Made by a program: the position numbers and the translations under genes
Assembly: GCA_018240405.1 (NCBI GenBank)
Contig: JAFEFW010000614.1
Coordinates: forward strand, 1-64,000
Length of the DNA: 64,000 bases
Origin: Pseudomonadota bacterium
GTDB taxonomy: Bacteria > Pseudomonadota > Alphaproteobacteria > Acetobacterales > Acetobacteraceae
Direction of reading: 5' to 3'
Shown: one piece after another, positions 1 through 64,000 of the stretch
Numbering within the stretch: the first letter of the stretch is position 1
Layout: each line of letters begins with the position of its first letter
The notes under the pieces: model-generated
What the model saw: only the letters and a program-made list of their open reading frames with translations
What the model was told of the DNA's origin: nothing
The model's database searches: none

Positions 1-2
1 CC

Positions 3-1184
3 CTACAGGAATACCCCGTCGGGATCGCCATTGAACATCGCCCGGCCGACCGCCTCGAAGTGCGAGTCACGGGACTGAATCTGTTGCGACAGTGTGTGCA
101 TGTCGCGGAACCGGCGCTCGAACGGCGTGCCGAGGAAGATCGCCGACGTGCCGGCCGCCTTGTAAACCCAGTCGGCAATCTCGACTGCGGTGTTGATGCC
201 ATGCGCGCAGCCCAGGCGAACGCGCACCCGCTCCTGCAACCCAATCGGCGCGATGTCGTCGGCACTGGCGTAGATGTCCTTCAGAATCTCGGTCAGGTAA
301 GCTCGCGCCGCGCCCAAATTGGCCTCACGCCGAGCCAGGTTGGACTGCACGACCGGGCTGTCGGCGAGGCGCTGCAGGCCGCGCGGGGTTTTCTCCGTCG
401 CCAGGGCGAAGAACGCATCCAGCATGGCGCGGGCGATGCCAAACGCGACACCGGCAACGCCGACAGCGTAAAGTCCCTGCATGGTGAAGGCGTAGAGCGG
501 TCCCGGGTCACGCCGCAGCGCCGGGTCCTCGCGCGTGCCGCTATAAGCTTCAGGCACGAACAGGTCGGTGACGCGATAGCTTTCGGACGCGGTGCCGCGC
601 ATCCCTAATGTGTGCCAATCAGCGATCTGCGTCGCGTGCTCCTTGCGGAACAGCAGCGTGCGCACGGTCGGGCGGCCAAACCGGTTCTGGCGCAGCGCGC
701 CATCCGGTTCGACGACGTGACAGTGCGCGCCCATCCAGTTCGCCTGGCGGCTGCCGCTGGCGAAATTCCATTCACCGCTGACCCGGTAGCCGCCCGGCAC
801 CGCCTGCGCCTTGCAGGCATTCGGCGGCCCCCAGGCAATCACCGTGCGCGGATCGGCATAAATTTCCTGTGCGGTTTCGAATGGAATGAACGGCGCGATC
901 AACGCCGCGCTGTTGGCGACGAACAGGTTCCAGCCGACCGACCCGTCGTGACGCGCAATTTCCTCGATCGCCGCCAGGTAGACCCATGGTTCCAACTGGT
1001 CGCCACCGACGGATTGCGGCAGCAGCATGCGCGCCAGACGGGCGTCATGGATCCGCGTCAGCAGCGGCTCCGGAATGGTCTGCGTGCGTTCGATGTCGTC
1101 CGCCACTGCCTCGATCGCCGGCCCCAGGTCGCGAGCGCGCGCCACCGGATCGACGCGGGAGGCTGCAAGGCTGACATGGTTCAT
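3..1184 (-). CDS. Acyl-CoA dehydrogenase-like flavin monooxygenase family protein
   Basis: The 393-residue product has the acyl-CoA dehydrogenase fold order: an N-terminal helical part (about 10-115, with LLPQSVGGDQLEPW), a central beta part (about 115-215, with WNFASGSRQANW and GMRGTAS) and a C-terminal four-helix part (about 235-375). Family knowledge: members with this type-2 C-terminal domain include FADH2-dependent hydroxylases such as HsaA and true acyl-CoA dehydrogenases. The sequence does not tell me the substrate. The ATG at 1184 was chosen because GGAAG lies 6 bases upstream; the frame stays open further upstream with no supporting signal. The stop TAG is at 3-5, so the gene is complete. 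It is divergent from the OmpA-like gene at 1326. Confidence 0.8.
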   Translation of the reverse strand: MNHVSLAASRVDPVARARDLGPAIEAVADDIERTQTIPEPLLTRIHDARLARMLLPQSVGGDQLEPWVYLAAIEEIARHDGSVGWNLFVANSAALIAPFIPFETAQEIYADPRTVIAWGPPNACKAQAVPGGYRVSGEWNFASGSRQANWMGAHCHVVEPDGALRQNRFGRPTVRTLLFRKEHATQIADWHTLGMRGTASESYRVTDLFVPEAYSGTREDPALRRDPGPLYAFTMQGLYAVGVAGVAFGIARAMLDAFFALATEKTPRGLQRLADSPVVQSNLARREANLGAARAYLTEILKDIYASADDIAPIGLQERVRVRLGCAHGINTAVEIADWVYKAAGTSAIFLGTPFERRFRDMHTLSQQIQSRDSHFEAVGRAMFNGDPDGVFL

Positions 1185-1325
1185 TGTGCGCTTCCAACGG
1201 ACGTTTGACCGATTAGCGGCCCGCCCTTCGCATCTTGTCAATCTTGAGCGACCGTGGCGCCGCCCACCGGACACAATCGGATGCTTCGTTGAATGAAGCA
1301 GCTTGTTCCGCTACCACCTTGTCAC

Positions 1326-2108
1326 ATGCGTTGCATTCGCCTCCTGCCGGTCCTGACCGCGGCCCTCTTGACGGTGGCAGCACCTGCCGTTGCCCAGGTC
1401 ACTGTGGACCTGCGCGCGCTGCAGGCACTGCCGCAGCGTGCCGCGCCATCGCCGTCACCCATGCCGCGCTACGCCGCGCCACAACCGCGTCCCATGCCGC
1501 CGGTCGAACCCGGAGCGGCGCGCGGATCCGTGGCGACGACAGCACCGCCGACCGTGCTCAACCCAGCGGCGCCCGGTGCAACGACACCAGGCACGACACC
1601 CTCCGCCACACCGCCGAGTTCCACGCAGCCGGCGGCGCGACCCGCGTTGCCCGAGTCGACGCCGGCCATCGCGTCCATTCCGCCGGTGCCACCACCGGCC
1701 GAAGCCGCCGCTCCACCGCCGCCACCACCGATCTCGGACCAGGCGGCGACCAAGGCCGAACCGGTCAGCCAAGGTCTGCGCCTGCTGTTTGCCACCGGGC
1801 AATCGGATCTGAGCCCGGACAGCGCCGCGTCGCTGAAGCAACTCACGAGCTCCCTGCCGCCCGGCGACGCCACCAGCTTCAGCGTCTCGGCCTACGCGCC
1901 GGGCAGCCGCGACGACCCGTCCAGCGCCCGACGCCTGTCGCTTGCACGCGCCATGGCAGTGCGGAGCGCGCTGGTCAGTAGCGGCGTTGCCTCGACACGC
2001 ATCTATGTCAGAGCGCTGGGTGAAGCCTACGGCAGCGGTCCGGCCGATCGAGTCGACGTCGCGGTACAGGGCCTTGGCGACAGCACCGCACAAGCTGCAC
2101 CAAAATGA
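1326..2108 (+). CDS. Secreted OmpA-like domain protein
   Basis: This 260-residue protein begins with a clear signal peptide (MRCIRLLPVLTAALLTVAAP, cleavage after about AVA-Q). A long Pro/Ala-rich linker follows (about 35-150). The C-terminal domain of about 100 residues resembles OmpA/MotB peptidoglycan-binding domains, with LLFATGQSDLSPDSAASL, RRLSLARAMAVRSALVSSG and RIYVRALGE. It is probably periplasmic and touches peptidoglycan. Its stop overlaps the start of the MotA/ExbB-like gene by 4 bases, and that gene overlaps a MotB-like gene in turn, so the three are surely cotranscribed and translationally coupled. The ATG at 1326 is preferred over 1293 because it places the signal peptide at the N terminus. 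Confidence 0.75.
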   Translation: MRCIRLLPVLTAALLTVAAPAVAQVTVDLRALQALPQRAAPSPSPMPRYAAPQPRPMPPVEPGAARGSVATTAPPTVLNPAAPGATTPGTTPSATPPSSTQPAARPALPESTPAIASIPPVPPPAEAAAPPPPPPISDQAATKAEPVSQGLRLLFATGQSDLSPDSAASLKQLTSSLPPGDATSFSVSAYAPGSRDDPSSARRLSLARAMAVRSALVSSGVASTRIYVRALGEAYGSGPADRVDVAVQGLGDSTAQAAPK

Positions 2109-3250
2109 CCCAGCCGTCGCGCTATGCCCTCCGCATGCTGGTCTTCCTCATGCTGGTGAGCATCGTGGCGGCGGTGCTTTCGCCGGTGCTGAGTGTCGCG
2201 TTCCTCAACAGCCCGGTCCTCAACAGCCTCATCCTGCTGATCCTGGTATTGGGGGTGATCTGGAACCTGCGGCAGGTGCTGCGCCTGACGCCGGAAGTGA
2301 CGTGGCTGGAGACCTACCAGACCGCGCGCACCCGTCTCGCTGCCCTGCCCGCGCCCAAGCTGCTGGCGCCGATGGCCAGCATGCTGGCGGCACGCGAGAG
2401 CCACGGCCATGGTAATGTCGGCCATTTCACCATCTCGGCCACGGCGATGCGCAGCCTCCTGGACGGTATCGCTTCGCGGCTGGACGAGAGCCGCGAACTC
2501 TCCCGCTATATGACTGGCCTGCTGATCTTCCTGGGCCTGCTCGGCACGTTTTGGGGCCTGCTGAAGACCGTGGGCTCGGTCTCCGAAGTGATTGGCGGCA
2601 TGACGCTGGGCAGCGGCGACATGAACCTCATGTTTGAGCAGTTGAAGTCCGGTCTGGCCGGGCCGCTTGCCGGCATGGGCACCGCCTTCTCGGCCAGCAT
2701 GTACGGCCTCGCCGGCGCCTTGGTGCTCGGCTTCCTCGACCTGACAGCCGGCCAGGCGCAGAACCGGTTCTTCAACGAGCTGGAGGAGTGGCTCGCCGGC
2801 CTGACGCGGCTGTCCTCCGGTGCGCTGGCGGAAGGCGACGGATCGGTTCCGGTCTACGTCCAGGCGCTGCTGGAACAGACCGCCGAAAACATGGAGAACC
2901 TGCAGAACATCCTGAGCCGCGATGAGGAAGGCCAGGGCCAGATGCGCCAGGTGCTACAGATACTGAATGAGCGGATCGGCCAGCTGGTCGAAACCATGCG
3001 CACCAACCAGCAACTGATGCTGCGCATCGCCGAGACACAAACCACGCTCGGACCGGCGCTGCAGCGCCTGACCGAAGTGCAGGGCGGCGACGAAGCTGCC
3101 CGCGGCCATCTGCGCAACATTGAGCAGCATATCCAGCGCCTGCTGGCGGAATCGGAACAGGGCCGCGCCCGTTCCACTGCCGAACTGCGCAATGATCTGC
3201 GGCTGCTGACCCGCACGGTCGCCGCGTTGGCCGAGACCCAGCGCTCGTGA
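2105..3250 (+). CDS. MotA/TolQ/ExbB-like proton channel family protein
   Basis: The 381-residue membrane protein has two N-terminal transmembrane segments (about 10-30 and 37-55). Two further segments in a MotA/ExbB-like core lie at about 138-158 (LLIFLGLLGTFWGLLKTVG) and 197-222 (GTAFSASMYGLAGALVLGF). The C-terminal 150 residues are predicted cytoplasmic and rich in Gln/Glu heptad-like sequence. The GTFWGLL and GMGTAFSAS segments are typical of ion-conducting ExbB/MotA helices. Inference: it forms an inner-membrane proton channel with the MotB-like protein encoded next, with which it overlaps by 4 bases. The substrate or mechanical target is unknown. Confidence 0.75.
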   Translation: MTQPSRYALRMLVFLMLVSIVAAVLSPVLSVAFLNSPVLNSLILLILVLGVIWNLRQVLRLTPEVTWLETYQTARTRLAALPAPKLLAPMASMLAARESHGHGNVGHFTISATAMRSLLDGIASRLDESRELSRYMTGLLIFLGLLGTFWGLLKTVGSVSEVIGGMTLGSGDMNLMFEQLKSGLAGPLAGMGTAFSASMYGLAGALVLGFLDLTAGQAQNRFFNELEEWLAGLTRLSSGALAEGDGSVPVYVQALLEQTAENMENLQNILSRDEEGQGQMRQVLQILNERIGQLVETMRTNQQLMLRIAETQTTLGPALQRLTEVQGGDEAARGHLRNIEQHIQRLLAESEQGRARSTAELRNDLRLLTRTVAALAETQRS

Positions 3251-4464
3251 GCCTGCGCGGCCGCCGGAGCCACGGCAACGGCCTGGACGCCTGGCCCGGC
3301 TATGTGGACGCGCTGTCCACGCTGCTGATGGTCATCATCTTCGTGCTGCTGGTGTTCGTCCTGGCCCAGGCGTTCCTGTCGGTGGCGCTGTCCGGCCGCA
3401 GCAAGGAACTCGACAGAGCCACGCGCGACCTCTCGCAATTATCCGAAGCACTGTCGCTGGAGCAGAGCCGTGAGGCCGACCTCCAGCAATCGCTCGCGCG
3501 GGCGACGACCGCTTTGTCCGCACGAACCGCGGAGCGTGACCGATTGCAGTCGCAACTGAATGCCGCAGTCGCGCAGGGCAATGCAGCTCAGGCCCAGGCG
3601 GATGCGGCGAAGCGGGAAATTGCCGAGTTGCAGAAGACGGTGACGGCGGACCGGGCAACCATTGAGGCAAAGCTCGGTGACCTTGCAAACCTGTCGGATC
3701 AGGTGAAGGCGCTGACCGCGCTGCGTGATGATCTGGAGAAGCAGGCGCGTGACGCTGCGGCGCGCGCCATGACCGACGCGGAGCGACGCGCGGCTGTCGA
3801 GTCCCAGCTGTCGGACGAACGCAAGCTGGGCGACAGCGCCCGGGCGCAGATCGCGCTGCTCAATCGCCAGATCGATGCACTGAAGCAGCAATTATCCTCA
3901 ATTTCGGCGACGCTGGATTTGAAGCTGCAGGAAGGCCGCGACAAGGACACGCAGATCGGCAACCTGGTGCAGAAACTGAACGTTGCCCTGGCATCCAAGG
4001 TCGAGGAGTTGCAACAATACCGCAGCGAATTCTTCGGACGCCTGCGGACCGTGCTAGCCAACCGGCCAGGCGTGCAGGTGATCGGCGACCGCTTTGTGTT
4101 TCAAAGCGAGGTACTGTTTCCGGTCGGCAGCGCCGAACTGACGCCAGCCGGCGCCGCGCAAATCCGCGCGCTGGCGCTGACGATCAAGGAGATTGCCGCC
4201 GAGATACCGCCCGACGTGCGTTGGATCCTGCGCGTCGACGGCCATACTGATCCGCAGCCTGTAAAGGGCGGCACCTACGCGTCAAACTGGGAATTGTCGG
4301 CCGGACGCGCGATCACTGTGGTGAAGTTGCTGATCGCCGAGGGTGTGCCGGCGGACCATCTGGCGGCAACCGGGTTCGGCGAATATCAGCCGTTCGGAGC
4401 AGGCGATACGCCGGACGCGTATGCCAAGGACCGGCGGATCGAGGTGCGGCTGACGGACAGGTAG
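3247..4464 (+). CDS. MotB/OmpA-like peptidoglycan-binding protein with coiled coil
   Basis: It starts with GTG inside the previous stop (GTGA overlap). The 405-residue product has one N-terminal transmembrane helix at about 19-43. This carries the MotB-type acidic residue in GYVDALSTLL, which in MotB/ExbD proteins takes part in proton transfer. A long Ala/Gln/Asp-rich coiled coil (about 50-250) follows, then an OmpA-family domain (about 275-402) with VLFPVGSAELTPAGAAQI, VDGHTDPQP and KDRRIEVRL. The layout is that of a stator or ExbD-like partner reaching peptidoglycan through a long stalk. A strong hairpin at 4578-4607 closes the operon. Confidence 0.8.
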   Translation: MSLRGRRSHGNGLDAWPGYVDALSTLLMVIIFVLLVFVLAQAFLSVALSGRSKELDRATRDLSQLSEALSLEQSREADLQQSLARATTALSARTAERDRLQSQLNAAVAQGNAAQAQADAAKREIAELQKTVTADRATIEAKLGDLANLSDQVKALTALRDDLEKQARDAAARAMTDAERRAAVESQLSDERKLGDSARAQIALLNRQIDALKQQLSSISATLDLKLQEGRDKDTQIGNLVQKLNVALASKVEELQQYRSEFFGRLRTVLANRPGVQVIGDRFVFQSEVLFPVGSAELTPAGAAQIRALALTIKEIAAEIPPDVRWILRVDGHTDPQPVKGGTYASNWELSAGRAITVVKLLIAEGVPADHLAATGFGEYQPFGAGDTPDAYAKDRRIEVRLTDR

Positions 4465-4856
4465 GGCCACACTGTCAATCCCGTCATGGGGGACCAGCGC
4501 CGCCGGCGGTCTGGCACCAGCCCCGTACCATCGCGGCGGGCGACCCATTTGAAGCAGGGATCAAGTCCAGAAACGCCGAAGGCCCCGGACCAGGGTCCGG
4601 GGCCTTCACATTGTTTGTGCGTGTCCGTTCCCGGACCGGTTGTCGATTATCCCGCCGCCTGAGCGTCGGAGATCCAGGCCCGGGTCAGGAACAGCACCGA
4701 ACAATGAGACACTGGATCACCTCCTTTCAGTTGTTGCCACTGCCAGGAGTGTGGGCTCGATCCAGGCCGGTTGCAAGGCCAACCTCGCACGCTCTCCGCG
4801 CTGGCAGTTGGCAAAGGCGTGCTCTATACGCATGGGAAACATCGTGGAGTCGTCAC
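4465..4856. other. Intergenic region between envelope operon and secreted paralog pair
   Basis: A 392-base gap. It contains the terminator hairpin at 4578-4607 and the leader of the gene at 4857. An open frame runs into it from 4611, but it lacks a ribosome-binding site and gives no signal peptide, so I do not count it as coding. Nothing else is recognised. Confidence 0.5.
4578..4607 (+). terminator. Hairpin terminator after envelope operon
   Basis: Perfect 13-bp stem (4578-4590 with 4595-4607) and a CAGG loop, GC-rich, followed by a weakly T-rich stretch (ACATTGTTTGT). It lies 113 bases after the MotB-like stop and before the next gene. Confidence 0.75.
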
Positions 4857-5402
4857 ATGCTCTGGAAACGCACCGCATTTGCTGCACTTTTCGGTGCGGT
4901 CCTGACGGCGGCCCTGGCTGCGCCGGCCTCGGCGGACGCCATTTGCGCGGGCACGGTCTCGGGCTCACCGCTGCAGGCCCTGCCACGTCCAACCATCGTG
5001 TCCGTGGTGCAGCCGGTCACCGATGACGCCAATCCCGGCCTCGCTCAGGAGTTCCTGAACGCCCTGCAAGCAGCCGGCATCACCGTTGTGCCGTCAGGCC
5101 AGGGTAACACCCAGTTGGACATGACATTCACCGTCAATGCCGGGCCGGGCGCGACGAGCGGCGCGTTCAAGGGGTTCGGCTGGATGAGCGGGATGCAGGC
5201 GCCCAGCGGCGGCGCCAGCGCACTGCCCGGTTCGGTTGTCTCCATCAGCATCGAAGCGACGAACCTCGGTAATCAAAGTCTCGCCTGGGTCGGCACGATC
5301 CAATGCACCATCAAGACCGCCGATCCCACGGCGCTGGTCGCAGATCTGGGCCGTGTGGTGGCCAAGGCGCTGGGCCGGTCGATGGAACAGCAGGCATTCT
5401 GA
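4857..5402 (+). CDS. Secreted protein of unknown function, paralog 1
   Basis: The 181-residue protein has a signal peptide (MLWKRTAFAALFGAVLTAAL, cleavage after about ASA-DA). I do not recognise the mature domain. It starts with ICAGTVSGSPLQALPRP and ends with a conserved-looking block (LAWVGTIQCTIK, then a helix LVADLGRVVAKALGRS). One Cys sits near the N terminus and one in the C-terminal strand, and both are kept in the next gene, so a disulfide is plausible in the periplasm. The ATG at 4857 was chosen because GGAG lies 7 bases upstream. It is a tandem duplicate with the gene at 5482; only about 80 bases separate them. Confidence 0.7.
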   Translation: MLWKRTAFAALFGAVLTAALAAPASADAICAGTVSGSPLQALPRPTIVSVVQPVTDDANPGLAQEFLNALQAAGITVVPSGQGNTQLDMTFTVNAGPGATSGAFKGFGWMSGMQAPSGGASALPGSVVSISIEATNLGNQSLAWVGTIQCTIKTADPTALVADLGRVVAKALGRSMEQQAF

Positions 5403-5481
5403 CATCCGACCGCCCGACCAGGGCTTTGCGTCCACGTCCGGCTGCGGCATGGATACCGGACCGAATTAACGGAGCCGTGAT

Positions 5482-6039
5482 ATGACGATGAGAGTCCGGA
5501 TGGCGGCCCTTGCCGCACTGCAAGCTGCCTGCCTTGGTCTCGCACTCGCCGCGCCATCGGCGCAGGCCGCGAGCCTATGCGTTGGCACGATTTCCGGTTC
5601 ACCGCTGCGGCCCATGGCGCAGCCGCCGATGATGGCGCTGGATCACCACATTGACTCAATCGCCAACCCCACCCTGGCGCAGCGCTTCATGAGCGGGGTC
5701 CAGAGTTCCGGCATCAAGGTTGTCGACAAGGACAAGGGTACTACAACGCTTGACCTGTCCTTCCTCGTGCAGGGACCGCCCAACGGACCGCGGGGCGGAT
5801 CGTATCGCGACCTGAGCTGGATGCGCAGTGAGCAGGTGCCGGGGCAAATCCGCTCCTCATTGGAAGGGGCCAAGGTGGACGTGACGATCTACGCCCGCGA
5901 TGTCGCCAGCCGCAGCCTGGTCTGGACCGGTGCCATCAGCTGCACGATCCGGACCGATAACGTCGAGGCGCTGGCGGAAGCACTCGGCACCGCCGTCGGC
6001 AAGGCAGTCGGCAAGTCGGTGCCGCAACACGCGCTGTAG
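5482..6039 (+). CDS. Secreted protein of unknown function, paralog 2
   Basis: The 185-residue protein has a signal peptide (cleavage after about AQA-AS). It is clearly paralogous to the product of 4857-5402. The shared pattern is LC/IC-x-GTxSGSPL near the start, NPxLAQxF..xxQxxGI in the middle, and LVWTGAISCTIR plus an Ala/Gly/Lys-rich final helix. Both cysteines are retained. The middle part differs: it has a Gly/Pro-rich loop (PPNGPRGGSYRDLSWM) where paralog 1 has a Gly/Ala/Ser loop. GGAG lies 7 bases before the ATG. Function is unknown; secretion and the conserved cysteines are the only firm statements. Confidence 0.7.
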   Translation: MTMRVRMAALAALQAACLGLALAAPSAQAASLCVGTISGSPLRPMAQPPMMALDHHIDSIANPTLAQRFMSGVQSSGIKVVDKDKGTTTLDLSFLVQGPPNGPRGGSYRDLSWMRSEQVPGQIRSSLEGAKVDVTIYARDVASRSLVWTGAISCTIRTDNVEALAEALGTAVGKAVGKSVPQHAL

Positions 6040-6102
6040 CCGCCACCCCTTCCCGCAAGTGCCGGCCTGGCTCATGCTGTCCTGAACGCAGGGAGGCGCA
6101 GC

Positions 6103-7272
6103 ATGGTCCGGGGCATCCACCGCTACCCGCCGATGGAGCGGGTGATCTACGGGATACCGCTGGCGGAAGCGCTGGCCGAGGAGATCGGCCGACTTGATTC
6201 CCGCGCCGTCTATGTGATGGCGAGCGGCACGCTGACCCGCGAGACCGACGTTGTGGACACAGTCCGCCATGTGCTGGGCAACCGCATGGCGGGGCTGTGC
6301 TCCAAGATCGGCTCGCATACTCCGCGGATCGACGTGGTCGCGGCGGCGAATGAGGCGCGGGCGGCAAAGGCCGATCTGCTGCTGACTGTTGGCGGCGGAT
6401 CGGTTACCGATGCCGCGAAGATGGTCGGGCTGTGCCTGGGCAACGATGTGACGACCCCCGAGGGGCTCAACGCCTTTGCCGCGATCATCACACCGGATGG
6501 CAAGGTGGAGCGTCCACCCGTAAAGGCGCCGACCGTGCGGTCGGTCGATGTGCCGACCACGCTGTCAGCCGGTGAGTTCACCGCCATGGCCGGTTGTACC
6601 GATACGGTACGGCATGTGAAGCAGAGCTACGCGCATCCGCTGATGATGCCGCAGACGGTGATCCTCGATCCGGCAGTGACGGTGCACACGCCGGAATGGC
6701 TGTTCCTGTCGACCGGAATCCGTGCGGTGGATCACGCGGTGGAAGATCTGTGCTCGATCAACCCGACGCCGTTCTCGGATGGCATGTCGCTGCAGGCGCT
6801 GCGCCTGCTGTCGGCCGGGCTGCGGGCGGTGAAGCAGGACCCCAAGGACCTGGACGCCCGGCTGAACTGCCAGCTGGGCGCGTGGATGTCGATCATGGGC
6901 TCGCAGAACGGCGTGTCAAAGGGCGCGAGCCACGGGATCGGCCACGTGCTAGGCGGCACGGCGGGTGTGCCGCATGGATACACCTCGTGTATCATGCTCC
7001 CACATGTGCTGCGGTTCAATGAGCCGGTCAACGCGGCGCGGCAGGGCTGGGTTAGCGAGGCGATGGGCCGCGCTGGGGAGCCGGCAGGCGATGCAGTGGC
7101 GGCGCTCATCGGCAGCCTGGGTCTGCCGCAGACGCTACGGGCGGTGGGGGTGCAGCGCGATCAGCTGGACGTCATCGCCCGGGAGTCGATGCATGACCGA
7201 TGGGTGCATACGAACCCACGTAAGATCGACGGGCCGGCGACGGTGCGGATGCTGCTGGACGCGGCCTGGTAG
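6103..7272 (+). CDS. Iron-containing alcohol dehydrogenase / maleylacetate reductase family
   Basis: The 389-residue protein has the family's NAD(P)-binding GGGSVTDAAK motif (about 98-107). Its C-terminal segment (HGIGHVLGGTAGVPHG, then LPHVLRFNEP) matches maleylacetate reductases better than classic Fe-ADHs. In the place where Fe-ADHs have an Asp metal ligand (GMDALTHA-like), this protein has GIRAVDHAVE, so that ligand is replaced by Arg, although the His residues are present. Maleylacetate reductases are known to work without metal, so an NAD(P)H-dependent carbonyl or ene reductase acting in aromatic or oxo-acid catabolism is plausible. The substrate is not shown. GGGAGG lies 7 bases before the ATG. 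Confidence 0.8.
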   Translation: MVRGIHRYPPMERVIYGIPLAEALAEEIGRLDSRAVYVMASGTLTRETDVVDTVRHVLGNRMAGLCSKIGSHTPRIDVVAAANEARAAKADLLLTVGGGSVTDAAKMVGLCLGNDVTTPEGLNAFAAIITPDGKVERPPVKAPTVRSVDVPTTLSAGEFTAMAGCTDTVRHVKQSYAHPLMMPQTVILDPAVTVHTPEWLFLSTGIRAVDHAVEDLCSINPTPFSDGMSLQALRLLSAGLRAVKQDPKDLDARLNCQLGAWMSIMGSQNGVSKGASHGIGHVLGGTAGVPHGYTSCIMLPHVLRFNEPVNAARQGWVSEAMGRAGEPAGDAVAALIGSLGLPQTLRAVGVQRDQLDVIARESMHDRWVHTNPRKIDGPATVRMLLDAAW

Positions 7273-7603
7273 GATGGCAGAAATGAGCCTTTGCGCAATA
7301 TAGTCGTGGCGGCTGGCAAATAGCTCCGTTGTTTAGCTGCACCTTTTCGTTCAGCTACGGACATTACGAATTTGATTCGTACCGGAGCTGTTGCAAGATT
7401 TTGCGGGTCGGAGCCTGGACACACGATTGCGCATTGCTTTCCTGCGCCCGCACCGCCATATGATAGCCTCCGGTTGGGCTTTTCGGCCTGAGGAAGACCT
7501 CGACGTCGCAGGCCATCGCGCTGCTCCAGTTCTGTCCGACAAGAGAAGTTTATCGAATCTCCTGCATACGCGCAGGAGCCAGCCGGAACGTGGAGAGCAG
7601 TTT
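7273..7603. other. Leader region upstream of the cold-shock gene
   Basis: A 331-base gap without a convincing gene. It is somewhat AT-richer at 7290-7400. It holds a candidate promoter (TTGCTT at 7434-7439 and TATGAT at 7459-7464, spacing 19, weak) and a hairpin at 7559-7578 just before the ribosome-binding site. A long structured 5' leader is typical of cold-shock mRNAs (family knowledge), which makes this a likely regulatory UTR. Confidence 0.45.
7559..7578 (+). promoter_or_regulatory. 5'-UTR hairpin upstream of cold-shock gene
   Basis: Perfect 7-bp stem (CTCCTGC at 7559-7565 with GCAGGAG at 7572-7578) with a 6-base loop, 13 bases before the GGAGAG ribosome-binding site (7592-7597). It may be part of a temperature-responsive leader; this is inference. 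Confidence 0.4.
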
Positions 7604-7810
7604 ATGTCTAAAGGCACCGTTAAATGGTTTAACGGCCAAAAGGGCTATGGATTCATCCAGCCCGAAGACGGATCGAAGGATGTCTTCGTCCATATCTCGG
7701 CAGTGGAACGCGCCGGCCTGACCAATCTCAATGAAGGTCAGCAGGTAACCTATGACATTGAGCGCGGGCAGCAGGGCAAGACCTCGGCCGTGAATTTACA
7801 GGCCGTCTGA
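7604..7810 (+). CDS. cspA: Cold-shock protein, CspA family
   Basis: The 68-residue single cold-shock domain has the RNP1-like motif [10 protein letters not shown] (about 14-23) and RNP2-like VFVHISAVE (about 28-36), preceded by KGTVKWFN. It binds single-stranded nucleic acid and acts as an RNA chaperone in the cytoplasm. Length equals that of typical CspA proteins. GGAGAG sits about 7 bases before the ATG at 7604; the frame is open further upstream but without coding features. Two small unknown genes follow within 50 bases, so it may head a short operon. Confidence 0.95.
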
Positions 7811-7817
7811 CCAACCT

Positions 7818-7837
7818 GGCGGCGCTTCGGCGCCGCC
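7818..7837 (+). terminator. UUCG-loop hairpin after cspA
   Basis: A perfect 8-bp GC stem (7818-7825 with 7830-7837) closed by a TTCG tetraloop, 7 bases after the cspA stop. No T-run follows, so it may be an mRNA-stabilising 3' end or a partial terminator between cspA and the downstream small genes. Confidence 0.6.
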
Positions 7838-7857
7838 ACACAGTCCCCGAGGTGAGC

Positions 7858-8058
7858 ATGGTGAAACATAAATTCGCGCCAGGCGATCGGGTTATCGCGG
7901 TGGCCGACCGGTCCAATGACAACCAGCGTTCAGGTGTCTATACAATTATAAGAGCCCTGCCGCTCGCCGGACGCGGCTACCAGTATCGCGCTAAAAGCGC
8001 ACTCGATACCCATGAACGTGTGCTGGATGAGGATTTATTGCGTCCTGCGAATGATTGA
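7858..8058 (+). CDS. Small conserved-type hypothetical protein
   Basis: The 66-residue cytoplasmic protein starts MVKHKFAPGDRVIAVADRSN and ends HERVLDEDLLRPAND. The pattern FxxGDRV...GxYTIxRxLP...YQYRxKS resembles a small SH3-like beta-barrel, as seen in many short alphaproteobacterial proteins of unknown role. That is a fold guess from the pattern, not a family match. GAGGTGAG lies just upstream and favours the ATG at 7858 over a GTG at 7852. It is 47 bases after cspA and overlaps the next small gene by 8 bases. Confidence 0.6.
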   Translation: MVKHKFAPGDRVIAVADRSNDNQRSGVYTIIRALPLAGRGYQYRAKSALDTHERVLDEDLLRPAND

Positions 8059-8293
8059 GCGGCTGGCGGCATCTCTGACACTAGCGCAGGCGGCCTTCCT
8101 TCAATCGTTGCTGCCCGGGCCACGCCGCACCGAAAAGTGCCAGGACGCGATCACAATTGGCAGCCTCCTACGCCTGAATCTCGTGGCGTGGTACGAGCCT
8201 GACCGCCGGCTTACCGGACCGCGCGGGCGCAGCACATTTGCGCTCACCTCTTCAGGAGAATGCGTGCTCCGTAGGCATATATTGTCCGGTTAA
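8051..8293 (+). CDS. Small hypothetical protein, coupled to upstream gene
   Basis: The 80-residue product begins MIERLAASLTLAQAAFLQSL and continues with a segment that reads like a short winged-helix half (ITIGSLLRLNLVAWYEPDRR, then a hairpin-like LTGPRGRSTFALTSSGECVL). No family is recognised. The ATG at 8051 lies inside the end of the preceding gene (8-base overlap), which suggests translational coupling. The stop is 3 bases before the HlyIII start. If it is an HTH protein it could regulate this small cluster; this is speculation. Confidence 0.5.
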   Translation: MIERLAASLTLAQAAFLQSLLPGPRRTEKCQDAITIGSLLRLNLVAWYEPDRRLTGPRGRSTFALTSSGECVLRRHILSG

Positions 8294-8296
8294 ACG

Positions 8297-8947
8297 ATGC
8301 CGGCGCCTGTAACCGACCGGGACGACGACACGCGTGCCGAGAAGGTTGTCGACGGGGCGATTCATATCGTTGGACTCACCGGCGCGGCCATTGCGCTCGG
8401 TTACCTGATCGCCGGAATCGGGCCGGGTGCGACAACGCGGCAGTACCTTGCGCTTGCAGTCTATGGTACGGGGCTCCTCGGCATGCTGTCCATGTCCGCC
8501 CTGTACAACCTCAGCCCGCCTGGCGCATGGAAAACCATCTTCCGCACCTGCGACCGCGCCATGATCTTCGTCATGATCGCAGGCAGCTATACGCCATTTG
8601 CCGTTAGCGCATTTCCGCCCGACATCGGCCTGCTGCTCTGCACAACCATCTGGGCCCTGGCAGCGCTGGGAGTGACCATCTCTATTGCCTGGACGCGTCT
8701 TTACGATCGTATCTCAATTGCCTTGTATCTGGGTATGGGCTGGGTGGTCTTGGCCGTGTTGCCGCCGTTAGTGGCGGCGGTGTCGGCGACGGTGCTGACC
8801 CTGCTGGTATCCGGCGGCGTCGTCTACTCGTTGGGCGTCATCATCCACACCCGTGGCCGGGCCGCTTTCCACAATGCCGCATGGCACGTCATGGTTGTAA
8901 CCGCTGCGGCCTTGCATCTGGCCGCGGTGGCGCTCGTTCTGACGTAG
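8297..8947 (+). CDS. Hemolysin III / PAQR family membrane protein
   Basis: The 216-residue integral membrane protein has about seven transmembrane helices. The family's conserved positions are visible: IHIVGL near the start, MSALYNL (about 70-76), DRAMIFVMIAGSYTPF (about 91-106) and the C-terminal FHNAAWHVMVVTAAALH (about 193-209), with the His/Asp residues that bind zinc in PAQR proteins. Known relatives are called HlyIII or YqfA; a true haemolytic role is not established for most of them. It follows two small genes with a 3-base gap. Confidence 0.85.
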   Translation: MPAPVTDRDDDTRAEKVVDGAIHIVGLTGAAIALGYLIAGIGPGATTRQYLALAVYGTGLLGMLSMSALYNLSPPGAWKTIFRTCDRAMIFVMIAGSYTPFAVSAFPPDIGLLLCTTIWALAALGVTISIAWTRLYDRISIALYLGMGWVVLAVLPPLVAAVSATVLTLLVSGGVVYSLGVIIHTRGRAAFHNAAWHVMVVTAAALHLAAVALVLT

Positions 8948-8999
8948 CGGGTTCACCGGCAACAGGAGCACGCGGTCCACGAGCACCACGACCCAGGAC

Positions 9000-9191
9000 A
9001 TTCATGCTAGCGGCAACGGCGACACGTGGCGCCTGATCCACGACCGGCAATCCGGCAAAGCCGTGGTGCGGCATGCGGCAGATCCAGCTTCCGGCGGCAT
9101 AATTGCTGACGCGGGCGTGGAGGTGTTCCTGTGCCGGGCGGGATCGGGACTGAAGTCCGGTGCGCCGCGCAGGATGCTCGATATGCCGTAG
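9000..9191 (+). CDS. Small protein of unknown family, start codon unclear (possibly decayed)
   Basis: From about 9009 an open frame reads SGNGDTWRLIHDRQSGKAV, then a VRHAADPASGG segment and a short C-terminal helix, ending at TAG 9189-9191. I recognise the pattern NGD-W-L-x-D-x-x-SGxxxVxHxxxxxSGG from a family of short (about 60-75 aa) alphaproteobacterial proteins of unknown function. No ATG, GTG or TTG lies in frame upstream. The nearest ATG (9004) is in another frame and stops early. Either the gene uses a rare start (ATT at 9000 is in frame) or a small indel or substitution removed its start. Its stop abuts the stop of the opposite gene. Confidence 0.4.
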   Translation: MHASGNGDTWRLIHDRQSGKAVVRHAADPASGGIIADAGVEVFLCRAGSGLKSGAPRRMLDMP

Positions 9192-10148
9192 TCAGACCTG
9201 CGTCGCCACGAACACCTGCCGCGTTGCGTAGGAAATCCACACCCGCCGCGTCAGCATCCAGTCGCAGCCCAGCAGCATATCGGCAACGGGCGTCAGCCGG
9301 ATGGGCGCGACCAGCAAGCGCGGCTGGTCGATGGTCAGACTGGCGATCCGCATGGTGCGGAACGCGTGGTGCTGCATCGCTGCCACGTTCGGCCCAACAC
9401 CGGTTACCGGCACGTGCTGCCCAGCCACGGCGCCAGGACGGTCGAGGCCAAGCCGGTAGATGCCGGGCGCGGCAATGACACTCACGTTGGCGCCGGTGTC
9501 CAGCAGCCCGCGCAGCTTCACACCGTCGACCTCCACCTGCAGCAACAGCGCCGTCTCCATCGGCTGGGTCGTGGGAATTACAACGTAGGGTTCGGTCCAG
9601 GGCAGGAACCGGCCGCTACAGCCCTCCGGCATGTACAGCCCCAGCCGCCGCGCCGGCACGTGCACATCGAGGTCGAAAACGGACAGATAGTCGCGGCCGA
9701 GCAGGCCATCGACCCAGGGACCGGCAGACTCGGTGCTGGGGATTTCGGCGACGGTCAGGCTGGTATCGCGGCTCAGGGTGCGGCGCATCAATGGGATGCC
9801 ACCGAGGCTGAAGCTGCGCGTCTTGGCGTTGGGGCGGCGGGCGATACCGCCGACACCGCTCATTGTCGTGCCGACCCATTGATCGCGCTCCAACCCCAGG
9901 CGCTGCACCGCCGCCTCTGTCACGACGGACCGGGCGGCACCGGTATCAAGGATGAAGGATGCCTGCACCCCGTTCACCTCGACCGGTACCAGGATCAGGC
10001 CGCGGGCAAGGGTGAGCGGAATGCTGGCGCGTGGCGTCACGACGCAGGCCGCGCGAGCGAAACGCATCGGTGCGCAGGCGGTCAGGCCACCGAGGACCGC
10101 GCGGCGGGTCGGCGTCAGGCGGGGCGTCAGGCGCGGCTTGGTCTCCAT
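9192..10148 (-). CDS. Retropepsin-like aspartic protease, two-domain, Tat-type signal
   Basis: The 318-residue protein has a twin-arginine-like leader (TPTRRAVLGGL near residue 13-23, ending around ARA). Two retropepsin-like lobes follow, each with a catalytic D-T-G-A motif: FILDTGAARSVV (about 66-77) and GLLDTGANVSVI (about 212-223). Single-chain proteins with two such motifs can form a pepsin-like active site intramolecularly. It is probably exported to the periplasm; the substrate is unknown. The leader has a short internal duplication (RLTP RLTP). It is convergent with the small frame ending at 9191. Confidence 0.75.
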   Translation of the reverse strand: METKPRLTPRLTPTRRAVLGGLTACAPMRFARAACVVTPRASIPLTLARGLILVPVEVNGVQASFILDTGAARSVVTEAAVQRLGLERDQWVGTTMSGVGGIARRPNAKTRSFSLGGIPLMRRTLSRDTSLTVAEIPSTESAGPWVDGLLGRDYLSVFDLDVHVPARRLGLYMPEGCSGRFLPWTEPYVVIPTTQPMETALLLQVEVDGVKLRGLLDTGANVSVIAAPGIYRLGLDRPGAVAGQHVPVTGVGPNVAAMQHHAFRTMRIASLTIDQPRLLVAPIRLTPVADMLLGCDWMLTRRVWISYATRQVFVATQV

Positions 10149-10272
10149 CGCCGGGAAGACGTATCACAAACCGGACCGGCTGGTCGTTAAGGACACGTCA
10201 TGCCGTGGCACCGGCAGGGTCCGACCACCGGCGCCGTTTGTTCGACGCGCGCGGAGGCTGTATGCGCAGCAC

Positions 10273-10818
10273 ATGCCTGAGACGCGCCCCGATCCCTCCG
10301 TCGCCGAATTGTTCAGCGGCTTCTTCCTTGTCGGTGTATGCGGCTTCGGTGGTGTGCTGCCCTGGGCGCGACGCATGATCGTTGAGCAACGCCAATGGCT
10401 CACGCCGGCCGAATTCACCGAGATGCTCGGCCTGTGCCAGTTCCTGCCCGGCGGCAATATTATGAACGTGACCGTCGCGCTGGGCTCGCGGTTTCGTGGC
10501 ATCGCGGGTGCGGCGGCAGCACTTGTTGGCTTGTTGGCGGCGCCTGTTGCGATCGTCATCGCTCTTGGGGCGATCTACCAGCAATACGCCGATGTGCCGG
10601 CGGTGAAGCGCGCCTTCGTCGCGCTATCGGCGGCGGCCTGCGGCTACCTGCTTGCGACGGCGATGAAGATCGTTGCACCGCTCAGGGGGCGGCCGGTCTC
10701 CATTGGCATTGCGATCGTCACCTTCGTGGCGGTGGCGGTACTGCGCGTGCCGCTGCTTCTCGCACTGCCGGTCCTGGCGCTGGGATCGGCGCTTCTGCTG
10801 GCGAAGGTCGAGGCGTGA
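10273..10818 (+). CDS. chrA: Chromate transporter, N-terminal-type half
   Basis: The 181-residue inner-membrane protein is of the short ChrA (CHR) type, with the domain signature GFGGVLPWARR (about 23-33), QWLTPAEFTEMLGLCQFLPG (about 40-59) and about five to six transmembrane helices. The GTG start of the second half overlaps its stop by 4 bases. Known CHR proteins export chromate; bidomain proteins or paired half-genes both occur. The ATG at 10273 gives the usual N terminus close to the first helix; the frame extends upstream but without transporter-like sequence. Confidence 0.85.
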   Translation: MPETRPDPSVAELFSGFFLVGVCGFGGVLPWARRMIVEQRQWLTPAEFTEMLGLCQFLPGGNIMNVTVALGSRFRGIAGAAAALVGLLAAPVAIVIALGAIYQQYADVPAVKRAFVALSAAACGYLLATAMKIVAPLRGRPVSIGIAIVTFVAVAVLRVPLLLALPVLALGSALLLAKVEA

Positions 10819-11342
10819 TCCACGCCCTGATCGAGCTGGCCCTGGTCTACGCGCAACTGTCCCTGCTGGCGTTTGGCGGCGGCAATGCGATCCTGCCAGA
10901 GATGCAGCGCCAGGTCGTGGACGTGCACCATTGGACGACCGCGCAGGAATTCACGGCACTGTTCGCCCTCGCTCAGGCAGCGCCCGGACCGAACATGATG
11001 GTGGTGGGATTGGTCGGCTATCAGGTGGCTGGCATCGCCGGCGCGGTGGTGGCGACAACGGCGATTGCCTTGCCCTCCTCTGTCCTGACACTGCTGGTTG
11101 CCGGCTTATGGTTCCGCTTCCGCGATGCGCCCTGGCGTAAGGCGCTGCAAGCCGGCCTGCAGCCGGTGACAGCGGCACTAATCATGGCAAGCGCGGTGCT
11201 GCTGGTGTGGACAGCGGCAGTCGACGTCTCCACCGCCCTGCTGCTCTGCGTGTCGACATGGTTGTTCCTGCGAACGAAACTGCATCCGTTGGTGATTCTT
11301 GGCGGCGCTGCACTGCTCGGTGTGGCCGGTGTGGTGGGCTGA
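10815..11342 (+). CDS. chrA: Chromate transporter, C-terminal-type half
   Basis: The 175-residue partner of the preceding gene starts with GTG in a GTGA overlap. It has the second CHR signature: LLAFGGGNAILPEMQRQVVD (about 14-33) and ALAQAAPGPNMMVVGLVGYQ (about 50-69), plus several hydrophobic helices. Together with 10273-10818 it should make a heterodimeric antiporter in the inner membrane. FGGGNAILPEMQ rather than FGGxxxH is characteristic of the C-terminal-type subfamily. No chromate regulator (ChrB-like) is next to it. Confidence 0.85.
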   Translation: MIHALIELALVYAQLSLLAFGGGNAILPEMQRQVVDVHHWTTAQEFTALFALAQAAPGPNMMVVGLVGYQVAGIAGAVVATTAIALPSSVLTLLVAGLWFRFRDAPWRKALQAGLQPVTAALIMASAVLLVWTAAVDVSTALLLCVSTWLFLRTKLHPLVILGGAALLGVAGVVG

Positions 11343-11593
11343 GCACACACGATCGAGTGCGGTTCGGGCCGTCGGACGTTCATCGGCTTGGGCGCAGTTC
11401 GTGAGTCTATGACAATGTGCCGCTGCTGAACGCGCCGACCGGACGCGGGCGTCGGCGCGCGCCTTCACGCGGGCAAAACGCTTTCAATTGCCCCAGTGCC
11501 ACCTATCGCTGCGCCGTCACAGGTTTCTGAGCCCGGCGGCCTGGGTGGCGTCGCTATGCCAGTGGCCGCCCAAGGCAGCGGAGGAAAACCAGA

Positions 11594-12409
11594 ATGACAG
11601 TGCATCGGCTTGGCGATGGTCAGCAGGTAACTGTTGGCGCGGACGCGTGGAACGGCGACAGCCTGCGCTTCACCGGCACAACCAATGGCGCACTCCCGGC
11701 AGTTACATTTGCCGGCGACAACATGCTTAAGAACGTCCGGATCGCCGGCACGGAATCAACTCCATACGACGGCGCCATCAACCAGGCGGTCGGCGCTGAG
11801 GTGACAATTGACCACCTCGCGCTGAATCACGGCACGCTGTTCATCAGCCAGCGCCCGACCGCGCGGACAGCATTTGAGGACGACAGCAGCATCCGGCATG
11901 GCAGCACGCTGACAGCAACGGGCTATTCCGGGCAGGGCCAGTACGTCGTCAATGGCACCATGACGATCGACGGTACCTCGACGGTCAACATGGACTATGT
12001 CGCGGTGTCGGGAACGGGAACGTTCCATCTGACGGGACCGCAAGCACTGCTTCGGGCCGGCAGCGTCAGCGCCGACGAAACCGTGCAGCTCGACAGCGGA
12101 AAGCTCAGCCTGGTGAATGGCATGTCGTTCCTCGGCACAATTACCGACTCGCAACCCTGCGACGGCCCAATCGGTGCCGACGCACAGATCGCAGTCTACA
12201 ATGCGACACGTGCGGATCATGGCACGTTCAACGCCGGTTCCGGCCTGCTCGACCTGTATGATTCATCTGGTGCCGAGGTGGTGGCGCTGAGGTTCGCGCC
12301 AGGCGGCGGTGACCTCTATGCCGCCCCGACCACGGGGCAGGCGACAAACTATCTGCAGATTGCGTCGCACCCGCTGGACGGCAGCATTCCGATCGACCGG
12401 ATTGCCTGA
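11594..12409 (+). CDS. Beta-repeat hypothetical protein
   Basis: The 271-residue protein has no obvious signal peptide (MTVHRLGDGQQVTVGADAW). Its composition is Gly/Thr/Ser/Asn-rich with short strand-turn repeats (for example NGTMTIDGTSTVNMDYVAVS followed by GTGTFHLTGPQALLRAGSVS), which points to a right-handed beta-helix or adhesin-like passenger fold. I cannot assign a family. GGAGG lies 10 bases before the ATG. There is no transporter domain or RTX nonapeptide, so how or whether it is secreted is unclear. The 251 bases upstream hold no other gene that I can support. Confidence 0.6.
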   Translation: MTVHRLGDGQQVTVGADAWNGDSLRFTGTTNGALPAVTFAGDNMLKNVRIAGTESTPYDGAINQAVGAEVTIDHLALNHGTLFISQRPTARTAFEDDSSIRHGSTLTATGYSGQGQYVVNGTMTIDGTSTVNMDYVAVSGTGTFHLTGPQALLRAGSVSADETVQLDSGKLSLVNGMSFLGTITDSQPCDGPIGADAQIAVYNATRADHGTFNAGSGLLDLYDSSGAEVVALRFAPGGGDLYAAPTTGQATNYLQIASHPLDGSIPIDRIA

Positions 12410-12437
12410 CCTTACCCGTCACGTCATTTCCTCGTAG

Positions 12438-12468
12438 CCTCCCGTGGTTCGGCGCGAATCACGGGAGG
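12438..12468 (+). promoter_or_regulatory. Hairpin covering the Shine-Dalgarno of the next gene
   Basis: A 9-bp perfect outer stem (12438-12446 with 12460-12468) extends inward through TTCG/CGAA after one mismatch. The 3' arm contains the GGGAGG ribosome-binding site (12463-12468) of the gene starting at 12476, so folding would hide it. It may be a translational switch, or a terminator of the upstream gene reused as leader. Confidence 0.5.
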
Positions 12469-12475
12469 AACAGTC

Positions 12476-13651
12476 ATGAAAATCGCCCGATTTGAGGATC
12501 TGCACTGCGATGCCGGCTGGCGAACCTTCAGCTTCCTGAAGATCACCACCGATGACGGCCTGACCGGCTGGTCAGAATACACGGAAGCCGATGGCAGCCG
12601 CGGCCTGACCGCGGTCATCCACGGCATGGCGGAACAACTCGTCGGTCAGGACCCACGCGCCATACAGGCGATCGAGTCCTTATTATATGTAAAGCAGGTG
12701 CAGGCGCCGAACGGCGTCAACCAACGCGCGATCGCTGCCATTGGCAATGCACTTCTGGACCTGAAGGGCAAGGCGCTGGGTGTGCCGGTCTATGAGCTGT
12801 TCGGCGGCCCGGTGCGTACACGCATCCCCGTCTACTGGTCGCATTGCGGCACCTATCGCGTGCGCAACGCCGAGGCGGTCGGCACTCCGCCGCTGAAGAC
12901 CTACGATGATGTCGCCGCGCTTGGCGCCGAAGTCCGCGCCAAGGGGTTCAAGGCGCTGAAAACCAACATCCTGCCCTATGAGAATGGCAAGCTGGTTGGC
13001 TTCGGCCCCGGCTTTGGCCGTACTCCTGGCTGGCCGGCACTGAACTGCGACCGAGCGACACTGCAGGCAGTGCGCAACACGTTGGGGGCGTTCCGCGAAG
13101 GCGCCGGGCCGGAGATGAACATCCACCTCGATATCAACTACCACTTCAAGACCGAGGGGAACCTGCTGGTTGCCAAGGCGGTCGAGCCCTATGACCTCAC
13201 CTGGCTCGAGATCGACAACTGGGACCCGGCGGCCCTCGCCCTGATCCGCTCCCGAGCGCCCTGCCCGATCGCGTCGCTGGAATCGGTTACCGGCCGACGG
13301 GCATTCCGGCCATTCCTCGATGCCTATGCGGCGGACGTTGCGATTATCGACGTGATCTGGAACGGCTTCCTGGAGAGCATCAAGATCGCCGCCATGGCCG
13401 AGGCCTATGAGGTCAACGTCGCGCCGCACAACTACTACGGCCATCTGTGCTCCGCCGTCAGCGCGCATTTTTGCGCCGTGGTGCCGAATTTCCGGGTGAT
13501 GGAAATCGATATCGACAGCGTCGCCTGGCGGGATGAGCTTTTCATCAACGCGCCGGTGATAGAAAACGGCGAACTGATCCTGCCCACCGGGCCGGGCTGG
13601 GGTGTTGAGGTGAATGAGGAGGCGGTGCGGGCCCATCCACCGAAGGCTTGA
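12476..13651 (+). CDS. Enolase-superfamily enzyme (mandelate racemase/muconate lactonizing type)
   Basis: The 391-residue protein has an N-terminal capping domain followed by a (beta/alpha)7-beta barrel. Expected catalytic features are visible: a K-x-x-K region (FKALKTNIL, about 159-167), the Mg ligands Asp in HLDINYHF (about 221-228), Glu in WLEIDNWD and Glu in ASLESVTGR, and a His base in APHNYYGHL (about 322-330). Members of this group dehydrate or racemise sugar acids; the substrate cannot be named. Translation probably depends on the SD hairpin just upstream. Confidence 0.85.
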   Translation: MKIARFEDLHCDAGWRTFSFLKITTDDGLTGWSEYTEADGSRGLTAVIHGMAEQLVGQDPRAIQAIESLLYVKQVQAPNGVNQRAIAAIGNALLDLKGKALGVPVYELFGGPVRTRIPVYWSHCGTYRVRNAEAVGTPPLKTYDDVAALGAEVRAKGFKALKTNILPYENGKLVGFGPGFGRTPGWPALNCDRATLQAVRNTLGAFREGAGPEMNIHLDINYHFKTEGNLLVAKAVEPYDLTWLEIDNWDPAALALIRSRAPCPIASLESVTGRRAFRPFLDAYAADVAIIDVIWNGFLESIKIAAMAEAYEVNVAPHNYYGHLCSAVSAHFCAVVPNFRVMEIDIDSVAWRDELFINAPVIENGELILPTGPGWGVEVNEEAVRAHPPKA

Positions 13652-13710
13652 ACACCTGCTGTTGCGGGTGAACGGGCGCGAACCGAGCCCGCGCACGCAG
13701 ACGTAGGATC

Positions 13711-13733
13711 GCCCTCTGCCAGCAGCGGAGGGC
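13711..13733 (+). promoter_or_regulatory. Hairpin between enolase-family gene and PfkB kinase gene
   Basis: GCCCTC/GAGGGC stem extended by further pairs around a short loop, followed by ATAATTTCG. It could end the upstream transcript; the T content downstream is low. Confidence 0.4.
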
Positions 13734-13758
13734 GATAATTTCGTGATGAAGGACAAAA

Positions 13759-14754
13759 TTGAACGTGACGGACGCAACTTACGACATCCTGGGCATTGGC
13801 AATGCCATCGTCGACGTGGTGGCGGCGACAGACGATCAGTTCCTCTCACGCCACAGCATGCATAAGGGTGCGATGGCTCTGGTCGACGCCATGCAGGCTG
13901 ACCTGATCTATGCGGCCATGCCGCCGGGCCAGGAAAGCAGCGGCGGTTCCGCGGCCAATACCTGCGCGGTCGCGGCGTCCCTTGGCGCCCGGGTTGCCTA
14001 TATCGGCAAGGTCGCGGATGACCAGTTGGGGCGCGTCTTCCGTCACGACATCAATGCAGTCGGCGTGCATTTTCCGACCGAGCCGCTTGTCGCCGGTGCC
14101 CCCACCGCGCGGTGCCTGATCCTGGTGACCCCGGACGGGCAGCGGACCATGAACACATTCCTCGGTGCCTGCGTGACCCTGGACCCGTCGGACGTGCACC
14201 CGCATTTGGTCGCACTGGCCAAGGTGACGTATCTGGAGGGCTATCTGTTCGATCCGCCGGCGGCGCAGGCGGCCTTCTACAAGGCGGCCGATGCGGCCCA
14301 CGCCGCCGGACGACAGGTCGCGCTGTCGCTGTCCGACGCGTTCTGCGTCGATCGCCACCGCGCGGCGTTCCGCAAGCTGGTGGCAAGCCACGTCGACATC
14401 CTGTTCGCCAATGAGGCTGAGGTCACCAGCCTTTACGAGCAGAACACATTCGAGGCGGCCGCCGAGATGGCTCGGCAGGACGTTGAACTGGCCGTGCTGA
14501 CCCGCAGCGAGGCCGGTAGCCTTGTGCTGAACGGTGCGGTTACGTTGGAGATTGCGGCGGAGCTCGCGCGCGTCGTGGATACCACCGGCGCCGGCGACGC
14601 CTACGCCGCCGGCTTTCTCGCCGGTTACACCGCCGGTAAACCGCTGAGCATTTGCGGCCGCATGGGATCGATCGCCGCTGCCGAAGTGATCGGCCATTAT
14701 GGGGCGCGCCTGGCGACCGATCTAACGGGGCGGATGGCAGCGATTACGCACTGA
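13759..14754 (+). CDS. PfkB-family sugar/nucleoside kinase, adenosine kinase-like
   Basis: The 331-residue ribokinase-fold kinase carries both PfkB signatures: GGSAANTCAVAASLGARVAY (about 57-76) and DTTGAGDAYAAGFLAGYTAG (about 274-293), with the catalytic Asp in GAGD. The N terminus (YDILGIGNAIVDVVA) matches the alphaproteobacterial adenosine-kinase group, which would phosphorylate adenosine to AMP in purine salvage. The start is ambiguous: TTG at 13759 has GAAGGA 6 bases upstream, and GTG at 13765 would also fit. I keep the TTG. Confidence 0.85.
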   Translation: MNVTDATYDILGIGNAIVDVVAATDDQFLSRHSMHKGAMALVDAMQADLIYAAMPPGQESSGGSAANTCAVAASLGARVAYIGKVADDQLGRVFRHDINAVGVHFPTEPLVAGAPTARCLILVTPDGQRTMNTFLGACVTLDPSDVHPHLVALAKVTYLEGYLFDPPAAQAAFYKAADAAHAAGRQVALSLSDAFCVDRHRAAFRKLVASHVDILFANEAEVTSLYEQNTFEAAAEMARQDVELAVLTRSEAGSLVLNGAVTLEIAAELARVVDTTGAGDAYAAGFLAGYTAGKPLSICGRMGSIAAAEVIGHYGARLATDLTGRMAAITH

Positions 14755-14896
14755 TTAAGCAGGTCTCGGCCGTGCGCGGCTCAATCATTAGTCTATGGGA
14801 TCCGGTCCAGCCGCCCATGACAGTGGCCGGCGCGGCATTCCGTCATCGCCCGTCGTGCCGAGCGGTTGGGTGGCCTTTGGTGCGGAACCTATTGCC

Positions 14897-15661
14897 ATGA
14901 TCCTGAACGCGACCGAGGTCGGTGCGGGGCCGCCCGTCGTCCTGCTGCACGGGCTGTTCGGCGCGGGCCGCAACTTTGGCGCTGTCCAGCGCGCTCTGGC
15001 GCCACGCTTTCGCGTCATCGCATTGGATATGCGCAACCACGGTGACTCCCCGCATGGGGCGGACATGCGCTACCCGACGCAGGCGGAGGATGTGCGGGAG
15101 ACACTCACTGCGCTGGGGGTGGAACAGGCAGCGGTGGTCGGACATTCGATGGGCGGGAAGGCCGCGATGGCGCTGGCTTTGCGCCATCCGGCGGTGGTTG
15201 CCCGGCTAATGGTGAGCGACATCGCGCCGGTGACTTACCAGCACGCCAATGCGCAGCGTGTTGCGGCTATGCAGGCCATCCCGCTCACACCTGCGCTTAC
15301 GCGGCGGGCGGCGGAGGCTGCGTTGGCTTCGGTCGAGAGTCAGCCGGATGTGAGAGCCTTCCTGCTGCAGAACCTGCGCTTCGGCGACATGCCACGCTGG
15401 CGGATCGGCCTATCGGAGATTGCCGCTGCGGTCCCGGACCTCGAGGGATGGGTTGCGCTGCCAGGGACCTATGCCGGTCCGACAGTGTTCGTCACCGGAG
15501 CCAGATCAGACTATGTGCGCCCGGAGCACCGCGCAACGATCCGGGCGTTGTTCCCGAACGCCCGCTTCGTTGCGATCAAGAACGCCGGACATTGGGTACA
15601 TGCCGACAATCCCGAGGGCTTTCTATCGGTGCTGGAGGCGTTCCTGTCGACGTGGCACTAG
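14897..15661 (+). CDS. Alpha/beta hydrolase (YbfF-like esterase)
   Basis: The 254-residue cytoplasmic hydrolase has HGLFGAGRNF (oxyanion-loop region, about 16-25), the nucleophile Ser in GHSMGGK (about 85-91), a probable acid Asp in GARSDYVRPEH and the catalytic His in NAGHWVHADNP (about 230-240). The pattern HGLFG...DMRNHGDSPH...GHSMGGK is that of YbfF-type acyl-CoA or carboxyl esterases. The ATG at 14897 (MILNATEVGAG) is the natural start for the family. It follows the kinase gene by about 140 bases. Confidence 0.85.
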   Translation: MILNATEVGAGPPVVLLHGLFGAGRNFGAVQRALAPRFRVIALDMRNHGDSPHGADMRYPTQAEDVRETLTALGVEQAAVVGHSMGGKAAMALALRHPAVVARLMVSDIAPVTYQHANAQRVAAMQAIPLTPALTRRAAEAALASVESQPDVRAFLLQNLRFGDMPRWRIGLSEIAAAVPDLEGWVALPGTYAGPTVFVTGARSDYVRPEHRATIRALFPNARFVAIKNAGHWVHADNPEGFLSVLEAFLSTWH

Positions 15662-16290
15662 GACATCCTGACGCCGGCGTGACGGCTCGGCCCGTCGGCG
15701 TGCTTCAGCCAACGCGCGCAATCGCGGAGGCTTCTTCCGGCTCCGAGCACAGTCCGCGACATAGCACCGCGCTGATTGACTGACAGTCGAACGTAGCAAG
15801 GATCACGGGTGCACCAGGGGCAACTGCTAAATCTGCAGATGTCTCTGGATTCGATCTTGCGCTGGGGGATCGTCATCGGTCTGAAGCCTCCGGTATTGCT
15901 CCGACACGCGATTAGAACGAGAAATTACAAATCACGCTCATCGCGGGAATAAAAAATATATGATCAACTATTAGTTGCTGCCGGCAAATTGGCACATACT
16001 GATGCCTGCCACGGTAACCCAGCGCGTGTTCGACAATTCTGCCGAATTGCCGTGAAATCCTTCGATATACGATGCTATTCCGACACAGCAGGGATAATGA
16101 CAGAACATCCAAAATCATCTCATTTCTTGATACTGTCTCGTTAAGAGTCCGTCCCATTTCGTAATTGATGCAATGCAATGATGAGGGGCCCTCTAGGCAT
16201 TTATCAAAGCATTTCAGGGCTCTTGCCTTTTCCATACTGGTTGTTCACTATAGCGCAACCGAGACAATTCCAGGTTGGAGTGCGTATTGA
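15662..16290. other. Long intergenic region, AT-rich in its second half
   Basis: A 629-base gap. 15671-15701 can fold as a stem (ACGCC with GGCGT, GACGG with CCGTC) and may end the hydrolase transcript. From about 15900 to 16260 the sequence is much richer in A and T than the rest of the window, with runs such as AATAAAAAATATATG. A 107-codon open frame on the minus strand (15912-16235) has no recognisable domain and probably is not a gene. The region likely holds the promoter of the RTX-like gene at 16291 and may be of foreign origin. Confidence 0.45.
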
Positions 16291-17517
16291 ATGCCAAGCG
16301 TGACCGTACTGGGGGCGCAGAACGAGGTCATTACGCTAAACTTCGATGGCGCTCCTACCGCGATCGGACCAAGCCGGTATGATCTCGCGTCCATTATTGC
16401 CAACGCCATTAATACTGGCGTCAGTGCTAGCACGATAACAGCCGCTGACAACCGCTTTGGTGTTGCGCCGGCGTTGCCGGCTGGTGCCATCGGTGAGTTC
16501 GTCCAGGGCGTGGCGGCCGTAACAAACCTGCCCACTCGATACACGTACGTCGTTGTGCCGGGGAGCACAGTCGATAGCAATAGCGGTGCGGTCGGCACGC
16601 CTAATCCTGGCGGTGTTTTGTTCGGCAATGGTTCGCCTAACCAGCAGATCCTGATCGGCGACGGCAATTTCACTTATAACGCCGGCGGCCTGTCTACCGG
16701 ATCAGGCACCATCGTCGGCGGCAATGGCAATGATCAGGTCATCATCCCTGCAACGGACGCGGGGAACTGGCTCATCGCGCTGGGCAACGGCAACAACACC
16801 ATCAAGGCGCTTGGCGCGGGCGCAGACACCGTCATTACCGGCACCGGCAACAACTCTATTCGCTCTGGCGCTGGCGGCAGCCTGCTCGCTGCGCTGGCCG
16901 GACATGATACCGTCTCTGCGGGCGGGTCGGCTTTTGTGTATGGCGGACAGACCCTGCGCTTCGTCGGCGGTGGCGGATCAACTGTCTATGGCGGAACCGG
17001 TAGCGACACAATTTTCGGCGGCACGGGTCCGTCCTTCTTTCAGGGCGGCTCCGGCGGCAACAACCTGATCTACGCCGGCCTTAATACTGCAACAGTGTAT
17101 GGCGGCGGCGATGGAGATCGCTTGTTTGCACAAGGCAGCGCCGCGCAGATCCTGTTTGCCAGCACCGGCGCCGCGACCCTGGCGGCGGCAACGGGTAATG
17201 ACACCCTGGTTGGCGGAACCGGAACCACCACCTACGTCGCTGGTGATGGCAACTCTACGGTCGATGCGGCCGGGGCATCGGGGACCGACATCTTCAATTT
17301 CTCCTACCTTGGCGGTACGAGCCGTATGATGGATGTCGACGATCTCTCGGACCCGAACGATCTCGACATCAACCTGTTTGGCGTTGGGTACAGCGCGCCG
17401 ACACAGGTGGTGAACGGATCGAACCAGTTGGTGATGACCCTGACGGACGGCACACAGATTACGTTCCTCGACATCAGCACCACGATTGACTCCAGCAAGA
17501 TCCACTTCTTCCCGTAG
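16291..17517 (+). CDS. RTX-like glycine-rich secreted protein
   Basis: The 408-residue protein has no N-terminal signal peptide. From about residue 130 to 345 it carries degenerate glycine-rich repeats of the RTX type (for example GGNGNDQVI, GGTGSDTIFGGTG, GGGDGDRLFAQG, ATGNDTLVGGTG, AGDGNSTVDAAG). The Asp residues typical of calcium-binding nonapeptides are only partly kept. The end, LDISTTIDSSKIHFFP, is hydrophobic, as in type I secretion signals. Inference: exported by a type I system that is not in this window, with surface or biofilm roles. The N-terminal 120 residues are not recognised. GGAG lies 10 bases before the ATG. Confidence 0.7.
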   Translation: MPSVTVLGAQNEVITLNFDGAPTAIGPSRYDLASIIANAINTGVSASTITAADNRFGVAPALPAGAIGEFVQGVAAVTNLPTRYTYVVVPGSTVDSNSGAVGTPNPGGVLFGNGSPNQQILIGDGNFTYNAGGLSTGSGTIVGGNGNDQVIIPATDAGNWLIALGNGNNTIKALGAGADTVITGTGNNSIRSGAGGSLLAALAGHDTVSAGGSAFVYGGQTLRFVGGGGSTVYGGTGSDTIFGGTGPSFFQGGSGGNNLIYAGLNTATVYGGGDGDRLFAQGSAAQILFASTGAATLAAATGNDTLVGGTGTTTYVAGDGNSTVDAAGASGTDIFNFSYLGGTSRMMDVDDLSDPNDLDINLFGVGYSAPTQVVNGSNQLVMTLTDGTQITFLDISTTIDSSKIHFFP

Positions 17518-17620
17518 TTGGACGGCTGGGATCGACAGCGGCGTTGACAGTTCGAGATAAATTGGCCTTTCATCGTACCGGCGTTGGCACAGGTGCGATT
17601 TGAGAATGGAGCGTCTTGAT

Positions 17621-18616
17621 ATGAGGACCTTGGTTCTTCTTGGTGCGGCGATCGGGGTGCTTGCGGCGCCAGCAGCCAAGGCCGCCGAGTTCACATTCTA
17701 CGACATTCCCAGCAGCCTCGGGACCGTCGCGACGGGAGTCAACGATAGCGGCCAGGTCGCCGGGTACTATCAGACCGAAGTGCAGGATCCCAATCCGCGA
17801 TCGGTCAACAGGGGCTTTACCAGCACCGTGGCCACACCAGGCGTCGTCGCCACAGTGCACGCGCCCGGCTACGATGCCACGCAGTTGTTCAGCATCAACA
17901 ACGCTGGCGTTTCAGCCGCAACGTTGGTGCCGATACTGGCGGCTGGGCCGCCGCCCACCACGGGTGGCACGGTAGGCGCAACGTATAATGGCGTATTCTC
18001 GCCTCCCATCTTTCCGCCTCAAGCGGTTGATGGCCCGCTGAAGAACGCGTTCGCTCAAGGCGTCAACACGGCGGGCACTGTCGTTGGTTACTATCGCGAC
18101 ACTGCTTCCACGACGACATTCGGCTTTACGTTCGCCGGCGGCGTTTATACCAACCCGATCAGTAACGGTGGCCAACCGACGTTTCTCACGGGCATCAACG
18201 GCGCCGGCACGGCAGTCGGCTACTACCAGGGCGGCGGCACAACGCACGGCATAACCTATAATGGGTTATTCTCCGCCGATATCGACGTCCCTGGCGCGAC
18301 CGACGGCACGTTCGCGACCGGCCTGAGTGACGGCGGCGAAGTCGTTGGCTACTTCATCGATGGCAGCGGCACGCACGGCTTCGTCCTGGTCGACGGCATT
18401 TTCACGACGATCGATGTCCCTGGGGCGCTCGGGGTCACACAGATTCTGGGCATCAACAATCGCCACCAGGTGGCCGGCTACTACGTCAACGACGAAGGCA
18501 AGCAGATTGGCTTCGTCGCTTACGTTCCGGAACCCGGAACGATGGCGCTGTTCGCTACAGGAGCCTTCTTCTTGCCGTTTGCCCGCCGCGCGCGCGCACG
18601 CCGCTCGGCCGCCTGA
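17621..18616 (+). CDS. PEP-CTERM protein with HAF-type repeats
   Basis: The 331-residue protein has a signal peptide (MRTLVLLGAAIGVLAAPAAK, cleavage after KAA). Four to six HAF-like repeats follow, each carrying a GxNxxGxVxGYY core (GVNDSGQVAGYY, GVNTAGTVVGYY, GINGAGTAVGYYQ, GLSDGGEVVGYF, GINNRHQVAGYY). The C terminus is a textbook PEP-CTERM sorting tag: VPEPGTMALFATGAFFLPFA and then an Arg-rich tail. It is probably processed by exosortase/archaeosortase machinery (not in this window) and displayed outside the cell. GGAG lies 10 bases before 17621; an in-frame ATG at 17606 is an alternative. Confidence 0.85.
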   Translation: MRTLVLLGAAIGVLAAPAAKAAEFTFYDIPSSLGTVATGVNDSGQVAGYYQTEVQDPNPRSVNRGFTSTVATPGVVATVHAPGYDATQLFSINNAGVSAATLVPILAAGPPPTTGGTVGATYNGVFSPPIFPPQAVDGPLKNAFAQGVNTAGTVVGYYRDTASTTTFGFTFAGGVYTNPISNGGQPTFLTGINGAGTAVGYYQGGGTTHGITYNGLFSADIDVPGATDGTFATGLSDGGEVVGYFIDGSGTHGFVLVDGIFTTIDVPGALGVTQILGINNRHQVAGYYVNDEGKQIGFVAYVPEPGTMALFATGAFFLPFARRARARRSAA

Positions 18617-18644
18617 ACGACCACATCAAAGAGCTTTCTGCCGG

Positions 18645-18676
18645 ACGGTGATGGTGGGAACACCATCACCGTTTTT
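18645..18676 (+). terminator. Rho-independent terminator after PEP-CTERM gene
   Basis: A perfect 12-bp stem (18645-18656 with 18661-18672), a GGAA tetraloop and a run of T (18672-18676). It lies 29 bases after the stop and before the convergent oxidoreductase gene. Confidence 0.9.
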
Positions 18677-18834
18677 CGTTTCTGCACCACTACAACGCTG
18701 CCGGCCCGCCAGCCACGGCCTTTCGGTCGCGGCATTCAGTGCTCGTCGCAGCGCTCCTCCGCCGCACTATGCGCGCGACCGTCGCAGCACTGCGCAATCT
18801 CCCGAGTGCCACCGCATCTGCCGCCCAGCGGTCA

Positions 18835-20271
18835 TCACGCTGGCACCGGGGCTCCCACCCGGATCAGCGCGCCCTGGCGGATCAACAGGTCCTGCACCTG
18901 ACGCACCGGCACCGCCCGCGGCAGCACGCCGTTCGATGCCGCCACCGCCGCGGCGGCCCCCGCCGCCTGTCCGGTCATCCAGCACTGCGGCACCTCACGC
19001 AGGAACGAGTGGCTCGTTGCGTCGCAGGACATCGCCCGCCCCGCCACCAGGAGCCCATCCAGCTTCGCCGGCACCAGCGCGCCGTAAGGCACCGATACGA
19101 CCGGGTATTTCGGCGACAGCGAAGGCGATACACCGATCTCATCCGGCCGCGGCTGCCCGGACGGCCAATCCGCCCGCGTCACCCGGTCCACGCCGACCAG
19201 CCGCCGAGCGTGGCGGACGCCGGTCTGCGGCGCGGACAGCATCAGGAAGGCGCCCTCGAACCCCGGCGCATGCTCGCGATATACCGCCAGGTGCGCCGCC
19301 ATCAGCCGGCGGGAGCGGATGTCGACCTCGGTCAGGTCCTCGACATCCACCGCCGAGTAGCCGGCCAGCCGCGGCCCCATGAACAGCGCGACGTCATTGC
19401 GCCAGGAAACGAACGGCCGCTCGAACAGCCCGCCGCATGCGGCCCGTCCGCGGTCCATGAACGCCGTGAATGCCTCCGGCTGCCCGGTCTTGAACGCCAG
19501 CCAGCGCGGCATGTCCACGCCGCCAAGCATGAACGCGGTGTTGATGCAGTGATGGATATCGCGCGCGTCGATGTCGGCGGAACTCGCGGCACCGGCACGG
19601 TGGAAGATGTCGCCGTCACCGGTGCAGTCGATGGTGACGCTGGCCCGGATCGCCTGGCGGCCTTCCTTGCTTTCGAAGATCACGCCACCCACGGCGCCGT
19701 CCCGCATCAGCGGCATCGCACCCCAGGCATGGAAGATCAGGTGCACCTTGTGCGCCAGCACAAGCTCCTGCGACGCCAGCTTCAGATGCTCCGGATCCAC
19801 CGTCGGCGACCAGGTGACGATGCCGTGGAAAGCTGCCGTGCGCTCCCGCCAATAGGCGGCGGTTGCCTCATCCGCGCTGCCCCAGGCGCCGCGCGGCGGC
19901 CCGGCTACGGCGTCCTTCGGCAGGCGGTCGAGCAGGTCGTTGGCAATGCCGCAGATCACCTGCCGGCCGCTCCAGTCGGTCATGCGGTCGATCCAGATGA
20001 CCAGCCCGCCGGTGGACAGGCCGCCGAGATGGTTGTGCCGCTCCAGCAGGATCACCTCGGCGCCGGCCCGAGCGGCGGCGACTGCGGCGGCGGTGCCAGA
20101 CGGCCCGCCACCGACCACCAGCACATCGCAGTCCCGGAACACCGGAATGGATCGGGCCGGCTCCTCGATCGAGCCCAGATCGACGCGAGGCCGGCGTTCA
20201 AGGCGGCCGCCGGAGAAGATGCCGGACTTGTAGATCAGCGGGCCACCGTCGCCGTCGTTCGGATCGCTCAT
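18835..20271 (-). CDS. FAD-dependent oxidoreductase (FAD_oxidored family)
   Basis: The 478-residue flavoprotein has a dinucleotide-binding motif DVLVVGGGPSGTAAAVAAAR (about 48-67) followed by the acidic strand end LLERHNHLGG. A second FAD-contact motif is TIDCTGDGDIFHRAGA (about 220-235), and the C terminus has DGLLVAGRAMSCD and QAAGAAAAVAA. This arrangement is that of PF12831-type FAD-dependent oxidoreductases, whose substrates are mostly unknown. The ATG at 20271 (MSDPNDGDGG) has GGAG 8 bases upstream. It is divergent from the aldolase gene at 20421; the two promoters share about 150 bases. Confidence 0.8.
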   Translation of the reverse strand: MSDPNDGDGGPLIYKSGIFSGGRLERRPRVDLGSIEEPARSIPVFRDCDVLVVGGGPSGTAAAVAAARAGAEVILLERHNHLGGLSTGGLVIWIDRMTDWSGRQVICGIANDLLDRLPKDAVAGPPRGAWGSADEATAAYWRERTAAFHGIVTWSPTVDPEHLKLASQELVLAHKVHLIFHAWGAMPLMRDGAVGGVIFESKEGRQAIRASVTIDCTGDGDIFHRAGAASSADIDARDIHHCINTAFMLGGVDMPRWLAFKTGQPEAFTAFMDRGRAACGGLFERPFVSWRNDVALFMGPRLAGYSAVDVEDLTEVDIRSRRLMAAHLAVYREHAPGFEGAFLMLSAPQTGVRHARRLVGVDRVTRADWPSGQPRPDEIGVSPSLSPKYPVVSVPYGALVPAKLDGLLVAGRAMSCDATSHSFLREVPQCWMTGQAAGAAAAVAASNGVLPRAVPVRQVQDLLIRQGALIRVGAPVPA

Positions 20272-20420
20272 GCGGAATCTCCACGCCTCGCCTGCCAACG
20301 CGTGATCAGCGTAGGATGAGGCCGCGAAACTGGCCAGTTTCGATGCTTTGAGCCTCGCATGGATTGCCGCCCACCGGCGCGCGCAATATTCTCCGCCCAC
20401 CCACGATAAGGATGATCAAC

Positions 20421-21317
20421 ATGTCCGACCCCAAGATGCTGGAGCAAATGTCCCGGAAGAACGGCTTCATCGCCGCTCTCGACCAGAGCGGGGGCTCAAC
20501 GCCCGGTGCCCTGCGCCAGTACGGCGTGGCGGAGGATTCGTATAGCGGCGACGCCCAGATGTTCGAGCTGATCCACGAGATGCGCGTGCGCATCATGACC
20601 GCGCCGCCGTTCAATGGCGACAAGGTGATTGGCGCCATCCTGTTTGAGCGCACGATGGACGGCGAGGCCAAGGGCACGCCGGTGCCGACCTATCTGTGGA
20701 AAGAGCGCGGCGTTGTCCCGTTCCTGAAGGTCGACAAGGGCCTGGAGGCCGAAGCGGACGGCGTCCAGATGATGAAGCCGATCTCCGGCCTGGATGCGCT
20801 GCTGGAGCGCGCCGGCAAGCTGGGCATTTTCGGCACCAAGATGCGCTCTGTCATCAACCTGCCGTCGAAATCCGGCATCGCCGCCAACGTCGCGCAACAG
20901 TTCGAGATCGGTGAGCAGATCTGCAAGCACGGGATGGTGCCGATCATCGAGCCGGAAGTGTCGATCAAGAGCCCCGACAAAAAGGGCGCCGAGGCCATCC
21001 TGCTGGAGGAACTGACCCGTAACCTCGACAAGCTGCCGGCTGGCCGGCAGGTCATGCTGAAGCTGACTATTCCGACGGTCGACAACCTGTTCGAACCGTT
21101 GACCAAACACCCGCGCATCGTCCGGGTTGTTGCATTGTCCGGCGGTTACACCCGGGCCGACTCCTGTGTGAAGCTTGCCGCCAACCGGGGCATGATCGCC
21201 AGCTTCTCGCGTGCGTTCACCGAGGGGTTGAAGCGCTCGATGAGCGACGCGGAGTTCAACGCCGCGCTGGCGCAGTCGATCGACGAGATCTACCGCGCGT
21301 CCTCGACCAAGAGCTGA
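20421..21317 (+). CDS. Fructose-bisphosphate aldolase, class I
   Basis: The 298-residue protein matches the bacterial FdaB-like class I aldolase group in length and motifs: NGFIAALDQSGGSTPGALRQ (about 14-33), ILFERTMDG (about 75-83), VPFLKVDKGL, IIEPEVSI and VVALSGGYTRADS. Class I enzymes use a Schiff-base Lys and need no metal; candidates are the Lys in MLKLTIP and those in FLKVDKG. It cleaves fructose 1,6-bisphosphate to triose phosphates in central metabolism. AAGGA lies 9 bases before the ATG at 20421; ATG 20412 is an alternative. Confidence 0.9.
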   Translation: MSDPKMLEQMSRKNGFIAALDQSGGSTPGALRQYGVAEDSYSGDAQMFELIHEMRVRIMTAPPFNGDKVIGAILFERTMDGEAKGTPVPTYLWKERGVVPFLKVDKGLEAEADGVQMMKPISGLDALLERAGKLGIFGTKMRSVINLPSKSGIAANVAQQFEIGEQICKHGMVPIIEPEVSIKSPDKKGAEAILLEELTRNLDKLPAGRQVMLKLTIPTVDNLFEPLTKHPRIVRVVALSGGYTRADSCVKLAANRGMIASFSRAFTEGLKRSMSDAEFNAALAQSIDEIYRASSTKS

Positions 21318-21463
21318 GGCCCGATCAAAGCACGGCCATCCTTTCCTCGTCGTGGTCCGGCTCAGCCGCGCCATGACGGAGAACAGGAGACGCGGGATTG
21401 GGTTATTGCCTTTGGCCCTTCGCCTGCCATGACGGCGGGGAATATCGCACTACGTCAGGCGCC

Positions 21464-21490
21464 GTTAATATTACTGCAATGTAATGTAAC
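21464..21490 (+). promoter_or_regulatory. Imperfect palindrome upstream of flavoenzyme gene
   Basis: ATTAC at 21470-21474 and GTAAT at 21481-21485 lie inside a larger imperfect inverted repeat (GTTA...TAAC), about 125 bases before the gene at 21613. It is a local AT-rich patch and could be an operator. There is no direct evidence of a binding protein. Confidence 0.3.
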
Positions 21491-21570
21491 AGCGCCCTGA
21501 CTCGCGCCTGGCGCTATTGGTCCCTGGGCCAACCAGAGCCGCCGGCCGGGGGGATGGGAGGAGTAAGGGC

Positions 21571-21606
21571 ATGGGCCACACCAACGCTCCGCCGCACCGC
21601 CGGTAG
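21571..21606 (+). other. Short frame with strong ribosome-binding site, ended by in-frame TAG
   Basis: An ATG at 21571, with GGAGGAG 7 bases upstream (21557-21563), opens an 11-codon frame ending at TAG 21604-21606. It is in the same frame as the flavoenzyme that starts 7 bases later at 21613, which itself has no clear ribosome-binding site. It is either a leader peptide that couples translation, or the original N terminus cut by an amber codon. Confidence 0.5.
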
Positions 21607-21612
21607 CGTCCG

Positions 21613-23451
21613 ATGGAGCGTCGCGACATCCTGCATGGCGCCGCGGCTTTTGCAGCCTTGTCATTGTTGCCGCGCCAGGCTGCTGTGGCCGAAGCGACCA
21701 GCCCCTACCCGCCCGCGCTGACCGGCTTACGCGGCTCCCAGCCCGGCTCGTTCGAAGCGGCGCATAGCCTGCGCGATGGAACGATGCCGCTGCCGGCGGT
21801 CCTGGCGCCGACTGAGACCTACGACCTCGTCATTGTCGGCGGCGGCATCAGCGGTCTCGCCGCCGCCGTTTTCTACCGCGACGCGCGGCCCCGGGCCCGC
21901 ATTCTGATCCTCGACCCACATGATGATTTCGGCGGCCACGCCAGGCGTAACGAGTTCACCCTGAACGGCCGCACGCTGTTAATGAACGGCGGCACGATGG
22001 ACATTGACAGCCCGCGGCAATACAGCCTCGTCGCCGCCAGCCTGCTCAAGCGCATCGGGATCGTGCCCGCCGATTTCAAACGAAAATATACGCAGCGCGA
22101 TTTCTATCGGTCTCTCGGCCTGCGACCGGCAATCTTTCTGGATCGCGAGACGTTCGGTGCCGACCACCTGATCATCGAGCGTGACGACACCACCTGGACG
22201 CAGCGCCTGGTCGGGACGCCGCTGTCGCCCAAGGTGCAAGCCGACATCGCGCGGATATACGAATCCGATCAGGACTATCTGCTGGGGCTGACTTCGGAGC
22301 AGAAGAAGGACCGGCTGTCGCGTATCAGCTATCGCGACTATCTGCTGACGATCATCGGCGCCAGCCCAGGCGTCGTGCCGTATTTTCAGGCGATGACGCA
22401 TGGCGAGTGGGGCGTCGGTATCGATGCCGTCAGCGCGCTGGATGTCTGGACGTTCGACTTCCCGGGCTTTAAAGGCCTGAAGCTCGCACCTGGCCCGGCG
22501 CCGCGCATGGGCTACACCGCCGGCGGGTACGCCACCGGCGGCTCCGATACGTTCCACTTCCCAGACGGCAATGCCTCTATTGCCCGTCTGCTGCTGCGGC
22601 AGTTGCTGCCGGATGCGATACCCGGCCGCTCCGCCGAGGATGTGGTGACGGCGCGCGCCGACTATACGCGCCTGGATCGCCCGGGTGCCCCGATCCGCAT
22701 CCGCTTGAGCAGCACCGCGATCCGAGCCGAAAACCTCAGCGCGGGCGGCGTTGCCGTTACTTATTTGCGCCATGGGCAACCGGCTTTGGTCCGCGGCAAG
22801 AGCTGTGTGCTTGCCTGTTGGAACATGATGATCCCGTATCTCTGTCCGGACCTGCCGGAGCCGCAGCGGGCGGCGCTGCACGCGCTCGTGAAGACGCCAC
22901 TTGTCTATACAAGCGTGGCGATTCGCAATTGGCGTGCGTTCACGGCCCTGGGCATCGACCGGGTCTACGCGCCCGGCGGCTACCATCACAGCTTCAGCCT
23001 GAATCGGGTTGTAGATATAGGCAACTATCGCAGCCCGCGCTCGCCAGACGAGCCGACGTTGCTGCACATGACCCGCACCCCCTGCCGGCCCGGCCTCGAC
23101 CAGCGCAGCCAGAACCGCATTGGTCGAACAGACGTCCTGGCCACGTCATTCGAGACGTTCGAGCAGAGAATCCGCGAGCAGCTTGGCCGCACGCTCGGAC
23201 CGGGCGGCTTCGATCCGGGGCGCGACATCCTGGCACTCACCGTCAATCGCTGGCCGCATGGCTATGCCTATGAATACAACCCGTTGTTCGATCCGGACTG
23301 GGACGAGCACAACCAACCACACGTGATCGGCCGCCAGCCGTTCGGTCGGATCGCCATCGCCAACTCTGATGCCGGCGCCGCCGCCTACACCGACTCTGCA
23401 ATCGACCAGGCGCACCGCGCAATTGGCGAAGTTTTGACAATGGAAATATAG
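21613..23451 (+). CDS. Spermidine dehydrogenase-like FAD enzyme, Tat-type leader
   Basis: The 612-residue protein begins with a twin-arginine leader (ERRDILHGAAAFAALSLLP). The typical start of the spermidine-dehydrogenase group follows (PPALTGLRGSQPGSFEAAHS, about 36-55, then LRDG). The FAD-binding motif is YDLVIVGGGISGLAAAVFYR (about 72-91), then LILDPHDDFGGHA. The C terminus carries GRIAIANSDAGAAAYTDSAI, also typical of the family. Known SpdH enzymes oxidise polyamines in the periplasm. The ATG at 21613 lacks a good ribosome-binding site; see the short frame just upstream. The ABC uptake operon begins 229 bases downstream, so a joint role in amine or peptide use is possible but unproven. 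Confidence 0.8.
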   Translation: MERRDILHGAAAFAALSLLPRQAAVAEATSPYPPALTGLRGSQPGSFEAAHSLRDGTMPLPAVLAPTETYDLVIVGGGISGLAAAVFYRDARPRARILILDPHDDFGGHARRNEFTLNGRTLLMNGGTMDIDSPRQYSLVAASLLKRIGIVPADFKRKYTQRDFYRSLGLRPAIFLDRETFGADHLIIERDDTTWTQRLVGTPLSPKVQADIARIYESDQDYLLGLTSEQKKDRLSRISYRDYLLTIIGASPGVVPYFQAMTHGEWGVGIDAVSALDVWTFDFPGFKGLKLAPGPAPRMGYTAGGYATGGSDTFHFPDGNASIARLLLRQLLPDAIPGRSAEDVVTARADYTRLDRPGAPIRIRLSSTAIRAENLSAGGVAVTYLRHGQPALVRGKSCVLACWNMMIPYLCPDLPEPQRAALHALVKTPLVYTSVAIRNWRAFTALGIDRVYAPGGYHHSFSLNRVVDIGNYRSPRSPDEPTLLHMTRTPCRPGLDQRSQNRIGRTDVLATSFETFEQRIREQLGRTLGPGGFDPGRDILALTVNRWPHGYAYEYNPLFDPDWDEHNQPHVIGRQPFGRIAIANSDAGAAAYTDSAIDQAHRAIGEVLTMEI

Positions 23452-23619
23452 CGGCACCGGCGCGCTGTAGCATTCCGCCGACGCCGCCTGCGGTGGCCAC
23501 GAGGTATAGACAGTGCGTCCCCATCCTGTCACCTTGCGTTGCAATCAAGGCTTGGCCCGTATGCGAGGCGCGCCGGCACAGGGAGTAGAAAACGTTCGGA
23601 GCAGCAGAAAAGCTGATCC

Positions 23620-23633
23620 ACGTTAACTAACGT
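23620..23633. promoter_or_regulatory. Perfect palindrome upstream of ABC uptake operon
   Basis: ACGTTA-AC-TAACGT, perfect 6-bp arms, about 50 bases before the chosen start of the first binding-protein gene. An AACGTT also occurs at 23591-23596. The size and position fit a repressor operator. Confidence 0.35.
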
Positions 23634-23680
23634 TCATGTCCGGGGCAACGCAGCGCGGCTTTACTAAAGGGCAGGAATTC

Positions 23681-25249
23681 GTGCGGACTATCAAAAGCGC
23701 CATGATTGCGGCCCTCGCCGCGTGGTGTGCCATGGCGTCTCCACACTCGGCCATTGCGCAAGGCAGGCCGATCGACGCAAACGCGACTGCAACGATCGTC
23801 TACTATGATCTGGCCGGCAACGAAACGCTGGATCCGGCCGATACGCAGAACAATAGCAGCTACTCGCACGAGGCCCTGCTGGCGCTGTATGATGGCCTGA
23901 TCCGCATGGACAATGCCGGCATGCCGGGGCCCGGACTAGCCGAATCCTGGACGCGCAGCGACGACCTGACCGAGATCACGCTCAAGCTGCGCCGCGGTGT
24001 CAGCTTTCATGACGGTACAGCGTTCAACGCCGAAGCTGTAAAGAAGAACATCGAGCGCAACCAGGCGCTGGGCCGGCGCGCCGGCGGCACGGTCTATGAA
24101 GCGATGAACCTGATCGCCGCCATTGATGTGCAGGGCGACGATGTCATCAAGCTAAAGCTGAAGGCACCCAACGGGCAGATCGAGTACTGGCTGGGCTCGA
24201 CCGCCGGTTTCATGGTCAGCCCGGCTGCCTTCAAAGACGGCGCTATTGGTAGTGCCTTGCAGGGCATCGGCACCGGCCCGTTCAAGGTAAAGTCGTTCGA
24301 GCCCAATGTACGAACAATCCTGTCTCGCAACGACTCCTACTGGGGCGGGACGGCAGGGCGGCCCGCGGGGTTTGAGCATCATTACGTCCCCGACGGCAGG
24401 GCGCGGCTGAACGCGCTGCGCTCCGGCCAGGCCAACATTGCACAGATTGACGCGCGGCAGATTCCCGAAGCCAAGGACGCAGGCCTCACTATTCAGGTCG
24501 TCGAGAAAAATGCCTTCTGGGACATCTACCCGAACCTGGCAAAGGGTCCGCTTGGCGATGTGCGCGTGCGCCAGGCGATCATGTACGCCATCGACCGCGA
24601 GGCCATTGCCGACGCCCTGACCTTCGGTAGCGGCAAGGCAACCTGGCAATACTGGTCGCGCCTGTCGCCGTATTACGTAAAGGAGTTGGAGAACCGCTAC
24701 CCTTTCGACCAGGCCAAGGCGAAGGCGCTGCTGAAAGAGGCCGGGCTGCCGAACGGCTTTGAGATGACCCAGCTGCTGCTGAACAACAGCGAATACCGAC
24801 AGATCGCCGAGGCGCTGCAGGCCATGCTGGGCGAGGTCGGCATCAAGGTGAAATTCGACGTTGTCGACGTCTCGCAGTTTCCGTTGTTCTACAAGCAGCC
24901 CCCGCGCGGCGACGTGCTGATGGCGCGCTATGGCGGCCGCAGCGATCCGGTGCAGACGATCTACGAGCTCGTCGGCACCGGCGGGTCCTATGCACCAGGC
25001 GGCTCCGCCAGCCCCGAGATCGATCGCCTGTTGAATCAGATGCGCGCCATGCCGGCGACGGATCCGAAGCGGGTCACCGCGATGCAGGATCTGTCGCGCG
25101 TCATTGCCGATACGGCGGCAACGGTCCCGATCATCACCCGCGCCAATGTTTACGCCTACCGGCCGGGCTGCATCTTGAACCTGCAGCCTTACCTCGCGGC
25201 CGGCGACGACCGCTTCAACGATGTCCAGATTGCTTCAGGATGCAAATGA
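23681..25249 (+). CDS. ABC transporter substrate-binding protein 1 (family 5, peptide/opine type)
   Basis: The 522-residue periplasmic binding protein starts at GTG 23681, preceded by AGGAATTC, and has a signal peptide ending at about AIA-QG. SBP_bac_5 features are visible: TLDPADTQNNSSYSHEALLA (about 49-68), GLAESWTRSDDLTEITLKLR (about 86-105), VSFHDGTAFNAEAVKKNIER, GTGPFKVKSF, and VRQAIMYAIDREAIADALTF. It shares with its three paralogs a C-terminal block with a Cys (GCILNLQPYL) and a final Cys-Lys, so a C-terminal disulfide is likely. It delivers di/oligopeptide-like or opine-like ligands to the permeases at 28516-30344. An ATG at 23636 is the alternative start. Confidence 0.85.
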   Translation: MRTIKSAMIAALAAWCAMASPHSAIAQGRPIDANATATIVYYDLAGNETLDPADTQNNSSYSHEALLALYDGLIRMDNAGMPGPGLAESWTRSDDLTEITLKLRRGVSFHDGTAFNAEAVKKNIERNQALGRRAGGTVYEAMNLIAAIDVQGDDVIKLKLKAPNGQIEYWLGSTAGFMVSPAAFKDGAIGSALQGIGTGPFKVKSFEPNVRTILSRNDSYWGGTAGRPAGFEHHYVPDGRARLNALRSGQANIAQIDARQIPEAKDAGLTIQVVEKNAFWDIYPNLAKGPLGDVRVRQAIMYAIDREAIADALTFGSGKATWQYWSRLSPYYVKELENRYPFDQAKAKALLKEAGLPNGFEMTQLLLNNSEYRQIAEALQAMLGEVGIKVKFDVVDVSQFPLFYKQPPRGDVLMARYGGRSDPVQTIYELVGTGGSYAPGGSASPEIDRLLNQMRAMPATDPKRVTAMQDLSRVIADTAATVPIITRANVYAYRPGCILNLQPYLAAGDDRFNDVQIASGCK

Positions 25250-26796
25250 GAACCAGGACGAGAGCCCTTCTGACCACCGCCCTGCTGGGGTGCCTAGCGA
25301 CCGCCGGCGCGCAGGCCGCGGAACCCAATCCGAATGCGACGCTGATCTATTACGATGCCGTCGGTAACGTGACGCTGGATCCGGCGGAGCCGCAAAGCGG
25401 CAGCAGCTTTTCGCAGGAGGTGTTGCTGGCGCTGTACGACACAGTGGTCTACCTCGACGACAAGGGAAACCCGGGTCCGGGCCTGGCGGAATCGTGGCAG
25501 GTCAACCCCGAGATGACGTCGTACACGTTCAAGTTGCGGCCGGGCATCAAGTTCCATGACGGTTCCGACCTGACAGCCGACGTGGTGAAGCGCAACATCG
25601 ACCGCAACATGGCACTGGGCAACAAGGCCAGCGGCGCCATGGTCGACTCGATCAAGCCGTTCGCATCCGTGGAAGTCCTTGGCCCGCTTGAATTCCGGCT
25701 GAATCTGAACTCACCCAGCGGACAGATTCCATTCGTGATGGGTGGCATTGCCGGGATGGTTGCCAGCGCGGCATCGATCAACAACGATGATTTCGGGGTC
25801 AGCTTCAAGGCCGTCGGCACCGGCGCTTACCGTCTGCAGTCATTCGAGTCCAACGTCAAGACGATCATGGCGCGGAACGATTCCTACTGGGGCGGCACCA
25901 AGGGCCGTCCTGCGGTCTTCCAGCATCACTACGTTCCCGACGGCAACGCCCGGCTGAACGCAGTGCGGTCCGGTCAGGCGACCATTGCCCTGATCGACCC
26001 GCGGCAGGTGCCAGAAACCAAGAGTGCCGGCCTTGCCATTCAGATGAATGAAAAGAACGGCGTCTGGGATATCTACATCAACCTGGGCAAGACGCCGCTG
26101 AAGGACCTGAAGGTGCGGCAAGCCCTCATGCACGCGATCGACCGCGAGGCACTGGCCGACGCGCTGAGTTTTGGCAGCAGCAAGCCAACGGTGCAGTTCT
26201 TCGCGCAGTCCTCGCCGGTCTATGATCCGGCGCTGGAAAAGCTCTACCCGTATGATCCGAAGAAGGCGAAGGCGCTGCTCGCCGAAGCCGGCTACAAGGA
26301 TGGCATCGACCTGACGCAGCTGTTGCTCAACACGACTGAATACAAGCAGTTGGGCGAAGCGTTGCAGGCGATGCTGGCGGAATCCAACATCCGGGTGAAG
26401 TTCGACGTTGTGGATGCCTCGAACTTCAACGTGTTCCGCCGCCCGCCGTACCGGGGCGACTACCTGATGGCACGATGGGGCGGCCGAGCGGATCCGCTGC
26501 AGGTGTACCAGGAACTGATCGCGACGGGTGCAACCTACAATCCTGTCGGCGTCGCCAGTCCCGAAATCGATACGCTTATCGCCAAGGCGCGCGGCATGCT
26601 GCCGTCCGACCCGCAGCGCATTCCCGTGCTGCGCCAGATCGCGCGCGTCGCGGTGGAGAACGTGGCGCACGCGCCGTTGATGACGCGGTCCAACATCTAT
26701 GCCTTCCGCGAAGGCTGCATTATGAATCTGAAACCGTACCTGCCGTTTGGCGACGACCGTTTCAACGACGTGCAGGTGAGCGCGGCATGCAAGTGA
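25246..26796 (+). CDS. ABC transporter substrate-binding protein 2 (family 5)
   Basis: The 516-residue paralog of the preceding gene starts in an ATGA overlap with it (an ATG 6 bases earlier is possible). It has a signal peptide ending at about AQA-AE. It shares TLIYYDAVGNVTLDPAEPQS, GLAESW, VRQALMHAIDREALADALSF and the C-terminal GCIMNLKPYLPFGDDRFND, ending in Ala-Ala-Cys-Lys. Two binding proteins this similar in one operon suggest ligand diversification. It ends in a TGA that overlaps the candidate GTG of the third binding protein, so the three are translationally linked. Confidence 0.85.
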   Translation: MRTRTRALLTTALLGCLATAGAQAAEPNPNATLIYYDAVGNVTLDPAEPQSGSSFSQEVLLALYDTVVYLDDKGNPGPGLAESWQVNPEMTSYTFKLRPGIKFHDGSDLTADVVKRNIDRNMALGNKASGAMVDSIKPFASVEVLGPLEFRLNLNSPSGQIPFVMGGIAGMVASAASINNDDFGVSFKAVGTGAYRLQSFESNVKTIMARNDSYWGGTKGRPAVFQHHYVPDGNARLNAVRSGQATIALIDPRQVPETKSAGLAIQMNEKNGVWDIYINLGKTPLKDLKVRQALMHAIDREALADALSFGSSKPTVQFFAQSSPVYDPALEKLYPYDPKKAKALLAEAGYKDGIDLTQLLLNTTEYKQLGEALQAMLAESNIRVKFDVVDASNFNVFRRPPYRGDYLMARWGGRADPLQVYQELIATGATYNPVGVASPEIDTLIAKARGMLPSDPQRIPVLRQIARVAVENVAHAPLMTRSNIYAFREGCIMNLKPYLPFGDDRFNDVQVSAACK

Positions 26797-28502
26797 GACG
26801 TTTTATTGCGGGCGCAAACGTTCACACCGTCATGGCGGGCGAAGGCCCGCCATCCACGGCTTGCGATGCGTCCCCAGGTCGGGAATACCAAACCGTGCGG
26901 CAAAGGCGTGGATGGCGGGCCTTCGCCCGCCCTGACGTTGAACCAGCGGCCGGGAGCCCGCTCCGCCACCTGCTCGCCGCCACCGCGCTGACCCTCGCCG
27001 CCGCCCTACCCGCTCGCGCCGCCGACAAGGCGCCGGACCCGAACGCGACGCTGATCTATTTCGATGCCGTCAGCAACCAGACGCTGGACCCGCAGGAGCC
27101 GCAGAATAACAGCAGCTTCGCCCAGGGCGTGCTGATGGCGATCTACGACTCGCTGGTCCGCCTGGCTCCAGACGGTGAGCCCAAGCCCGGCCTCGCCGAG
27201 TCCTGGCACTACAACGAAGACCTGACGGAGATCACCTTCACCCTGCGCAAGGGGGTCACCTTCCACGACGGCACGCCGTTCAATGCCGCCGCAGTAGCGA
27301 AGAATTTTGAGCGTTCGATGGCTCTCGGCCCCAAAGCCGGCGGCGTGACCATCGAAACCTTTACGCAGGTCGCCGGCTACGAAGTCGTCGACGACAGCAC
27401 AGTCCGGGTCAAGCTGAAGGCACGCAGCGGACAGATGCCGTACCTGTTCGGTACGCAGGCCGGCATGATGATCAGCCCCGCCGTGCTGTCTGACACAGCG
27501 TTTGGCGCAACGCTAAAGCCGATTGGCACCGGCCCGTATCGCGTCACCGGCTTCGACTCCAATGTCCGCACGCAAACCCGCCGTAACGACGCTTATTGGG
27601 AAGGCATCGAGGGCCGTCCGGCCGGATTCGAGCACAATTTCGTTTCGGATGCGCGCGCCCGCCTGAACGCGCTCCGGTCAGGCCAGGCCAACCTTGCGCT
27701 GATTGAGCCACGGCAGATCGCCGAGGCCAAGGACGCCGGATTTGCCGTCCAGATCAACGAAAAGAACAGCACCTGGGAGATCGGTCTCAACACCAGCCAT
27801 GAAACGGTCGGCAAGTTGAAACTGCGCCAGGCGATGATGCACGCGATCGATCGCGAAGCATTGGCTGACGCCCTCGGCTACGGCGCATCGAAACCAACCG
27901 TTCAGTTCTTCGCCCAGTCCTCGCCCTGGTTCGACCCGGCGTTGGAGAAACTGTTCCCCTACGATCCGGATAAGGCTCGTAAGCTGGTGGCCGAAGCCGG
28001 CTATCCGAAGGGCGTCGACATAAGCTGGCTGCTGTTGAACACCACCGAATACAAGACAATGGGTGAGGCCGTGCAGTCGATGCTGCAGGAAGTCGGCATC
28101 CGGGTGAAATTCGATACGGTCGACGTCTCGCAATACACGCTGTTCCGCCGCCCGGCACCAGGGCGCGGCGACGTACTGATGGTGCGCTGGGGAGGCCGCC
28201 CTGATCCGCTGATGACGTTCCAGGAGTTTATCAGTGGCAAGGCTAATCCATGGGGCGCGGTGGTACCGGAAATCGATACGCTGATCGATCAGGCCCGCGC
28301 CATGGCGCCATCAGACCCGAAGCGGGCCGAGGTGATCCACAAGCTCTCCCGCGTCGCCACCGAACAGGTCGCGCATATGACGCTGATGACCCGGTCGAAC
28401 GTCTACGCCTACAAGCCGGGCTGCGTCACCAACCTGCCCGCCTACCTGCCCACCGGCAATGACCGCATGAACGACACACGTGTCGGCATGGGCTGCAAGT
28501 AA
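26793..28502 (+). CDS. ABC transporter substrate-binding protein 3 (family 5), leader interrupted by repeat
   Basis: The mature part (from about residue 76, KAPDPNATLIYFDAVSNQTL) is a full SBP_bac_5 paralog of its neighbours with GLAESWHYNEDLTEITF, VTFHDGTPFN and a final Gly-Cys-Lys. A GTG at 26793 overlaps the upstream TGA exactly as in the previous pair, giving 569 residues, about 45-50 more than the paralogs. The surplus is at the N terminus, where a 110-bp palindromic repeat (26828-26937) reads through in frame before a good hydrophobic core (HLLAATALTLAAALPARA). Other possible starts are ATG 26831 and GTG 26895. Whether it is still exported is open. Confidence 0.75.
   Translation: MRRFIAGANVHTVMAGEGPPSTACDASPGREYQTVRQRRGWRAFARPDVEPAAGSPLRHLLAATALTLAAALPARAADKAPDPNATLIYFDAVSNQTLDPQEPQNNSSFAQGVLMAIYDSLVRLAPDGEPKPGLAESWHYNEDLTEITFTLRKGVTFHDGTPFNAAAVAKNFERSMALGPKAGGVTIETFTQVAGYEVVDDSTVRVKLKARSGQMPYLFGTQAGMMISPAVLSDTAFGATLKPIGTGPYRVTGFDSNVRTQTRRNDAYWEGIEGRPAGFEHNFVSDARARLNALRSGQANLALIEPRQIAEAKDAGFAVQINEKNSTWEIGLNTSHETVGKLKLRQAMMHAIDREALADALGYGASKPTVQFFAQSSPWFDPALEKLFPYDPDKARKLVAEAGYPKGVDISWLLLNTTEYKTMGEAVQSMLQEVGIRVKFDTVDVSQYTLFRRPAPGRGDVLMVRWGGRPDPLMTFQEFISGKANPWGAVVPEIDTLIDQARAMAPSDPKRAEVIHKLSRVATEQVAHMTLMTRSNVYAYKPGCVTNLPAYLPTGNDRMNDTRVGMGCK
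26828..26937. repeat. Palindromic repeat element inside coding sequence
   Basis: Two 31-bp arms in inverted orientation (26828-26858 and 26907-26937) match with one mismatch. Each arm is itself a hairpin (GGCGGGC-GAAG-GCCCGCC type). The 48-base middle also pairs partly. It resembles the REP/BIME-like CGTCATGGC-GGGC...-CCATCCACG repeats known from alphaproteobacterial intergenic DNA. Here it lies in the 5' coding part of a binding-protein gene. Confidence 0.8.
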
Positions 28503-28515
28503 TGATTGCCGCATC

Positions 28516-29466
28516 ATGAACACACTCCTTTATCTTCTCCGCCGCATTCTCAGCGCGATCCCGATCCTGGTGCTGGTCGGCCTGATCACTTTCCTGTTGA
28601 TACACCTGACGCCGGGTGACCCGGCGGCGGTGGTGGCGGGCGACAACGCCACAGCCGAGGCGATCGAGGCTGCGCGTGTACGCCTCGGCCTTGATAAGCC
28701 GTTCCTGGTGCAGTTCTGGACCTGGCTGAACGGCGTGGTGGTCGGCGACCTCGGCACCTCCTTCACCAGTGGCCGGCCGGTGACGTCGCTAATCTTCGAC
28801 CGCCTGCCGATCACGCTGTCGCTGACCGCGGGCTCAACACTGATCGGTATCGGCATCGCCGTGCCGCTAGGCGTTCTCGCGGCGCTCTACCGCAACTCCT
28901 GGGCGGATCGGTTGATCATCATCACGACCTCAATGGGAATTGCCGCACCGGAATTCTTCATTGGTCTGCTGCTGGTGCTGGTCGTGGCGCTCAACATGGG
29001 ATTGCTGCCGGCCACCGGCTACGTGCCATTCGCCGAAGACCCCGTGGAGTTTGTGCGCCGCCTGATCCTGCCCTGCTTCACCCTGGGGGTCGGCCTCGCC
29101 GCCGAACTGGCGCGGCAGGTGCGCGGCGCAATGATCGATATCCTGTCGCGCGACTACATCCAGACGGCACGTGCCAAGGGCCTGTCCAGCCTGTCGATCA
29201 TCGTCAAGCACGGGCTGAAGAACGCCGCCATCCCGATCGTCACGGTGCTCGGCCTGCAGATCCGCCGCCTGCTTGGCGGCGCCGTCATCGTCGAGCAGAT
29301 ATTCGCCATGAACGGTGTCGGGTCGCTCGCGGTCAGGGCCGTCTTTCTGCGTGACCTGCCCGTGCTGCTGGGAGTCGCGCTCATCACCGCCGTTGTGGTG
29401 CTGTTCGTCAATCTGCTGGTGGACATGTCCTACGGCTACTTCGATCCAAAGGTGCGTCAATCATGA
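28516..29466 (+). CDS. ABC transporter permease, DppB/OppB type
   Basis: The 316-residue inner-membrane permease has about six transmembrane helices. The family N terminus is present (LLYLLRRILSAIPILVLVGL, about 3-22; HLTPGDPA, about 29-36). The EAA-type loop is RDYIQTARAKGLSSLSIIVK (about 214-233), which contacts the ATPases. The C terminus ends DMSYGYFDPKVR, as in most DppB proteins. The ATG at 28516 lies 13 bases after the third binding protein. It pairs with the permease at 29463, whose start overlaps its stop by 4 bases. Confidence 0.9.
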   Translation: MNTLLYLLRRILSAIPILVLVGLITFLLIHLTPGDPAAVVAGDNATAEAIEAARVRLGLDKPFLVQFWTWLNGVVVGDLGTSFTSGRPVTSLIFDRLPITLSLTAGSTLIGIGIAVPLGVLAALYRNSWADRLIIITTSMGIAAPEFFIGLLLVLVVALNMGLLPATGYVPFAEDPVEFVRRLILPCFTLGVGLAAELARQVRGAMIDILSRDYIQTARAKGLSSLSIIVKHGLKNAAIPIVTVLGLQIRRLLGGAVIVEQIFAMNGVGSLAVRAVFLRDLPVLLGVALITAVVVLFVNLLVDMSYGYFDPKVRQS

Positions 29467-30344
29467 GCGCAACGACCATGCAGTCGGCCGCCGTCGCGCT
29501 GCCGCCGCCCAGCGGCTTCGTCAAGCGGTTCATGCGCAACCGCACGGCGATGATCTCCCTGATTATCCTGCTGCTGATCACCCTGGTGGCGATCTTCGCG
29601 CCATACCTGGCGCCGCACGATCCGGCCAAGAGTTCGCTCCGCGCCATTATGAAGCCACCGAACGCAACCTACTTGCTGGGTTCGGATGACCTGGGCCGCG
29701 ACGTACTCAGCCGACTGATCTTTGCCAGCCGCTTGTCGCTGATCGCCAGCGTACAGGCAGTGGTGATTGCCCTGGGCCTGGGTCTGCCGCTGGGCCTGAT
29801 TGCCGGCTACCTCGGTGGTTGGGTGGACATGGTCATCATGCGCCTGAACGACGCTCTGATGAGCTTCCCGGCGCTCATCCTGGCTGTCGTGATCGTTGGT
29901 ATGGTCGGGCCGAGCCTGACGAATGCGATGACGGCGATCGGGCTGGTTTATGCGCCGCGCGTGATGCGCGTCGTGCGCGGCAGCACGCTTTCAGTGCGAC
30001 AGGAGGTCTACATCAACGCTGCCCGCGCCACAGGCTGCAGCGACGCACGCATTATCACGCGGCATGTCCTGCCAAACGTGACCGGGCCGCTGGTCGTACA
30101 GGCAACCGTGCTGATGGGCCAAGCGTTGCTGGCAGAAGCAGGGCTAAGCTTCCTCGGCCTGGGCGTACAGCCGCCCGAGGCAAGCTGGGGCTCGATCCTT
30201 GGTGCGGCCTTCCCGTTCATGCAGCGCTCCCCGGTGCCGACCATCGCCGCAGGACTGGTCATTTCGATCACGGTGCTCTGTTTCAATCTGGTCGGCGACG
30301 GCATCCGCGATTCCGTCGGCCGCATGCGACGCGCAGGAGACTGA
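29463..30344 (+). CDS. ABC transporter permease, DppC/OppC type
   Basis: The 293-residue permease has the OppC-type N-terminal cytoplasmic segment (FVKRFMRNRTAMISLIILLL, about 20-39), the LGSDDLGRDVLSRLIFASR motif (about 73-91) and the EAA loop EVYINAARATGCSDARIITR (about 180-199). Six transmembrane helices are expected. ATGA overlap with the DppB-like gene; the ATPase gene starts 3 bases downstream. It forms the heterodimeric channel of the uptake system. Confidence 0.9.
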   Translation: MSATTMQSAAVALPPPSGFVKRFMRNRTAMISLIILLLITLVAIFAPYLAPHDPAKSSLRAIMKPPNATYLLGSDDLGRDVLSRLIFASRLSLIASVQAVVIALGLGLPLGLIAGYLGGWVDMVIMRLNDALMSFPALILAVVIVGMVGPSLTNAMTAIGLVYAPRVMRVVRGSTLSVRQEVYINAARATGCSDARIITRHVLPNVTGPLVVQATVLMGQALLAEAGLSFLGLGVQPPEASWGSILGAAFPFMQRSPVPTIAAGLVISITVLCFNLVGDGIRDSVGRMRRAGD

Positions 30345-30347
30345 GCC

Positions 30348-31403
30348 ATGGACCAGACCGGTTCCCCCCCTGGCGGCGGCGACAAGCTGCTTGAAATCCG
30401 TGACCTCGTCGTGCAGTTCCCTTCCCCCAACGGCCTGCTGACGGTCGTGGACCACGTCTCATTAAGTGTCGGACGCAACGACATCGTCTGCATCGTCGGC
30501 GAGTCCGGATCCGGCAAGAGCGTAACGATGCAGGCGGCCGTTGGCCTGGTGCAGCCGAAAGGCGGACGGGTCAGCGGAGGCAGCGTGAAGTTTGAGGGTC
30601 AGGAGCTCGTCGGCATGTCCAGCCGCCAGCTCAACCGCATCCGCGGCGATTCCATCGGCTTTATCTTCCAGGAGCCGATGACCAGCCTCAACCCAGCCTA
30701 CACCGTCGGCGATCAGATCGCGGAGGTGGTGCGCCGGCACCGCAACGTGTCGCGCCGTGACGCGTGGAAGCGGGCGGTGGAGGTCATGGACCGCGTGCAC
30801 ATTGCCTCGGCGGCCACCAGGGCGGGTGACTATCCTCACCAGTTTTCGGGAGGCATGCGGCAGCGCGTGATGATCGCCATGGCGATTGCCTGCGACCCAA
30901 AACTGTTGATCGCGGACGAACCGACGACCGCGCTGGACGTGACCATTCAGGCGCGCATCCTGGAAGTGCTGGAAGAACTGCAGCGCGAGTCCGGCATGTC
31001 GGTGCTGTTCATCACCCACGACCTTGGCGTGGTGGCGGAAATCGCCCGCAGCGTCGTGGTGATGTACGGCGCGCAGGTGGTGGAGTCCGCCCCGGTCGAC
31101 GAGTTGTTCCGCAGTCCGCGACACCCCTACACCGCCGGCCTCCTGGAGGCGATGCCGCAGGTCGCGCTGGATCGGGGCCACGCACCGATTGCCATCCCTG
31201 GCGTCGTGGCGCAGGCCTATGCATGGCCGCAGGGCTGCCGCTTCCACCCGCGCTGCACCTTCTGCAAGCCAGAGGTCTGCGCAGATGCCCCGGTGCCGTT
31301 GATGCCCGATGACCACGGCTTTGTCCGGTGCGCCAGAGCAGCGGAGCTGCGCGCCACGCTAGGGCAGGCCGCGACAGAACGTTCCGTGCCGGTGATGTCA
31401 TGA
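30348..31403 (+). CDS. ABC transporter ATP-binding protein, DppD/OppD type
   Basis: The 351-residue ATPase has Walker A GESGSGKS (about 47-54), a Q-loop in [13 protein letters not shown], the signature FSGGMRQR (about 165-172), Walker [13 protein letters not shown] (about 185-196) and the switch His in FITHDLG. The C-terminal oligopeptide-binding extension has cysteines [15 protein letters not shown] (about 295-309), which in OppD/DppD proteins can hold an Fe-S cluster. It drives import together with the next ATPase. Confidence 0.9.
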
Positions 31404-32461
31404 GCAAGCCTTGCCTGCAGGTCCGGGACCTGAACGTCAAATACCCGGTCGGATCCACGTTCCTCGGAGCTCAGCGCTGGCTGCACGCGGCCAGCGATGT
31501 GTCGTTGCATATCGATGCCGGCGAAACGCTTGGACTGGTCGGCGAGTCCGGCAGCGGCAAGTCCACTACCGGCATGGCCATCCTCCGCCTGGTCACACCC
31601 CACTCCGGCACTGTGCGGCTCGGCGACACCGATGTAACGAAACTTCCGGCTTCCGGCCTCCGGGCGTTGCGGCGGCGGATGCAGATCGTCTTCCAGGACC
31701 CATACTCATCGCTGAACCCGTCGATGACGATCGCGCAGTTGCTGGAAGAGCCGTTGCAGATCCACGCCAACATGTCGAAATCCGACCGGCAGAACGCGGT
31801 GGCCGAGATTCTGCGAGCGGTGGGACTGCACGCTGGCTACGCAGCGCGCTACCCGCATGAGTTCTCCGGCGGACAGCGACAGCGCATAGCCATCGCGCGG
31901 GCCATGATCCTGCATCCGGAACTGGTCGTGCTGGACGAACCGGTGAGCGCGCTGGACGTTTCGACCCAGAGCCAGATCCTGAACCTGCTGAAGGCGATCC
32001 AGGACAAGTCCGGCACCGCGTTCTTGCTGGTGGCGCACGACCTGGCCGTTGTTCGGCTCATGAGTCCGCGCGTTGCGGTAATGTATCTCGGCGAGATTGT
32101 CGAGGAGGGTCCGAGCGGGCGCGTCTACGACTCGCCGGGGCATCCGTACTCGATGGCGCTGATCTCGGCGATACCGTTTCCCGACCCGGTACGGCAACGC
32201 AGCGCCACGCGCCTGATCCTGCGCGGCGACCTGCCCAGCCTGATGCGGCCGCCCAGCGGCTGCCGGTTCCGGACACGGTGCCCGTTCGCCATGGAGATCT
32301 GCGCGCAGGAGAAGCCGCCGCCGGCGCCGATCGAGGGCGGCGGCACCGCCGCTTGCCATCTGCACGCCCACGGGCCCCGGCTACGCGGCCGATCTGTACA
32401 GACGCTGCTGACGAACAGGCCGGGGGAGGTGCCGCAGGCGGCGATGGCAGCTTCGCGATAG
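31400..32461 (+). CDS. ABC transporter ATP-binding protein, DppF/OppF type
   Basis: The 353-residue ATPase starts in an ATGA overlap with the DppD-like gene. Walker A GESGSGKS (about 52-59), IVFQDPYSSLNPSM, signature FSGGQRQR, Walker B LVVLDEPVSALD and switch His in VAHDLAVV are all present. The C-terminal CRFRTRCPF...C cysteines match the family. A slightly long C-terminal tail (after about 330) is low-complexity. It is the second nucleotide-binding subunit of the uptake system. Confidence 0.9.
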   Translation: MSKPCLQVRDLNVKYPVGSTFLGAQRWLHAASDVSLHIDAGETLGLVGESGSGKSTTGMAILRLVTPHSGTVRLGDTDVTKLPASGLRALRRRMQIVFQDPYSSLNPSMTIAQLLEEPLQIHANMSKSDRQNAVAEILRAVGLHAGYAARYPHEFSGGQRQRIAIARAMILHPELVVLDEPVSALDVSTQSQILNLLKAIQDKSGTAFLLVAHDLAVVRLMSPRVAVMYLGEIVEEGPSGRVYDSPGHPYSMALISAIPFPDPVRQRSATRLILRGDLPSLMRPPSGCRFRTRCPFAMEICAQEKPPPAPIEGGGTAACHLHAHGPRLRGRSVQTLLTNRPGEVPQAAMAASR

Positions 32462-32517
32462 GTGTTACGACGGGAACGGCCCAGCCAAAGCGGCCGCCCA
32501 TACAGGGAGACAGACGC

Positions 32518-34092
32518 ATGAAGATACGTTCCGCCGCAGCCATGCTGGTCGCGGGCGCACTGGCACTGGCATCGCAGGCCCCGGCTCAGGGGGCCGGGCC
32601 CAAGTACAATACCGATGCGACGCTGATCTATTACGATTCCTCGGGCAACGCGACGCTTGATCCGGCAGAGCCGCAAAACGGCAGCAGCTACTCGCATGAA
32701 TCTTTGTTGGCGATCTATGATACGCTGATCCGCTTCGATCAGGCCGGAAACCTCACGCCTGGCCTGGCGGAGTCCTGGACGATCAACGACGACCTGACTG
32801 AGATCACGCTGAAGATCCGCAAGGGCGTGACCTTTCACGATGGCGCCAAGCTGGACGCTGCCGCGGTGAAGCGCAATTTTGAGCGGTCCACGGCGCTGGG
32901 CAAGCGCGCCGGTAATACGCTGGCGGATACGTTCCAGCAGATCGGCACGATTGAAACTGTCGGCGATGACACCGTGAAGCTGAAGCTGCGCCAGCCCAGC
33001 GGCCAGATCGAGTTCCGCCTGGCCTACAACAGCGGCATGATGGTCAGCCCCGCGGCACTGGAACCACTGCCGAACGGCGATCCGGTGTTCGGCGCTACGA
33101 TGAAGCCGATCGGCGCCGGTCCCTACCGCGTGAAATCATTCGATTCCAACGTCAAGACCATCATGACGCGGTACGACGAGTATTGGCGCGGCAAGGAGGG
33201 GCGTCCGGCCGGGTTCGAGAATCATTACGTTCCGGACGCTCGCGCACGGCTAAACGCCGTGCGCTCCGGTGAGGCAACGATCGCGCTGATCGATCCCCGC
33301 ACCATCGCTGACGCCAAGGCCGCCGGCCTGACCATCCAGATGGTCGAGAAGAATGCGCTGTGGGACATCTACCTGAACGTTTCGCGGCCGGTGTTGAGCG
33401 ATGTGCGCGTGCGGCAGGCGCTGATGTACGCGCTGGACCGGGAGGCGCTGGCGGATGCGATCGGCTTCGGCAGTTCCAAACCCACTGGCCAGCTTTGGGC
33501 GCCAAGCTCGCCGTTCTACATCAAGGAACTCGACACAAGGTATCCATACGACCCGGCCAAGGCGCGCGCCCTGCTGGCCGAGGCAGGCTATAAGAACAAC
33601 GCCGAGATCACGCTACTGCTGCTGAACACGACCGAGTACCGGCAGTTGGCCGAGGCGTTGCAGGGCATGTGGGCGGATGTCGGCGTGAAGCTGAAGTTCG
33701 ACGTGATCGACGTATCGCAATACACGCAGTTCGCCCGGCCGACACCACGCGGCGACATGATGATCGGGCGCAACGGTGGCCGTGGCGACGCGGTCGAAGG
33801 GCTGATGCAGATCGTCGGCACCGGCGGCGGCGTGAACCCCGGCGGCGCTGCCAGCCCGAAAATTGACGCGCTACTGCAGAAGGCTCGGATCCTGAAGTCC
33901 ACCGACCCGAAGCGTCTGGAGACGATGCTGGAACTGTCGCGCGAAATTTCCGAGCAGGTTGGGAATATCCCGACGATCACACGGGCGACGGTATACGCCT
34001 ACAAGCCGGGCTGCATTCTCGATCTGGAGGCGTACATGCCGGCGGGGGACGAACGGTTCAATGACGTGAAGATTGGTCCGAACTGTAAGTAA
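32518..34092 (+). CDS. ABC transporter substrate-binding protein 4 (family 5)
   Basis: The 524-residue paralog of binding proteins 1-3 is placed after the ATPases. It has a signal peptide (MKIRSAAAMLVAGALALASQ, cleavage after about AQG-A), then TLIYYDSSGNATLDPAEPQN, GLAESWTINDDLTEITLKIR, VRQALMYALDREALADAIGF and the shared C terminus GCILDLEAYMPAGDERFNDV ending Asn-Cys-Lys. AGGGAG lies about 9 bases before the ATG. With three tandem copies upstream, this makes four binding proteins for one permease/ATPase set. Confidence 0.9.
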   Translation: MKIRSAAAMLVAGALALASQAPAQGAGPKYNTDATLIYYDSSGNATLDPAEPQNGSSYSHESLLAIYDTLIRFDQAGNLTPGLAESWTINDDLTEITLKIRKGVTFHDGAKLDAAAVKRNFERSTALGKRAGNTLADTFQQIGTIETVGDDTVKLKLRQPSGQIEFRLAYNSGMMVSPAALEPLPNGDPVFGATMKPIGAGPYRVKSFDSNVKTIMTRYDEYWRGKEGRPAGFENHYVPDARARLNAVRSGEATIALIDPRTIADAKAAGLTIQMVEKNALWDIYLNVSRPVLSDVRVRQALMYALDREALADAIGFGSSKPTGQLWAPSSPFYIKELDTRYPYDPAKARALLAEAGYKNNAEITLLLLNTTEYRQLAEALQGMWADVGVKLKFDVIDVSQYTQFARPTPRGDMMIGRNGGRGDAVEGLMQIVGTGGGVNPGGAASPKIDALLQKARILKSTDPKRLETMLELSREISEQVGNIPTITRATVYAYKPGCILDLEAYMPAGDERFNDVKIGPNCK

Positions 34093-34275
34093 CCGACCCT
34101 GATCGGGCGGCCGCCTTTTCCTTCGCGTCATCGCCCGCCGGCGTGCGGGCGATCGCAAGCGACGGCCGCCATCTGATCAACAGGCAGGCATCGTGGCGGC
34201 GCTGTTCTCCTACCCGGTGGTATGGCAAACAGCGCGCACCGCCTTGCGGCGGCATGAACTGCGCCGAAGCCGACC

Positions 34276-34944
34276 ATGATCGTTGTCCACCACCTCAATC
34301 ACTCCCGCTCGCAGCGCATTCTGTGGCTACTGGAGGAACTCGGCGTGGAGTACGAAGTGGTGAAGCACTTCCGCGACCCGGTGACGAACCTCGCACCGCC
34401 GGACATCACCAAAATCCACCCACTGGGCAAGCTGCCGATCATCCAGGAGGGTGACCTGACGCTGGCCGAGTCGGGCGCCATCATTGAGTATATCCTGGGA
34501 AAATACGGCAAGGGCCGCCTGGTGCCGGCAGCAAGGTCGGCGGAGCACACGCGCTACCTCTACTGGATGCACTACGCGGAAGGGTCCGCGATGCCTGTGC
34601 TGCTGCTGCGCGTGATCTTCGACCAGATCGAGACCGCGCGTGTGCCGTTTTTGATACGACCGCTGACGCGCGGGCTGGCGCGCCGCATGAAGGGACAGTT
34701 CATCCAACCGCAACTCGACCGGCACTACGATTACCTGGAAGCCGAACTTGATAACCGTGACTGGTTCGCCGGCGGCTCCGAGATGACCGCCGCCGACATC
34801 CAAATGAGCTTTGCGCTGGAGGGAGCTGCCGCTCGGGCCGGCCTGGACCAGCGGCACCCCCGGCTAATGGCATTCCTGGAGCGCATTCACGCCCGCCCAG
34901 CCTACCACCGCGCCATCGAGCGTGGTGGCCCATACCAACTGTAG
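34276..34944 (+). CDS. Glutathione S-transferase family protein
   Basis: The 222-residue protein has an N-terminal thioredoxin-like domain (HLNHSRSQRILWLLEELGVE, about 6-25; GKLPIIQEGDLTLAESGAII, about 51-70) and an all-helical C-terminal domain with FAGGSEMTAADIQMSFAL (about 165-182). SRS near the first helix supplies a Ser at the usual glutathione-activating position. Conjugation or peroxide detoxification in the cytoplasm is the family role; the substrate is unknown. It is convergent with the glutamate-synthase-like gene. Confidence 0.9.
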   Translation: MIVVHHLNHSRSQRILWLLEELGVEYEVVKHFRDPVTNLAPPDITKIHPLGKLPIIQEGDLTLAESGAIIEYILGKYGKGRLVPAARSAEHTRYLYWMHYAEGSAMPVLLLRVIFDQIETARVPFLIRPLTRGLARRMKGQFIQPQLDRHYDYLEAELDNRDWFAGGSEMTAADIQMSFALEGAAARAGLDQRHPRLMAFLERIHARPAYHRAIERGGPYQL

Positions 34945-34955
34945 CCGGCGCGCCC

Positions 34956-36593
34956 TCAGGCAGCCTCAAACACACCTGTGCCTGGCGCGAAGCTGTCCGG
35001 CCGCGCCATCGCCCAGGCATCGCGGAAGCGTTCGTCCGTCGTCCCGTCCAGCAGTTCGCCAGGCTGCAGCGTCGGATACAGCGCCGCGAAGCTTGCAACA
35101 TCCTGCGCCGTAACGCGGCGGAAAACGTGCTCCGGCCGAAGCTGCGCCGGATGATCCAACCCGGCAGCGGCAACCAGTTCGGCCAGTGCCTCCAGCGTAT
35201 TGGCGTGGAAGTTGTGCACCCGCGGCGCCTTGTCGGCGACGACCAGGGCGCGCTGGCGCGTTGGATCCTGCGTTGCCACGCCGGTTGGGCAGCGATCGGT
35301 GTGGCAGGCTTGCGACTGAATGCAGCCGACGGCGAACATGAAGCCGCGGGCGGCGTTGCACCAGTCGGCGCCAAGCGCCATCGCGCGAGCAATGTCGAAG
35401 CCGGTGATGATCCGGCCGGCGGCGCCCAGGCGGATGCGGTCCCGCGCGCCGATGCCGATCAGCGCACTGTGGACGAAATTCAACCCCTCCCGCAGTGGCG
35501 TGCCGACATGGTCCATGAACTCCAGCGGCGCCGCGCCGGTGCCGCCCTCGCTGCCGTCAATGACGATGAAGTCCGGATACAGCCCGGTCTCCAGCATCGC
35601 CTTGCAGATCGCCAGGAACTCCCACCGATGGCCGACGCACAACTTGAAGCCGGCTGGCTTACCGCCCGCCAGGCGGCGCATGTCGGCGACGAACTGCAGC
35701 AGGCCGATCGGCGTCGAAAATGCCGAATGCGATGATGGCGACACACAATCACGCCCGATCGGTATGCCGCGCGTGGCGGCGATTTCGGCGCTGACCTTCG
35801 CCGCCGGCAGCACCCCGCCATGGCCTGGCTTAGCGCCCTGGCTGAGCTTCAGCTCCACCATCCTGACCTGCGGATGCGCAGCGTTGGCGGCGAAATGCTC
35901 CGCCGAGAACCGCCCATCTGGCGTGCGGGCGCCGAAATAGCCGGACCCAATTTCCCAGATGATATCGCCGCCTGCCTCCAGATGGTAGCGACTGAGACCA
36001 CCCTCACCTGTATCGTGCGCGAAGCCGCCGCGCTTTGCGCCCTGGTTCAGCGCCCGGATGGCGTTCGGGCTGAGAGCGCCAAAACTCATGGCCGAAATAT
36101 TGAAGATCGAGGCAATATAGGGCTGCGTGCAGCCCGGACCGCCGATGGTGACGCGGAAATCGGCATCGGGCACCGGCCGCGCCGCGATCGAGTGGTGCAA
36201 CCACTCGAAGCCTGGCGCATAGGCTTCATATTGCGTGCCAAACGGTCGCTTATCGAGCTCGCCCTTGGCACGCTGATACACCACGGCACGGCGGTCGCGG
36301 CTGAATGGCGTGCCGTGCTTCTCATCCTCGAAGAAATACTGCCGCATCTCCGGCCGCACGGTCTCGAGCAGGAAGCGTAGATGCGCGGCAATCGGATAGG
36401 CGCGCAGAACCGCGTGGCGAGGCTGCAGCAGATCGTAGATGCCCAGCAGCGTTACGGCGCCGAAGACCATAATGGCCGGCAGCCACCAGGCCGAGGCCGA
36501 AAGCAATGCGATTGCGAGGCTGCCCAGCGTGGCTGCGCCGGCCAGCGTCAGGGTGATGAAGCGTGCTGTGAAAAGAACTTGCCAGGATCGCAT
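34956..36593 (-). CDS. Membrane-anchored FMN glutamate synthase-like protein
   Basis: The 545-residue protein has two N-terminal transmembrane helices (about 8-30 and 34-52) and then the FMN-binding alpha/beta barrel of glutamate synthases: FNISAMSFGALSPNAIRALN (about 163-182), KLSQGAKPGHGGVLP, FIVIDGSEGGTGAAP. The Fe-S cysteines are CIQSQACHTDRCPTGVATQ (about 437-455). There is no glutaminase domain, so it is one of the GltB-like proteins often annotated FMN-binding glutamate synthase family, whose substrate is not settled. It is divergent from the L,D-transpeptidase gene. Confidence 0.85.
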   Translation of the reverse strand: MRSWQVLFTARFITLTLAGAATLGSLAIALLSASAWWLPAIMVFGAVTLLGIYDLLQPRHAVLRAYPIAAHLRFLLETVRPEMRQYFFEDEKHGTPFSRDRRAVVYQRAKGELDKRPFGTQYEAYAPGFEWLHHSIAARPVPDADFRVTIGGPGCTQPYIASIFNISAMSFGALSPNAIRALNQGAKRGGFAHDTGEGGLSRYHLEAGGDIIWEIGSGYFGARTPDGRFSAEHFAANAAHPQVRMVELKLSQGAKPGHGGVLPAAKVSAEIAATRGIPIGRDCVSPSSHSAFSTPIGLLQFVADMRRLAGGKPAGFKLCVGHRWEFLAICKAMLETGLYPDFIVIDGSEGGTGAAPLEFMDHVGTPLREGLNFVHSALIGIGARDRIRLGAAGRIITGFDIARAMALGADWCNAARGFMFAVGCIQSQACHTDRCPTGVATQDPTRQRALVVADKAPRVHNFHANTLEALAELVAAAGLDHPAQLRPEHVFRRVTAQDVASFAALYPTLQPGELLDGTTDERFRDAWAMARPDSFAPGTGVFEAA

Positions 36594-36698
36594 GCCATGT
36601 CCTCGCGCGCTGTCGGGCCGCGGGCGAGAGCTTGATCCGGATCAGACCGCGAGCGGTCAATGCATGGCATATCTGGTGCATTCACGGGAGAGATTTCG

Positions 36699-37598
36699 TT
36701 GCACCGCAGTTGCTGCTTTTCCGCAGTCCTTTTGCTGCTGTGTGCCGGATGCGCGCAGTCGCAACCAAATGCGGTCCCCACCGCCATGGTCCCTGCGCCG
36801 GCGCCACAGGCGACCACACGACAGGATGCTGCGCCGCCCGGTGACGTTGCCGTCTCGACGCAGGCTGCTGCGCTACCTCAACCATTACCAGCCGACGTCA
36901 ATGCCGAAATCGGCCGCCTGCGTGCGGCTTTCGTCCAGGAGGTGCCGCAGCGCGTGACGCGATCGGCAATTTCCGACACAGACTGGATCAGCCTTGCCAG
37001 GGCACGGCTTTCTGGTGCGGCAGTGCGCATCGAGCATTCGCAATTACTGGTGGTGATTGACCGCGCGCCACGTGTGCAGGAGCTGCGGCTCATCGTCGCG
37101 CAGCCCGGCAGCCTGCCTTGGTATGTGATTGGCGGCAGCAAGGTCTCTACCGGGCAGGCCGAGCGGCATGGCTACTTCATCACACCGGTTGGTGTCTTCC
37201 CGCACACGACCGACATCCTTGACTATCGCGCCTTGGGGACGTTCAACGAAAACCATATCCGCGGCCTTGGCCTGAAGGGCATGCGGGTGTGGGATTTCGG
37301 CTGGCAGACGACGCAGCAAGGCTGGGGTGAGCATGCCGAGGCCGAGATCCGGTTGTTGCTGCATGCGACCGACCCCGATTATCTGGAGCAGCGTCTCGGC
37401 CGGACCGCCTCGAAAGGCTGCGTGCGCATTCCCGCATCGATGAACCGCTTCCTCGATACGCATGGCGTGCTGGATGCGGATTATGAGCAGGCGGCGGTGT
37501 CGGATCTTCGTTTCGCTGCCGTGCTGCTGCCGGGCCGGCAGCCGTCACCGCTGGCCGGGACACTGATGGTGGTTATTGATTCAAGCATGGCGACGTAG
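36699..37598 (+). CDS. L,D-transpeptidase (YkuD family), probable lipoprotein or secreted
   Basis: I chose a TTG start at 36699 because GGGAGA lies 7 bases upstream and it gives a compact signal peptide (LLLLCAGC, possible lipobox with Cys as +1). An in-frame ATG at 36660 has no ribosome-binding site. The 299-residue product contains the YkuD catalytic block: a His in LLLHATD and SKGCVRI about 20 residues later, whose Cys is the nucleophile. Enzymes of this family make 3-3 cross-links in peptidoglycan or attach lipoproteins to it. It stops 49 bases before the convergent MFS gene. Confidence 0.8.
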   Translation: MHRSCCFSAVLLLLCAGCAQSQPNAVPTAMVPAPAPQATTRQDAAPPGDVAVSTQAAALPQPLPADVNAEIGRLRAAFVQEVPQRVTRSAISDTDWISLARARLSGAAVRIEHSQLLVVIDRAPRVQELRLIVAQPGSLPWYVIGGSKVSTGQAERHGYFITPVGVFPHTTDILDYRALGTFNENHIRGLGLKGMRVWDFGWQTTQQGWGEHAEAEIRLLLHATDPDYLEQRLGRTASKGCVRIPASMNRFLDTHGVLDADYEQAAVSDLRFAAVLLPGRQPSPLAGTLMVVIDSSMAT

Positions 37599-37647
37599 CT
37601 CGATCGGCTGATAGGTCCAAAAGCCGTTCGGAAGCCGACCGGCGCGC

Positions 37648-38874
37648 CTATTCGACCGCCTCCTCCACGGCCACCGCACGCGTCTCCGGCATTGCGGCCC
37701 AAAGCAGCAGCAGCCCTGCGATGCCTGTAAGTGTCAGCCCCAGGTAGGTAACGGTTGCACCGAACCAAGCTGCAACCAGCCCGGCAAACAGCGTGCTGCA
37801 GGAGGCGCCCACTGCGATTGCCACGCCCAGCGCACCGAGCGCCAGGTTGAACTGGCCCTTGCCGCGGGTCAGATCGGCAGCGACGAGCGTCATGGTGACA
37901 CCGAAGATCGCGCTACTGACCCCGTTCAACAACTGGCCCAGCACGAGCGTGTAGGGTCCCGGGGCAGTCGCATACAGCACCCCCTGGACCGGCACGAGCG
38001 CCCAGCACAGCAGTAGCAAAGGCCTGCGGCCGGAACGGTCGGCAGAACGGCCGGCCCACGGCGCCAGCAACGCCACGATCACCTGCGGTAACAGGATCGT
38101 CGCGGCTACCACCAGCGTGGCGAGTTCCGGATGTCGTTGCGAGGCCTGTCCCGTCACGCCCTGCAGCATGGCTGCGCTGGCCGCAAAGAACAGGACGATG
38201 CTGCCGGCAAAGACCGCCAGGCGCCGGTCGAGGAACAGCGCCCTGATCCCGGCCCATGACGGCTTTACCGCAGGCGGCTCGCCGCCATCTGCGATCGCGT
38301 TGGCATCATCCAGATATCCGGGCGCATGCCGCTCGATAAGGTGCAGCGCCAGCAGCGCCGGCACCGTCAAGGCCGCGGCAACCAGAAACACCGCTTCGGG
38401 CAGGAAGAACGAGCCCGCGAAGCCCATTACGCCGGCCGTGAGGCCGTTGCCGATGGAAGCGAACCGGGCATTGCGGCCAATGCGTTCGCTGAACCCGGCC
38501 CGCCCGACCAGCGCCATGCTGATGGAGGCGATGCCGGGTCCAATCAGCGAACTCGACACCCCCTGCAACGCCTGTGCGCAGAAAACCACCGGTCGCGCCG
38601 AGGACAGGGCCAGCATCAGCGCGGCAAGACCGATGCCGACAACACCCAGCCGCACCGCCCGGCGCTTGTCGGTCAGACTGTCGATAAAGGCCCCGGCTGG
38701 CATCTGGCTGACCAGGCTGCTGAGCGTGCCGATCGTCAGCGCGAGCCCAATTGCCTGCACCGGCCAATGCTGGCTGACCAGATGCACGGTGACAAAGACG
38801 CCGAAGCCGGTCTGAATCGCCGCCACAAAGAAGTTGACACCATCCAGGCCATAGAGGCTGCGGCGTGTCGGCAT
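37648..38874 (-). CDS. MFS transporter
   Basis: The 408-residue membrane protein has about twelve hydrophobic helices. The N terminus LYGLDGVNFFVAAIQTGFGV (about 7-26) and the loop-2 region QMPAGAFIDSLTDKRR are typical of a drug-efflux-like MFS group. GRSADRSGRRPLLLL in the second half is the matching 8-9 loop. The substrate is unknown. The ATG at 38874 has GGAG 6 bases upstream. It is paralogous to the carrier at 58569-59837 (both have AAIQTGFG near the start, QMPAGAFxD/QLPGGAFVD and an MPETR end). It follows the GH65 gene by about 80 bases on the same strand. Confidence 0.85.
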   Translation of the reverse strand: MPTRRSLYGLDGVNFFVAAIQTGFGVFVTVHLVSQHWPVQAIGLALTIGTLSSLVSQMPAGAFIDSLTDKRRAVRLGVVGIGLAALMLALSSARPVVFCAQALQGVSSSLIGPGIASISMALVGRAGFSERIGRNARFASIGNGLTAGVMGFAGSFFLPEAVFLVAAALTVPALLALHLIERHAPGYLDDANAIADGGEPPAVKPSWAGIRALFLDRRLAVFAGSIVLFFAASAAMLQGVTGQASQRHPELATLVVAATILLPQVIVALLAPWAGRSADRSGRRPLLLLCWALVPVQGVLYATAPGPYTLVLGQLLNGVSSAIFGVTMTLVAADLTRGKGQFNLALGALGVAIAVGASCSTLFAGLVAAWFGATVTYLGLTLTGIAGLLLLWAAMPETRAVAVEEAVE

Positions 38875-38955
38875 CTGGCGCTCCCTGGCTCCGGCAAATA
38901 TGGCGTCAGAGGCGTGCACCAAGCCAAGGGAAGCCGCAACCGGCGGCTCTGTGGA

Positions 38956-41241
38956 TCAAGCCGCTGCCTGGACCGTGGCACCCGGCTGCAATGTGTGGAC
39001 GGTGCTACCGATCCGCAGCGGCATCGGCTCGCCGGCTTCCAGCGTGGCCTGCACCGCGCTGCCGTTCATGGCGAGTGCAATGCGCCGCCCGCGCCACTGC
39101 ACGCGAAACGCCAGACGCCGCCACTCTGGCGGCAGCTTCGGCGACAGCGCAGGGATGTCCGAAGCCAGGTCAAGACCGGCGAAGCCGAGGACGACGGCCT
39201 GCCATGCCGCGCCAAGCCCGGCGATGCGGATCCCGCCGGCGGTGGCCGGATTGTCGATCAAGTCGGCCTTCGCCGCCTGGCGCAGGAAGCGAAGCGCCAT
39301 GTCCTTATCCCCCAGGCGCGCCGCAACCAGGGCATGCAGGCCGGCGCTGAGCGAACTGCCATGCGCACAGCGTGGCTCGTAATGGCGGAAATTGGTCTCC
39401 GCCGTTCCGTCCGGAAACGCCTCCGGTAGCAGTGCGATCAATGCAACAACATCAGCCTGCTTGACCAGCTGCGTGCGTTGCGTCCGTTCCCGCCCGATGA
39501 CCACGTCGATCGGCATCGTCCGGTCGGCATACGCGGCAAGGTCAACGTATTCCAGCTTGTGGAAGCCCTCGAACTCCTCGTACAGCCCGGTTGCAGGATC
39601 GAGCCCGGTGACAATGCGTGTTGCCGCATCCCGCCAGTCCGCCAGTTCTGCCTCTGACAGATCCAGCTTTTTTGTCAGCGCCGCCGCCTGGTCCGGCCAG
39701 CGCGCGCGCAACCGGTCGACGCATTCCAGAGCGCGCTCGATGTTCCAACGCGCCATGACGTTGGTGAAGGCGCTGTCGTCGACGTCCTCATGATACTCGT
39801 CGGGACCGATGACGTGGCGAATGTGCCGCCTGCCATCAGCTTCCAGCACCGCTCTGGACGCCCAGAACCGGGCGGTCTCCAGGATGATCTCGGCGCCAGC
39901 GGACAGGAAGAAGTCGTCATCCCCGGTGGCGCGCCAGTAGCACCAGACGGCGTAGGCGACATCAGACGCGATGTGCTGCTCCATCTTACCGGTGAGCACC
40001 TCGATCAGCTTACCGTCCGGCCCTACGACGTGGTCCGGCGTTGTCTCCATGCCGGTATCGGCCGATTCCCAGGCATAGAGCGCACCTTTGCAGCCGATCC
40101 CCGTCGCCTTGGCCCGAGCGCCGGGCAGCGTGTGATAGCGGTACATCAGCATTGCGCGTGCCGCCTCGGGCCACACCGCGGTATAGAAGGGTAGCAGATA
40201 GACTTCGGTGTCCCAGAAAACATGGCCGAAATAGGCGTCGCCGGTCAGCGCCCTCGCGCCGACCGACACGCGTTCATCATCCGGATTGGCAGCACCGGTG
40301 AGGTGGAAGACGGCAAAGTTCAGCGCACGCTGCAGGTCGTCATCGCCATCCAGTTCAATGCCGCCCGCCGCCCAGCGATCCTGCCAGGCCGCTTCGTGCG
40401 CCGCGAGAATGGCGCGCCAGCCAACGGAGCGGCCGCGCGACAGGGCGTCGGAGGCTTCCGGCGCCGGGTCAGACATTGGCGAATCGCCGCGTGACACCGC
40501 AACGATACGGTCGAGTTCCGCCACCTGATCAGCCTGCGAGCGCATGTACCAGGTCCAGCGTAGCGGGAACGGACGGGCCGGTTGCACCACCGTATCGCCG
40601 ATTCGCAGCGTCGGGGCGCAGGCCATTGCCACACTCTTGTAGTTACCCTCGGTATGCCAGGCGCCGAGGTCAGGCTCCAGCCTGGCCGGCTCCATGCCGA
40701 CGCCGGCCATGGAGAAACTGGCCTCAATGTGGACGTCCACTCCATCGCGATCCAGGGACATGCGCAGGACCTGCAGGCCGAGCGCTCGGTCGGCCTGGGA
40801 CAGGACGCGCATTTCAGTGCCGGTGACAGTGATCCCGGCCGGCGTACGATGTGTCCAGCCTGACAGCAGCACGCCACGCCGCATATCGAGCGTGCGGTAG
40901 GAGGCCAAGACCTGACCCTCGCGCGCCAGCAGTGGCTCGCCATCCAGGGTGATGCGCACGCGCGACCAGTCGGCGACCGGCACCAGCGCGGGGACGGGCG
41001 GATCGGTGTTAGGCGTGTCGAACAGGCCGGCGATGTAGCAGCGCGGCCAGGACGCCCAGCGGATAAAGCCAAGCCAGCCGGCCCAGGTTGGGCCACGGCT
41101 GACGGCGCGGGAGGCCCGCATGCCCATGAACCCGTTGCTCAGTGCGAGCCGCGACTCCACGGCGCTCTCGGTCACGATGTTGTAGCCATCATGGCGGACG
41201 AGCCACGCAGGGTCCGAAGTCGGCGCCAACGCATCAGGCAT
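38956..41241 (-). CDS. Glycoside hydrolase family 65 disaccharide phosphorylase
   Basis: The 761-residue protein has an N-terminal beta-sandwich, an (alpha/alpha)6 barrel and a small C-terminal sheet. The catalytic Glu is in VIGPDEYHEDVDDSAFTN (about 470-490). Phosphate-binding features are KQADVVALIALL and CAHGSSLSAGLHA. FWDTEVYLLPFY also fits maltose, trehalose and kojibiose phosphorylases, which split an alpha-glucoside with phosphate to beta-glucose 1-phosphate. The upstream gene, a beta-phosphoglucomutase-like HAD protein overlapping by 8 bases, would convert that product to glucose 6-phosphate. Specificity within the family cannot be read from sequence alone. Confidence 0.9.
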   Translation of the reverse strand: MPDALAPTSDPAWLVRHDGYNIVTESAVESRLALSNGFMGMRASRAVSRGPTWAGWLGFIRWASWPRCYIAGLFDTPNTDPPVPALVPVADWSRVRITLDGEPLLAREGQVLASYRTLDMRRGVLLSGWTHRTPAGITVTGTEMRVLSQADRALGLQVLRMSLDRDGVDVHIEASFSMAGVGMEPARLEPDLGAWHTEGNYKSVAMACAPTLRIGDTVVQPARPFPLRWTWYMRSQADQVAELDRIVAVSRGDSPMSDPAPEASDALSRGRSVGWRAILAAHEAAWQDRWAAGGIELDGDDDLQRALNFAVFHLTGAANPDDERVSVGARALTGDAYFGHVFWDTEVYLLPFYTAVWPEAARAMLMYRYHTLPGARAKATGIGCKGALYAWESADTGMETTPDHVVGPDGKLIEVLTGKMEQHIASDVAYAVWCYWRATGDDDFFLSAGAEIILETARFWASRAVLEADGRRHIRHVIGPDEYHEDVDDSAFTNVMARWNIERALECVDRLRARWPDQAAALTKKLDLSEAELADWRDAATRIVTGLDPATGLYEEFEGFHKLEYVDLAAYADRTMPIDVVIGRERTQRTQLVKQADVVALIALLPEAFPDGTAETNFRHYEPRCAHGSSLSAGLHALVAARLGDKDMALRFLRQAAKADLIDNPATAGGIRIAGLGAAWQAVVLGFAGLDLASDIPALSPKLPPEWRRLAFRVQWRGRRIALAMNGSAVQATLEAGEPMPLRIGSTVHTLQPGATVQAAA

Positions 41242-41953
41242 TTGGGGATGTCTCCGTCGTGGGTCTGCGCAGAACGCCGTTGACCAGGGCTGGAATATCG
41301 ACCTGGTCGAGGCTGGTGACGACCAGATCGGCATGGGCACCGTTCAGCAAGGCTTCGTCATCGAGGCGGGCGATACCGAGACCGGCCATGCCGCCCGCCT
41401 TGGCAGCCAGGATACCGGCCGGCGCGTCCTCGATCACCACGCAGGCCTCGGGCTGAACGTCCAGCGCCTTCGCCGCGAGCAGGAACAGCGCCGGGTCCGG
41501 CTTGCCCCGCGGCACGTCGACGCCGCTGAGGTCGGCGTCAAAGATCGACAGCAGCGGACGTCCGTCCGGCGTACTCAGATGGGACAGCATGGCGCGCGCG
41601 TTCTTTGACGACGACGCCAGCGCCAGCTTCAGGCCGGCCGCGTGCAGCGCAGCGGCAAGACGCACCGCGTCGGGAAACGAATCGAACCGGCGCTCAGTGA
41701 TCAGTCGCTCGATCAGCGCCTGCTTGCGGTCGGCGTAGATGATCGACTGTGCCGCGGCGTCGGGCACGCCAAGTTGCTCCAGCGCGGCGCGGGCGCCTTC
41801 GAAGCGTGGCCGCCCAGCCACGTAGGCTTGGTAGAATGCCGTGGTAAAGCGGGCGGGATCGGCGAAGCCGGCGATGGCTTCGCGCCAGGCCTGCTCGTGC
41901 GGGGAGGCGACAAGAACGCCATCAACGTCGAAGATTGCGCCAAGCAGTGCCAT
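41234..41953 (-). CDS. HAD hydrolase, beta-phosphoglucomutase-like
   Basis: The 239-residue protein carries the HAD motifs: motif I FDVDGVLVASP (about 8-18) with the nucleophile Asp, motif II LASSSKNA (about 112-119), motif III Lys in RGKPDPALFLLAA (about 149-161) and motif IV VIEDAPAGILAAKAGG. The cap region and neighbour fit beta-phosphoglucomutase, which interconverts beta-glucose 1-phosphate and glucose 6-phosphate. It lies directly upstream of the GH65 phosphorylase and overlaps it by 8 bases, so the two enzymes form one pathway. Confidence 0.9.
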   Translation of the reverse strand: MALLGAIFDVDGVLVASPHEQAWREAIAGFADPARFTTAFYQAYVAGRPRFEGARAALEQLGVPDAAAQSIIYADRKQALIERLITERRFDSFPDAVRLAAALHAAGLKLALASSSKNARAMLSHLSTPDGRPLLSIFDADLSGVDVPRGKPDPALFLLAAKALDVQPEACVVIEDAPAGILAAKAGGMAGLGIARLDDEALLNGAHADLVVTSLDQVDIPALVNGVLRRPTTETSPNA

Positions 41954-42179
41954 CTTGATGCCTATCCCAAGAGTCAGAGGTGCCGGTGCATTTGCATCAC
42001 ACGACGTCGGCTCGGAGTACGGAAATCAATCCTGCACTGCACAACACTATCCAGCGAGCCGCGTTAATCAGCTTGCGCAGGAGTCACATGCCCGGCGGTT
42101 CGTTCCGGAATCATAGACCAGCCCAGAGCCGTTGCACAATACAGCATTTCTTGGCCGACAGGGACTGTTGCGGCGGCAA

Positions 42180-42674
42180 TTACTCGGCGCTGGGGCGACA
42201 TACGTCCGCGGGCTGTGCGGCATCAGGTTCCTCGGTTGCCTGCTGCAACGCGCGTACGCCGATTGCGGCTACCAGCCCGGTCGTCAGGATGCCGATGAAG
42301 CCGATGCAGATGGCCAGCAGGCGGGCAATGAAGCGTAGCGGCACGATGTCGCCATAACCGATCGTCAACCCGGTAATCGCGCTGAAATACAGCGACTCGC
42401 CTAATGACCATTCCTCAAGCACGCCGACCAACAGACCCAATGCAAGTTGCACGAACGCCAGTCCGGACAGGATCGGCCAGATCACGCGAAATTCGTTCCA
42501 GCAGCCCGTCATGAACCGCCGGCGCATCCGCACGGCACTCGATTTCGGCGCCTTCATGCGCGGTGGCTGCACCAAGATCGCACGCCATAGCGTGGCTTCA
42601 TGGCTTGGCGTCGCCAGTTCCTCAGGGACAGGCAACGACTGTACGGCGGACAGGCCGCCGGCTCTCGCTTCCAT
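42180..42674 (-). CDS. Two-helix potassium channel-like protein
   Basis: The product is up to 164 residues. Two transmembrane helices (about 64-86 and 113-138) flank a pore loop with a canonical K+ selectivity filter, TGLTIGYGDIVPL (about 100-112). This is the Ion_trans_2 (KcsA-like) layout with a short C-terminal tail and no RCK domain. The N terminus is uncertain; ATG at 42557 would remove 39 residues of non-membrane sequence and leave the channel intact, and neither start has a good ribosome-binding site. Role: K+ flux or membrane potential. Confidence 0.75.
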   Translation of the reverse strand: MEARAGGLSAVQSLPVPEELATPSHEATLWRAILVQPPRMKAPKSSAVRMRRRFMTGCWNEFRVIWPILSGLAFVQLALGLLVGVLEEWSLGESLYFSAITGLTIGYGDIVPLRFIARLLAICIGFIGILTTGLVAAIGVRALQQATEEPDAAQPADVCRPSAE

Positions 42675-42891
42675 AACGGCAACTTCATGCTACTGCCCGC
42701 GGGAAGTGAAGGCCGATCCGTGCATCGCCAGACCGCACCCGGAATAGCATCCGTGCTAAGCGGTTGCCTCAGCCTTGTCGCCATTTGCATCGCCCTCACA
42801 CGCGGGCCTGCCGTCACCGTACTAGGCCGTAACGAACCGGCGCCCGTCTCGCAGACGGTCCAACCCGGCCAGTCGCCCATCGGCGAGTCCA

Positions 42892-44247
42892 CTAGCCAGC
42901 AAGGCGCGCCACCTCGGCGGCGTCCGGCAGCACCGCCAAGTCCCAGCAGTGCTGCATCAGCGTCCGTGTCCGTTGCTCACCGAGCACCGGTACGGCCATG
43001 GCGGCGAACTTCTCCTCCAACTCCGCATTCGTCATCGGCCGTGTCGCGCTGCCGATGCCATGGTCGATCCGGCTTGTGTAGGCCCGCCCATCGCGCAGCG
43101 TGATCGTGACCACCGCCGCATCCGAGGCCAACGACGAATCGAGCGTCGCGTTCACCTTGTCCTGGAACGCCATCAGTGCCGGGTCCTTCACTGCCGTCTC
43201 GGTGTCCATATCCTGGATGCGTGCTGTGCCGCGAATGAAGCAGACGGCGGTCCAGTGGTGCAGGCTCACATGCGCCTGCATCTCATCCTTCGGGTTGCGG
43301 TTGTTGCACAGCGCCATAGCACCGGGTGACGCCTGAATCGCCACCGAGACGATATCCTCCGGCGCAGGCGTATGCCGCCGACGCAACTCCAGACAGGCAT
43401 CAATGATCGGATGGATGACGATCCCGCACGGGTAAGGCTTATAAGTATTGCGCAGGATTTCAAATCGCGTGCCCAGGTCACCGGTCAGCGCGTCCAGGTC
43501 CGGTTCCTCACAGTACACGCTCAGGAAGCCGTAGCGGCCCTCGAGTGGCGCTGACGAACTGGTAAATCCTGCCCGCGCCAGAAACGCCGCCCGTAGTCCG
43601 GTCTGCGCCGCCTGGGCCGGCATCATCGGCGTGCAAAGGCTGCCATGCAGCGCCCGGAAGCCCGCCGCCTGCGACAGTGCAATGCCGATCGCGGTCCGCG
43701 TCGTCGGCAGATCCAGGCCGAGCAGCCGCGCGGCTGCGATCACGGCGCCAAAGCCACCGGTGATGCCAGTGCCGGACCACGCCATCGAGCCCCTCGCGGG
43801 CGGAACCGTCAACGCTTTACACAACCGGCACTCCATCTCAACGCCAAGGGCAAACGCTGCCAGCAGATCGCTGCCTGTTACTGGTTCCACCTCCGCCAGC
43901 GCCAGGACGGCGGACGCTACCGGCCCGCTTGGGTGCACCACTGCCTGCTCATGCGTGTCATCGTAGCTGTAGATACTGGAGGCGAGACAGTTGATCAGGG
44001 CCGCATTCAGTGCGTCGGAACGCCGCCCGCGGCCGAGTAATGTTGCCTGCCCGGCTCCAGCAAAGGGCTGCAGCGCTTGTAACGTCAGTGTCACGCCGGG
44101 GTGATGCGCTCCGCCCAAGGTGCATCCAACGAAATTGAAGAATGAGCGCAATGCTTCCTGCCGGACCGAAGCGGGCAGCTCCGCGCCTTTCGTGCCGACA
44201 ACGTAGGATGCAATGGTGGTAGAGATGGCTTTACCAGCCGACAACAT
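42892..44247 (-). CDS. MmgE/PrpD family protein
   Basis: The 451-residue protein has the features of MmgE/PrpD proteins: an N-terminal helical domain with FFNFVGCTLGGAHHPGV (about 37-53), AALINCLASSIYSYDDTHEQ (about 80-99), HPSGPVASAVLALAEV and a C-terminal alpha/beta domain. Known members are 2-methylcitrate dehydratase, aconitate-decarboxylase-like enzymes and others, so the reaction is a lyase or decarboxylation on a tricarboxylate-type acid; which one is not clear. GGAGGAAATGTC precedes the ATG at 44247. The SDR gene lies 31 bases upstream on the same strand. Confidence 0.85.
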   Translation of the reverse strand: MLSAGKAISTTIASYVVGTKGAELPASVRQEALRSFFNFVGCTLGGAHHPGVTLTLQALQPFAGAGQATLLGRGRRSDALNAALINCLASSIYSYDDTHEQAVVHPSGPVASAVLALAEVEPVTGSDLLAAFALGVEMECRLCKALTVPPARGSMAWSGTGITGGFGAVIAAARLLGLDLPTTRTAIGIALSQAAGFRALHGSLCTPMMPAQAAQTGLRAAFLARAGFTSSSAPLEGRYGFLSVYCEEPDLDALTGDLGTRFEILRNTYKPYPCGIVIHPIIDACLELRRRHTPAPEDIVSVAIQASPGAMALCNNRNPKDEMQAHVSLHHWTAVCFIRGTARIQDMDTETAVKDPALMAFQDKVNATLDSSLASDAAVVTITLRDGRAYTSRIDHGIGSATRPMTNAELEEKFAAMAVPVLGEQRTRTLMQHCWDLAVLPDAAEVARLAG

Positions 44248-44278
44248 GACATTTCCTCCATCTGCACGGGATTGTTGC

Positions 44279-45067
44279 TTACAGCGATCGGGTTGCACCA
44301 CCATCCACGTCGATAATGGACCCTTGGATGAAGTCCGCCTTGGTGGACGCCAGATAAGCAACAAGCGAGCCGATTTCTTCCGGGCGGCCGACCCGGGTTG
44401 TGCCGTGCGATGCCAGCAGAAGGCGCACCACCGCCTCACGGTCCAGCGATCGCTCTTCCATGACACGTGCCACGTTCCGGTTGAAACGGTCTGTCGCGAT
44501 CAGACCGGGATTAATAGCATTGACGCGCACGCCGTGATTTATGCCGACGTCAGCCATTGCCTTGGTAAAGTTGAGTAACGCGACGTTGACGGAACCGCCG
44601 ATAGTGAACTCCGCCGATCCCGCTCTGGACCCGATACCGACAATGTTGACGATGCTGCCACTTGTCGTACGCAAGTGAGGCCAAGCTGCCCTGGTCATAC
44701 GCACATAACCGTGGAACTTGAGGGCAAAGCCGTCCATCCAGTCATCTTCGGTCAAGGCAAAGAAGTCGGCTCGCTTGGTGGCACCGGCATTGTTAACCAG
44801 CAAGTCGAGCCTTCCGAACCGTGCAACTGCCGCGGATACTGCTGCACTTGCGGCGTCCGGCTGCCGCAGGTCGGCCGCAAAAATACTGGCTTGGATGCTG
44901 TTCTTGGCTGTCAGCCCCGCTGCAACCGCCTGCAACGCGGCTGTATCGCGCGCCACCAGGCAAACGTGCATCCCTTCCGCGGCAAGTTCCGATGCGATTG
45001 CGGCGCCGATGCCGCGACTCGCACCCGTTACCAGTGCGACTTTTTGCTCAAGCCCCAGTTGCACCAC
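44279..45067 (-). CDS. SDR-fold protein with degenerate catalytic residues
   Basis: The 262-residue Rossmann-fold protein has the SDR cofactor motif ALVTGASRGIGAAI (about 11-24), the NNAG motif (LLVNNAGATKRAD, about 88-100) and a C terminus SIIDVDGGATRS. The usual Ser...Tyr-x-x-x-Lys catalytic set is not present: where it is expected, the sequence is VNIVGIGSRAGSAEFTIGGS (about 136-155), with Phe instead of Tyr and no Lys four residues on. Either it uses a different mechanism or it is a binding/regulatory protein. It forms an operon with the MmgE/PrpD gene and is divergent from mucR. Confidence 0.8.
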   Translation of the reverse strand: MVQLGLEQKVALVTGASRGIGAAIASELAAEGMHVCLVARDTAALQAVAAGLTAKNSIQASIFAADLRQPDAASAAVSAAVARFGRLDLLVNNAGATKRADFFALTEDDWMDGFALKFHGYVRMTRAAWPHLRTTSGSIVNIVGIGSRAGSAEFTIGGSVNVALLNFTKAMADVGINHGVRVNAINPGLIATDRFNRNVARVMEERSLDREAVVRLLLASHGTTRVGRPEEIGSLVAYLASTKADFIQGSIIDVDGGATRSL

Positions 45068-45188
45068 AACCTCCCGCCCAGTTTCGGGTCAAATGATGCG
45101 CGCGCAGCGGTGAGTTCGCAAATTCGTGGGTGAAGATGGGGTCGAATCCTGTGGTAGCAACGCAAACAACTGTTGTGCTATTACGCGC

Positions 45189-45206
45189 CGGCCGTATATT
45201 CGGCCG
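45189..45206 (+). promoter_or_regulatory. Inverted repeat in mucR leader
   Basis: CGGCCG-TATATT-CGGCCG, a perfect inverted repeat 10 bases before the AGGAAAG ribosome-binding site of the MucR-like gene. The AT core could double as a -10-like element. Ros/MucR proteins are known to repress their own genes, so an operator is plausible. Confidence 0.35.
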
Positions 45207-45229
45207 CGCGAGTTGCAGGAAAGAAACAG

Positions 45230-45673
45230 ATGACCGAGGACGTACTGACCCTGACGGCGCAGATTGTAAGCGCCCACGTGACCAAGAACCCGGTTCCGGT
45301 TGAGGAGCTGCCTTCTCTGATCCGGGAGGTGTACAAGACTCTGTCGACTGTTGGGGAGGCCGCTCCGGCCGTTGGTGCCTCCAAGCCCGCGGTGCAGATC
45401 ACCAAGTCGGTGTTCCCGGATTACATCGTCTGCCTGGAGTGCGGCAAGCAGATGACGATGCTGAAACGGCATCTCATGACAGAACACACCATGACGATCG
45501 ACCAGTACCGCGCCAAGTGGACTTTGCCGTCTAACTACCCGATGGTGGCCCCGAACTACGCGGAAACCCGTTCAAACCTGGCGAAGAAGATGGGCCTGGG
45601 CCGCAGCCGGACCGTTACACCGGCGCCGAAGAAGGCCGGACGCCGGCCAGGACCAAAGCGCGGCCGCGCCTGA
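45230..45673 (+). CDS. mucR: Ros/MucR family transcriptional regulator
   Basis: The 147-residue DNA-binding protein has the prokaryotic zinc-finger motif C-x2-C-x9-H-x4-H in CLECGKQMTMLKRHLMTEH (about 66-84), followed by the family's MTIDQYRAKWTLPSNYPMVA (about 86-105) and a basic tail (AGRRPGPKRGR). MucR proteins bind AT-rich sites and silence or tune surface polysaccharide, motility and cell-cycle genes in alphaproteobacteria. AGGAAAG lies 6 bases before the ATG at 45230. A terminator follows at 45705-45733. Confidence 0.92.
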   Translation: MTEDVLTLTAQIVSAHVTKNPVPVEELPSLIREVYKTLSTVGEAAPAVGASKPAVQITKSVFPDYIVCLECGKQMTMLKRHLMTEHTMTIDQYRAKWTLPSNYPMVAPNYAETRSNLAKKMGLGRSRTVTPAPKKAGRRPGPKRGRA

Positions 45674-45704
45674 CACATGTCATAGTTTAAGACATTCCAC
45701 TCCG

Positions 45705-45733
45705 GCGGCGCTGCCCGAAGGCAGCGCCGCTTT
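45705..45733 (+). terminator. Terminator after mucR
   Basis: A perfect 11-bp GC-rich stem (45705-45715 with 45720-45730), CGAA loop, then TTT. It lies between the convergent mucR and crotonase genes and may serve both. Confidence 0.8.
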
Positions 45734-45774
45734 CGATTCAGGGCGGCGCGGCACCTGTGTCCACGCGGCGCAGA

Positions 45775-46575
45775 TCAGCGACCCTTGAAGCTGCGCGGCT
45801 TGCGCTTCTCCTTGAAGGCCAGTGCAGCCTCATGGAAATCTTCCGTCAGATACAGCTTCATCGGCGCCTGCATGAACGCCGCCTCCTTGGCGTAACGGTC
45901 GAGATTCCAACGACGCGCACGTACGGTGGCCCTGACAGACAGCGGCGGATTGGCCGCGACATCCCGCGCCATCGCCTGGGCAACTTCCATCACCTTGTCC
46001 TTTGGCGCGACGCGGTTGATCACGTTGGCCGCATGCGCTTCCTCGGCGGTAAAATAGCGGCCGGTCAGCGACACTTCATCGCCAAACGCGCCGGCGCCGC
46101 GGAAATGAAATTGCGCCCAATGCTTGGCCGCGCCGAGCCCACGGGAGGTTTCCGTCAGCTGAAATCGTGTCTCCGTTTCGGCAACAATCAGGTCGCAATC
46201 CAGTACCATGCCAAGCCCAAGACCCAGCACATAGCCATGCACCGCGGCAATCACAGGTTTGAAGTTGACGGATTGAAACAACAGATCTGCGGCGTTGGCG
46301 CCATGGCCTTGCGGCCCGCCAAGCCGCTCAAACTCCTCGCGCGATCGCAATTGCCGCTGGTGCACGTCAGCGCCGCTGCAGAATGCCCGGCCACGTCCGC
46401 ACAGGATCGCGACATAGGCATCAGGGTCGGCGTCGAAACGGCGGAAAGCGGCCATCAACTGGCGCACAACCTCATCGCTGACGGCGTTCAGCTTCTCCGG
46501 CCGGTTCATAGCAATCGTCGCAATCTTGTCCTGGCATTCATAGTCGACATACTGGCGTTCCGCTTCATCCGTCAT
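45775..46575 (-). CDS. Enoyl-CoA hydratase/isomerase family protein
   Basis: The 266-residue crotonase-fold protein has the oxyanion-hole segments RGRAFCSGADVHQ (about 64-76) and AAVHGYVLGLGLGMVLDCDL (about 109-128), followed by ETRFQLTETSRGL, which places a Glu near the catalytic position. Family members hydrate or isomerise acyl-CoA thioesters; the substrate is unknown. GGGAG lies 8 bases before ATG 46575. It is divergent from another crotonase gene at 46661, with 85 bases between, so the two may share control. Confidence 0.85.
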   Translation of the reverse strand: MTDEAERQYVDYECQDKIATIAMNRPEKLNAVSDEVVRQLMAAFRRFDADPDAYVAILCGRGRAFCSGADVHQRQLRSREEFERLGGPQGHGANAADLLFQSVNFKPVIAAVHGYVLGLGLGMVLDCDLIVAETETRFQLTETSRGLGAAKHWAQFHFRGAGAFGDEVSLTGRYFTAEEAHAANVINRVAPKDKVMEVAQAMARDVAANPPLSVRATVRARRWNLDRYAKEAAFMQAPMKLYLTEDFHEAALAFKEKRKPRSFKGR

Positions 46576-46660
46576 AGACGCGTCTCCCTGGCTTCTGTTG
46601 CCGTTGGGAATAGCGTAGCCTTCCATCTATCAACGGCAAACCCGGCGGAGGAACGTCATC

Positions 46661-47458
46661 ATGAAGCACGGCAGGATTCTGCTGGAACCCCACGGAGACG
46701 TCATGGTCATGACGCTCAACGACCCCAGCGTGCTGAACGCGTTCGGCCAGAAACTGCGCGACGACATGACCGAAGCGCTCGATATCGTCGAGTCGGGCAA
46801 GGCGCGCTGCCTGGTGATCACCGGCGCCGGCCGGGCATTCTGTTCCGGGGCCAACCTGAATGACCCTGACCGCAAGCCACGCGACCGCGCCGCCGAGGCA
46901 CGTGGTGAGGCGAAGACCGATCTGGAGTCCTGGTACAACCCGACTTTCATGCGCCTGCGCGCGCTGCCCTTTCCTGTGGTCACCGCGATCAACGGCATCG
47001 CCGCTGGTGCGGGCATGAGTCTGGCGCTATCCGGCGATATTCGCATCGCTGCGCGCTCCGCCTATTTTCTACAGGCGTTCGCGCGTATCGGACTAGTACC
47101 GGATTGCGGCTCCTCCTGGATCCTGCCGCGGCTGATCGGCATGGCCCGCGCCATGGAGCTTTCACTCATGGCGGAACGACTTCCTGCCGAAACGGCCTTG
47201 CAGTGGGGCATGATCAACCGGCTCGAGGATGATGCGGCACTGATGCCGAAGGCTCTCGAGGTCGGCACGGCGCTCGCCGCCGGCCCGCGGTCACTGGGGC
47301 TGATCCGCAGGCTGTACTGGGAAGGCATGGAGAACGGCTACGCCGCACAGCTTGCATTGGAGTCGAAGTTGCAGACGGAAGCGGCGCTGAGCCGTGATTA
47401 CGAGGAAGGTGTCAGCGCCTTCCGGGAGAAGCGCCCGACCCGGTTCACCGGCCAGTAG
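46661..47458 (+). CDS. Enoyl-CoA hydratase/isomerase, PaaG-like
   Basis: The 265-residue crotonase has AGRAFCSGANLND (oxyanion hole, about 64-76), INGIAAGAGMSLALSGDIRI (about 109-128) and the segment FARIGLVPDCGSSWILPRLI (about 139-158). The Asp in GLVPDCGS is at the catalytic position typical of PaaG-type isomerases acting in phenylacetate or other aromatic degradation. Whether it acts on that substrate here is not shown; no other paa genes are in the window. It forms an operon with the luciferase-like oxidoreductase 17 bases downstream. Confidence 0.85.
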   Translation: MKHGRILLEPHGDVMVMTLNDPSVLNAFGQKLRDDMTEALDIVESGKARCLVITGAGRAFCSGANLNDPDRKPRDRAAEARGEAKTDLESWYNPTFMRLRALPFPVVTAINGIAAGAGMSLALSGDIRIAARSAYFLQAFARIGLVPDCGSSWILPRLIGMARAMELSLMAERLPAETALQWGMINRLEDDAALMPKALEVGTALAAGPRSLGLIRRLYWEGMENGYAAQLALESKLQTEAALSRDYEEGVSAFREKRPTRFTGQ

Positions 47459-47475
47459 ATCGGAGGTTATTTCAT

Positions 47476-48300
47476 ATGCGCATTGGCATTGTCACCATCC
47501 CAGCTCCGCTGCCGTCCGGACCGCCACTGGTTGAGCGCGTCTGCGCTCTCGCCCGCGACGTCGAACGTCTGGGCTTTCACGGATTATGGGTCACCGATGC
47601 CTTTGCACGCGGTAAGCCCACCCTCGACCCGCTGATCCTGCTCGGTGCGCTTGCCAGCCAGACCAGCCGCATCGAGCTCGGCACCTGCGTGGTGCAGGTG
47701 CCGCTGCGCCATCCGGTCGAGCACGCGCATCGCGTTCAGACGCTGAACCTGCTGACGCAGGGTCGGCTGCGCTTCGGCGTCGGCAGCGGGTCCACCAAGC
47801 ACGACTTCGACGCCGTAGAGGCCGACTACGATACCCGCTTCAAGACACTGACGTCGTACCTGGAGGTCATGCGGAAGGTATGGGCCGGCGAACCGGTCTA
47901 CGGACCCGCCATCTCGCTGTGGCCGGGCACCGAGGGCGGGCCGCCGGTGCTGCTAGGCGCCTGGCGCAGCGAGCGGTGGATCAACCTGTCGGCGAAGGTG
48001 CTGCAGGGGTGGATCGCGTCAGGCATCCATACCTCGATGGAGGATCTGGCCCTCGGGCTGAAGATGTTCCGCGATGCCGGCGGGAAACGGGCGGTGCTGG
48101 CGAACATCTTTGCTGATTTCCGCGCCACGCCGGGTAACCTGCCGATGGCGCACGTGCCGAAGATCTCGCTGTTCTGCTCGCCAGCAGAGGCGCGGGACCG
48201 GCTGCGGCGGCTGGAGGATCTGGGGCTGGATGATGCTTTGCTGGTGTGCCCGTCGGACGATCCCGGGCAACTGGAGACGATCGCGGGCCTGATGCGGTAG
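47476..48300 (+). CDS. LLM-class flavin-dependent oxidoreductase
   Basis: The 274-residue protein has the luciferase-like TIM-barrel pattern: FHGLWVTDAFARGKPTLDPL (about 35-54), GTCVVQVPLRHPVEHAHRVQ (about 71-90), GRLRFGVGSGSTKHDF, a middle RFKTLTSYLEVMRKVW, then GGPPVLLGAW. These enzymes use FMN or F420 and molecular oxygen or NADPH on small organic substrates. Specificity cannot be read. It is cotranscribed with the PaaG-like crotonase. AGGAGG-like sequence (GGAGGT at 47462-47467) precedes the ATG. Confidence 0.85.
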   Translation: MRIGIVTIPAPLPSGPPLVERVCALARDVERLGFHGLWVTDAFARGKPTLDPLILLGALASQTSRIELGTCVVQVPLRHPVEHAHRVQTLNLLTQGRLRFGVGSGSTKHDFDAVEADYDTRFKTLTSYLEVMRKVWAGEPVYGPAISLWPGTEGGPPVLLGAWRSERWINLSAKVLQGWIASGIHTSMEDLALGLKMFRDAGGKRAVLANIFADFRATPGNLPMAHVPKISLFCSPAEARDRLRRLEDLGLDDALLVCPSDDPGQLETIAGLMR

Positions 48301-48316
48301 GCAGCCGCGTCCTGTT

Positions 48317-48391
48317 GGTGTGGCAAGCGCAGGCTTGTCACCCACACCTGTGGCGGTTGGCCGGCTGGCGGCAGCAAGGCTTGCCGCAGCC
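48317..48391. terminator. Two hairpins between convergent genes
   Basis: GGTGTGG...CCACACC with inner CAAGC/GCTTG (48317-48348), and GGCT-GCGGCA...TGCCGC-AGCC (48363-48391). Both lie between the ends of the LLM oxidoreductase gene and serS and probably stop transcription from both sides. Confidence 0.6.
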
Positions 48392-48464
48392 GCGGGGAGT
48401 GCAGGGCGTCACCTGCCATGGCGGTCGATGGAGCGGCCCCCTGCAGATTGCGGGTGGTGCCGCC

Positions 48465-49742
48465 CTACCCCGCGCTGATCACCTCGATCCCCCCCATGTA
48501 TGGGCGCAGCACCTCCGGCACCAGGATGGACCCGTCCGCCTGCTGGCATGTCTCCATCACCGCGATCAACGCCCGGCCGACCGCGACGCCGGAGCCGTTC
48601 AGCGTGTGCACATAGCCGATGGTCTTGCCGTCCGTGCCGCCACGGAAACGCCCGTTCATCCGCCGCGCCTGGAAGTCGCGGCAGTTGGAGCAGGAAGAAA
48701 TCTCCCGGTATGCCTGCTGGCCGGGCAGCCAGACCTCCAGGTCATGCGTCCGCGTAGAGGCAAAGCCGGTATCGCCAGAGCACAGCACCACTCGGCGGTA
48801 GCTCAGGCCAAGCTTCTCCAGCACTGTCTCGGCGCAGCGTGTCATCCGCTCATGCTCCGCCACGCTCTGCTCAGGCGTCGTAATGGAGACGAGTTCGACC
48901 TTGCGGAACTGGTGCTGGCGCAGCATGCCGCGAGTGTCGCGGCCGGCGCTGCCCGCCTCGCTGCGATAGCAGTCGGTCAGCGCGGTCATGCGCAGCGGCA
49001 ACTGCTTCTCCAGCACGATGTCGCCGGCCACCGTATTGGTCAGCGGCACCTCGGCGGTGGGGATCAGGTAACGGCCGTCGGTGGTCTTGAACAAGTCTTC
49101 CTCAAACTTCGGCAGGCTGCCGGTGCCATACACCGCCGCCGCGTTGACCAGGTACGGCATCGACATTTCCGTATAGCCATGCTCCTGCGTGTGCAGGTCG
49201 AGCATGAACTGGCCCAACGCCCGTTCCAACCGGGCAAGCGCGCCGCGCAGCACGACAAAGCGGGCGCCGGCCAGCTTCGCCGCGGTGGCGAAGTCCATCA
49301 TCCCCAGCGCCTCGCCCAACTCGAAGTGCTGCCTGGCCTGGAAGTTCAAAGTGCGCGGCTCGCCATATGTCTTCAGCACAACATTGGCGGATTCATCCGC
49401 GCCGTCGGGGACCGAGGCATCCAGAATGTTCGGCAGCACCTCCAGCGCGGCGCGGATCGCGCCGTCCAGCTCAGCGGCCCGCGCCTCCAGCCCCTCCACA
49501 TCGCCACGCAGCGCGGTCGCCTCGGCTTCCAGTGCCGCGGTGTCGGCGCCTGTGCGCTTGCCCTGGCCAATTTCCCGCGCCAGCGCGTTGCGGCGGGCCT
49601 GCTTCTCCTGCACTGCCGTCGCAGCGGCCCGCCGGTCTGAGTCCAACGCCAGAATCGCGTCCGATGACGGCGGCAGTCCCCTCCGTCCCAGCGCGGCATC
49701 GAACGCCGCGGGATCGGCGCGGACGGCGCGGATATCGTGCAT
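48465..49742 (-). CDS. serS: Seryl-tRNA synthetase
   Basis: The 425-residue class II aminoacyl-tRNA synthetase begins [20 protein letters not shown], followed by the long antiparallel coiled-coil arm (about 28-100). Motif 2 is in the [20 protein letters not shown] region (about 260-279) and motif 3 in [20 protein letters not shown] (about 385-404). It charges tRNA-Ser and tRNA-Sec with serine in the cytoplasm. The gene follows tatC by 3 bases, an arrangement common in alphaproteobacteria. Confidence 0.97.
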
Positions 49743-49745
49743 GGC

Positions 49746-50528
49746 TCAGACCTCGACAGGCTTCGGCTCGACCCATTTGGCCGAAATGATGGAAATCTCG
49801 TACAGTGCGATCAGCGGCACCGCGAGGCCGATCTGGGTAATCACGTCCGGCGGGGCCAGGATCGCGGCAATGACGAACATGCCGACGATGGCATAGCGGC
49901 GGTACTTCTTGAGCATCGCCGAGTTGACGATGCCGACCTTGGCCAGCAGCGTCAGCGCGACCGGCAACTGGAAGGTGATGCCGAAGGCAAAGATCAGCTT
50001 CATCACCAGGTCCAGGTATTCGCCGACCTTCGGCAGCAGCTCGATCGGCACGCCGCCGCCGCCGGTGTTGCTCTGGAAGCTGGCGAAGAAGCGCCAGGCG
50101 AAGGGAAAGACGAAGTAATACGCCAGCGCGGCGCCGAGGAAGAACAGCACCGGCGTAGCCACCAGGAACGGCAGCAGCGCACGCTTTTCACTGCGATACA
50201 GGCCGGGCGCAACGAACAGCCAGATCTGCGTGGCAACGACGGGAAAGGCGATGAACGCGCCGCCGAAGAACGCGACTTTGATCTTGGTGAAGAACGCCTC
50301 GTAGAGCTGCGTGTAGATCAGATGCGGGTCGGGATTCCCCTGCTCCCGCAGCACTGCGGCCAGAGGTTCGGCCAGGAAGTAGTAAATGTGGTCGGAGACG
50401 AAGTAGGCGGCGATGAAGCAGCCAACAAAAGCAACGGCGGACCAGATCAGGCGCGTGCGCAACTCGATCAGATGATCGAGTAGCGGCATCGGCTTGTCGT
50501 CGATGATATCGTCTTCGGGTCGGGCCAA
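49746..50528 (-). CDS. tatC: Sec-independent protein translocase TatC
   Basis: The 260-residue inner-membrane protein has about six transmembrane helices. The conserved N-terminal motif MPLLDHLIELRTRLIWSAVA (about 13-32) binds twin-arginine signals, and EAFFTKIKVAFFGGAFIAFP (about 87-106) is a further conserved block. It recognises and passes folded Tat substrates, of which this window encodes at least two candidates (9192-10148 and 21613-23451). It lies between tatB and serS on the same strand. Confidence 0.97.
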   Translation of the reverse strand: MARPEDDIIDDKPMPLLDHLIELRTRLIWSAVAFVGCFIAAYFVSDHIYYFLAEPLAAVLREQGNPDPHLIYTQLYEAFFTKIKVAFFGGAFIAFPVVATQIWLFVAPGLYRSEKRALLPFLVATPVLFFLGAALAYYFVFPFAWRFFASFQSNTGGGGVPIELLPKVGEYLDLVMKLIFAFGITFQLPVALTLLAKVGIVNSAMLKKYRRYAIVGMFVIAAILAPPDVITQIGLAVPLIALYEISIISAKWVEPKPVEV

Positions 50529-50541
50529 GGTCGTTTGTCCG

Positions 50542-51072
50542 TCAGGGCCGGGTAAAGCCGGGTGGGATGAAGGCCGGCGCTTCCGCGGCTACGGCCGGCG
50601 GCGGGGGCTCCGGCGCGACCGGCACCAGGGCTGGCGGAATGAAGGCAGGCGCCGAGGGCCTGGCCGGTTCGGCCGGCGCCAGCGTAACCTCGGCGCGCGT
50701 GACTTCCTCGGTCAGCGGCCTCTCCGCCACGGCCACTTCGTCTAAGGTTGAGACCTCGGACGCCGTGGGGTGCGCCGGCGCCAGCGGGTTGTCGGCGAAG
50801 GTGTTGCGGATCGCGTTGTCGGGGTCGACTGCCTTCTCGATCGTGCTCTTGATGTCGAGGCTACGGAGCTCGTTGAACGTCTGCTTGACGTCCTTCAGAT
50901 CCGCCTCTCGCATCATCTCATCGACATGGGTCTGGAACTCGGCGGCCATCCGGCGCGCCTTCTTGATCGCGTTCGTCACGGCGCGGATGGCGACCGGCAT
51001 GTCCTTCGGCCCGATCGCAATCAGGGCGACGACGCCAATCAGCAGGATTTCCGACCAGGCTAAATCGAACAT
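50542..51072 (-). CDS. tatB: Sec-independent protein translocase TatB
   Basis: The 176-residue protein starts with the single TatA/B-type helix and hinge (MFDLAWSEILLIGVVALIAI, then GPKDMPVAIRAV). An amphipathic helix follows, then a long Ala/Pro/Glu-rich C-terminal tail ending in repeated APAFIPP motifs. The N terminus FDLAWSEIL and the length identify TatB rather than TatA. It forms the receptor complex with TatC, whose gene lies 13 bases downstream. No tatA is found next to it. Confidence 0.93.
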   Translation of the reverse strand: MFDLAWSEILLIGVVALIAIGPKDMPVAIRAVTNAIKKARRMAAEFQTHVDEMMREADLKDVKQTFNELRSLDIKSTIEKAVDPDNAIRNTFADNPLAPAHPTASEVSTLDEVAVAERPLTEEVTRAEVTLAPAEPARPSAPAFIPPALVPVAPEPPPPAVAAEAPAFIPPGFTRP

Positions 51073-51213
51073 GGGTGCGCGTGGTTCTCCGAGGCGCGGT
51101 AGCTAGCAGGAAGCGCGCCGCGGGGAAACATAGGGTTTAAAGCGCGCAGGTGTTATGGCGTCGTACTACGCTGGTACGCTTGATACGAGACGCGCGCGGC
51201 GTGGATGCTGGCG

Positions 51214-51963
51214 TTACCGGTGTACCATCGAGACCGGCGGATCGACCGGATCGGCGGTCAGGAAGCCAACCGTTTCCCCTTCCAGCACGGCAGCCGTCAG
51301 CTTGCCGCCGAAGACCGCGCCGGTGTCGATGGCGATGCGGTTATGCTTTACCACCGCGGTTTTCACCGGCGTATGGCCGTGCACGATGACAGCGCCGAAA
51401 TCCGCCTCGGAGTAGAGGAACGGCTGGCGGGCGCGCAGCAGGTCCTCGCGCGCCTGCTGCTCCAGGGGTATGTTGGGGCGGACGCCGCCATGCACGAAGG
51501 CATAGCCGCCCTCCCGGTGCATCAGGATCAGTCCGCGCAGAAACTCCTGATGCATGGCGGGGATCATGTCCTTCCAGACATCCCGCGGTCCTTCCGGGTC
51601 GATGCCGTAGCTTTCCAACGCTGCCTTGCCGCCGGCAAACAGCCAGTCGGTGCCGGCCGCGCGCTCACCCGCGATCGCGTCCAGCATCGTTGATTCATGG
51701 TTGCCCATCAGGTTCACCATCTCCACGCCGGGAATGGGACATCCGGCGACCAGGCGGTCAATCACGCCCTTGGTGTCGGCGCCGCGGTCGACGTAGTCAC
51801 CGATATGCAACAGCAACGGACGCTCGACCGGACGTTCAGCCAAATCCTGGGCGATGAGGGCATGCAACGCATCCAACTGACGGGCACAGCCATGGATGTC
51901 GCCGATCGCATAGACACGGCGGCCCGGCGGCAGGCTGGCAGGCGCTTTCGACAATTCGATCAT
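51214..51963 (-). CDS. Metallophosphoesterase (Ser/Thr phosphatase/ApaH-like)
   Basis: The 249-residue protein has the full calcineurin-like set: GDIHGC (about 20-25), GDYVDRG (about 54-60), GNHES (about 86-90), His in FVHGGVRP and GHTPV (about 200-204). These bind two metal ions. It is similar to bacterial PrpA/ApaH-like phosphatases, so it dephosphorylates phosphoproteins or dinucleoside polyphosphates. The ATG at 51963 (MIELSKAPAS) is preferred over 51999. It lies upstream of tatB on the same strand with a 141-base gap. Confidence 0.85.
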   Translation of the reverse strand: MIELSKAPASLPPGRRVYAIGDIHGCARQLDALHALIAQDLAERPVERPLLLHIGDYVDRGADTKGVIDRLVAGCPIPGVEMVNLMGNHESTMLDAIAGERAAGTDWLFAGGKAALESYGIDPEGPRDVWKDMIPAMHQEFLRGLILMHREGGYAFVHGGVRPNIPLEQQAREDLLRARQPFLYSEADFGAVIVHGHTPVKTAVVKHNRIAIDTGAVFGGKLTAAVLEGETVGFLTADPVDPPVSMVHR

Positions 51964-52068
51964 TCGATCGGGGTTACAGGCAGACGCGCGGCAGATCAAC
52001 GTTGCGACACGGCACAGCCCCCTCGCCCGCCGCTCGCAGGCCGGTTATCGTGCAGTGGGAGGTGCCGG

Positions 52069-52845
52069 ATGCTGAAGCGTTTCACCGTTCTTCTGACCCT
52101 CAGCCTGATTGCCTGGCCGTTTGAGGCCTGGGCCGGGTGTGCCCCGATCGCCTTCGGCCAACCACGCATCTGGCGCGCCGCAGCCGGCGACGACAGTGTA
52201 CAGATCACCTTCCTGGGCCATGCCAGCTTCGAAATCGTTTCGCCACGCGGCGTGCGGGCCATCACCGACTACAACGGATATAATATTGCCAGTGAGCCGC
52301 CCGACATCGCGACGATGAACCACGCGCACTCGTCGCACTATACCTCGGCGCCCGACCCGCGCATCCCGCATGTGCTGCGGGGTTGGAAGGACGGTGACGC
52401 CGCGCCGCGCTACGAACTGACCGTGCAGGACATGCACGTGACCAATTTGCCCACCAATATCCGCAACTGGCGCGGCGGCACGGAAATCTACGGCAACTCG
52501 ATCTTCGTCTTCGAAACGGCCGGGTTGTGCATCGCCCATCTCGGCCATCTGCACCATCCGCTGGAACCGCAGGACCTGAACGCGCTCGGCCACATCGATG
52601 TCGTCATGGTGGCCGTGGATGGGGCGTGGACCATGAGCCAGAGCGACGCCGCCACGGTGATCGACCAACTGCAGCCGCGCGTCGTGATCCCGATGCATTA
52701 CTTCACGCCGGACGTGCTGGCCGGATTCCTGGACATGATGCGCAGCAAATACGCGATCGAGATACGGCCAAGCCCGATGCTGGAGCTGTCGCGTACAACC
52801 CTACCGGGCCAGCCGACGGTGATCGCGTTGCCGGGCGGGCATTGA
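52069..52845 (+). CDS. Exported MBL-fold metallo-hydrolase-like protein
   Basis: The 258-residue protein has a signal peptide (MLKRFTVLLTLSLIAWPFEA, cleavage after WAG), so it is periplasmic. The MBL fold is seen from ITFLGHASFEIVS (about 44-56), NHAHSSHYTS (about 84-93), HLGHLHHPL (about 160-168) and VIPMHYFTPD. The usual H-x-H-x-D-H metal motif is present as HAHSSH, with Ser where Asp is expected, so binding of the second metal may be altered. GGGAGG lies about 7 bases before the ATG. The substrate is unknown. Confidence 0.8.
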   Translation: MLKRFTVLLTLSLIAWPFEAWAGCAPIAFGQPRIWRAAAGDDSVQITFLGHASFEIVSPRGVRAITDYNGYNIASEPPDIATMNHAHSSHYTSAPDPRIPHVLRGWKDGDAAPRYELTVQDMHVTNLPTNIRNWRGGTEIYGNSIFVFETAGLCIAHLGHLHHPLEPQDLNALGHIDVVMVAVDGAWTMSQSDAATVIDQLQPRVVIPMHYFTPDVLAGFLDMMRSKYAIEIRPSPMLELSRTTLPGQPTVIALPGGH

Positions 52846-52848
52846 GAA

Positions 52849-52879
52849 AAGGGGTGCACCAACACACCATCGACCCCTT
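52849..52879. terminator. Hairpin between MBL-fold and CBS genes
   Basis: AAGGGGT (52849-52855) with ACCCCTT (52873-52879), 17-base loop, just after the MBL-fold gene stop and before the convergent CBS gene. Confidence 0.45.
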
Positions 52880-52989
52880 CCCGGCAATGCGCGCGGTAGG
52901 CGCGGCCACCGGCGGTCTACGCCGGTCGGCGCGGGTGAGGTAAAGACGTGGCTTACGAACCTGCGCCAACCATGACGGACTGGGCGAGA

Positions 52990-53424
52990 TTATGCGCTGC
53001 CGGCAACGTAAGCCGTCAGACTCTCCACCACCGTATCCTGTTGCATGATCCGCGCCTTCACCACGTCACCGATACTGACGAGGCCGATCAGCGTGTCGTG
53101 CTCCACCACGGGCAAATGACGGAACCGCCCGGCGGTCATCATCTGCATCGCCTCGGCAACCGTCGTCTCCGGCGTAGCCATCTGCAACGTCCGTGTCATC
53201 AGTTGGCCAGCGGTCATTTCCAGCGTGCGTTCGCCATTCGCAGCCAGTGAGCGCACGATGTCCCGCTCACTGACAATGCCCAGCAACTGCTTTGCCTGGT
53301 CGATCACCAGTGCAGCGCCGATGCGCCGCTCGGACAAAGTGGCAGCGACCTCCCGGACTGTAGCCGTCGGCGCCACCGCGGTCACGCTGTACCCTTTATG
53401 CTTTAGAATAGCAGCAACAGTCAT
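52990..53424 (-). CDS. CBS-domain protein
   Basis: The 144-residue protein consists of two CBS domains (about 8-65 and 73-132) with the typical ends LLGIVSERDIVRSLA (about 47-61) and LIGLVSIGDVVKARI (about 113-127). Such stand-alone pairs bind adenine nucleotides and act as energy or redox sensors. The ATG at 53424 (MTVAAILKHKG) is the normal start for this group, and GGGAGG lies about 7 bases upstream. It is convergent with the MBL-fold gene. Confidence 0.85.
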   Translation of the reverse strand: MTVAAILKHKGYSVTAVAPTATVREVAATLSERRIGAALVIDQAKQLLGIVSERDIVRSLAANGERTLEMTAGQLMTRTLQMATPETTVAEAMQMMTAGRFRHLPVVEHDTLIGLVSIGDVVKARIMQQDTVVESLTAYVAGSA

Positions 53425-53599
53425 GATCTGCCTCCCATGACAGGCGGCAGCGATCCGTAATGTTATGACAGGAGCCTGGACACCGTAGCAAGCCGGATCG
53501 CGCAGCCCGTTTCCTGTAAAGGAACAGTATGAACGATCCGGCTCGGCCACTGCAACTTTTAACTGTGCGGCGCAGCAAAAACTGCACCGTCTGGTAATC

Positions 53600-53773
53600 C
53601 TACCAAAGAGTACTGCCCGCCATCAGACCGGCCACCAACAGCACAACAAAGATCACGATCGCAATAAAGAACAGAATGCGCGCGATGTTCGCGGACGCTG
53701 CGGCGATCCCGCCGAAACCGAAGATCGCCGCGATGATCGAAACCACAAGAAAGAACAGGGCCAGTCTGAGCAT
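53600..53773 (-). CDS. DUF1328 (YtjA-like) small membrane protein
   Basis: The 57-residue protein reads [20 protein letters not shown], then [14 protein letters not shown], a second hydrophobic stretch and a C-terminal [10 protein letters not shown]. This is the DUF1328 pattern: two transmembrane helices around a GGIAxxxAxIAxxL turn. Members are often stress- or envelope-associated; the function is unknown. GGAGG lies 5 bases before the ATG at 53773, which is strong support for such a short gene. It lies upstream of the CBS gene on the same strand. Confidence 0.85.
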
Positions 53774-53855
53774 GATGCCTCCTTGCCAGGACAGACAGCA
53801 TACAAAGATAAAATGCGCCCTATCGTTTCATCTCTCACACATTCTTGATCGTTAA

Positions 53856-55634
53856 TCACTCTGCCGCCACCAGCTGCGGAATAGGTGCGGCAAGCTGGGT
53901 CTGCACCAGCTCCGCAAACCGCCCATTTCGCGCCAGCAAGGCATTGAAGCTGCCGGATTCGACGATCTCGCCTGCGTCAAACACGAGGATCTCGTCGGCA
54001 TCGCGAACGGTCGACAACCGGTGCGCTATGATGAACGTGGTACGGCCGGCCATCAGCGTCCTCAGTGCCCTGCTCACCTTCGCCTCGGTCGCCGCGTCCA
54101 GCGCGCTCGTCGCTTCATCCAGGATCAGGATCGGCGGATTCTTCAGCAGCGCCCGAGCGATTGCCAGACGCTGACGCTGTCCGCCGGACAGCGTCGCACC
54201 ACGTTCGCCGATCATCGTGTCGTAGCCCTTCGCCTGGCGCACGATGAACTCGTGCGCATCCGCCATGCGGCAGGCCTGGATCATCTCTTCCTCGGTCGCA
54301 TCCGGGCGGCCGACCAGCAGGTTGTCGCGGATGGTGCGGTTGAACAGCAGGCTCTCCTGGAACACCACGCCGATATTGGCGCGCATGCTGTCGAGGGTGA
54401 CATCGCGTAGATCCTGGTTGTCGATGGTGATGCGGCCCTCGGTCGGATCCCACAGCCGCTGCAACAGCGCCATCGCCGTGGACTTGCCGGCACCGGTGTG
54501 GCCAACCAGTGCGACGCTCGTGCCAGGCTTCGCGGTGAACGACACACCGCTCAGCACGGGAACGCCGCTATTTGGATAGGCAAACGATACGTTATCGAAC
54601 TTGACTTCGCCGCGTGGCGCCCACAGCCGGCGAGCCTCGTCCTTCTCCGGCACGCTGCTGCGCGCGTCGAGGATGGCGAAGAACTCCTCCAGCGCCGGCA
54701 GCTTGAAGAACAGCGAAGAGATAAAGGACGCTGCCGTTTCCAGCCGCCCGATCAGCATCATCGCCAGGCCCATGAAGCTGACGATTTCACCCACGCTGGC
54801 CAGGCCATGCACGTGCAGCCAAGTGCCGATGACGACGATGGTGATCACTGCCAGCGTGCTGGAGGCGCGCGTCATCACGTTCACCAGCGCCCACCAGTTC
54901 AGCACCGGGAACTGATGCTTGATCACCTGCTGCGCGATATCGCCGAACAGCTTCGCCTCGGCCGACAGGCGCGTGAAAGACTGCACGACCATCACGTTGC
55001 TCAGCGCATCCTGGGCCGTGCCGGCGAGCGCGGCATTCAGCCCCTCGACACGACGCTGCGCGGTTTCCGTCTTCTTCACCACCAGGCCGGTGACAATCAG
55101 GAAGATCGATACCAGAACGATCAGCACCAGGCCGAGGCGCCAGTTCAGGAACAGCGTCAGCGGCAGCAGGATCAGCGCCGATAGGATCGTGGATAGCTGG
55201 TCGCGAAAAAACACCAGCCATGTACCGAACAGACCATCCGTGCCTGACAGCATCGACTTGATCAGCCGCCCTGAGTGCGTGTCGCCGTGGAATGACAGCG
55301 GCATCGACAGCACATGGGTGAAATAGCGCCCCATACTCTTGATGCGGTGGCGATGGGCCAGCCGCTCTGTCAGCAGCGACACCGTCATATTGCCGACGAT
55401 GCCGCCCACGCCGACCGCCGCCCAGATGCCCAGCAGCATCAAGGCCTGGCTCCACAGCGCATCCGGCGTCATCGACCCGGCGCCGGTCAGCAGGTTGACC
55501 ACATGCCCGAACAGGACCGGGTCAAGAAACTGCAGGCCCGCAACGACAAGATTCGCGACCGCCAGGAAGCCGGCCACACGGATGTCCCGCCCTAGCAGGC
55601 CGAGCACCCGTCCATAAACTCGAAAAAACCGCAT
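53856..55634 (-). CDS. ndvA: ABC exporter, cyclic glucan/NdvA type
   Basis: The 592-residue half-transporter joins a six-helix membrane domain (about 1-320) to an ATPase domain: Walker A GHTGAGKS (about 377-384), Q-loop VVFQESLLF, signature LSGGQRQR (about 485-492), Walker B ILILDEATSALD and switch His IIAHRLSTV. Start (MRFFRVYGRVLGLL) and length match ChvA/NdvA proteins, which export cyclic beta-1,2-glucan to the periplasm. No glucan synthase gene (chvB/ndvB) is nearby, so the substrate is inferred from similarity only. It works as a homodimer. Confidence 0.88.
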   Translation of the reverse strand: MRFFRVYGRVLGLLGRDIRVAGFLAVANLVVAGLQFLDPVLFGHVVNLLTGAGSMTPDALWSQALMLLGIWAAVGVGGIVGNMTVSLLTERLAHRHRIKSMGRYFTHVLSMPLSFHGDTHSGRLIKSMLSGTDGLFGTWLVFFRDQLSTILSALILLPLTLFLNWRLGLVLIVLVSIFLIVTGLVVKKTETAQRRVEGLNAALAGTAQDALSNVMVVQSFTRLSAEAKLFGDIAQQVIKHQFPVLNWWALVNVMTRASSTLAVITIVVIGTWLHVHGLASVGEIVSFMGLAMMLIGRLETAASFISSLFFKLPALEEFFAILDARSSVPEKDEARRLWAPRGEVKFDNVSFAYPNSGVPVLSGVSFTAKPGTSVALVGHTGAGKSTAMALLQRLWDPTEGRITIDNQDLRDVTLDSMRANIGVVFQESLLFNRTIRDNLLVGRPDATEEEMIQACRMADAHEFIVRQAKGYDTMIGERGATLSGGQRQRLAIARALLKNPPILILDEATSALDAATEAKVSRALRTLMAGRTTFIIAHRLSTVRDADEILVFDAGEIVESGSFNALLARNGRFAELVQTQLAAPIPQLVAAE

Positions 55635-55744
55635 TCCTTAATCCTCGCCGGGGGCAGGAAACCGCCCCGCTCGCAGCAAGGAATACGCACCGCTTGTGGC
55701 AATCGCTGGGCAGGACGGATGACAAATCCGTCAGGCTGCCATGC

Positions 55745-56203
55745 TCACGCTTTCTTTGGTTTGGCCGGTGCGCGGCGTTTGGCCGGTGGCGCTGCCTCGC
55801 CCGTTGGACCGGACGTCTCCGCCCCAGTGGCCTTCACGGCGACGGCGTTATGGGACGTGGCTGCCTTCGGTGCCTTGGCCGCAGCCGAACGCGGCTGCCG
55901 CTTCACCGCCGCCGGCATCTGCTGCTCTTCGCCCTGATCAGTCAGCGGGCCGGGAAATTCACCAAGGTTCTGCTGAATTTCAGCCTCCTCGACGCCGGTC
56001 TCAGCCGGTGAATCGGGATGGGTCTGAGGATTCGGCAACAACCCCGCGCCGGCACTGTCTTCCATCCCAATCAGTTCGCGCGCTCGTTCCCAGAATTCCA
56101 CGTCGCGGCCATGCGGGCGGCCGTCTGCTTCCCACAAATGATACGCGCGCTCACGGATACGATGTTCAGTGTCGGGATCAGTCGCCAGCGGGTTACGTGC
56201 CAT
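55745..56203 (-). CDS. DUF2934 domain protein
   Basis: The 152-residue protein has an N-terminal DUF2934-like motif, RIRERAYHLWEADGRPHGRD (about 16-35), followed by FWERARELIG. A long Ala/Pro/Lys-rich tail ends in AKPKKA. Such proteins are short, common in rhizobia and acetic acid bacteria and of unknown function; the basic tail could bind nucleic acid (inference). The ATG at 56203 gives the typical N terminus (MARNPLATDPDTEHR). Confidence 0.75.
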   Translation of the reverse strand: MARNPLATDPDTEHRIRERAYHLWEADGRPHGRDVEFWERARELIGMEDSAGAGLLPNPQTHPDSPAETGVEEAEIQQNLGEFPGPLTDQGEEQQMPAAVKRQPRSAAAKAPKAATSHNAVAVKATGAETSGPTGEAAPPAKRRAPAKPKKA

Positions 56204-56442
56204 TTCGCCCCTCAGAGGATGTTCAGCCGCCCCCTAAACCACCCAATGGCAGCGGCGTTGCACCCCGCCTCTATACCGGGTTCCGCGTTCCTGCCACGAA
56301 CTTTTTGCGCCGCACAACGGCGGTGGCGTAACCGGCACACGGGGCGCCAGGAGTGCGGCAAGTTATCCACCAGCGCAACCGCGAATTGCCGAACGGTTGC
56401 CTGGTTGATGCGTCCGGGTCGTTTGGCTTGGACGTCGGCCGA

Positions 56443-57072
56443 TCAACCTCGGTTTCCGGCCGCGTGTCGTTTCCGCCGGGCCGCCGCCAGAGCCACGACG
56501 GGTGCGGTCAGTAGCAGGGTCGTGGCAGGTTCTGGAACTGTCGCGACAATGTTCAGGACGATGCTGTCGCCTGCGGTCAGCGTGGCCCAGCGCCAGACAT
56601 AAGAACCGGGAGTGACGCCCAGGGTCTGAAAGTCGGTATTCGAGAACGTTGCGGAATTCACGAACGGCGTACCATCCGCATAAGCAGGATCAATGGACAG
56701 CTTATTGGCGATGAATGCAAGTATATAACCGGAGTGCGTGCTCGCCAGTGTCGACCCGCCCGTCCCAAAGCTCCCTGGGGCTGTCTTGCCGCTGTACTTG
56801 CCGTACAAATAGTTGCCAGCGCGTGCATGAATTGAAAATTCTCCGTCGGCTGGCCTCGATACCGAAACAGACCCGCCGCCCAATGATTCGAAGGTGACGC
56901 CCGCGCGTGTCAAAGTACCACTTCCCATCAGAATCACGTCGCCAAGACCGTCCTCCTCCAATGGCAAAGTAACGACTGCACGAGCCGGCTACACAACGGA
57001 GAGTCCCGTGAGCATCACGCCAGTTGCCGCAAGACGAAGCAAACTGATAGCCGTGATATTGAGGTTCCCCAT
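56443..57072 (-). pseudogene. PEP-CTERM protein gene with in-frame amber codon in the signal peptide
   Basis: Reading from ATG 57072, the frame gives a signal peptide MGNLNITAISLLRLAATGVM, then LTGLSVV, a TAG at 56989-56991 (codon 28), and then PARAVVTLPLEEDG, which is the expected cleavage region and mature start. After the TAG the frame runs open to a PEP-CTERM tail (VPEPATTLLLTAPVVALAAA plus Arg/Lys). A C-to-T change in a CAG (Gln) would explain the TAG. Without suppression the product cannot be exported normally. A TTG at 56967 could start a leaderless product. The DUF2934 gene lies downstream on the same strand. Confidence 0.7.
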
Positions 57073-57346
57073 TTAGAAATGGGAGTCCTTTGGCACGCCC
57101 CATATCGGTTATGCAATGTTAATACTTTCCTTTACTTTGCATCAAAAAGTCTATAACCTTGCCGACACTGCAAACAACTTATTCAGTCACTCTAGAATAC
57201 TAATCGGACTTTCAGCGAAAATGCCACGTCCGGTGACGCGGTCGTCTCAACTGCAGGGGTTCAATGTAGGAGTTCAACAAAGTCACAGCCGCGGCGCGCA
57301 ACGCCGGATGATCCGTCGGACCATCCAGCGTAAAGTTGGAAGCGAC

Positions 57347-58465
57347 CTAGCCGCGGTACTCCGGCGTTATGTGCAGCAACGGGAACGCACTGTGCGCATG
57401 TGGCTGCGTGACCACCGGCGCGTCGCGGAAGACATAGCCAGGGTGCAGCTCGCCCAGCGAGCGCGCGCCGGACAGCGCCATCGCCACGCCGAACTCATGC
57501 TCCATCAGTTCCAGCATCTTGATCACGCCGGCTTCGGCATCCGCGGCGAGGGCGTAACAATACATCCGCCCCATCGCCACCGCGTCTGCGCCCAGCGCGA
57601 TCGCCTTCACGATGTCCGTGCCCCGGCAGATGCTGCCGTCGACGATCACCTTCGCTCTGCCACGCACCGCCGCCATCACCTCAGGCAGCACATCCATCGA
57701 GCCGCGGCCATAATCCAGCTGCCGGCCACCATGGTTGGAGACATAGACGCCGTCCACGCCATACTCACAGCACAGCGCCGCATCCTCGGCCGTGGCGATG
57801 CCCTTCAGGATCAGCGGGATCTTGTGCTTGGCCTTGAAGCGCTTGACGTTCTCCCAGTTGAAGCTGGCCTGGTAGCTCTGCCCGGTCGCCACCGCCCGCC
57901 AGGGCTTAACAAACCGGCCAGCAATATCCCGCTCTCGCCGCGAATACGCGGCCGTATCGACCGTGATGGCGAAGGCGTTGTAACCGGCCGCCACCGCCCG
58001 ATTCACATGGTCGTCGATGAAGTCATCATCGCCGCGCACATAAAGCTGGAAGATCTTCGGCCCGGTTGCGGCCGCCGCTGCCTCCTCCAGGCCCGGATGG
58101 GTCACCGAACTGACCATGATCGGCACACCAAACGCCGAGGCCGCCCGCCCCGCCGTCGCCGCACCACCCGGATGGAAGGACTCCAGCGACCCGACCGGCG
58201 CCAGAATGACTGGCAGCCGCATCTTCATGCCGAACAGCGTCGTGTCCAGGTCCACCTTCGATACATCGACGCAAACCCGCGGCCGCAGCGCCAGGCTATC
58301 CAGCGCCATCCGGTTCCGCCGCAACGTCGTCTCCGACTCCGTCGCGCCAACCAGATAACCCCAGATGTGATCCGACAGCTTCGCCCGCGCCGCCGGAATG
58401 AACTCATGCAGGCACTGAAAATCGCCCGTCGGCTCAAACAGATGCTTCGCCTCGACCTGGTCCAT
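57347..58465 (-). CDS. FMN-dependent alpha-hydroxy acid oxidase/dehydrogenase
   Basis: The 372-residue protein has the family's FMN barrel: LPVILAPVGSLESFHPGGAA (about 84-103), FQLYVRGDDDFIDDH, the YSRRERDIAGRF loop and the active-site block VYVSNHGGRQLDYGRGSMD (about 262-280) with the His base and Arg. Such enzymes (lactate, glycolate or mandelate oxidases or dehydrogenases) oxidise L-2-hydroxy acids. GGAGGGG precedes ATG 58465. The substrate is not defined. Confidence 0.88.
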   Translation of the reverse strand: MDQVEAKHLFEPTGDFQCLHEFIPAARAKLSDHIWGYLVGATESETTLRRNRMALDSLALRPRVCVDVSKVDLDTTLFGMKMRLPVILAPVGSLESFHPGGAATAGRAASAFGVPIMVSSVTHPGLEEAAAAATGPKIFQLYVRGDDDFIDDHVNRAVAAGYNAFAITVDTAAYSRRERDIAGRFVKPWRAVATGQSYQASFNWENVKRFKAKHKIPLILKGIATAEDAALCCEYGVDGVYVSNHGGRQLDYGRGSMDVLPEVMAAVRGRAKVIVDGSICRGTDIVKAIALGADAVAMGRMYCYALAADAEAGVIKMLELMEHEFGVAMALSGARSLGELHPGYVFRDAPVVTQPHAHSAFPLLHITPEYRG

Positions 58466-58568
58466 CCGTCCCCTCCATCGTCTCGCTGATGGTCTATCAA
58501 TGCCCGCACCCCGCCGGGGCGCAAGAGGCACGGTGGCGGGGAGTTGCCGGGGCTTCTGCCCCGAACCC

Positions 58569-59837
58569 CTACGCCACCGCGCCACTCGGCACCTCCGGAC
58601 GGGTTTCGGGCATCGTGAGCCAGAGCAGGGCGAAGGCCGAGGCGCCGGCGGCGGCCAGGGTCGTGAAGGCGGCGGCGGCGCCGGTGTGGTCAGCAATCCA
58701 GCCTGCGACGGCGGTGGACAGCGCCGCGCCAAGTGCGCCAGCGAGGCCGAGGGAGCCGATGGCCAGGTTCATATAGCCGCTGCGTTCGGTCAGGTCGGCG
58801 GCGATCAGCGGCAGCATCAGGCCAAGGACCGTGGCGCTCAGCCCATCGAGGGCTTGGATCAGCACGAGCGGCACGGGGTCGGGGCCGAGGGCGAACAGCA
58901 GGCCACGTGCCGGCAGTGCGGCAAAGCCAACCAGCAGGACCGGCCGGCGGCCAACTCGTTGCGCCATGGCGCCGGCCCAGGGCGACAGTGCCGCGGTGAT
59001 CAGTTGCGGCAGCACGATGGTGGCGGACAGCACCCAGCCGGGTGCGCCGCCCTGTTGCGTCAGACGGCTGAGGGCCAGGGGCAGCATGCTAGCATTGGCG
59101 AACTGAAACAGCAGGACGGCAACGGCGAAGACGTGAAGGGCCGGCACCTCGAAGATGTTCCAGTCCTTGTATTCGCGCTCCCGCGCCGGGGTCAGCGCTT
59201 TGTGGACGTGCGGGCCACGATCGACATGGTGATCGGGGCGAATCATGGCCAGGCTGGCGAGGGCGGGGACGACCAGCAGCAGCGTCGCGACGAACACGGC
59301 ACGCACCGAGATGAACTCGGCGACGACGCCCAGCAGCGCGGCGGACGCTGCACTGCCCAGGGCGGCGTAGCGGGCATTCAGGCCGAGCCGCCGGCTGAAC
59401 GCACGATGGCCGCACAGCGACAGGGTCAGCGCGGCGATCACCGGCGTCATCACACTGCTGGCGATTGCGTGCTCGATCACCGCGCCCCACACGGAGGGGC
59501 GGCTCGGCGGTAGCGACAGTAGCGCGGCGGCGACGCCAAGGCCGATCAATGCACCGGCGGCGACATTGCGGGGGGAACGGACATGGTCGACGAAGGCACC
59601 GCCGGGGAGCTGTGTGGCGACGCCGGCGATCGTGCCGATACTCAGGGCGACGCCTATTTCGCCAAAGGTCCAGCGCTGCTCCGTCAGCCAGACGGCGATG
59701 AACGGGCCGAATCCGGTCTGGATCGCCGCGGTCAGGAAGGCGAGGCAGTTCAGGCCGACAGCGGCCCGGAACACGCAGCCGTCCTTAGGACGGCGGTCGC
59801 CTTGCGCGTGGCGCCTTCTATTGGCGTGGACGTTCAT
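58569..59837 (-). CDS. MFS transporter, paralog of the one at 37648
   Basis: The 422-residue carrier has about twelve transmembrane helices. The start of the first helix, LNCLAFLTAAIQTGFGPFIA, and loop 2 (QLPGGAFVDHVRSPRN) match the carrier at 37648-38874 closely; the C-terminal half has MAQRVGRRPVLLVGF and LLWLTMPETRPE. The start chosen is ATG 59837. It lies upstream of the hydroxy acid oxidase gene on the same strand (103-base gap), so it could carry that enzyme's substrate; this is only positional inference. Confidence 0.85.
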   Translation of the reverse strand: MNVHANRRRHAQGDRRPKDGCVFRAAVGLNCLAFLTAAIQTGFGPFIAVWLTEQRWTFGEIGVALSIGTIAGVATQLPGGAFVDHVRSPRNVAAGALIGLGVAAALLSLPPSRPSVWGAVIEHAIASSVMTPVIAALTLSLCGHRAFSRRLGLNARYAALGSAASAALLGVVAEFISVRAVFVATLLLVVPALASLAMIRPDHHVDRGPHVHKALTPAREREYKDWNIFEVPALHVFAVAVLLFQFANASMLPLALSRLTQQGGAPGWVLSATIVLPQLITAALSPWAGAMAQRVGRRPVLLVGFAALPARGLLFALGPDPVPLVLIQALDGLSATVLGLMLPLIAADLTERSGYMNLAIGSLGLAGALGAALSTAVAGWIADHTGAAAAFTTLAAAGASAFALLWLTMPETRPEVPSGAVA

Positions 59838-60035
59838 GCCACCGTTGTGAGGCGCGTCGCACGATCGGGCAAGCCGGGCCTGCCTGGCTAAGCCTGTGAC
59901 GGAGGCCCCCCAGACGAAGGCGAACGGAGCAATTTGGATGTGCTCCATGGCCGCCAGCATGACACCGCGTGTGTCAGTGTGGTCCTCGGACGTGCGAGAT
60001 GAACCGTTGCGTCAGCAGACGGCCTGCTGGCGGCC

Positions 60036-60821
60036 CTACTGCGCGAAGAACATCTCCGTCAGCACATAGTCGAACGCCAGGATCAGGATGGATGCGCTGA
60101 CCACCGCCATGGTCGTTGCCGACCCGACGCCTTGCGCGCCGCCGCGGCTGTTATAGCCGTGGTAGCACCCCATCAGGGCGATGATGAATCCAAACACCGC
60201 CGCTTTCGCCAGGCCTGAGATCACGTCTTGCGCATAGAGAAAGTTCATTGTCGCCGTCAGATAGGCACTCGGGTTGAACCCCAGCTTCAGGGTCGACACG
60301 ATGAAGCCGCCTAGAACTCCCAAGATGTCGGCCACGATCACCAGCAGCGGCAGCGCAATCGTGCCGGCCAGCAGGCGTGGCGCGACCAGATATTTCATCG
60401 GGTTGGTCGACAACGTCGACAGCGCGTCGATCTGGTCGGTGACGCGCATCGTGCCGAGTTCCGCCGCCATCGCGGCACCGACCCGCCCGGCGACCATCAG
60501 CCCGGCCAGCACCGGCCCGAGTTCGCGGGTCACCGACAACACGACCAGGTTGGCGACGGCTCCCTGTGCAGAAAAGCGCGCGAAGCCGGTGTAGGATTGC
60601 AGCGCCAGCACCATGCCCGTGAACACCGCGGTCAGCGCCACCACCGGCAGGCTGTAATAGCCCATCTCCAGCAGCGCCACGAGGAAGCGGCGGACGTAGA
60701 ACGGCGGCCGCACCAGATGCGACAGCCCCTCCAGCGCGAACAGTGCCAGTTCGCCGGCGCTCCGGCACCAGCCCAATATGCCGCGTCCGACCACGGCCAG
60801 GGGATTGAGGGCCAAATTCAC
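60036..60821 (-). CDS. mlaE: MlaE-type lipid ABC permease
   Basis: The 261-residue inner-membrane protein is of the MlaE/YrbE family, with the family signatures MGYYSLPVVALTAVFTGMVL (about 53-72), TRELGPVLAGLMVAGRVGAA (about 98-117), MRVTDQIDALSTLSTNPMKY (about 125-144) and the C-terminal GSATTMAVVSASILILAFDY. These permeases move phospholipids between membranes together with an MlaF ATPase and an MCE protein. It overlaps alr by 4 bases. No mlaF or mce gene follows before the unrelated MFS gene. Confidence 0.92.
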   Translation of the reverse strand: MNLALNPLAVVGRGILGWCRSAGELALFALEGLSHLVRPPFYVRRFLVALLEMGYYSLPVVALTAVFTGMVLALQSYTGFARFSAQGAVANLVVLSVTRELGPVLAGLMVAGRVGAAMAAELGTMRVTDQIDALSTLSTNPMKYLVAPRLLAGTIALPLLVIVADILGVLGGFIVSTLKLGFNPSAYLTATMNFLYAQDVISGLAKAAVFGFIIALMGCYHGYNSRGGAQGVGSATTMAVVSASILILAFDYVLTEMFFAQ

Positions 60822-61900
60822 GCCGGCAGGTAGACGCGGTGGAAGCGGCGCCCCAGCGACGTCAGGATTTCGTAGCCATTGGTGCCGGCCATGGTTGCGA
60901 GGTCATCCACGCCCTGGTGCGGCCCGATGATCTCGAACCAGCATCCCGGCTGCACGCCCGGATGATCGGTGACGTCAAAGGTCGTGAGGTCCATGGACAC
61001 GCGGCCTACCAGCGGGACGGGGGTGCCGTCAAAGCACGCTGTCGTCTTGCCCGACAGGCTGCGGTGGAATCCGTCTGCGTAGCCGAAAGCCGCGGTGGCG
61101 ATCCGCGACGGGCGCCGGGCGATCCAAGTGGCGTTATAGCCAACCGAGGCGCCGGTCGGGATATCCCGCACCGCCAGTACGCGCACGCGCAGCCGGACAA
61201 CGGCGCGCATCGGATTGGGCTGCCCAGGTGTGGGGTTGATGCCGTACAAGGCAGCGCCGGGCCGGCCGAGGTCGGTTCCGAAGTGCTCGCCGAGGAACAG
61301 ACCGGAGGAGTTGGCGAAGCTTGCCGGCGCCGCGGGCAGTCGCGATCGCGCTGCAGCGAACCGATGACGCTGCGCCTCATTCACTGCGTGCTCCGGGTCT
61401 TCCGAGGACACCAGATGGGTCATGACGTAGCGCAAGTGCAGGCCGTTGAGGCGGGCGGGGTCCGCGGCCAGCGTATCCAGGTTCGCCGCTGACAGTCCGA
61501 GGCGGGACATTCCGGTGTCAACGTGCAGGATGGCGGGGCCACGCGCCGCCCAGGCGTCGATCTCGGCCAGGGATCCGAGCACCGGGGTCAGGTCATGCTC
61601 TGCGTAGACGGCCTCGGTGCCGGGGATCGGCCCGGACAGCACCGCGACCATCGCGTCCGGCACCATGTCGCGGACACACAGCGCTTCCTCCAGATAGGCG
61701 ACGAAGAAATGCCGGCAGCCGGCATCATAGAGTGCCGCGGCTACGGGCCGCGCGCCAAGGCCATAAGCATCGGCCTTGACCACGCCGGCGACAGGCCCGG
61801 ACGGGTGCTGGGCGCAGAGGGCGCGCCAATTGGCGACGATGGCGCCGAGGTCGATCTCCAGCACCGCGTGGGCTGTTTCACGGCCTGGGGCGCCTGTCAC
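60818..61900 (-). CDS. alr: Alanine racemase
   Basis: The 360-residue fold-type III PLP enzyme has the catalytic Lys in AGVVKADAYGLGA (about 38-50) and the second base Tyr in VGYNATW. It also has the dimer-interface HVDTGMSRLG (about 125-134) and SMDLTTFDVTDHPG. It interconverts L- and D-alanine for peptidoglycan. It is upstream of and overlapping mlaE, with dnaB further upstream, a neighbourhood often seen in this class. The N terminus MTGAPGRETAHAVLEIDLGA is natural. Confidence 0.95.
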   Translation of the reverse strand: MTGAPGRETAHAVLEIDLGAIVANWRALCAQHPSGPVAGVVKADAYGLGARPVAAALYDAGCRHFFVAYLEEALCVRDMVPDAMVAVLSGPIPGTEAVYAEHDLTPVLGSLAEIDAWAARGPAILHVDTGMSRLGLSAANLDTLAADPARLNGLHLRYVMTHLVSSEDPEHAVNEAQRHRFAAARSRLPAAPASFANSSGLFLGEHFGTDLGRPGAALYGINPTPGQPNPMRAVVRLRVRVLAVRDIPTGASVGYNATWIARRPSRIATAAFGYADGFHRSLSGKTTACFDGTPVPLVGRVSMDLTTFDVTDHPGVQPGCWFEIIGPHQGVDDLATMAGTNGYEILTSLGRRFHRVYLPA

Positions 61901-61930
61901 GGGCGGTCACTGCCGGCCGCGCACCCTGCC

Positions 61931-62043
61931 TTGTCACGGCGGGCGGAGGCCCGCCAGCCCTGCCTTGCAGCGCCGCGCCAGGCAACAGGCGCGGGAGTGG
62001 GCGGCAACGGCATGGAGGGCGGATGTGCACCCGCCAGGACAAG
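61931..62043. repeat. Imperfect palindromic intergenic repeat, related to the 26828 element
   Basis: TTGTCACGGCGGGCGGAGGC with CCGCC after it opens the unit at 61931, and an inverted relative (ending CCGCCAGGACAAG) closes it at 62043. The middle also folds (GCGCC/GGCGC). The length, about 113 bases, and the GGCGGGC-GxAG-GCCCGCC arm resemble the element inside the binding-protein gene. Here it lies in the normal intergenic place between alr and dnaB. Confidence 0.55.
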
Positions 62044-62137
62044 AGGACTCAGCCCGGCCAAGGTAACCATGGCAGAGGCGCCCGCTGCGACGGGGCCGCA
62101 AGGCCCGGATTCACAAGATCCACTCTGGGCGGCACGC

Positions 62138-63643
62138 CTAGTGCGCATAATCCGGATCACTGTGGATCAGGTCGAGGTCGCCAAACCGGGTGAACTCCCC
62201 CTCGAACAGCAGCGGAATTGTTCCGGTCGGACCGTGCCGCTGCTTGGCAATGATCAGGTCCGCCCGGTTGTGCGCCTTGGCCATGCGCTGCTGCCAGTCC
62301 TCCATCGCCGCCTGAAACTTATCGCTGCTCCCCTCGTAGGCGATCTCCTTCGGCATCTTCTGTTCAAGATAATACTCGTCGCGGTAGACAAACATCACCG
62401 CGTCGGCATCCTGCTCGATCGAGCCGGACTCGCGCAGGTCGGCCAATTGCGGCCGTTTGTCCTCGCGGTTCTCCACCTGTCGCGACAACTGCGACAGCGC
62501 CATTACCGGCACCGCCAGTTCCTTGGCCAGCGCCTTCAGCCCCTGGGTGATCATGCTGATTTCCAGCACCCGGTTCTCCGGCTTCGTGCCAGCCGCCGGT
62601 CGCATGAGCTGCAGGTAGTCGACGATCACCAGCGCCAGCCCCTTGGTGCGTTTCAGCCGCCGGCAGCGGGTGCGCAGCGCCGACATGGTGATGGCCGGCG
62701 TGTCGTCGATCTGGATCGGAAGCGCGGCGATCTCACGCGACACCTGCACAAACTTGTCGAAATCCTTCTGGCCGATATCGCCGCGGCGGATGCGGTCGCC
62801 CGACACGCGCGCTTCCTCCGACAGCAGGCGGGTCGCCAACTGCTCCGCGCTCATTTCCAGCGAAAAGATCGCCACCGACTGCTTCGGCACCGCGTTCGGG
62901 TCGGCCGCCCGCGCGTCGGTCATGATCGCCTTCGCGGCGCCGAAGGCGATCTTCGTCGCCAGCGCCGTCTTGCCCATGCCGGGACGGCCGGCGAGGATGA
63001 TCAGGTCCGACGGGTGCAGCCCGCCCATCTTGCTGTCGAGATCGCGCAAGCCGGTGGACAGCCCGGTGACGTGACCGGCGCGCTTGAACGCCTGCTCCGC
63101 GCTGTGGATCGCGTCGATCAGCGCCCGTTCAAAGGTAATGAAGCCGCCAGTGCTGCCGCCATCGGCGGCGAGGTCAAACAGTGCCTGTTCCGCCGCCTCG
63201 ATCTGCTGCACGCCGTCGAGGTCGGTGCTGGTGCCGAACGCGTTGTTCACCACCGTCTCGCCAAGATCGATCAATTGCCGCCGCAGCCAAGTGTCATAGA
63301 CCACGCGGCCGTAGTCGCCGGCGTTGATGATGCCGACCATGGCCGACAGCAGCTGCGTCAGGTAGGCGGTTCCGCCCACCTCCTCCAGCACGCCGGCGTG
63401 CTCGAACTCCGCCTTCAGCGTGACGGCGTCGGCAAGCTGCCCGGCTTCGATCCGGCGGGAGATAGCCTGGAAGATGCGGCCGTGGATCGGGTCGGCAAAA
63501 TGGTCCGCAATCAGGAACTCAGAGACGCGCTCATAGGCTTTGTTGTTGGCCAGCAGCGCGCCGAGGAGCGCCTGCTCCGCCTGGATGTTGGAGGGCGGCA
63601 GGCGTTGAGACATTCCGAACAGCGGCGAATCGATCGTGTTCAT
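62138..63643 (-). CDS. dnaB: Replicative DNA helicase DnaB
   Basis: The 501-residue RecA-fold hexameric helicase has an N-terminal DnaC/primase-interacting domain (PSNIQAEQALLGALLANNKA, about 17-36), Walker A AGRPGMGKTALATKIAFGAA (about 217-236), Walker B LVIVDYLQLM (about 330-339) and the H4 motif ALSQLSRQVENREDKRPQLA (about 366-385). It unwinds DNA at the replication fork. It ends DLIHSDPDYAH. The upstream region carries a DnaA box, and the palindromic repeat lies downstream before alr. No intein is present. Confidence 0.96.
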   Translation of the reverse strand: MNTIDSPLFGMSQRLPPSNIQAEQALLGALLANNKAYERVSEFLIADHFADPIHGRIFQAISRRIEAGQLADAVTLKAEFEHAGVLEEVGGTAYLTQLLSAMVGIINAGDYGRVVYDTWLRRQLIDLGETVVNNAFGTSTDLDGVQQIEAAEQALFDLAADGGSTGGFITFERALIDAIHSAEQAFKRAGHVTGLSTGLRDLDSKMGGLHPSDLIILAGRPGMGKTALATKIAFGAAKAIMTDARAADPNAVPKQSVAIFSLEMSAEQLATRLLSEEARVSGDRIRRGDIGQKDFDKFVQVSREIAALPIQIDDTPAITMSALRTRCRRLKRTKGLALVIVDYLQLMRPAAGTKPENRVLEISMITQGLKALAKELAVPVMALSQLSRQVENREDKRPQLADLRESGSIEQDADAVMFVYRDEYYLEQKMPKEIAYEGSSDKFQAAMEDWQQRMAKAHNRADLIIAKQRHGPTGTIPLLFEGEFTRFGDLDLIHSDPDYAH

Positions 63644-63691
63644 CGCTGCGATGGTAATCCAATTCGTCGCCGGAGCGCAGCGTGATCGCCC

Positions 63692-63710
63692 TGTGGACGA
63701 ATGTGGATAA
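63692..63710. promoter_or_regulatory. Putative DnaA boxes upstream of dnaB
   Basis: TGTGGATAA at 63702-63710 is the exact reverse complement of the classic DnaA box TTATCCACA. Ten bases earlier, 63692-63700 holds a related TGTGGACGA. They lie about 50-65 bases upstream of the dnaB start codon, so DnaA could link dnaB expression to initiation. Confidence 0.55.
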
Positions 63711-63832
63711 CGGGGGCGAGTTGATGGCTACCCCGATCGTGTTGCAGGTGTGCCGCGCCTGGCCTGCCGGGCGAAGCTCGAGCCCCGCCCGGCGGACCCG
63801 GTCCGCCCGGCCGGACGGGGCGTCGGCCTTCG

Positions 63833-64000
63833 CTAGCGCGTGCCTGTACCGGCTCCGCCAGCGGTGCCGCCAGTAGTGCCACCGGTCCCCGCGCTGCCGA
63901 CGCTGCCGGAGCCGGAGCTGCCCGCGCCGCCCTGGCCGGAACCCATGGTGCTGCCGGCCCCGCTGCCCATCGTCGAGCCGGTGGTGCCGGAACCCATCGA
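63833..64000 (-). CDS. Partial gene, Gly/Ser/Thr-rich C terminus
   Basis: The window edge cuts this gene. The last 55 residues are a low-complexity repeat of SMGSGTTGSTMGSGAGS type, ending GGAGTGTR and TAG at 63833-63835. No domain is seen, so no function can be given. In many alphaproteobacteria a ribosomal protein gene (rplI) precedes dnaB; this composition is not that of L9. It may be a secreted or cell-surface protein, or a glycine-rich hypothetical. A GC-rich hairpin region (about 63780-63830) follows the stop. Confidence 0.6.
   Translation of the reverse strand, partial: SMGSGTTGSTMGSGAGSTMGSGQGGAGSSGSGSVGSAGTGGTTGGTAGGAGTGTR

Follow-up and report, generated by a model that had tools for sequence, protein, structure and literature searches.

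The window analysed here, a stretch of 64,000 nucleotides of an Acetobacteraceae genome (G000; other G numbers denote related genomes), contains an array of four family-5 substrate-binding protein genes, and the third of these carries a palindromic element in its leader. The junction between the second and third genes has the following features.

25240..26796, + strand: upstream substrate-binding protein gene, with no element at its own start
26774..26779, + strand: AGGTGA, Shine-Dalgarno-like by eye, 7 nt ahead of ATG 26787
26787..28502, + strand: open reading frame of the third of the four family-5 substrate-binding proteins (Pfam SBP_bac_5, E 2.6e-77), with the element in its leader
26793..26795, + strand: GTG of the GTGA stop/start overlap, the probable original start, with ATG 26787 as the alternative
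26828..26858, + strand: left CGTC REP unit, an exact match to the family pattern, with tag CGTC, 9-bp stem ATGGCGGGC, loop GAAG and tail CCA
26859..26906, no strand: spacer of the REP dimer, separating the two units; the spacers of other copies are related
26895..26897, + strand: last in-frame start codon, a GTG in the spacer, from a codon scan
26907..26937, - strand: right CGTC REP unit, inverted, with a single mismatch
26967..27020, + strand: predicted signal-peptide hydrophobic core and cleavage-site region, HLLAATALTLAAALPARA, from the translation only

As a whole the element, at 26828-26937, consists of two CGTC-tagged REPs joined head to head. A preliminary description of this DNA had reported a palindrome of 110 bp with 31-bp arms and one mismatch, and both the length and the arm comparison agree with it: the 31-nt arms differ at 1 position, the ungapped inverted pair reaches 38 nt at 92%, and each arm is a hairpin on its own. 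CGTC-tagged REPs are a known alphaproteobacterial superfamily, described in the survey that covers it as having an unpaired tag, a stem of 8-9 bp that starts with AT, a loop of 4-5 nt and a CCA-type tail (Di Nocera et al., 2013; PMC3733652). In the window, the tag is unpaired and terminal in both units, the 3-nt tail is CCA and the left unit fits the stem rule (9 bp, AT start, 4-nt loop), as does the right unit with one stem mismatch. The palindrome is not the only one of its kind in the genome, as it might have been had the preliminary description been wrong; a pattern search allowing up to 3 mismatches found 127 units (61 + 66) in G000, with places listed for 100 of them, and the reversed pattern, used as a control, gave 0 matches there. 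The copies have their arms in common and are less alike in their spacers, and 43 of the 73 places examined in this genome (72 loci) are complete dimers with CGTC outward, so that high copy number and predominance of head-to-head dimers are both found in G000. Because tag, stem, loop, tail, copy number and dimer form are all as in PMC3733652, the window element is, on its sequence, a member of the CGTC REP superfamily. A search of Rfam with the element gave no match at the gathering score. Elsewhere in the window, positions 61932-61962 hold a degenerate REP-like unit with 5 mismatches, and contigs C76, C97, C131, C138 and C307 of G000 each start no more than about 80 bases from the far end of a REP unit, which looks as though the assembly breaks at the repeat.

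REPINs likewise consist of two REPs in inverted orientation; the pair folds into a single hairpin and spreads within genomes (Bertels and Rainey, 2011; PMC3116915). Unlike the present family, the REPs of Pseudomonas are of the GTAG type (PMC3733652) and are tied to RAYT transposases. No Y1 (RAYT) transposase gene was found in G000, and a RAYT transposase was therefore rejected as the mobilizer; as the genome is 97.6% complete, a Y1 gene may have been missed. Matches to the Y1 transposase are present in 9 of 40 related genomes, four of them within the genus (G006, G007, G013 and G020). The lack of a dedicated transposase counts among the traits of the CGTC superfamily; of transposases, the search covered the Y1 family.

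The reading frame of the third binding protein is open from 26340, through the element and into an intact HLLAATALTLAAALPARA, as the preliminary description had stated, and the GTGA overlap that it noted is real, with GTG 26793 lying over the stop codon of the upstream gene (26794-26796). Read from this GTG, the leader is VRRFIAGANVHT-VMAGEGPPST-ACDASPGREYQTVRQ-RRGWRAFARPD-VEPAAGSPLR-HLLAATALTLAAALPARA, and its first residues, VRRFIAG, resemble by eye the MRKLMAG of the element-free sister G012. The element begins 31 nt after the upstream stop and ends 29 nt before the core. From the upstream stop to the mature motif the distance is 251 nt, compared with 80-92 nt in seven of ten element-free orthologs (122, 126 and 140 nt in the other three), which makes the leader some 53-57 residues longer than in those seven. 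The earlier estimate of 45-50 extra residues was thus right about a longer leader and slightly low. Besides the element, the extra part takes in the flanks of 31 nt and 29 nt.

Four in-frame start codons lie at the junction: ATG 26787, GTG 26793, ATG 26832 and GTG 26895. Against the old overlap start, the main rival is initiation within the element, at ATG 26832 in the left arm or at GTG 26895 in the spacer, which would give a shorter leader and leave the old start dead. Both codons are in frame, the first giving MAGEGPPST and the second VRQRRGWRAF, an ordinary kind of basic n-region. However, by eye there is no clear Shine-Dalgarno sequence ahead of either, AGGTGA and the old overlap start are still in place, and the frame of the old start is likewise kept in G001 and G017 (see below). 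A new start of this kind therefore seems to us improbable, and translation more probably begins at the old one.

Beyond the element the choice is narrower, as no ATG, GTG or TTG lies in frame between 26895 and the mature domain. The case that the preliminary description had named against itself, of relatives all carrying the sequence as a spacer ahead of a conserved start past 26937, thus does not apply. Since none of these codons follows the right arm, translation would, barring a rare start codon, run through at least that arm whenever the protein is made, and a start after the element was rejected for all three. According to PMC3733652, N-terminal REPs are often untranslated and most N-terminal intragenic cases are to be doubted. 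The same suspicion may be raised here, the more so as other N-terminal copies in the genus look untranslated, but a true start past the element would need CTG or another rare codon, and we regard an extragenic spacer as very improbable at this junction.

The same junction could be followed across the genus. Homologs at E 1e-150 or better are present in 13 of 34 genus genomes, the window genome included. A tree built from 47 mature proteins groups 12 orthologs of the window gene (L042 is a paralog by this tree). The ortholog in G027, which is cut by a contig end and stands outside the tree, was assigned from its position and an identity of 70%; its junction can still be read. An ATG or GTG start overlapping the upstream stop is found at 10 of the 13 junctions, counting the window. 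The comparison with relatives suggested in the preliminary description shows the CGTC palindrome absent at 10 of the 13 orthologous junctions and present at three, in G000, G001 and G017. The G001 element has the stem ATGGTCGGG and a 5-nt loop, that of G017 has the stems ATGCCGGC and ATGGCGGCC, and G001 has a second element at the preceding junction of the array. The three orthologous elements are of three sequence types, unlike in stem and loop, and each has element-free relatives in the tree (G012 for G000; G003, G011 and G029 for G001; G033 for G017), which points to separate insertions. PMC3733652 mentions that two Xanthomonas species have different REPs at roughly one and the same position in recB.

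All four junctions with an element (the three orthologs and one G001 paralog) are open and fall in the distance class 2 mod 3, which is also the class of 8 of the 10 element-free junctions and is thus the norm rather than a mark of the element. Frame retention has a chance of 0.037 for three events or 0.012 for four, the number depending on whether the two G001 junctions share one origin. With ten empty junctions and every element junction in frame, the original proposal of an in-frame insertion that kept the old start is supported. Among the element-free orthologs, that of G029 (L035 / L172) has no palindrome but, within the signal peptide, a tandem repeat of 15 bp (FAPTA x3), and that of G011 (L032 / L166) goes out of frame where the leader has ten consecutive G, possibly a sequencing error. 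G000 is a fragmented genome of 681 contigs, several of which start or finish in repeat copies among the matches listed, and an artefact of assembly might be suspected at the window junction too; however, this junction is internal to a 95.8-kb contig and elements stand at the same junction in two other genomes, and we give almost no credence to that explanation.

A different role for the element is suggested by its predicted RNA structure. The segment 26760-26990 folds at -131.4 kcal/mol, against -98.8 +/- 5.0 for shuffled sequences (z -6.56; 0 of 200 as stable), and REPs are reported to be often near the 3' end of an upstream ORF between genes of the same direction (PMC3733652), a position comparable to that seen here, 31 nt past the stop. 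The element could thus be an intercistronic RNA hairpin that shields the upstream transcript or dampens coupling, with the downstream gene weakly expressed or not at all. However, the mature protein is open and shares 68-79% identity with ten orthologs (one a partial sequence) and thus shows no obvious sign of being a pseudogene, and the retention of frame at four junctions is left unexplained. We therefore find the hairpin rather unlikely as the explanation of the locus, although it is compatible with translation and both can hold. The strong hairpin may tune expression whichever start is used; apart from it, the effect of the insertion is inferred to be near neutral. The further suggestions of the preliminary description, a changed start site and lower expression of one of the four paralogs, gained no support from the tests made here, and neither did a functional difference among the paralogs.

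Most of the REP copies examined in this genus lie outside genes. The preliminary description had held that REP-like elements avoid coding DNA, which is correct as a tendency but not without exception: among 200 places examined in three genomes, 15 in-frame cases within genes were accepted, including the window copy. In G000, where genes were called by a flank-coding test and Pfam, the others are in cobN (L003), a hydantoinase (L193), an AAA-lid/VWA protein (L210), which we take to be BchD, and a GDSL esterase (L005), whose REP lies between a signal-like stretch and the domain. The G020 ortholog of the esterase has a REP in its leader, and two genomes thus have an esterase copy. The cobN insert is visible against element-free orthologs, and a second cobN site carries a REP in G006, G008 and, in part, G025; species of the genus thus differ in which of two cobN sites was struck (L230, L233 and L229 versus L227). 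In G008, with 142 units and at least 100 places located, 80 loci were taken (one of them chosen for cobN), ten of the listed places being left out, and 84 places examined. In-frame REPs were found there in an Oxidored_nitro protein, HypF (twice), CitG, a FeS_assembly_P protein and a TagF_N protein, and another close to the end of a HycI ORF. On contig C84 of this genome a single hypF has in-frame REPs at two places (L298 and L299), and the HycI ORF with its own copy is about 5 kb away. In G010 (59 units; 43 places in 40 loci, four places at contig ends being left out), the Pfam-backed cases are a CopD protein and a methyltransferase, presumably UbiG. Other N-terminal copies, before an AAA ATPase, an accD-like gene and transporter genes, are seemingly untranslated. 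Beside the in-frame REPs of L210, L273 and L324 there are tandem degenerate peptides (PSPAMT and GTAPTPSSI repeats), as if arms had been duplicated into linkers.

The peptide that a dimer encodes depends on the frame in which it is read. Frame A gives VMAGEGPPST/VDGGPAPAMT, frame B RHGGRRPAIH/RGWRAFARHD and frame C SWRAKARHPR followed by a stop. The A peptides abound in Gly, Pro, Ala, Ser and Thr, with a charge of -1; those of B and C have charges of +2 to +4 and contain aromatic residues or histidine. The window copy uses frame A on the left arm and the basic frame B (RGWRAFARPD) on the right arm, ahead of the signal-peptide core, where a positive charge is normal. Both esterase copies show the same order of frames, A in the left arm and B in the right (the G020 copy by eye). 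Frame openness by itself was rejected as evidence, since about half of the readings (127 of 258, from 43 complete dimers on both strands) are free of stops.

For internal copies, there were 19 candidate readings, 5 in G000, 11 in G008 and 3 in G010. Eleven were kept (L003, L193, L210, L277 (+), L298, L299 (+), L301, L324, L329, L357 and L363), and L297, a weak case with its REP near the C-terminus, was added from a looser filter. Those dropped were L005 (the esterase, reported apart), L334 (the G008 cobN, fetched as already known), L277 (-) and L299 (-), which are antisense to kept ORFs, L029, L323 and L362, which have no Pfam match, and L275, which is accD-like and has its start after the REP; L303 (200 aa, no Pfam, frame B), L026 (no Pfam), L272, L017 and L222 were left out of the frame count. 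Frame A throughout was found in 11 of the 12 accepted events, against 5.3 expected from the frames open at each place (P = 1.9e-4), the exception being the G000 cobN copy, which reads B then A. Removal of uninformative, weak and same-gene events gives P = 7.7e-4, addition of L275, L029, L323 and L362 as failures gives P = 0.04, and all 19 unfiltered candidate readings (12 all-A, 8.2 expected) give P = 0.045, a weak signal. A bias of internal copies towards frame A is thus supported but depends on the filter, as P changes with which candidates are counted as genes. Frame A was also foretold for G010 from G008 before retrieval; the two Pfam-backed cases fit, and L362 (frame B, no Pfam) was set aside. 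Among N-terminal copies, the possibly untranslated ones read B in L027, L275, L283, L287, L294 and L308 and C in L260 and L319, while L208 (in G000), L263, L273 and L281 read A; of nine N-terminal ORFs in G008, three are in frame A and the remaining six in B or C.

A bolder reading, which we hold to be less likely than not, is that the CGTC REPs of this genus are a running source of protein segments, frame A being kept as flexible linkers and the basic frames B and C being purged except in places such as signal-peptide n-regions. The sequence of the element may itself have been shaped to hold one harmless open frame in both arms.

Intragenic CGTC REPs are already known, and the survey of the superfamily resembles our findings in tag, stem, loop, tail, predominance of head-to-head dimers and some intragenic copies; it differs in naming Acetobacteraceae among the families without CGTC repeats and, in the parts consulted, in reporting no frame bias (PMC3733652). 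A search of literature titles and the openings of abstracts found no other report of a frame bias or of CGTC REPs from Acetobacteraceae. New in the present case are the lineage, the repeated occurrence at a single junction and, as a suggestion, the bias in frame. The likeness to Rickettsia drawn in the preliminary description proves closer than was known at the time, since two of the R. conorii elements, RPE-4 and RPE-6, are CGTC REPs too (PMC3733652). As with the palindromic elements of Rickettsia, which lie in frame within many unrelated genes, in-frame insertion was found here in several unrelated genes. The Rickettsia hosts are obligate intracellular bacteria with AT-rich genomes, whereas the present genus is GC-rich and most of its examined copies are extragenic.

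Taken together, we think it likely that a REP dimer was inserted in frame in the leader of this binding protein, that the old overlap start is used and that the longer leader is tolerated. The CGTC dimer would have been copied into the first codons, between the stop/start overlap and the hydrophobic signal-peptide core, and would have persisted because the frame was kept and stayed open. By coupling from the upstream gene, ribosomes would most likely start at GTG 26793 or ATG 26787 and then read through the element, and the product would gain about 55 residues ahead of the core, to be removed together with the signal peptide. Export of the protein with its longer leader is inferred still to work. 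The element would be one of several tolerated in-frame insertions in the genus, and copies within proteins would survive mostly in the frame that gives a Gly/Pro-rich, weakly charged peptide.

These findings would extend palindromes inside proteins, of the kind found in Rickettsia, to a GC-rich genus of a family said in PMC3733652 to be without CGTC repeats, and the empty orthologous sites make the insertion events directly readable. They also bear on the doubt that N-terminal REPs are mere annotation errors, as a product of this gene could hardly be made without translating at least one arm. Finally, the suggested frame bias offers a rule, open to testing, on which mobile palindromes can be tolerated in a protein.
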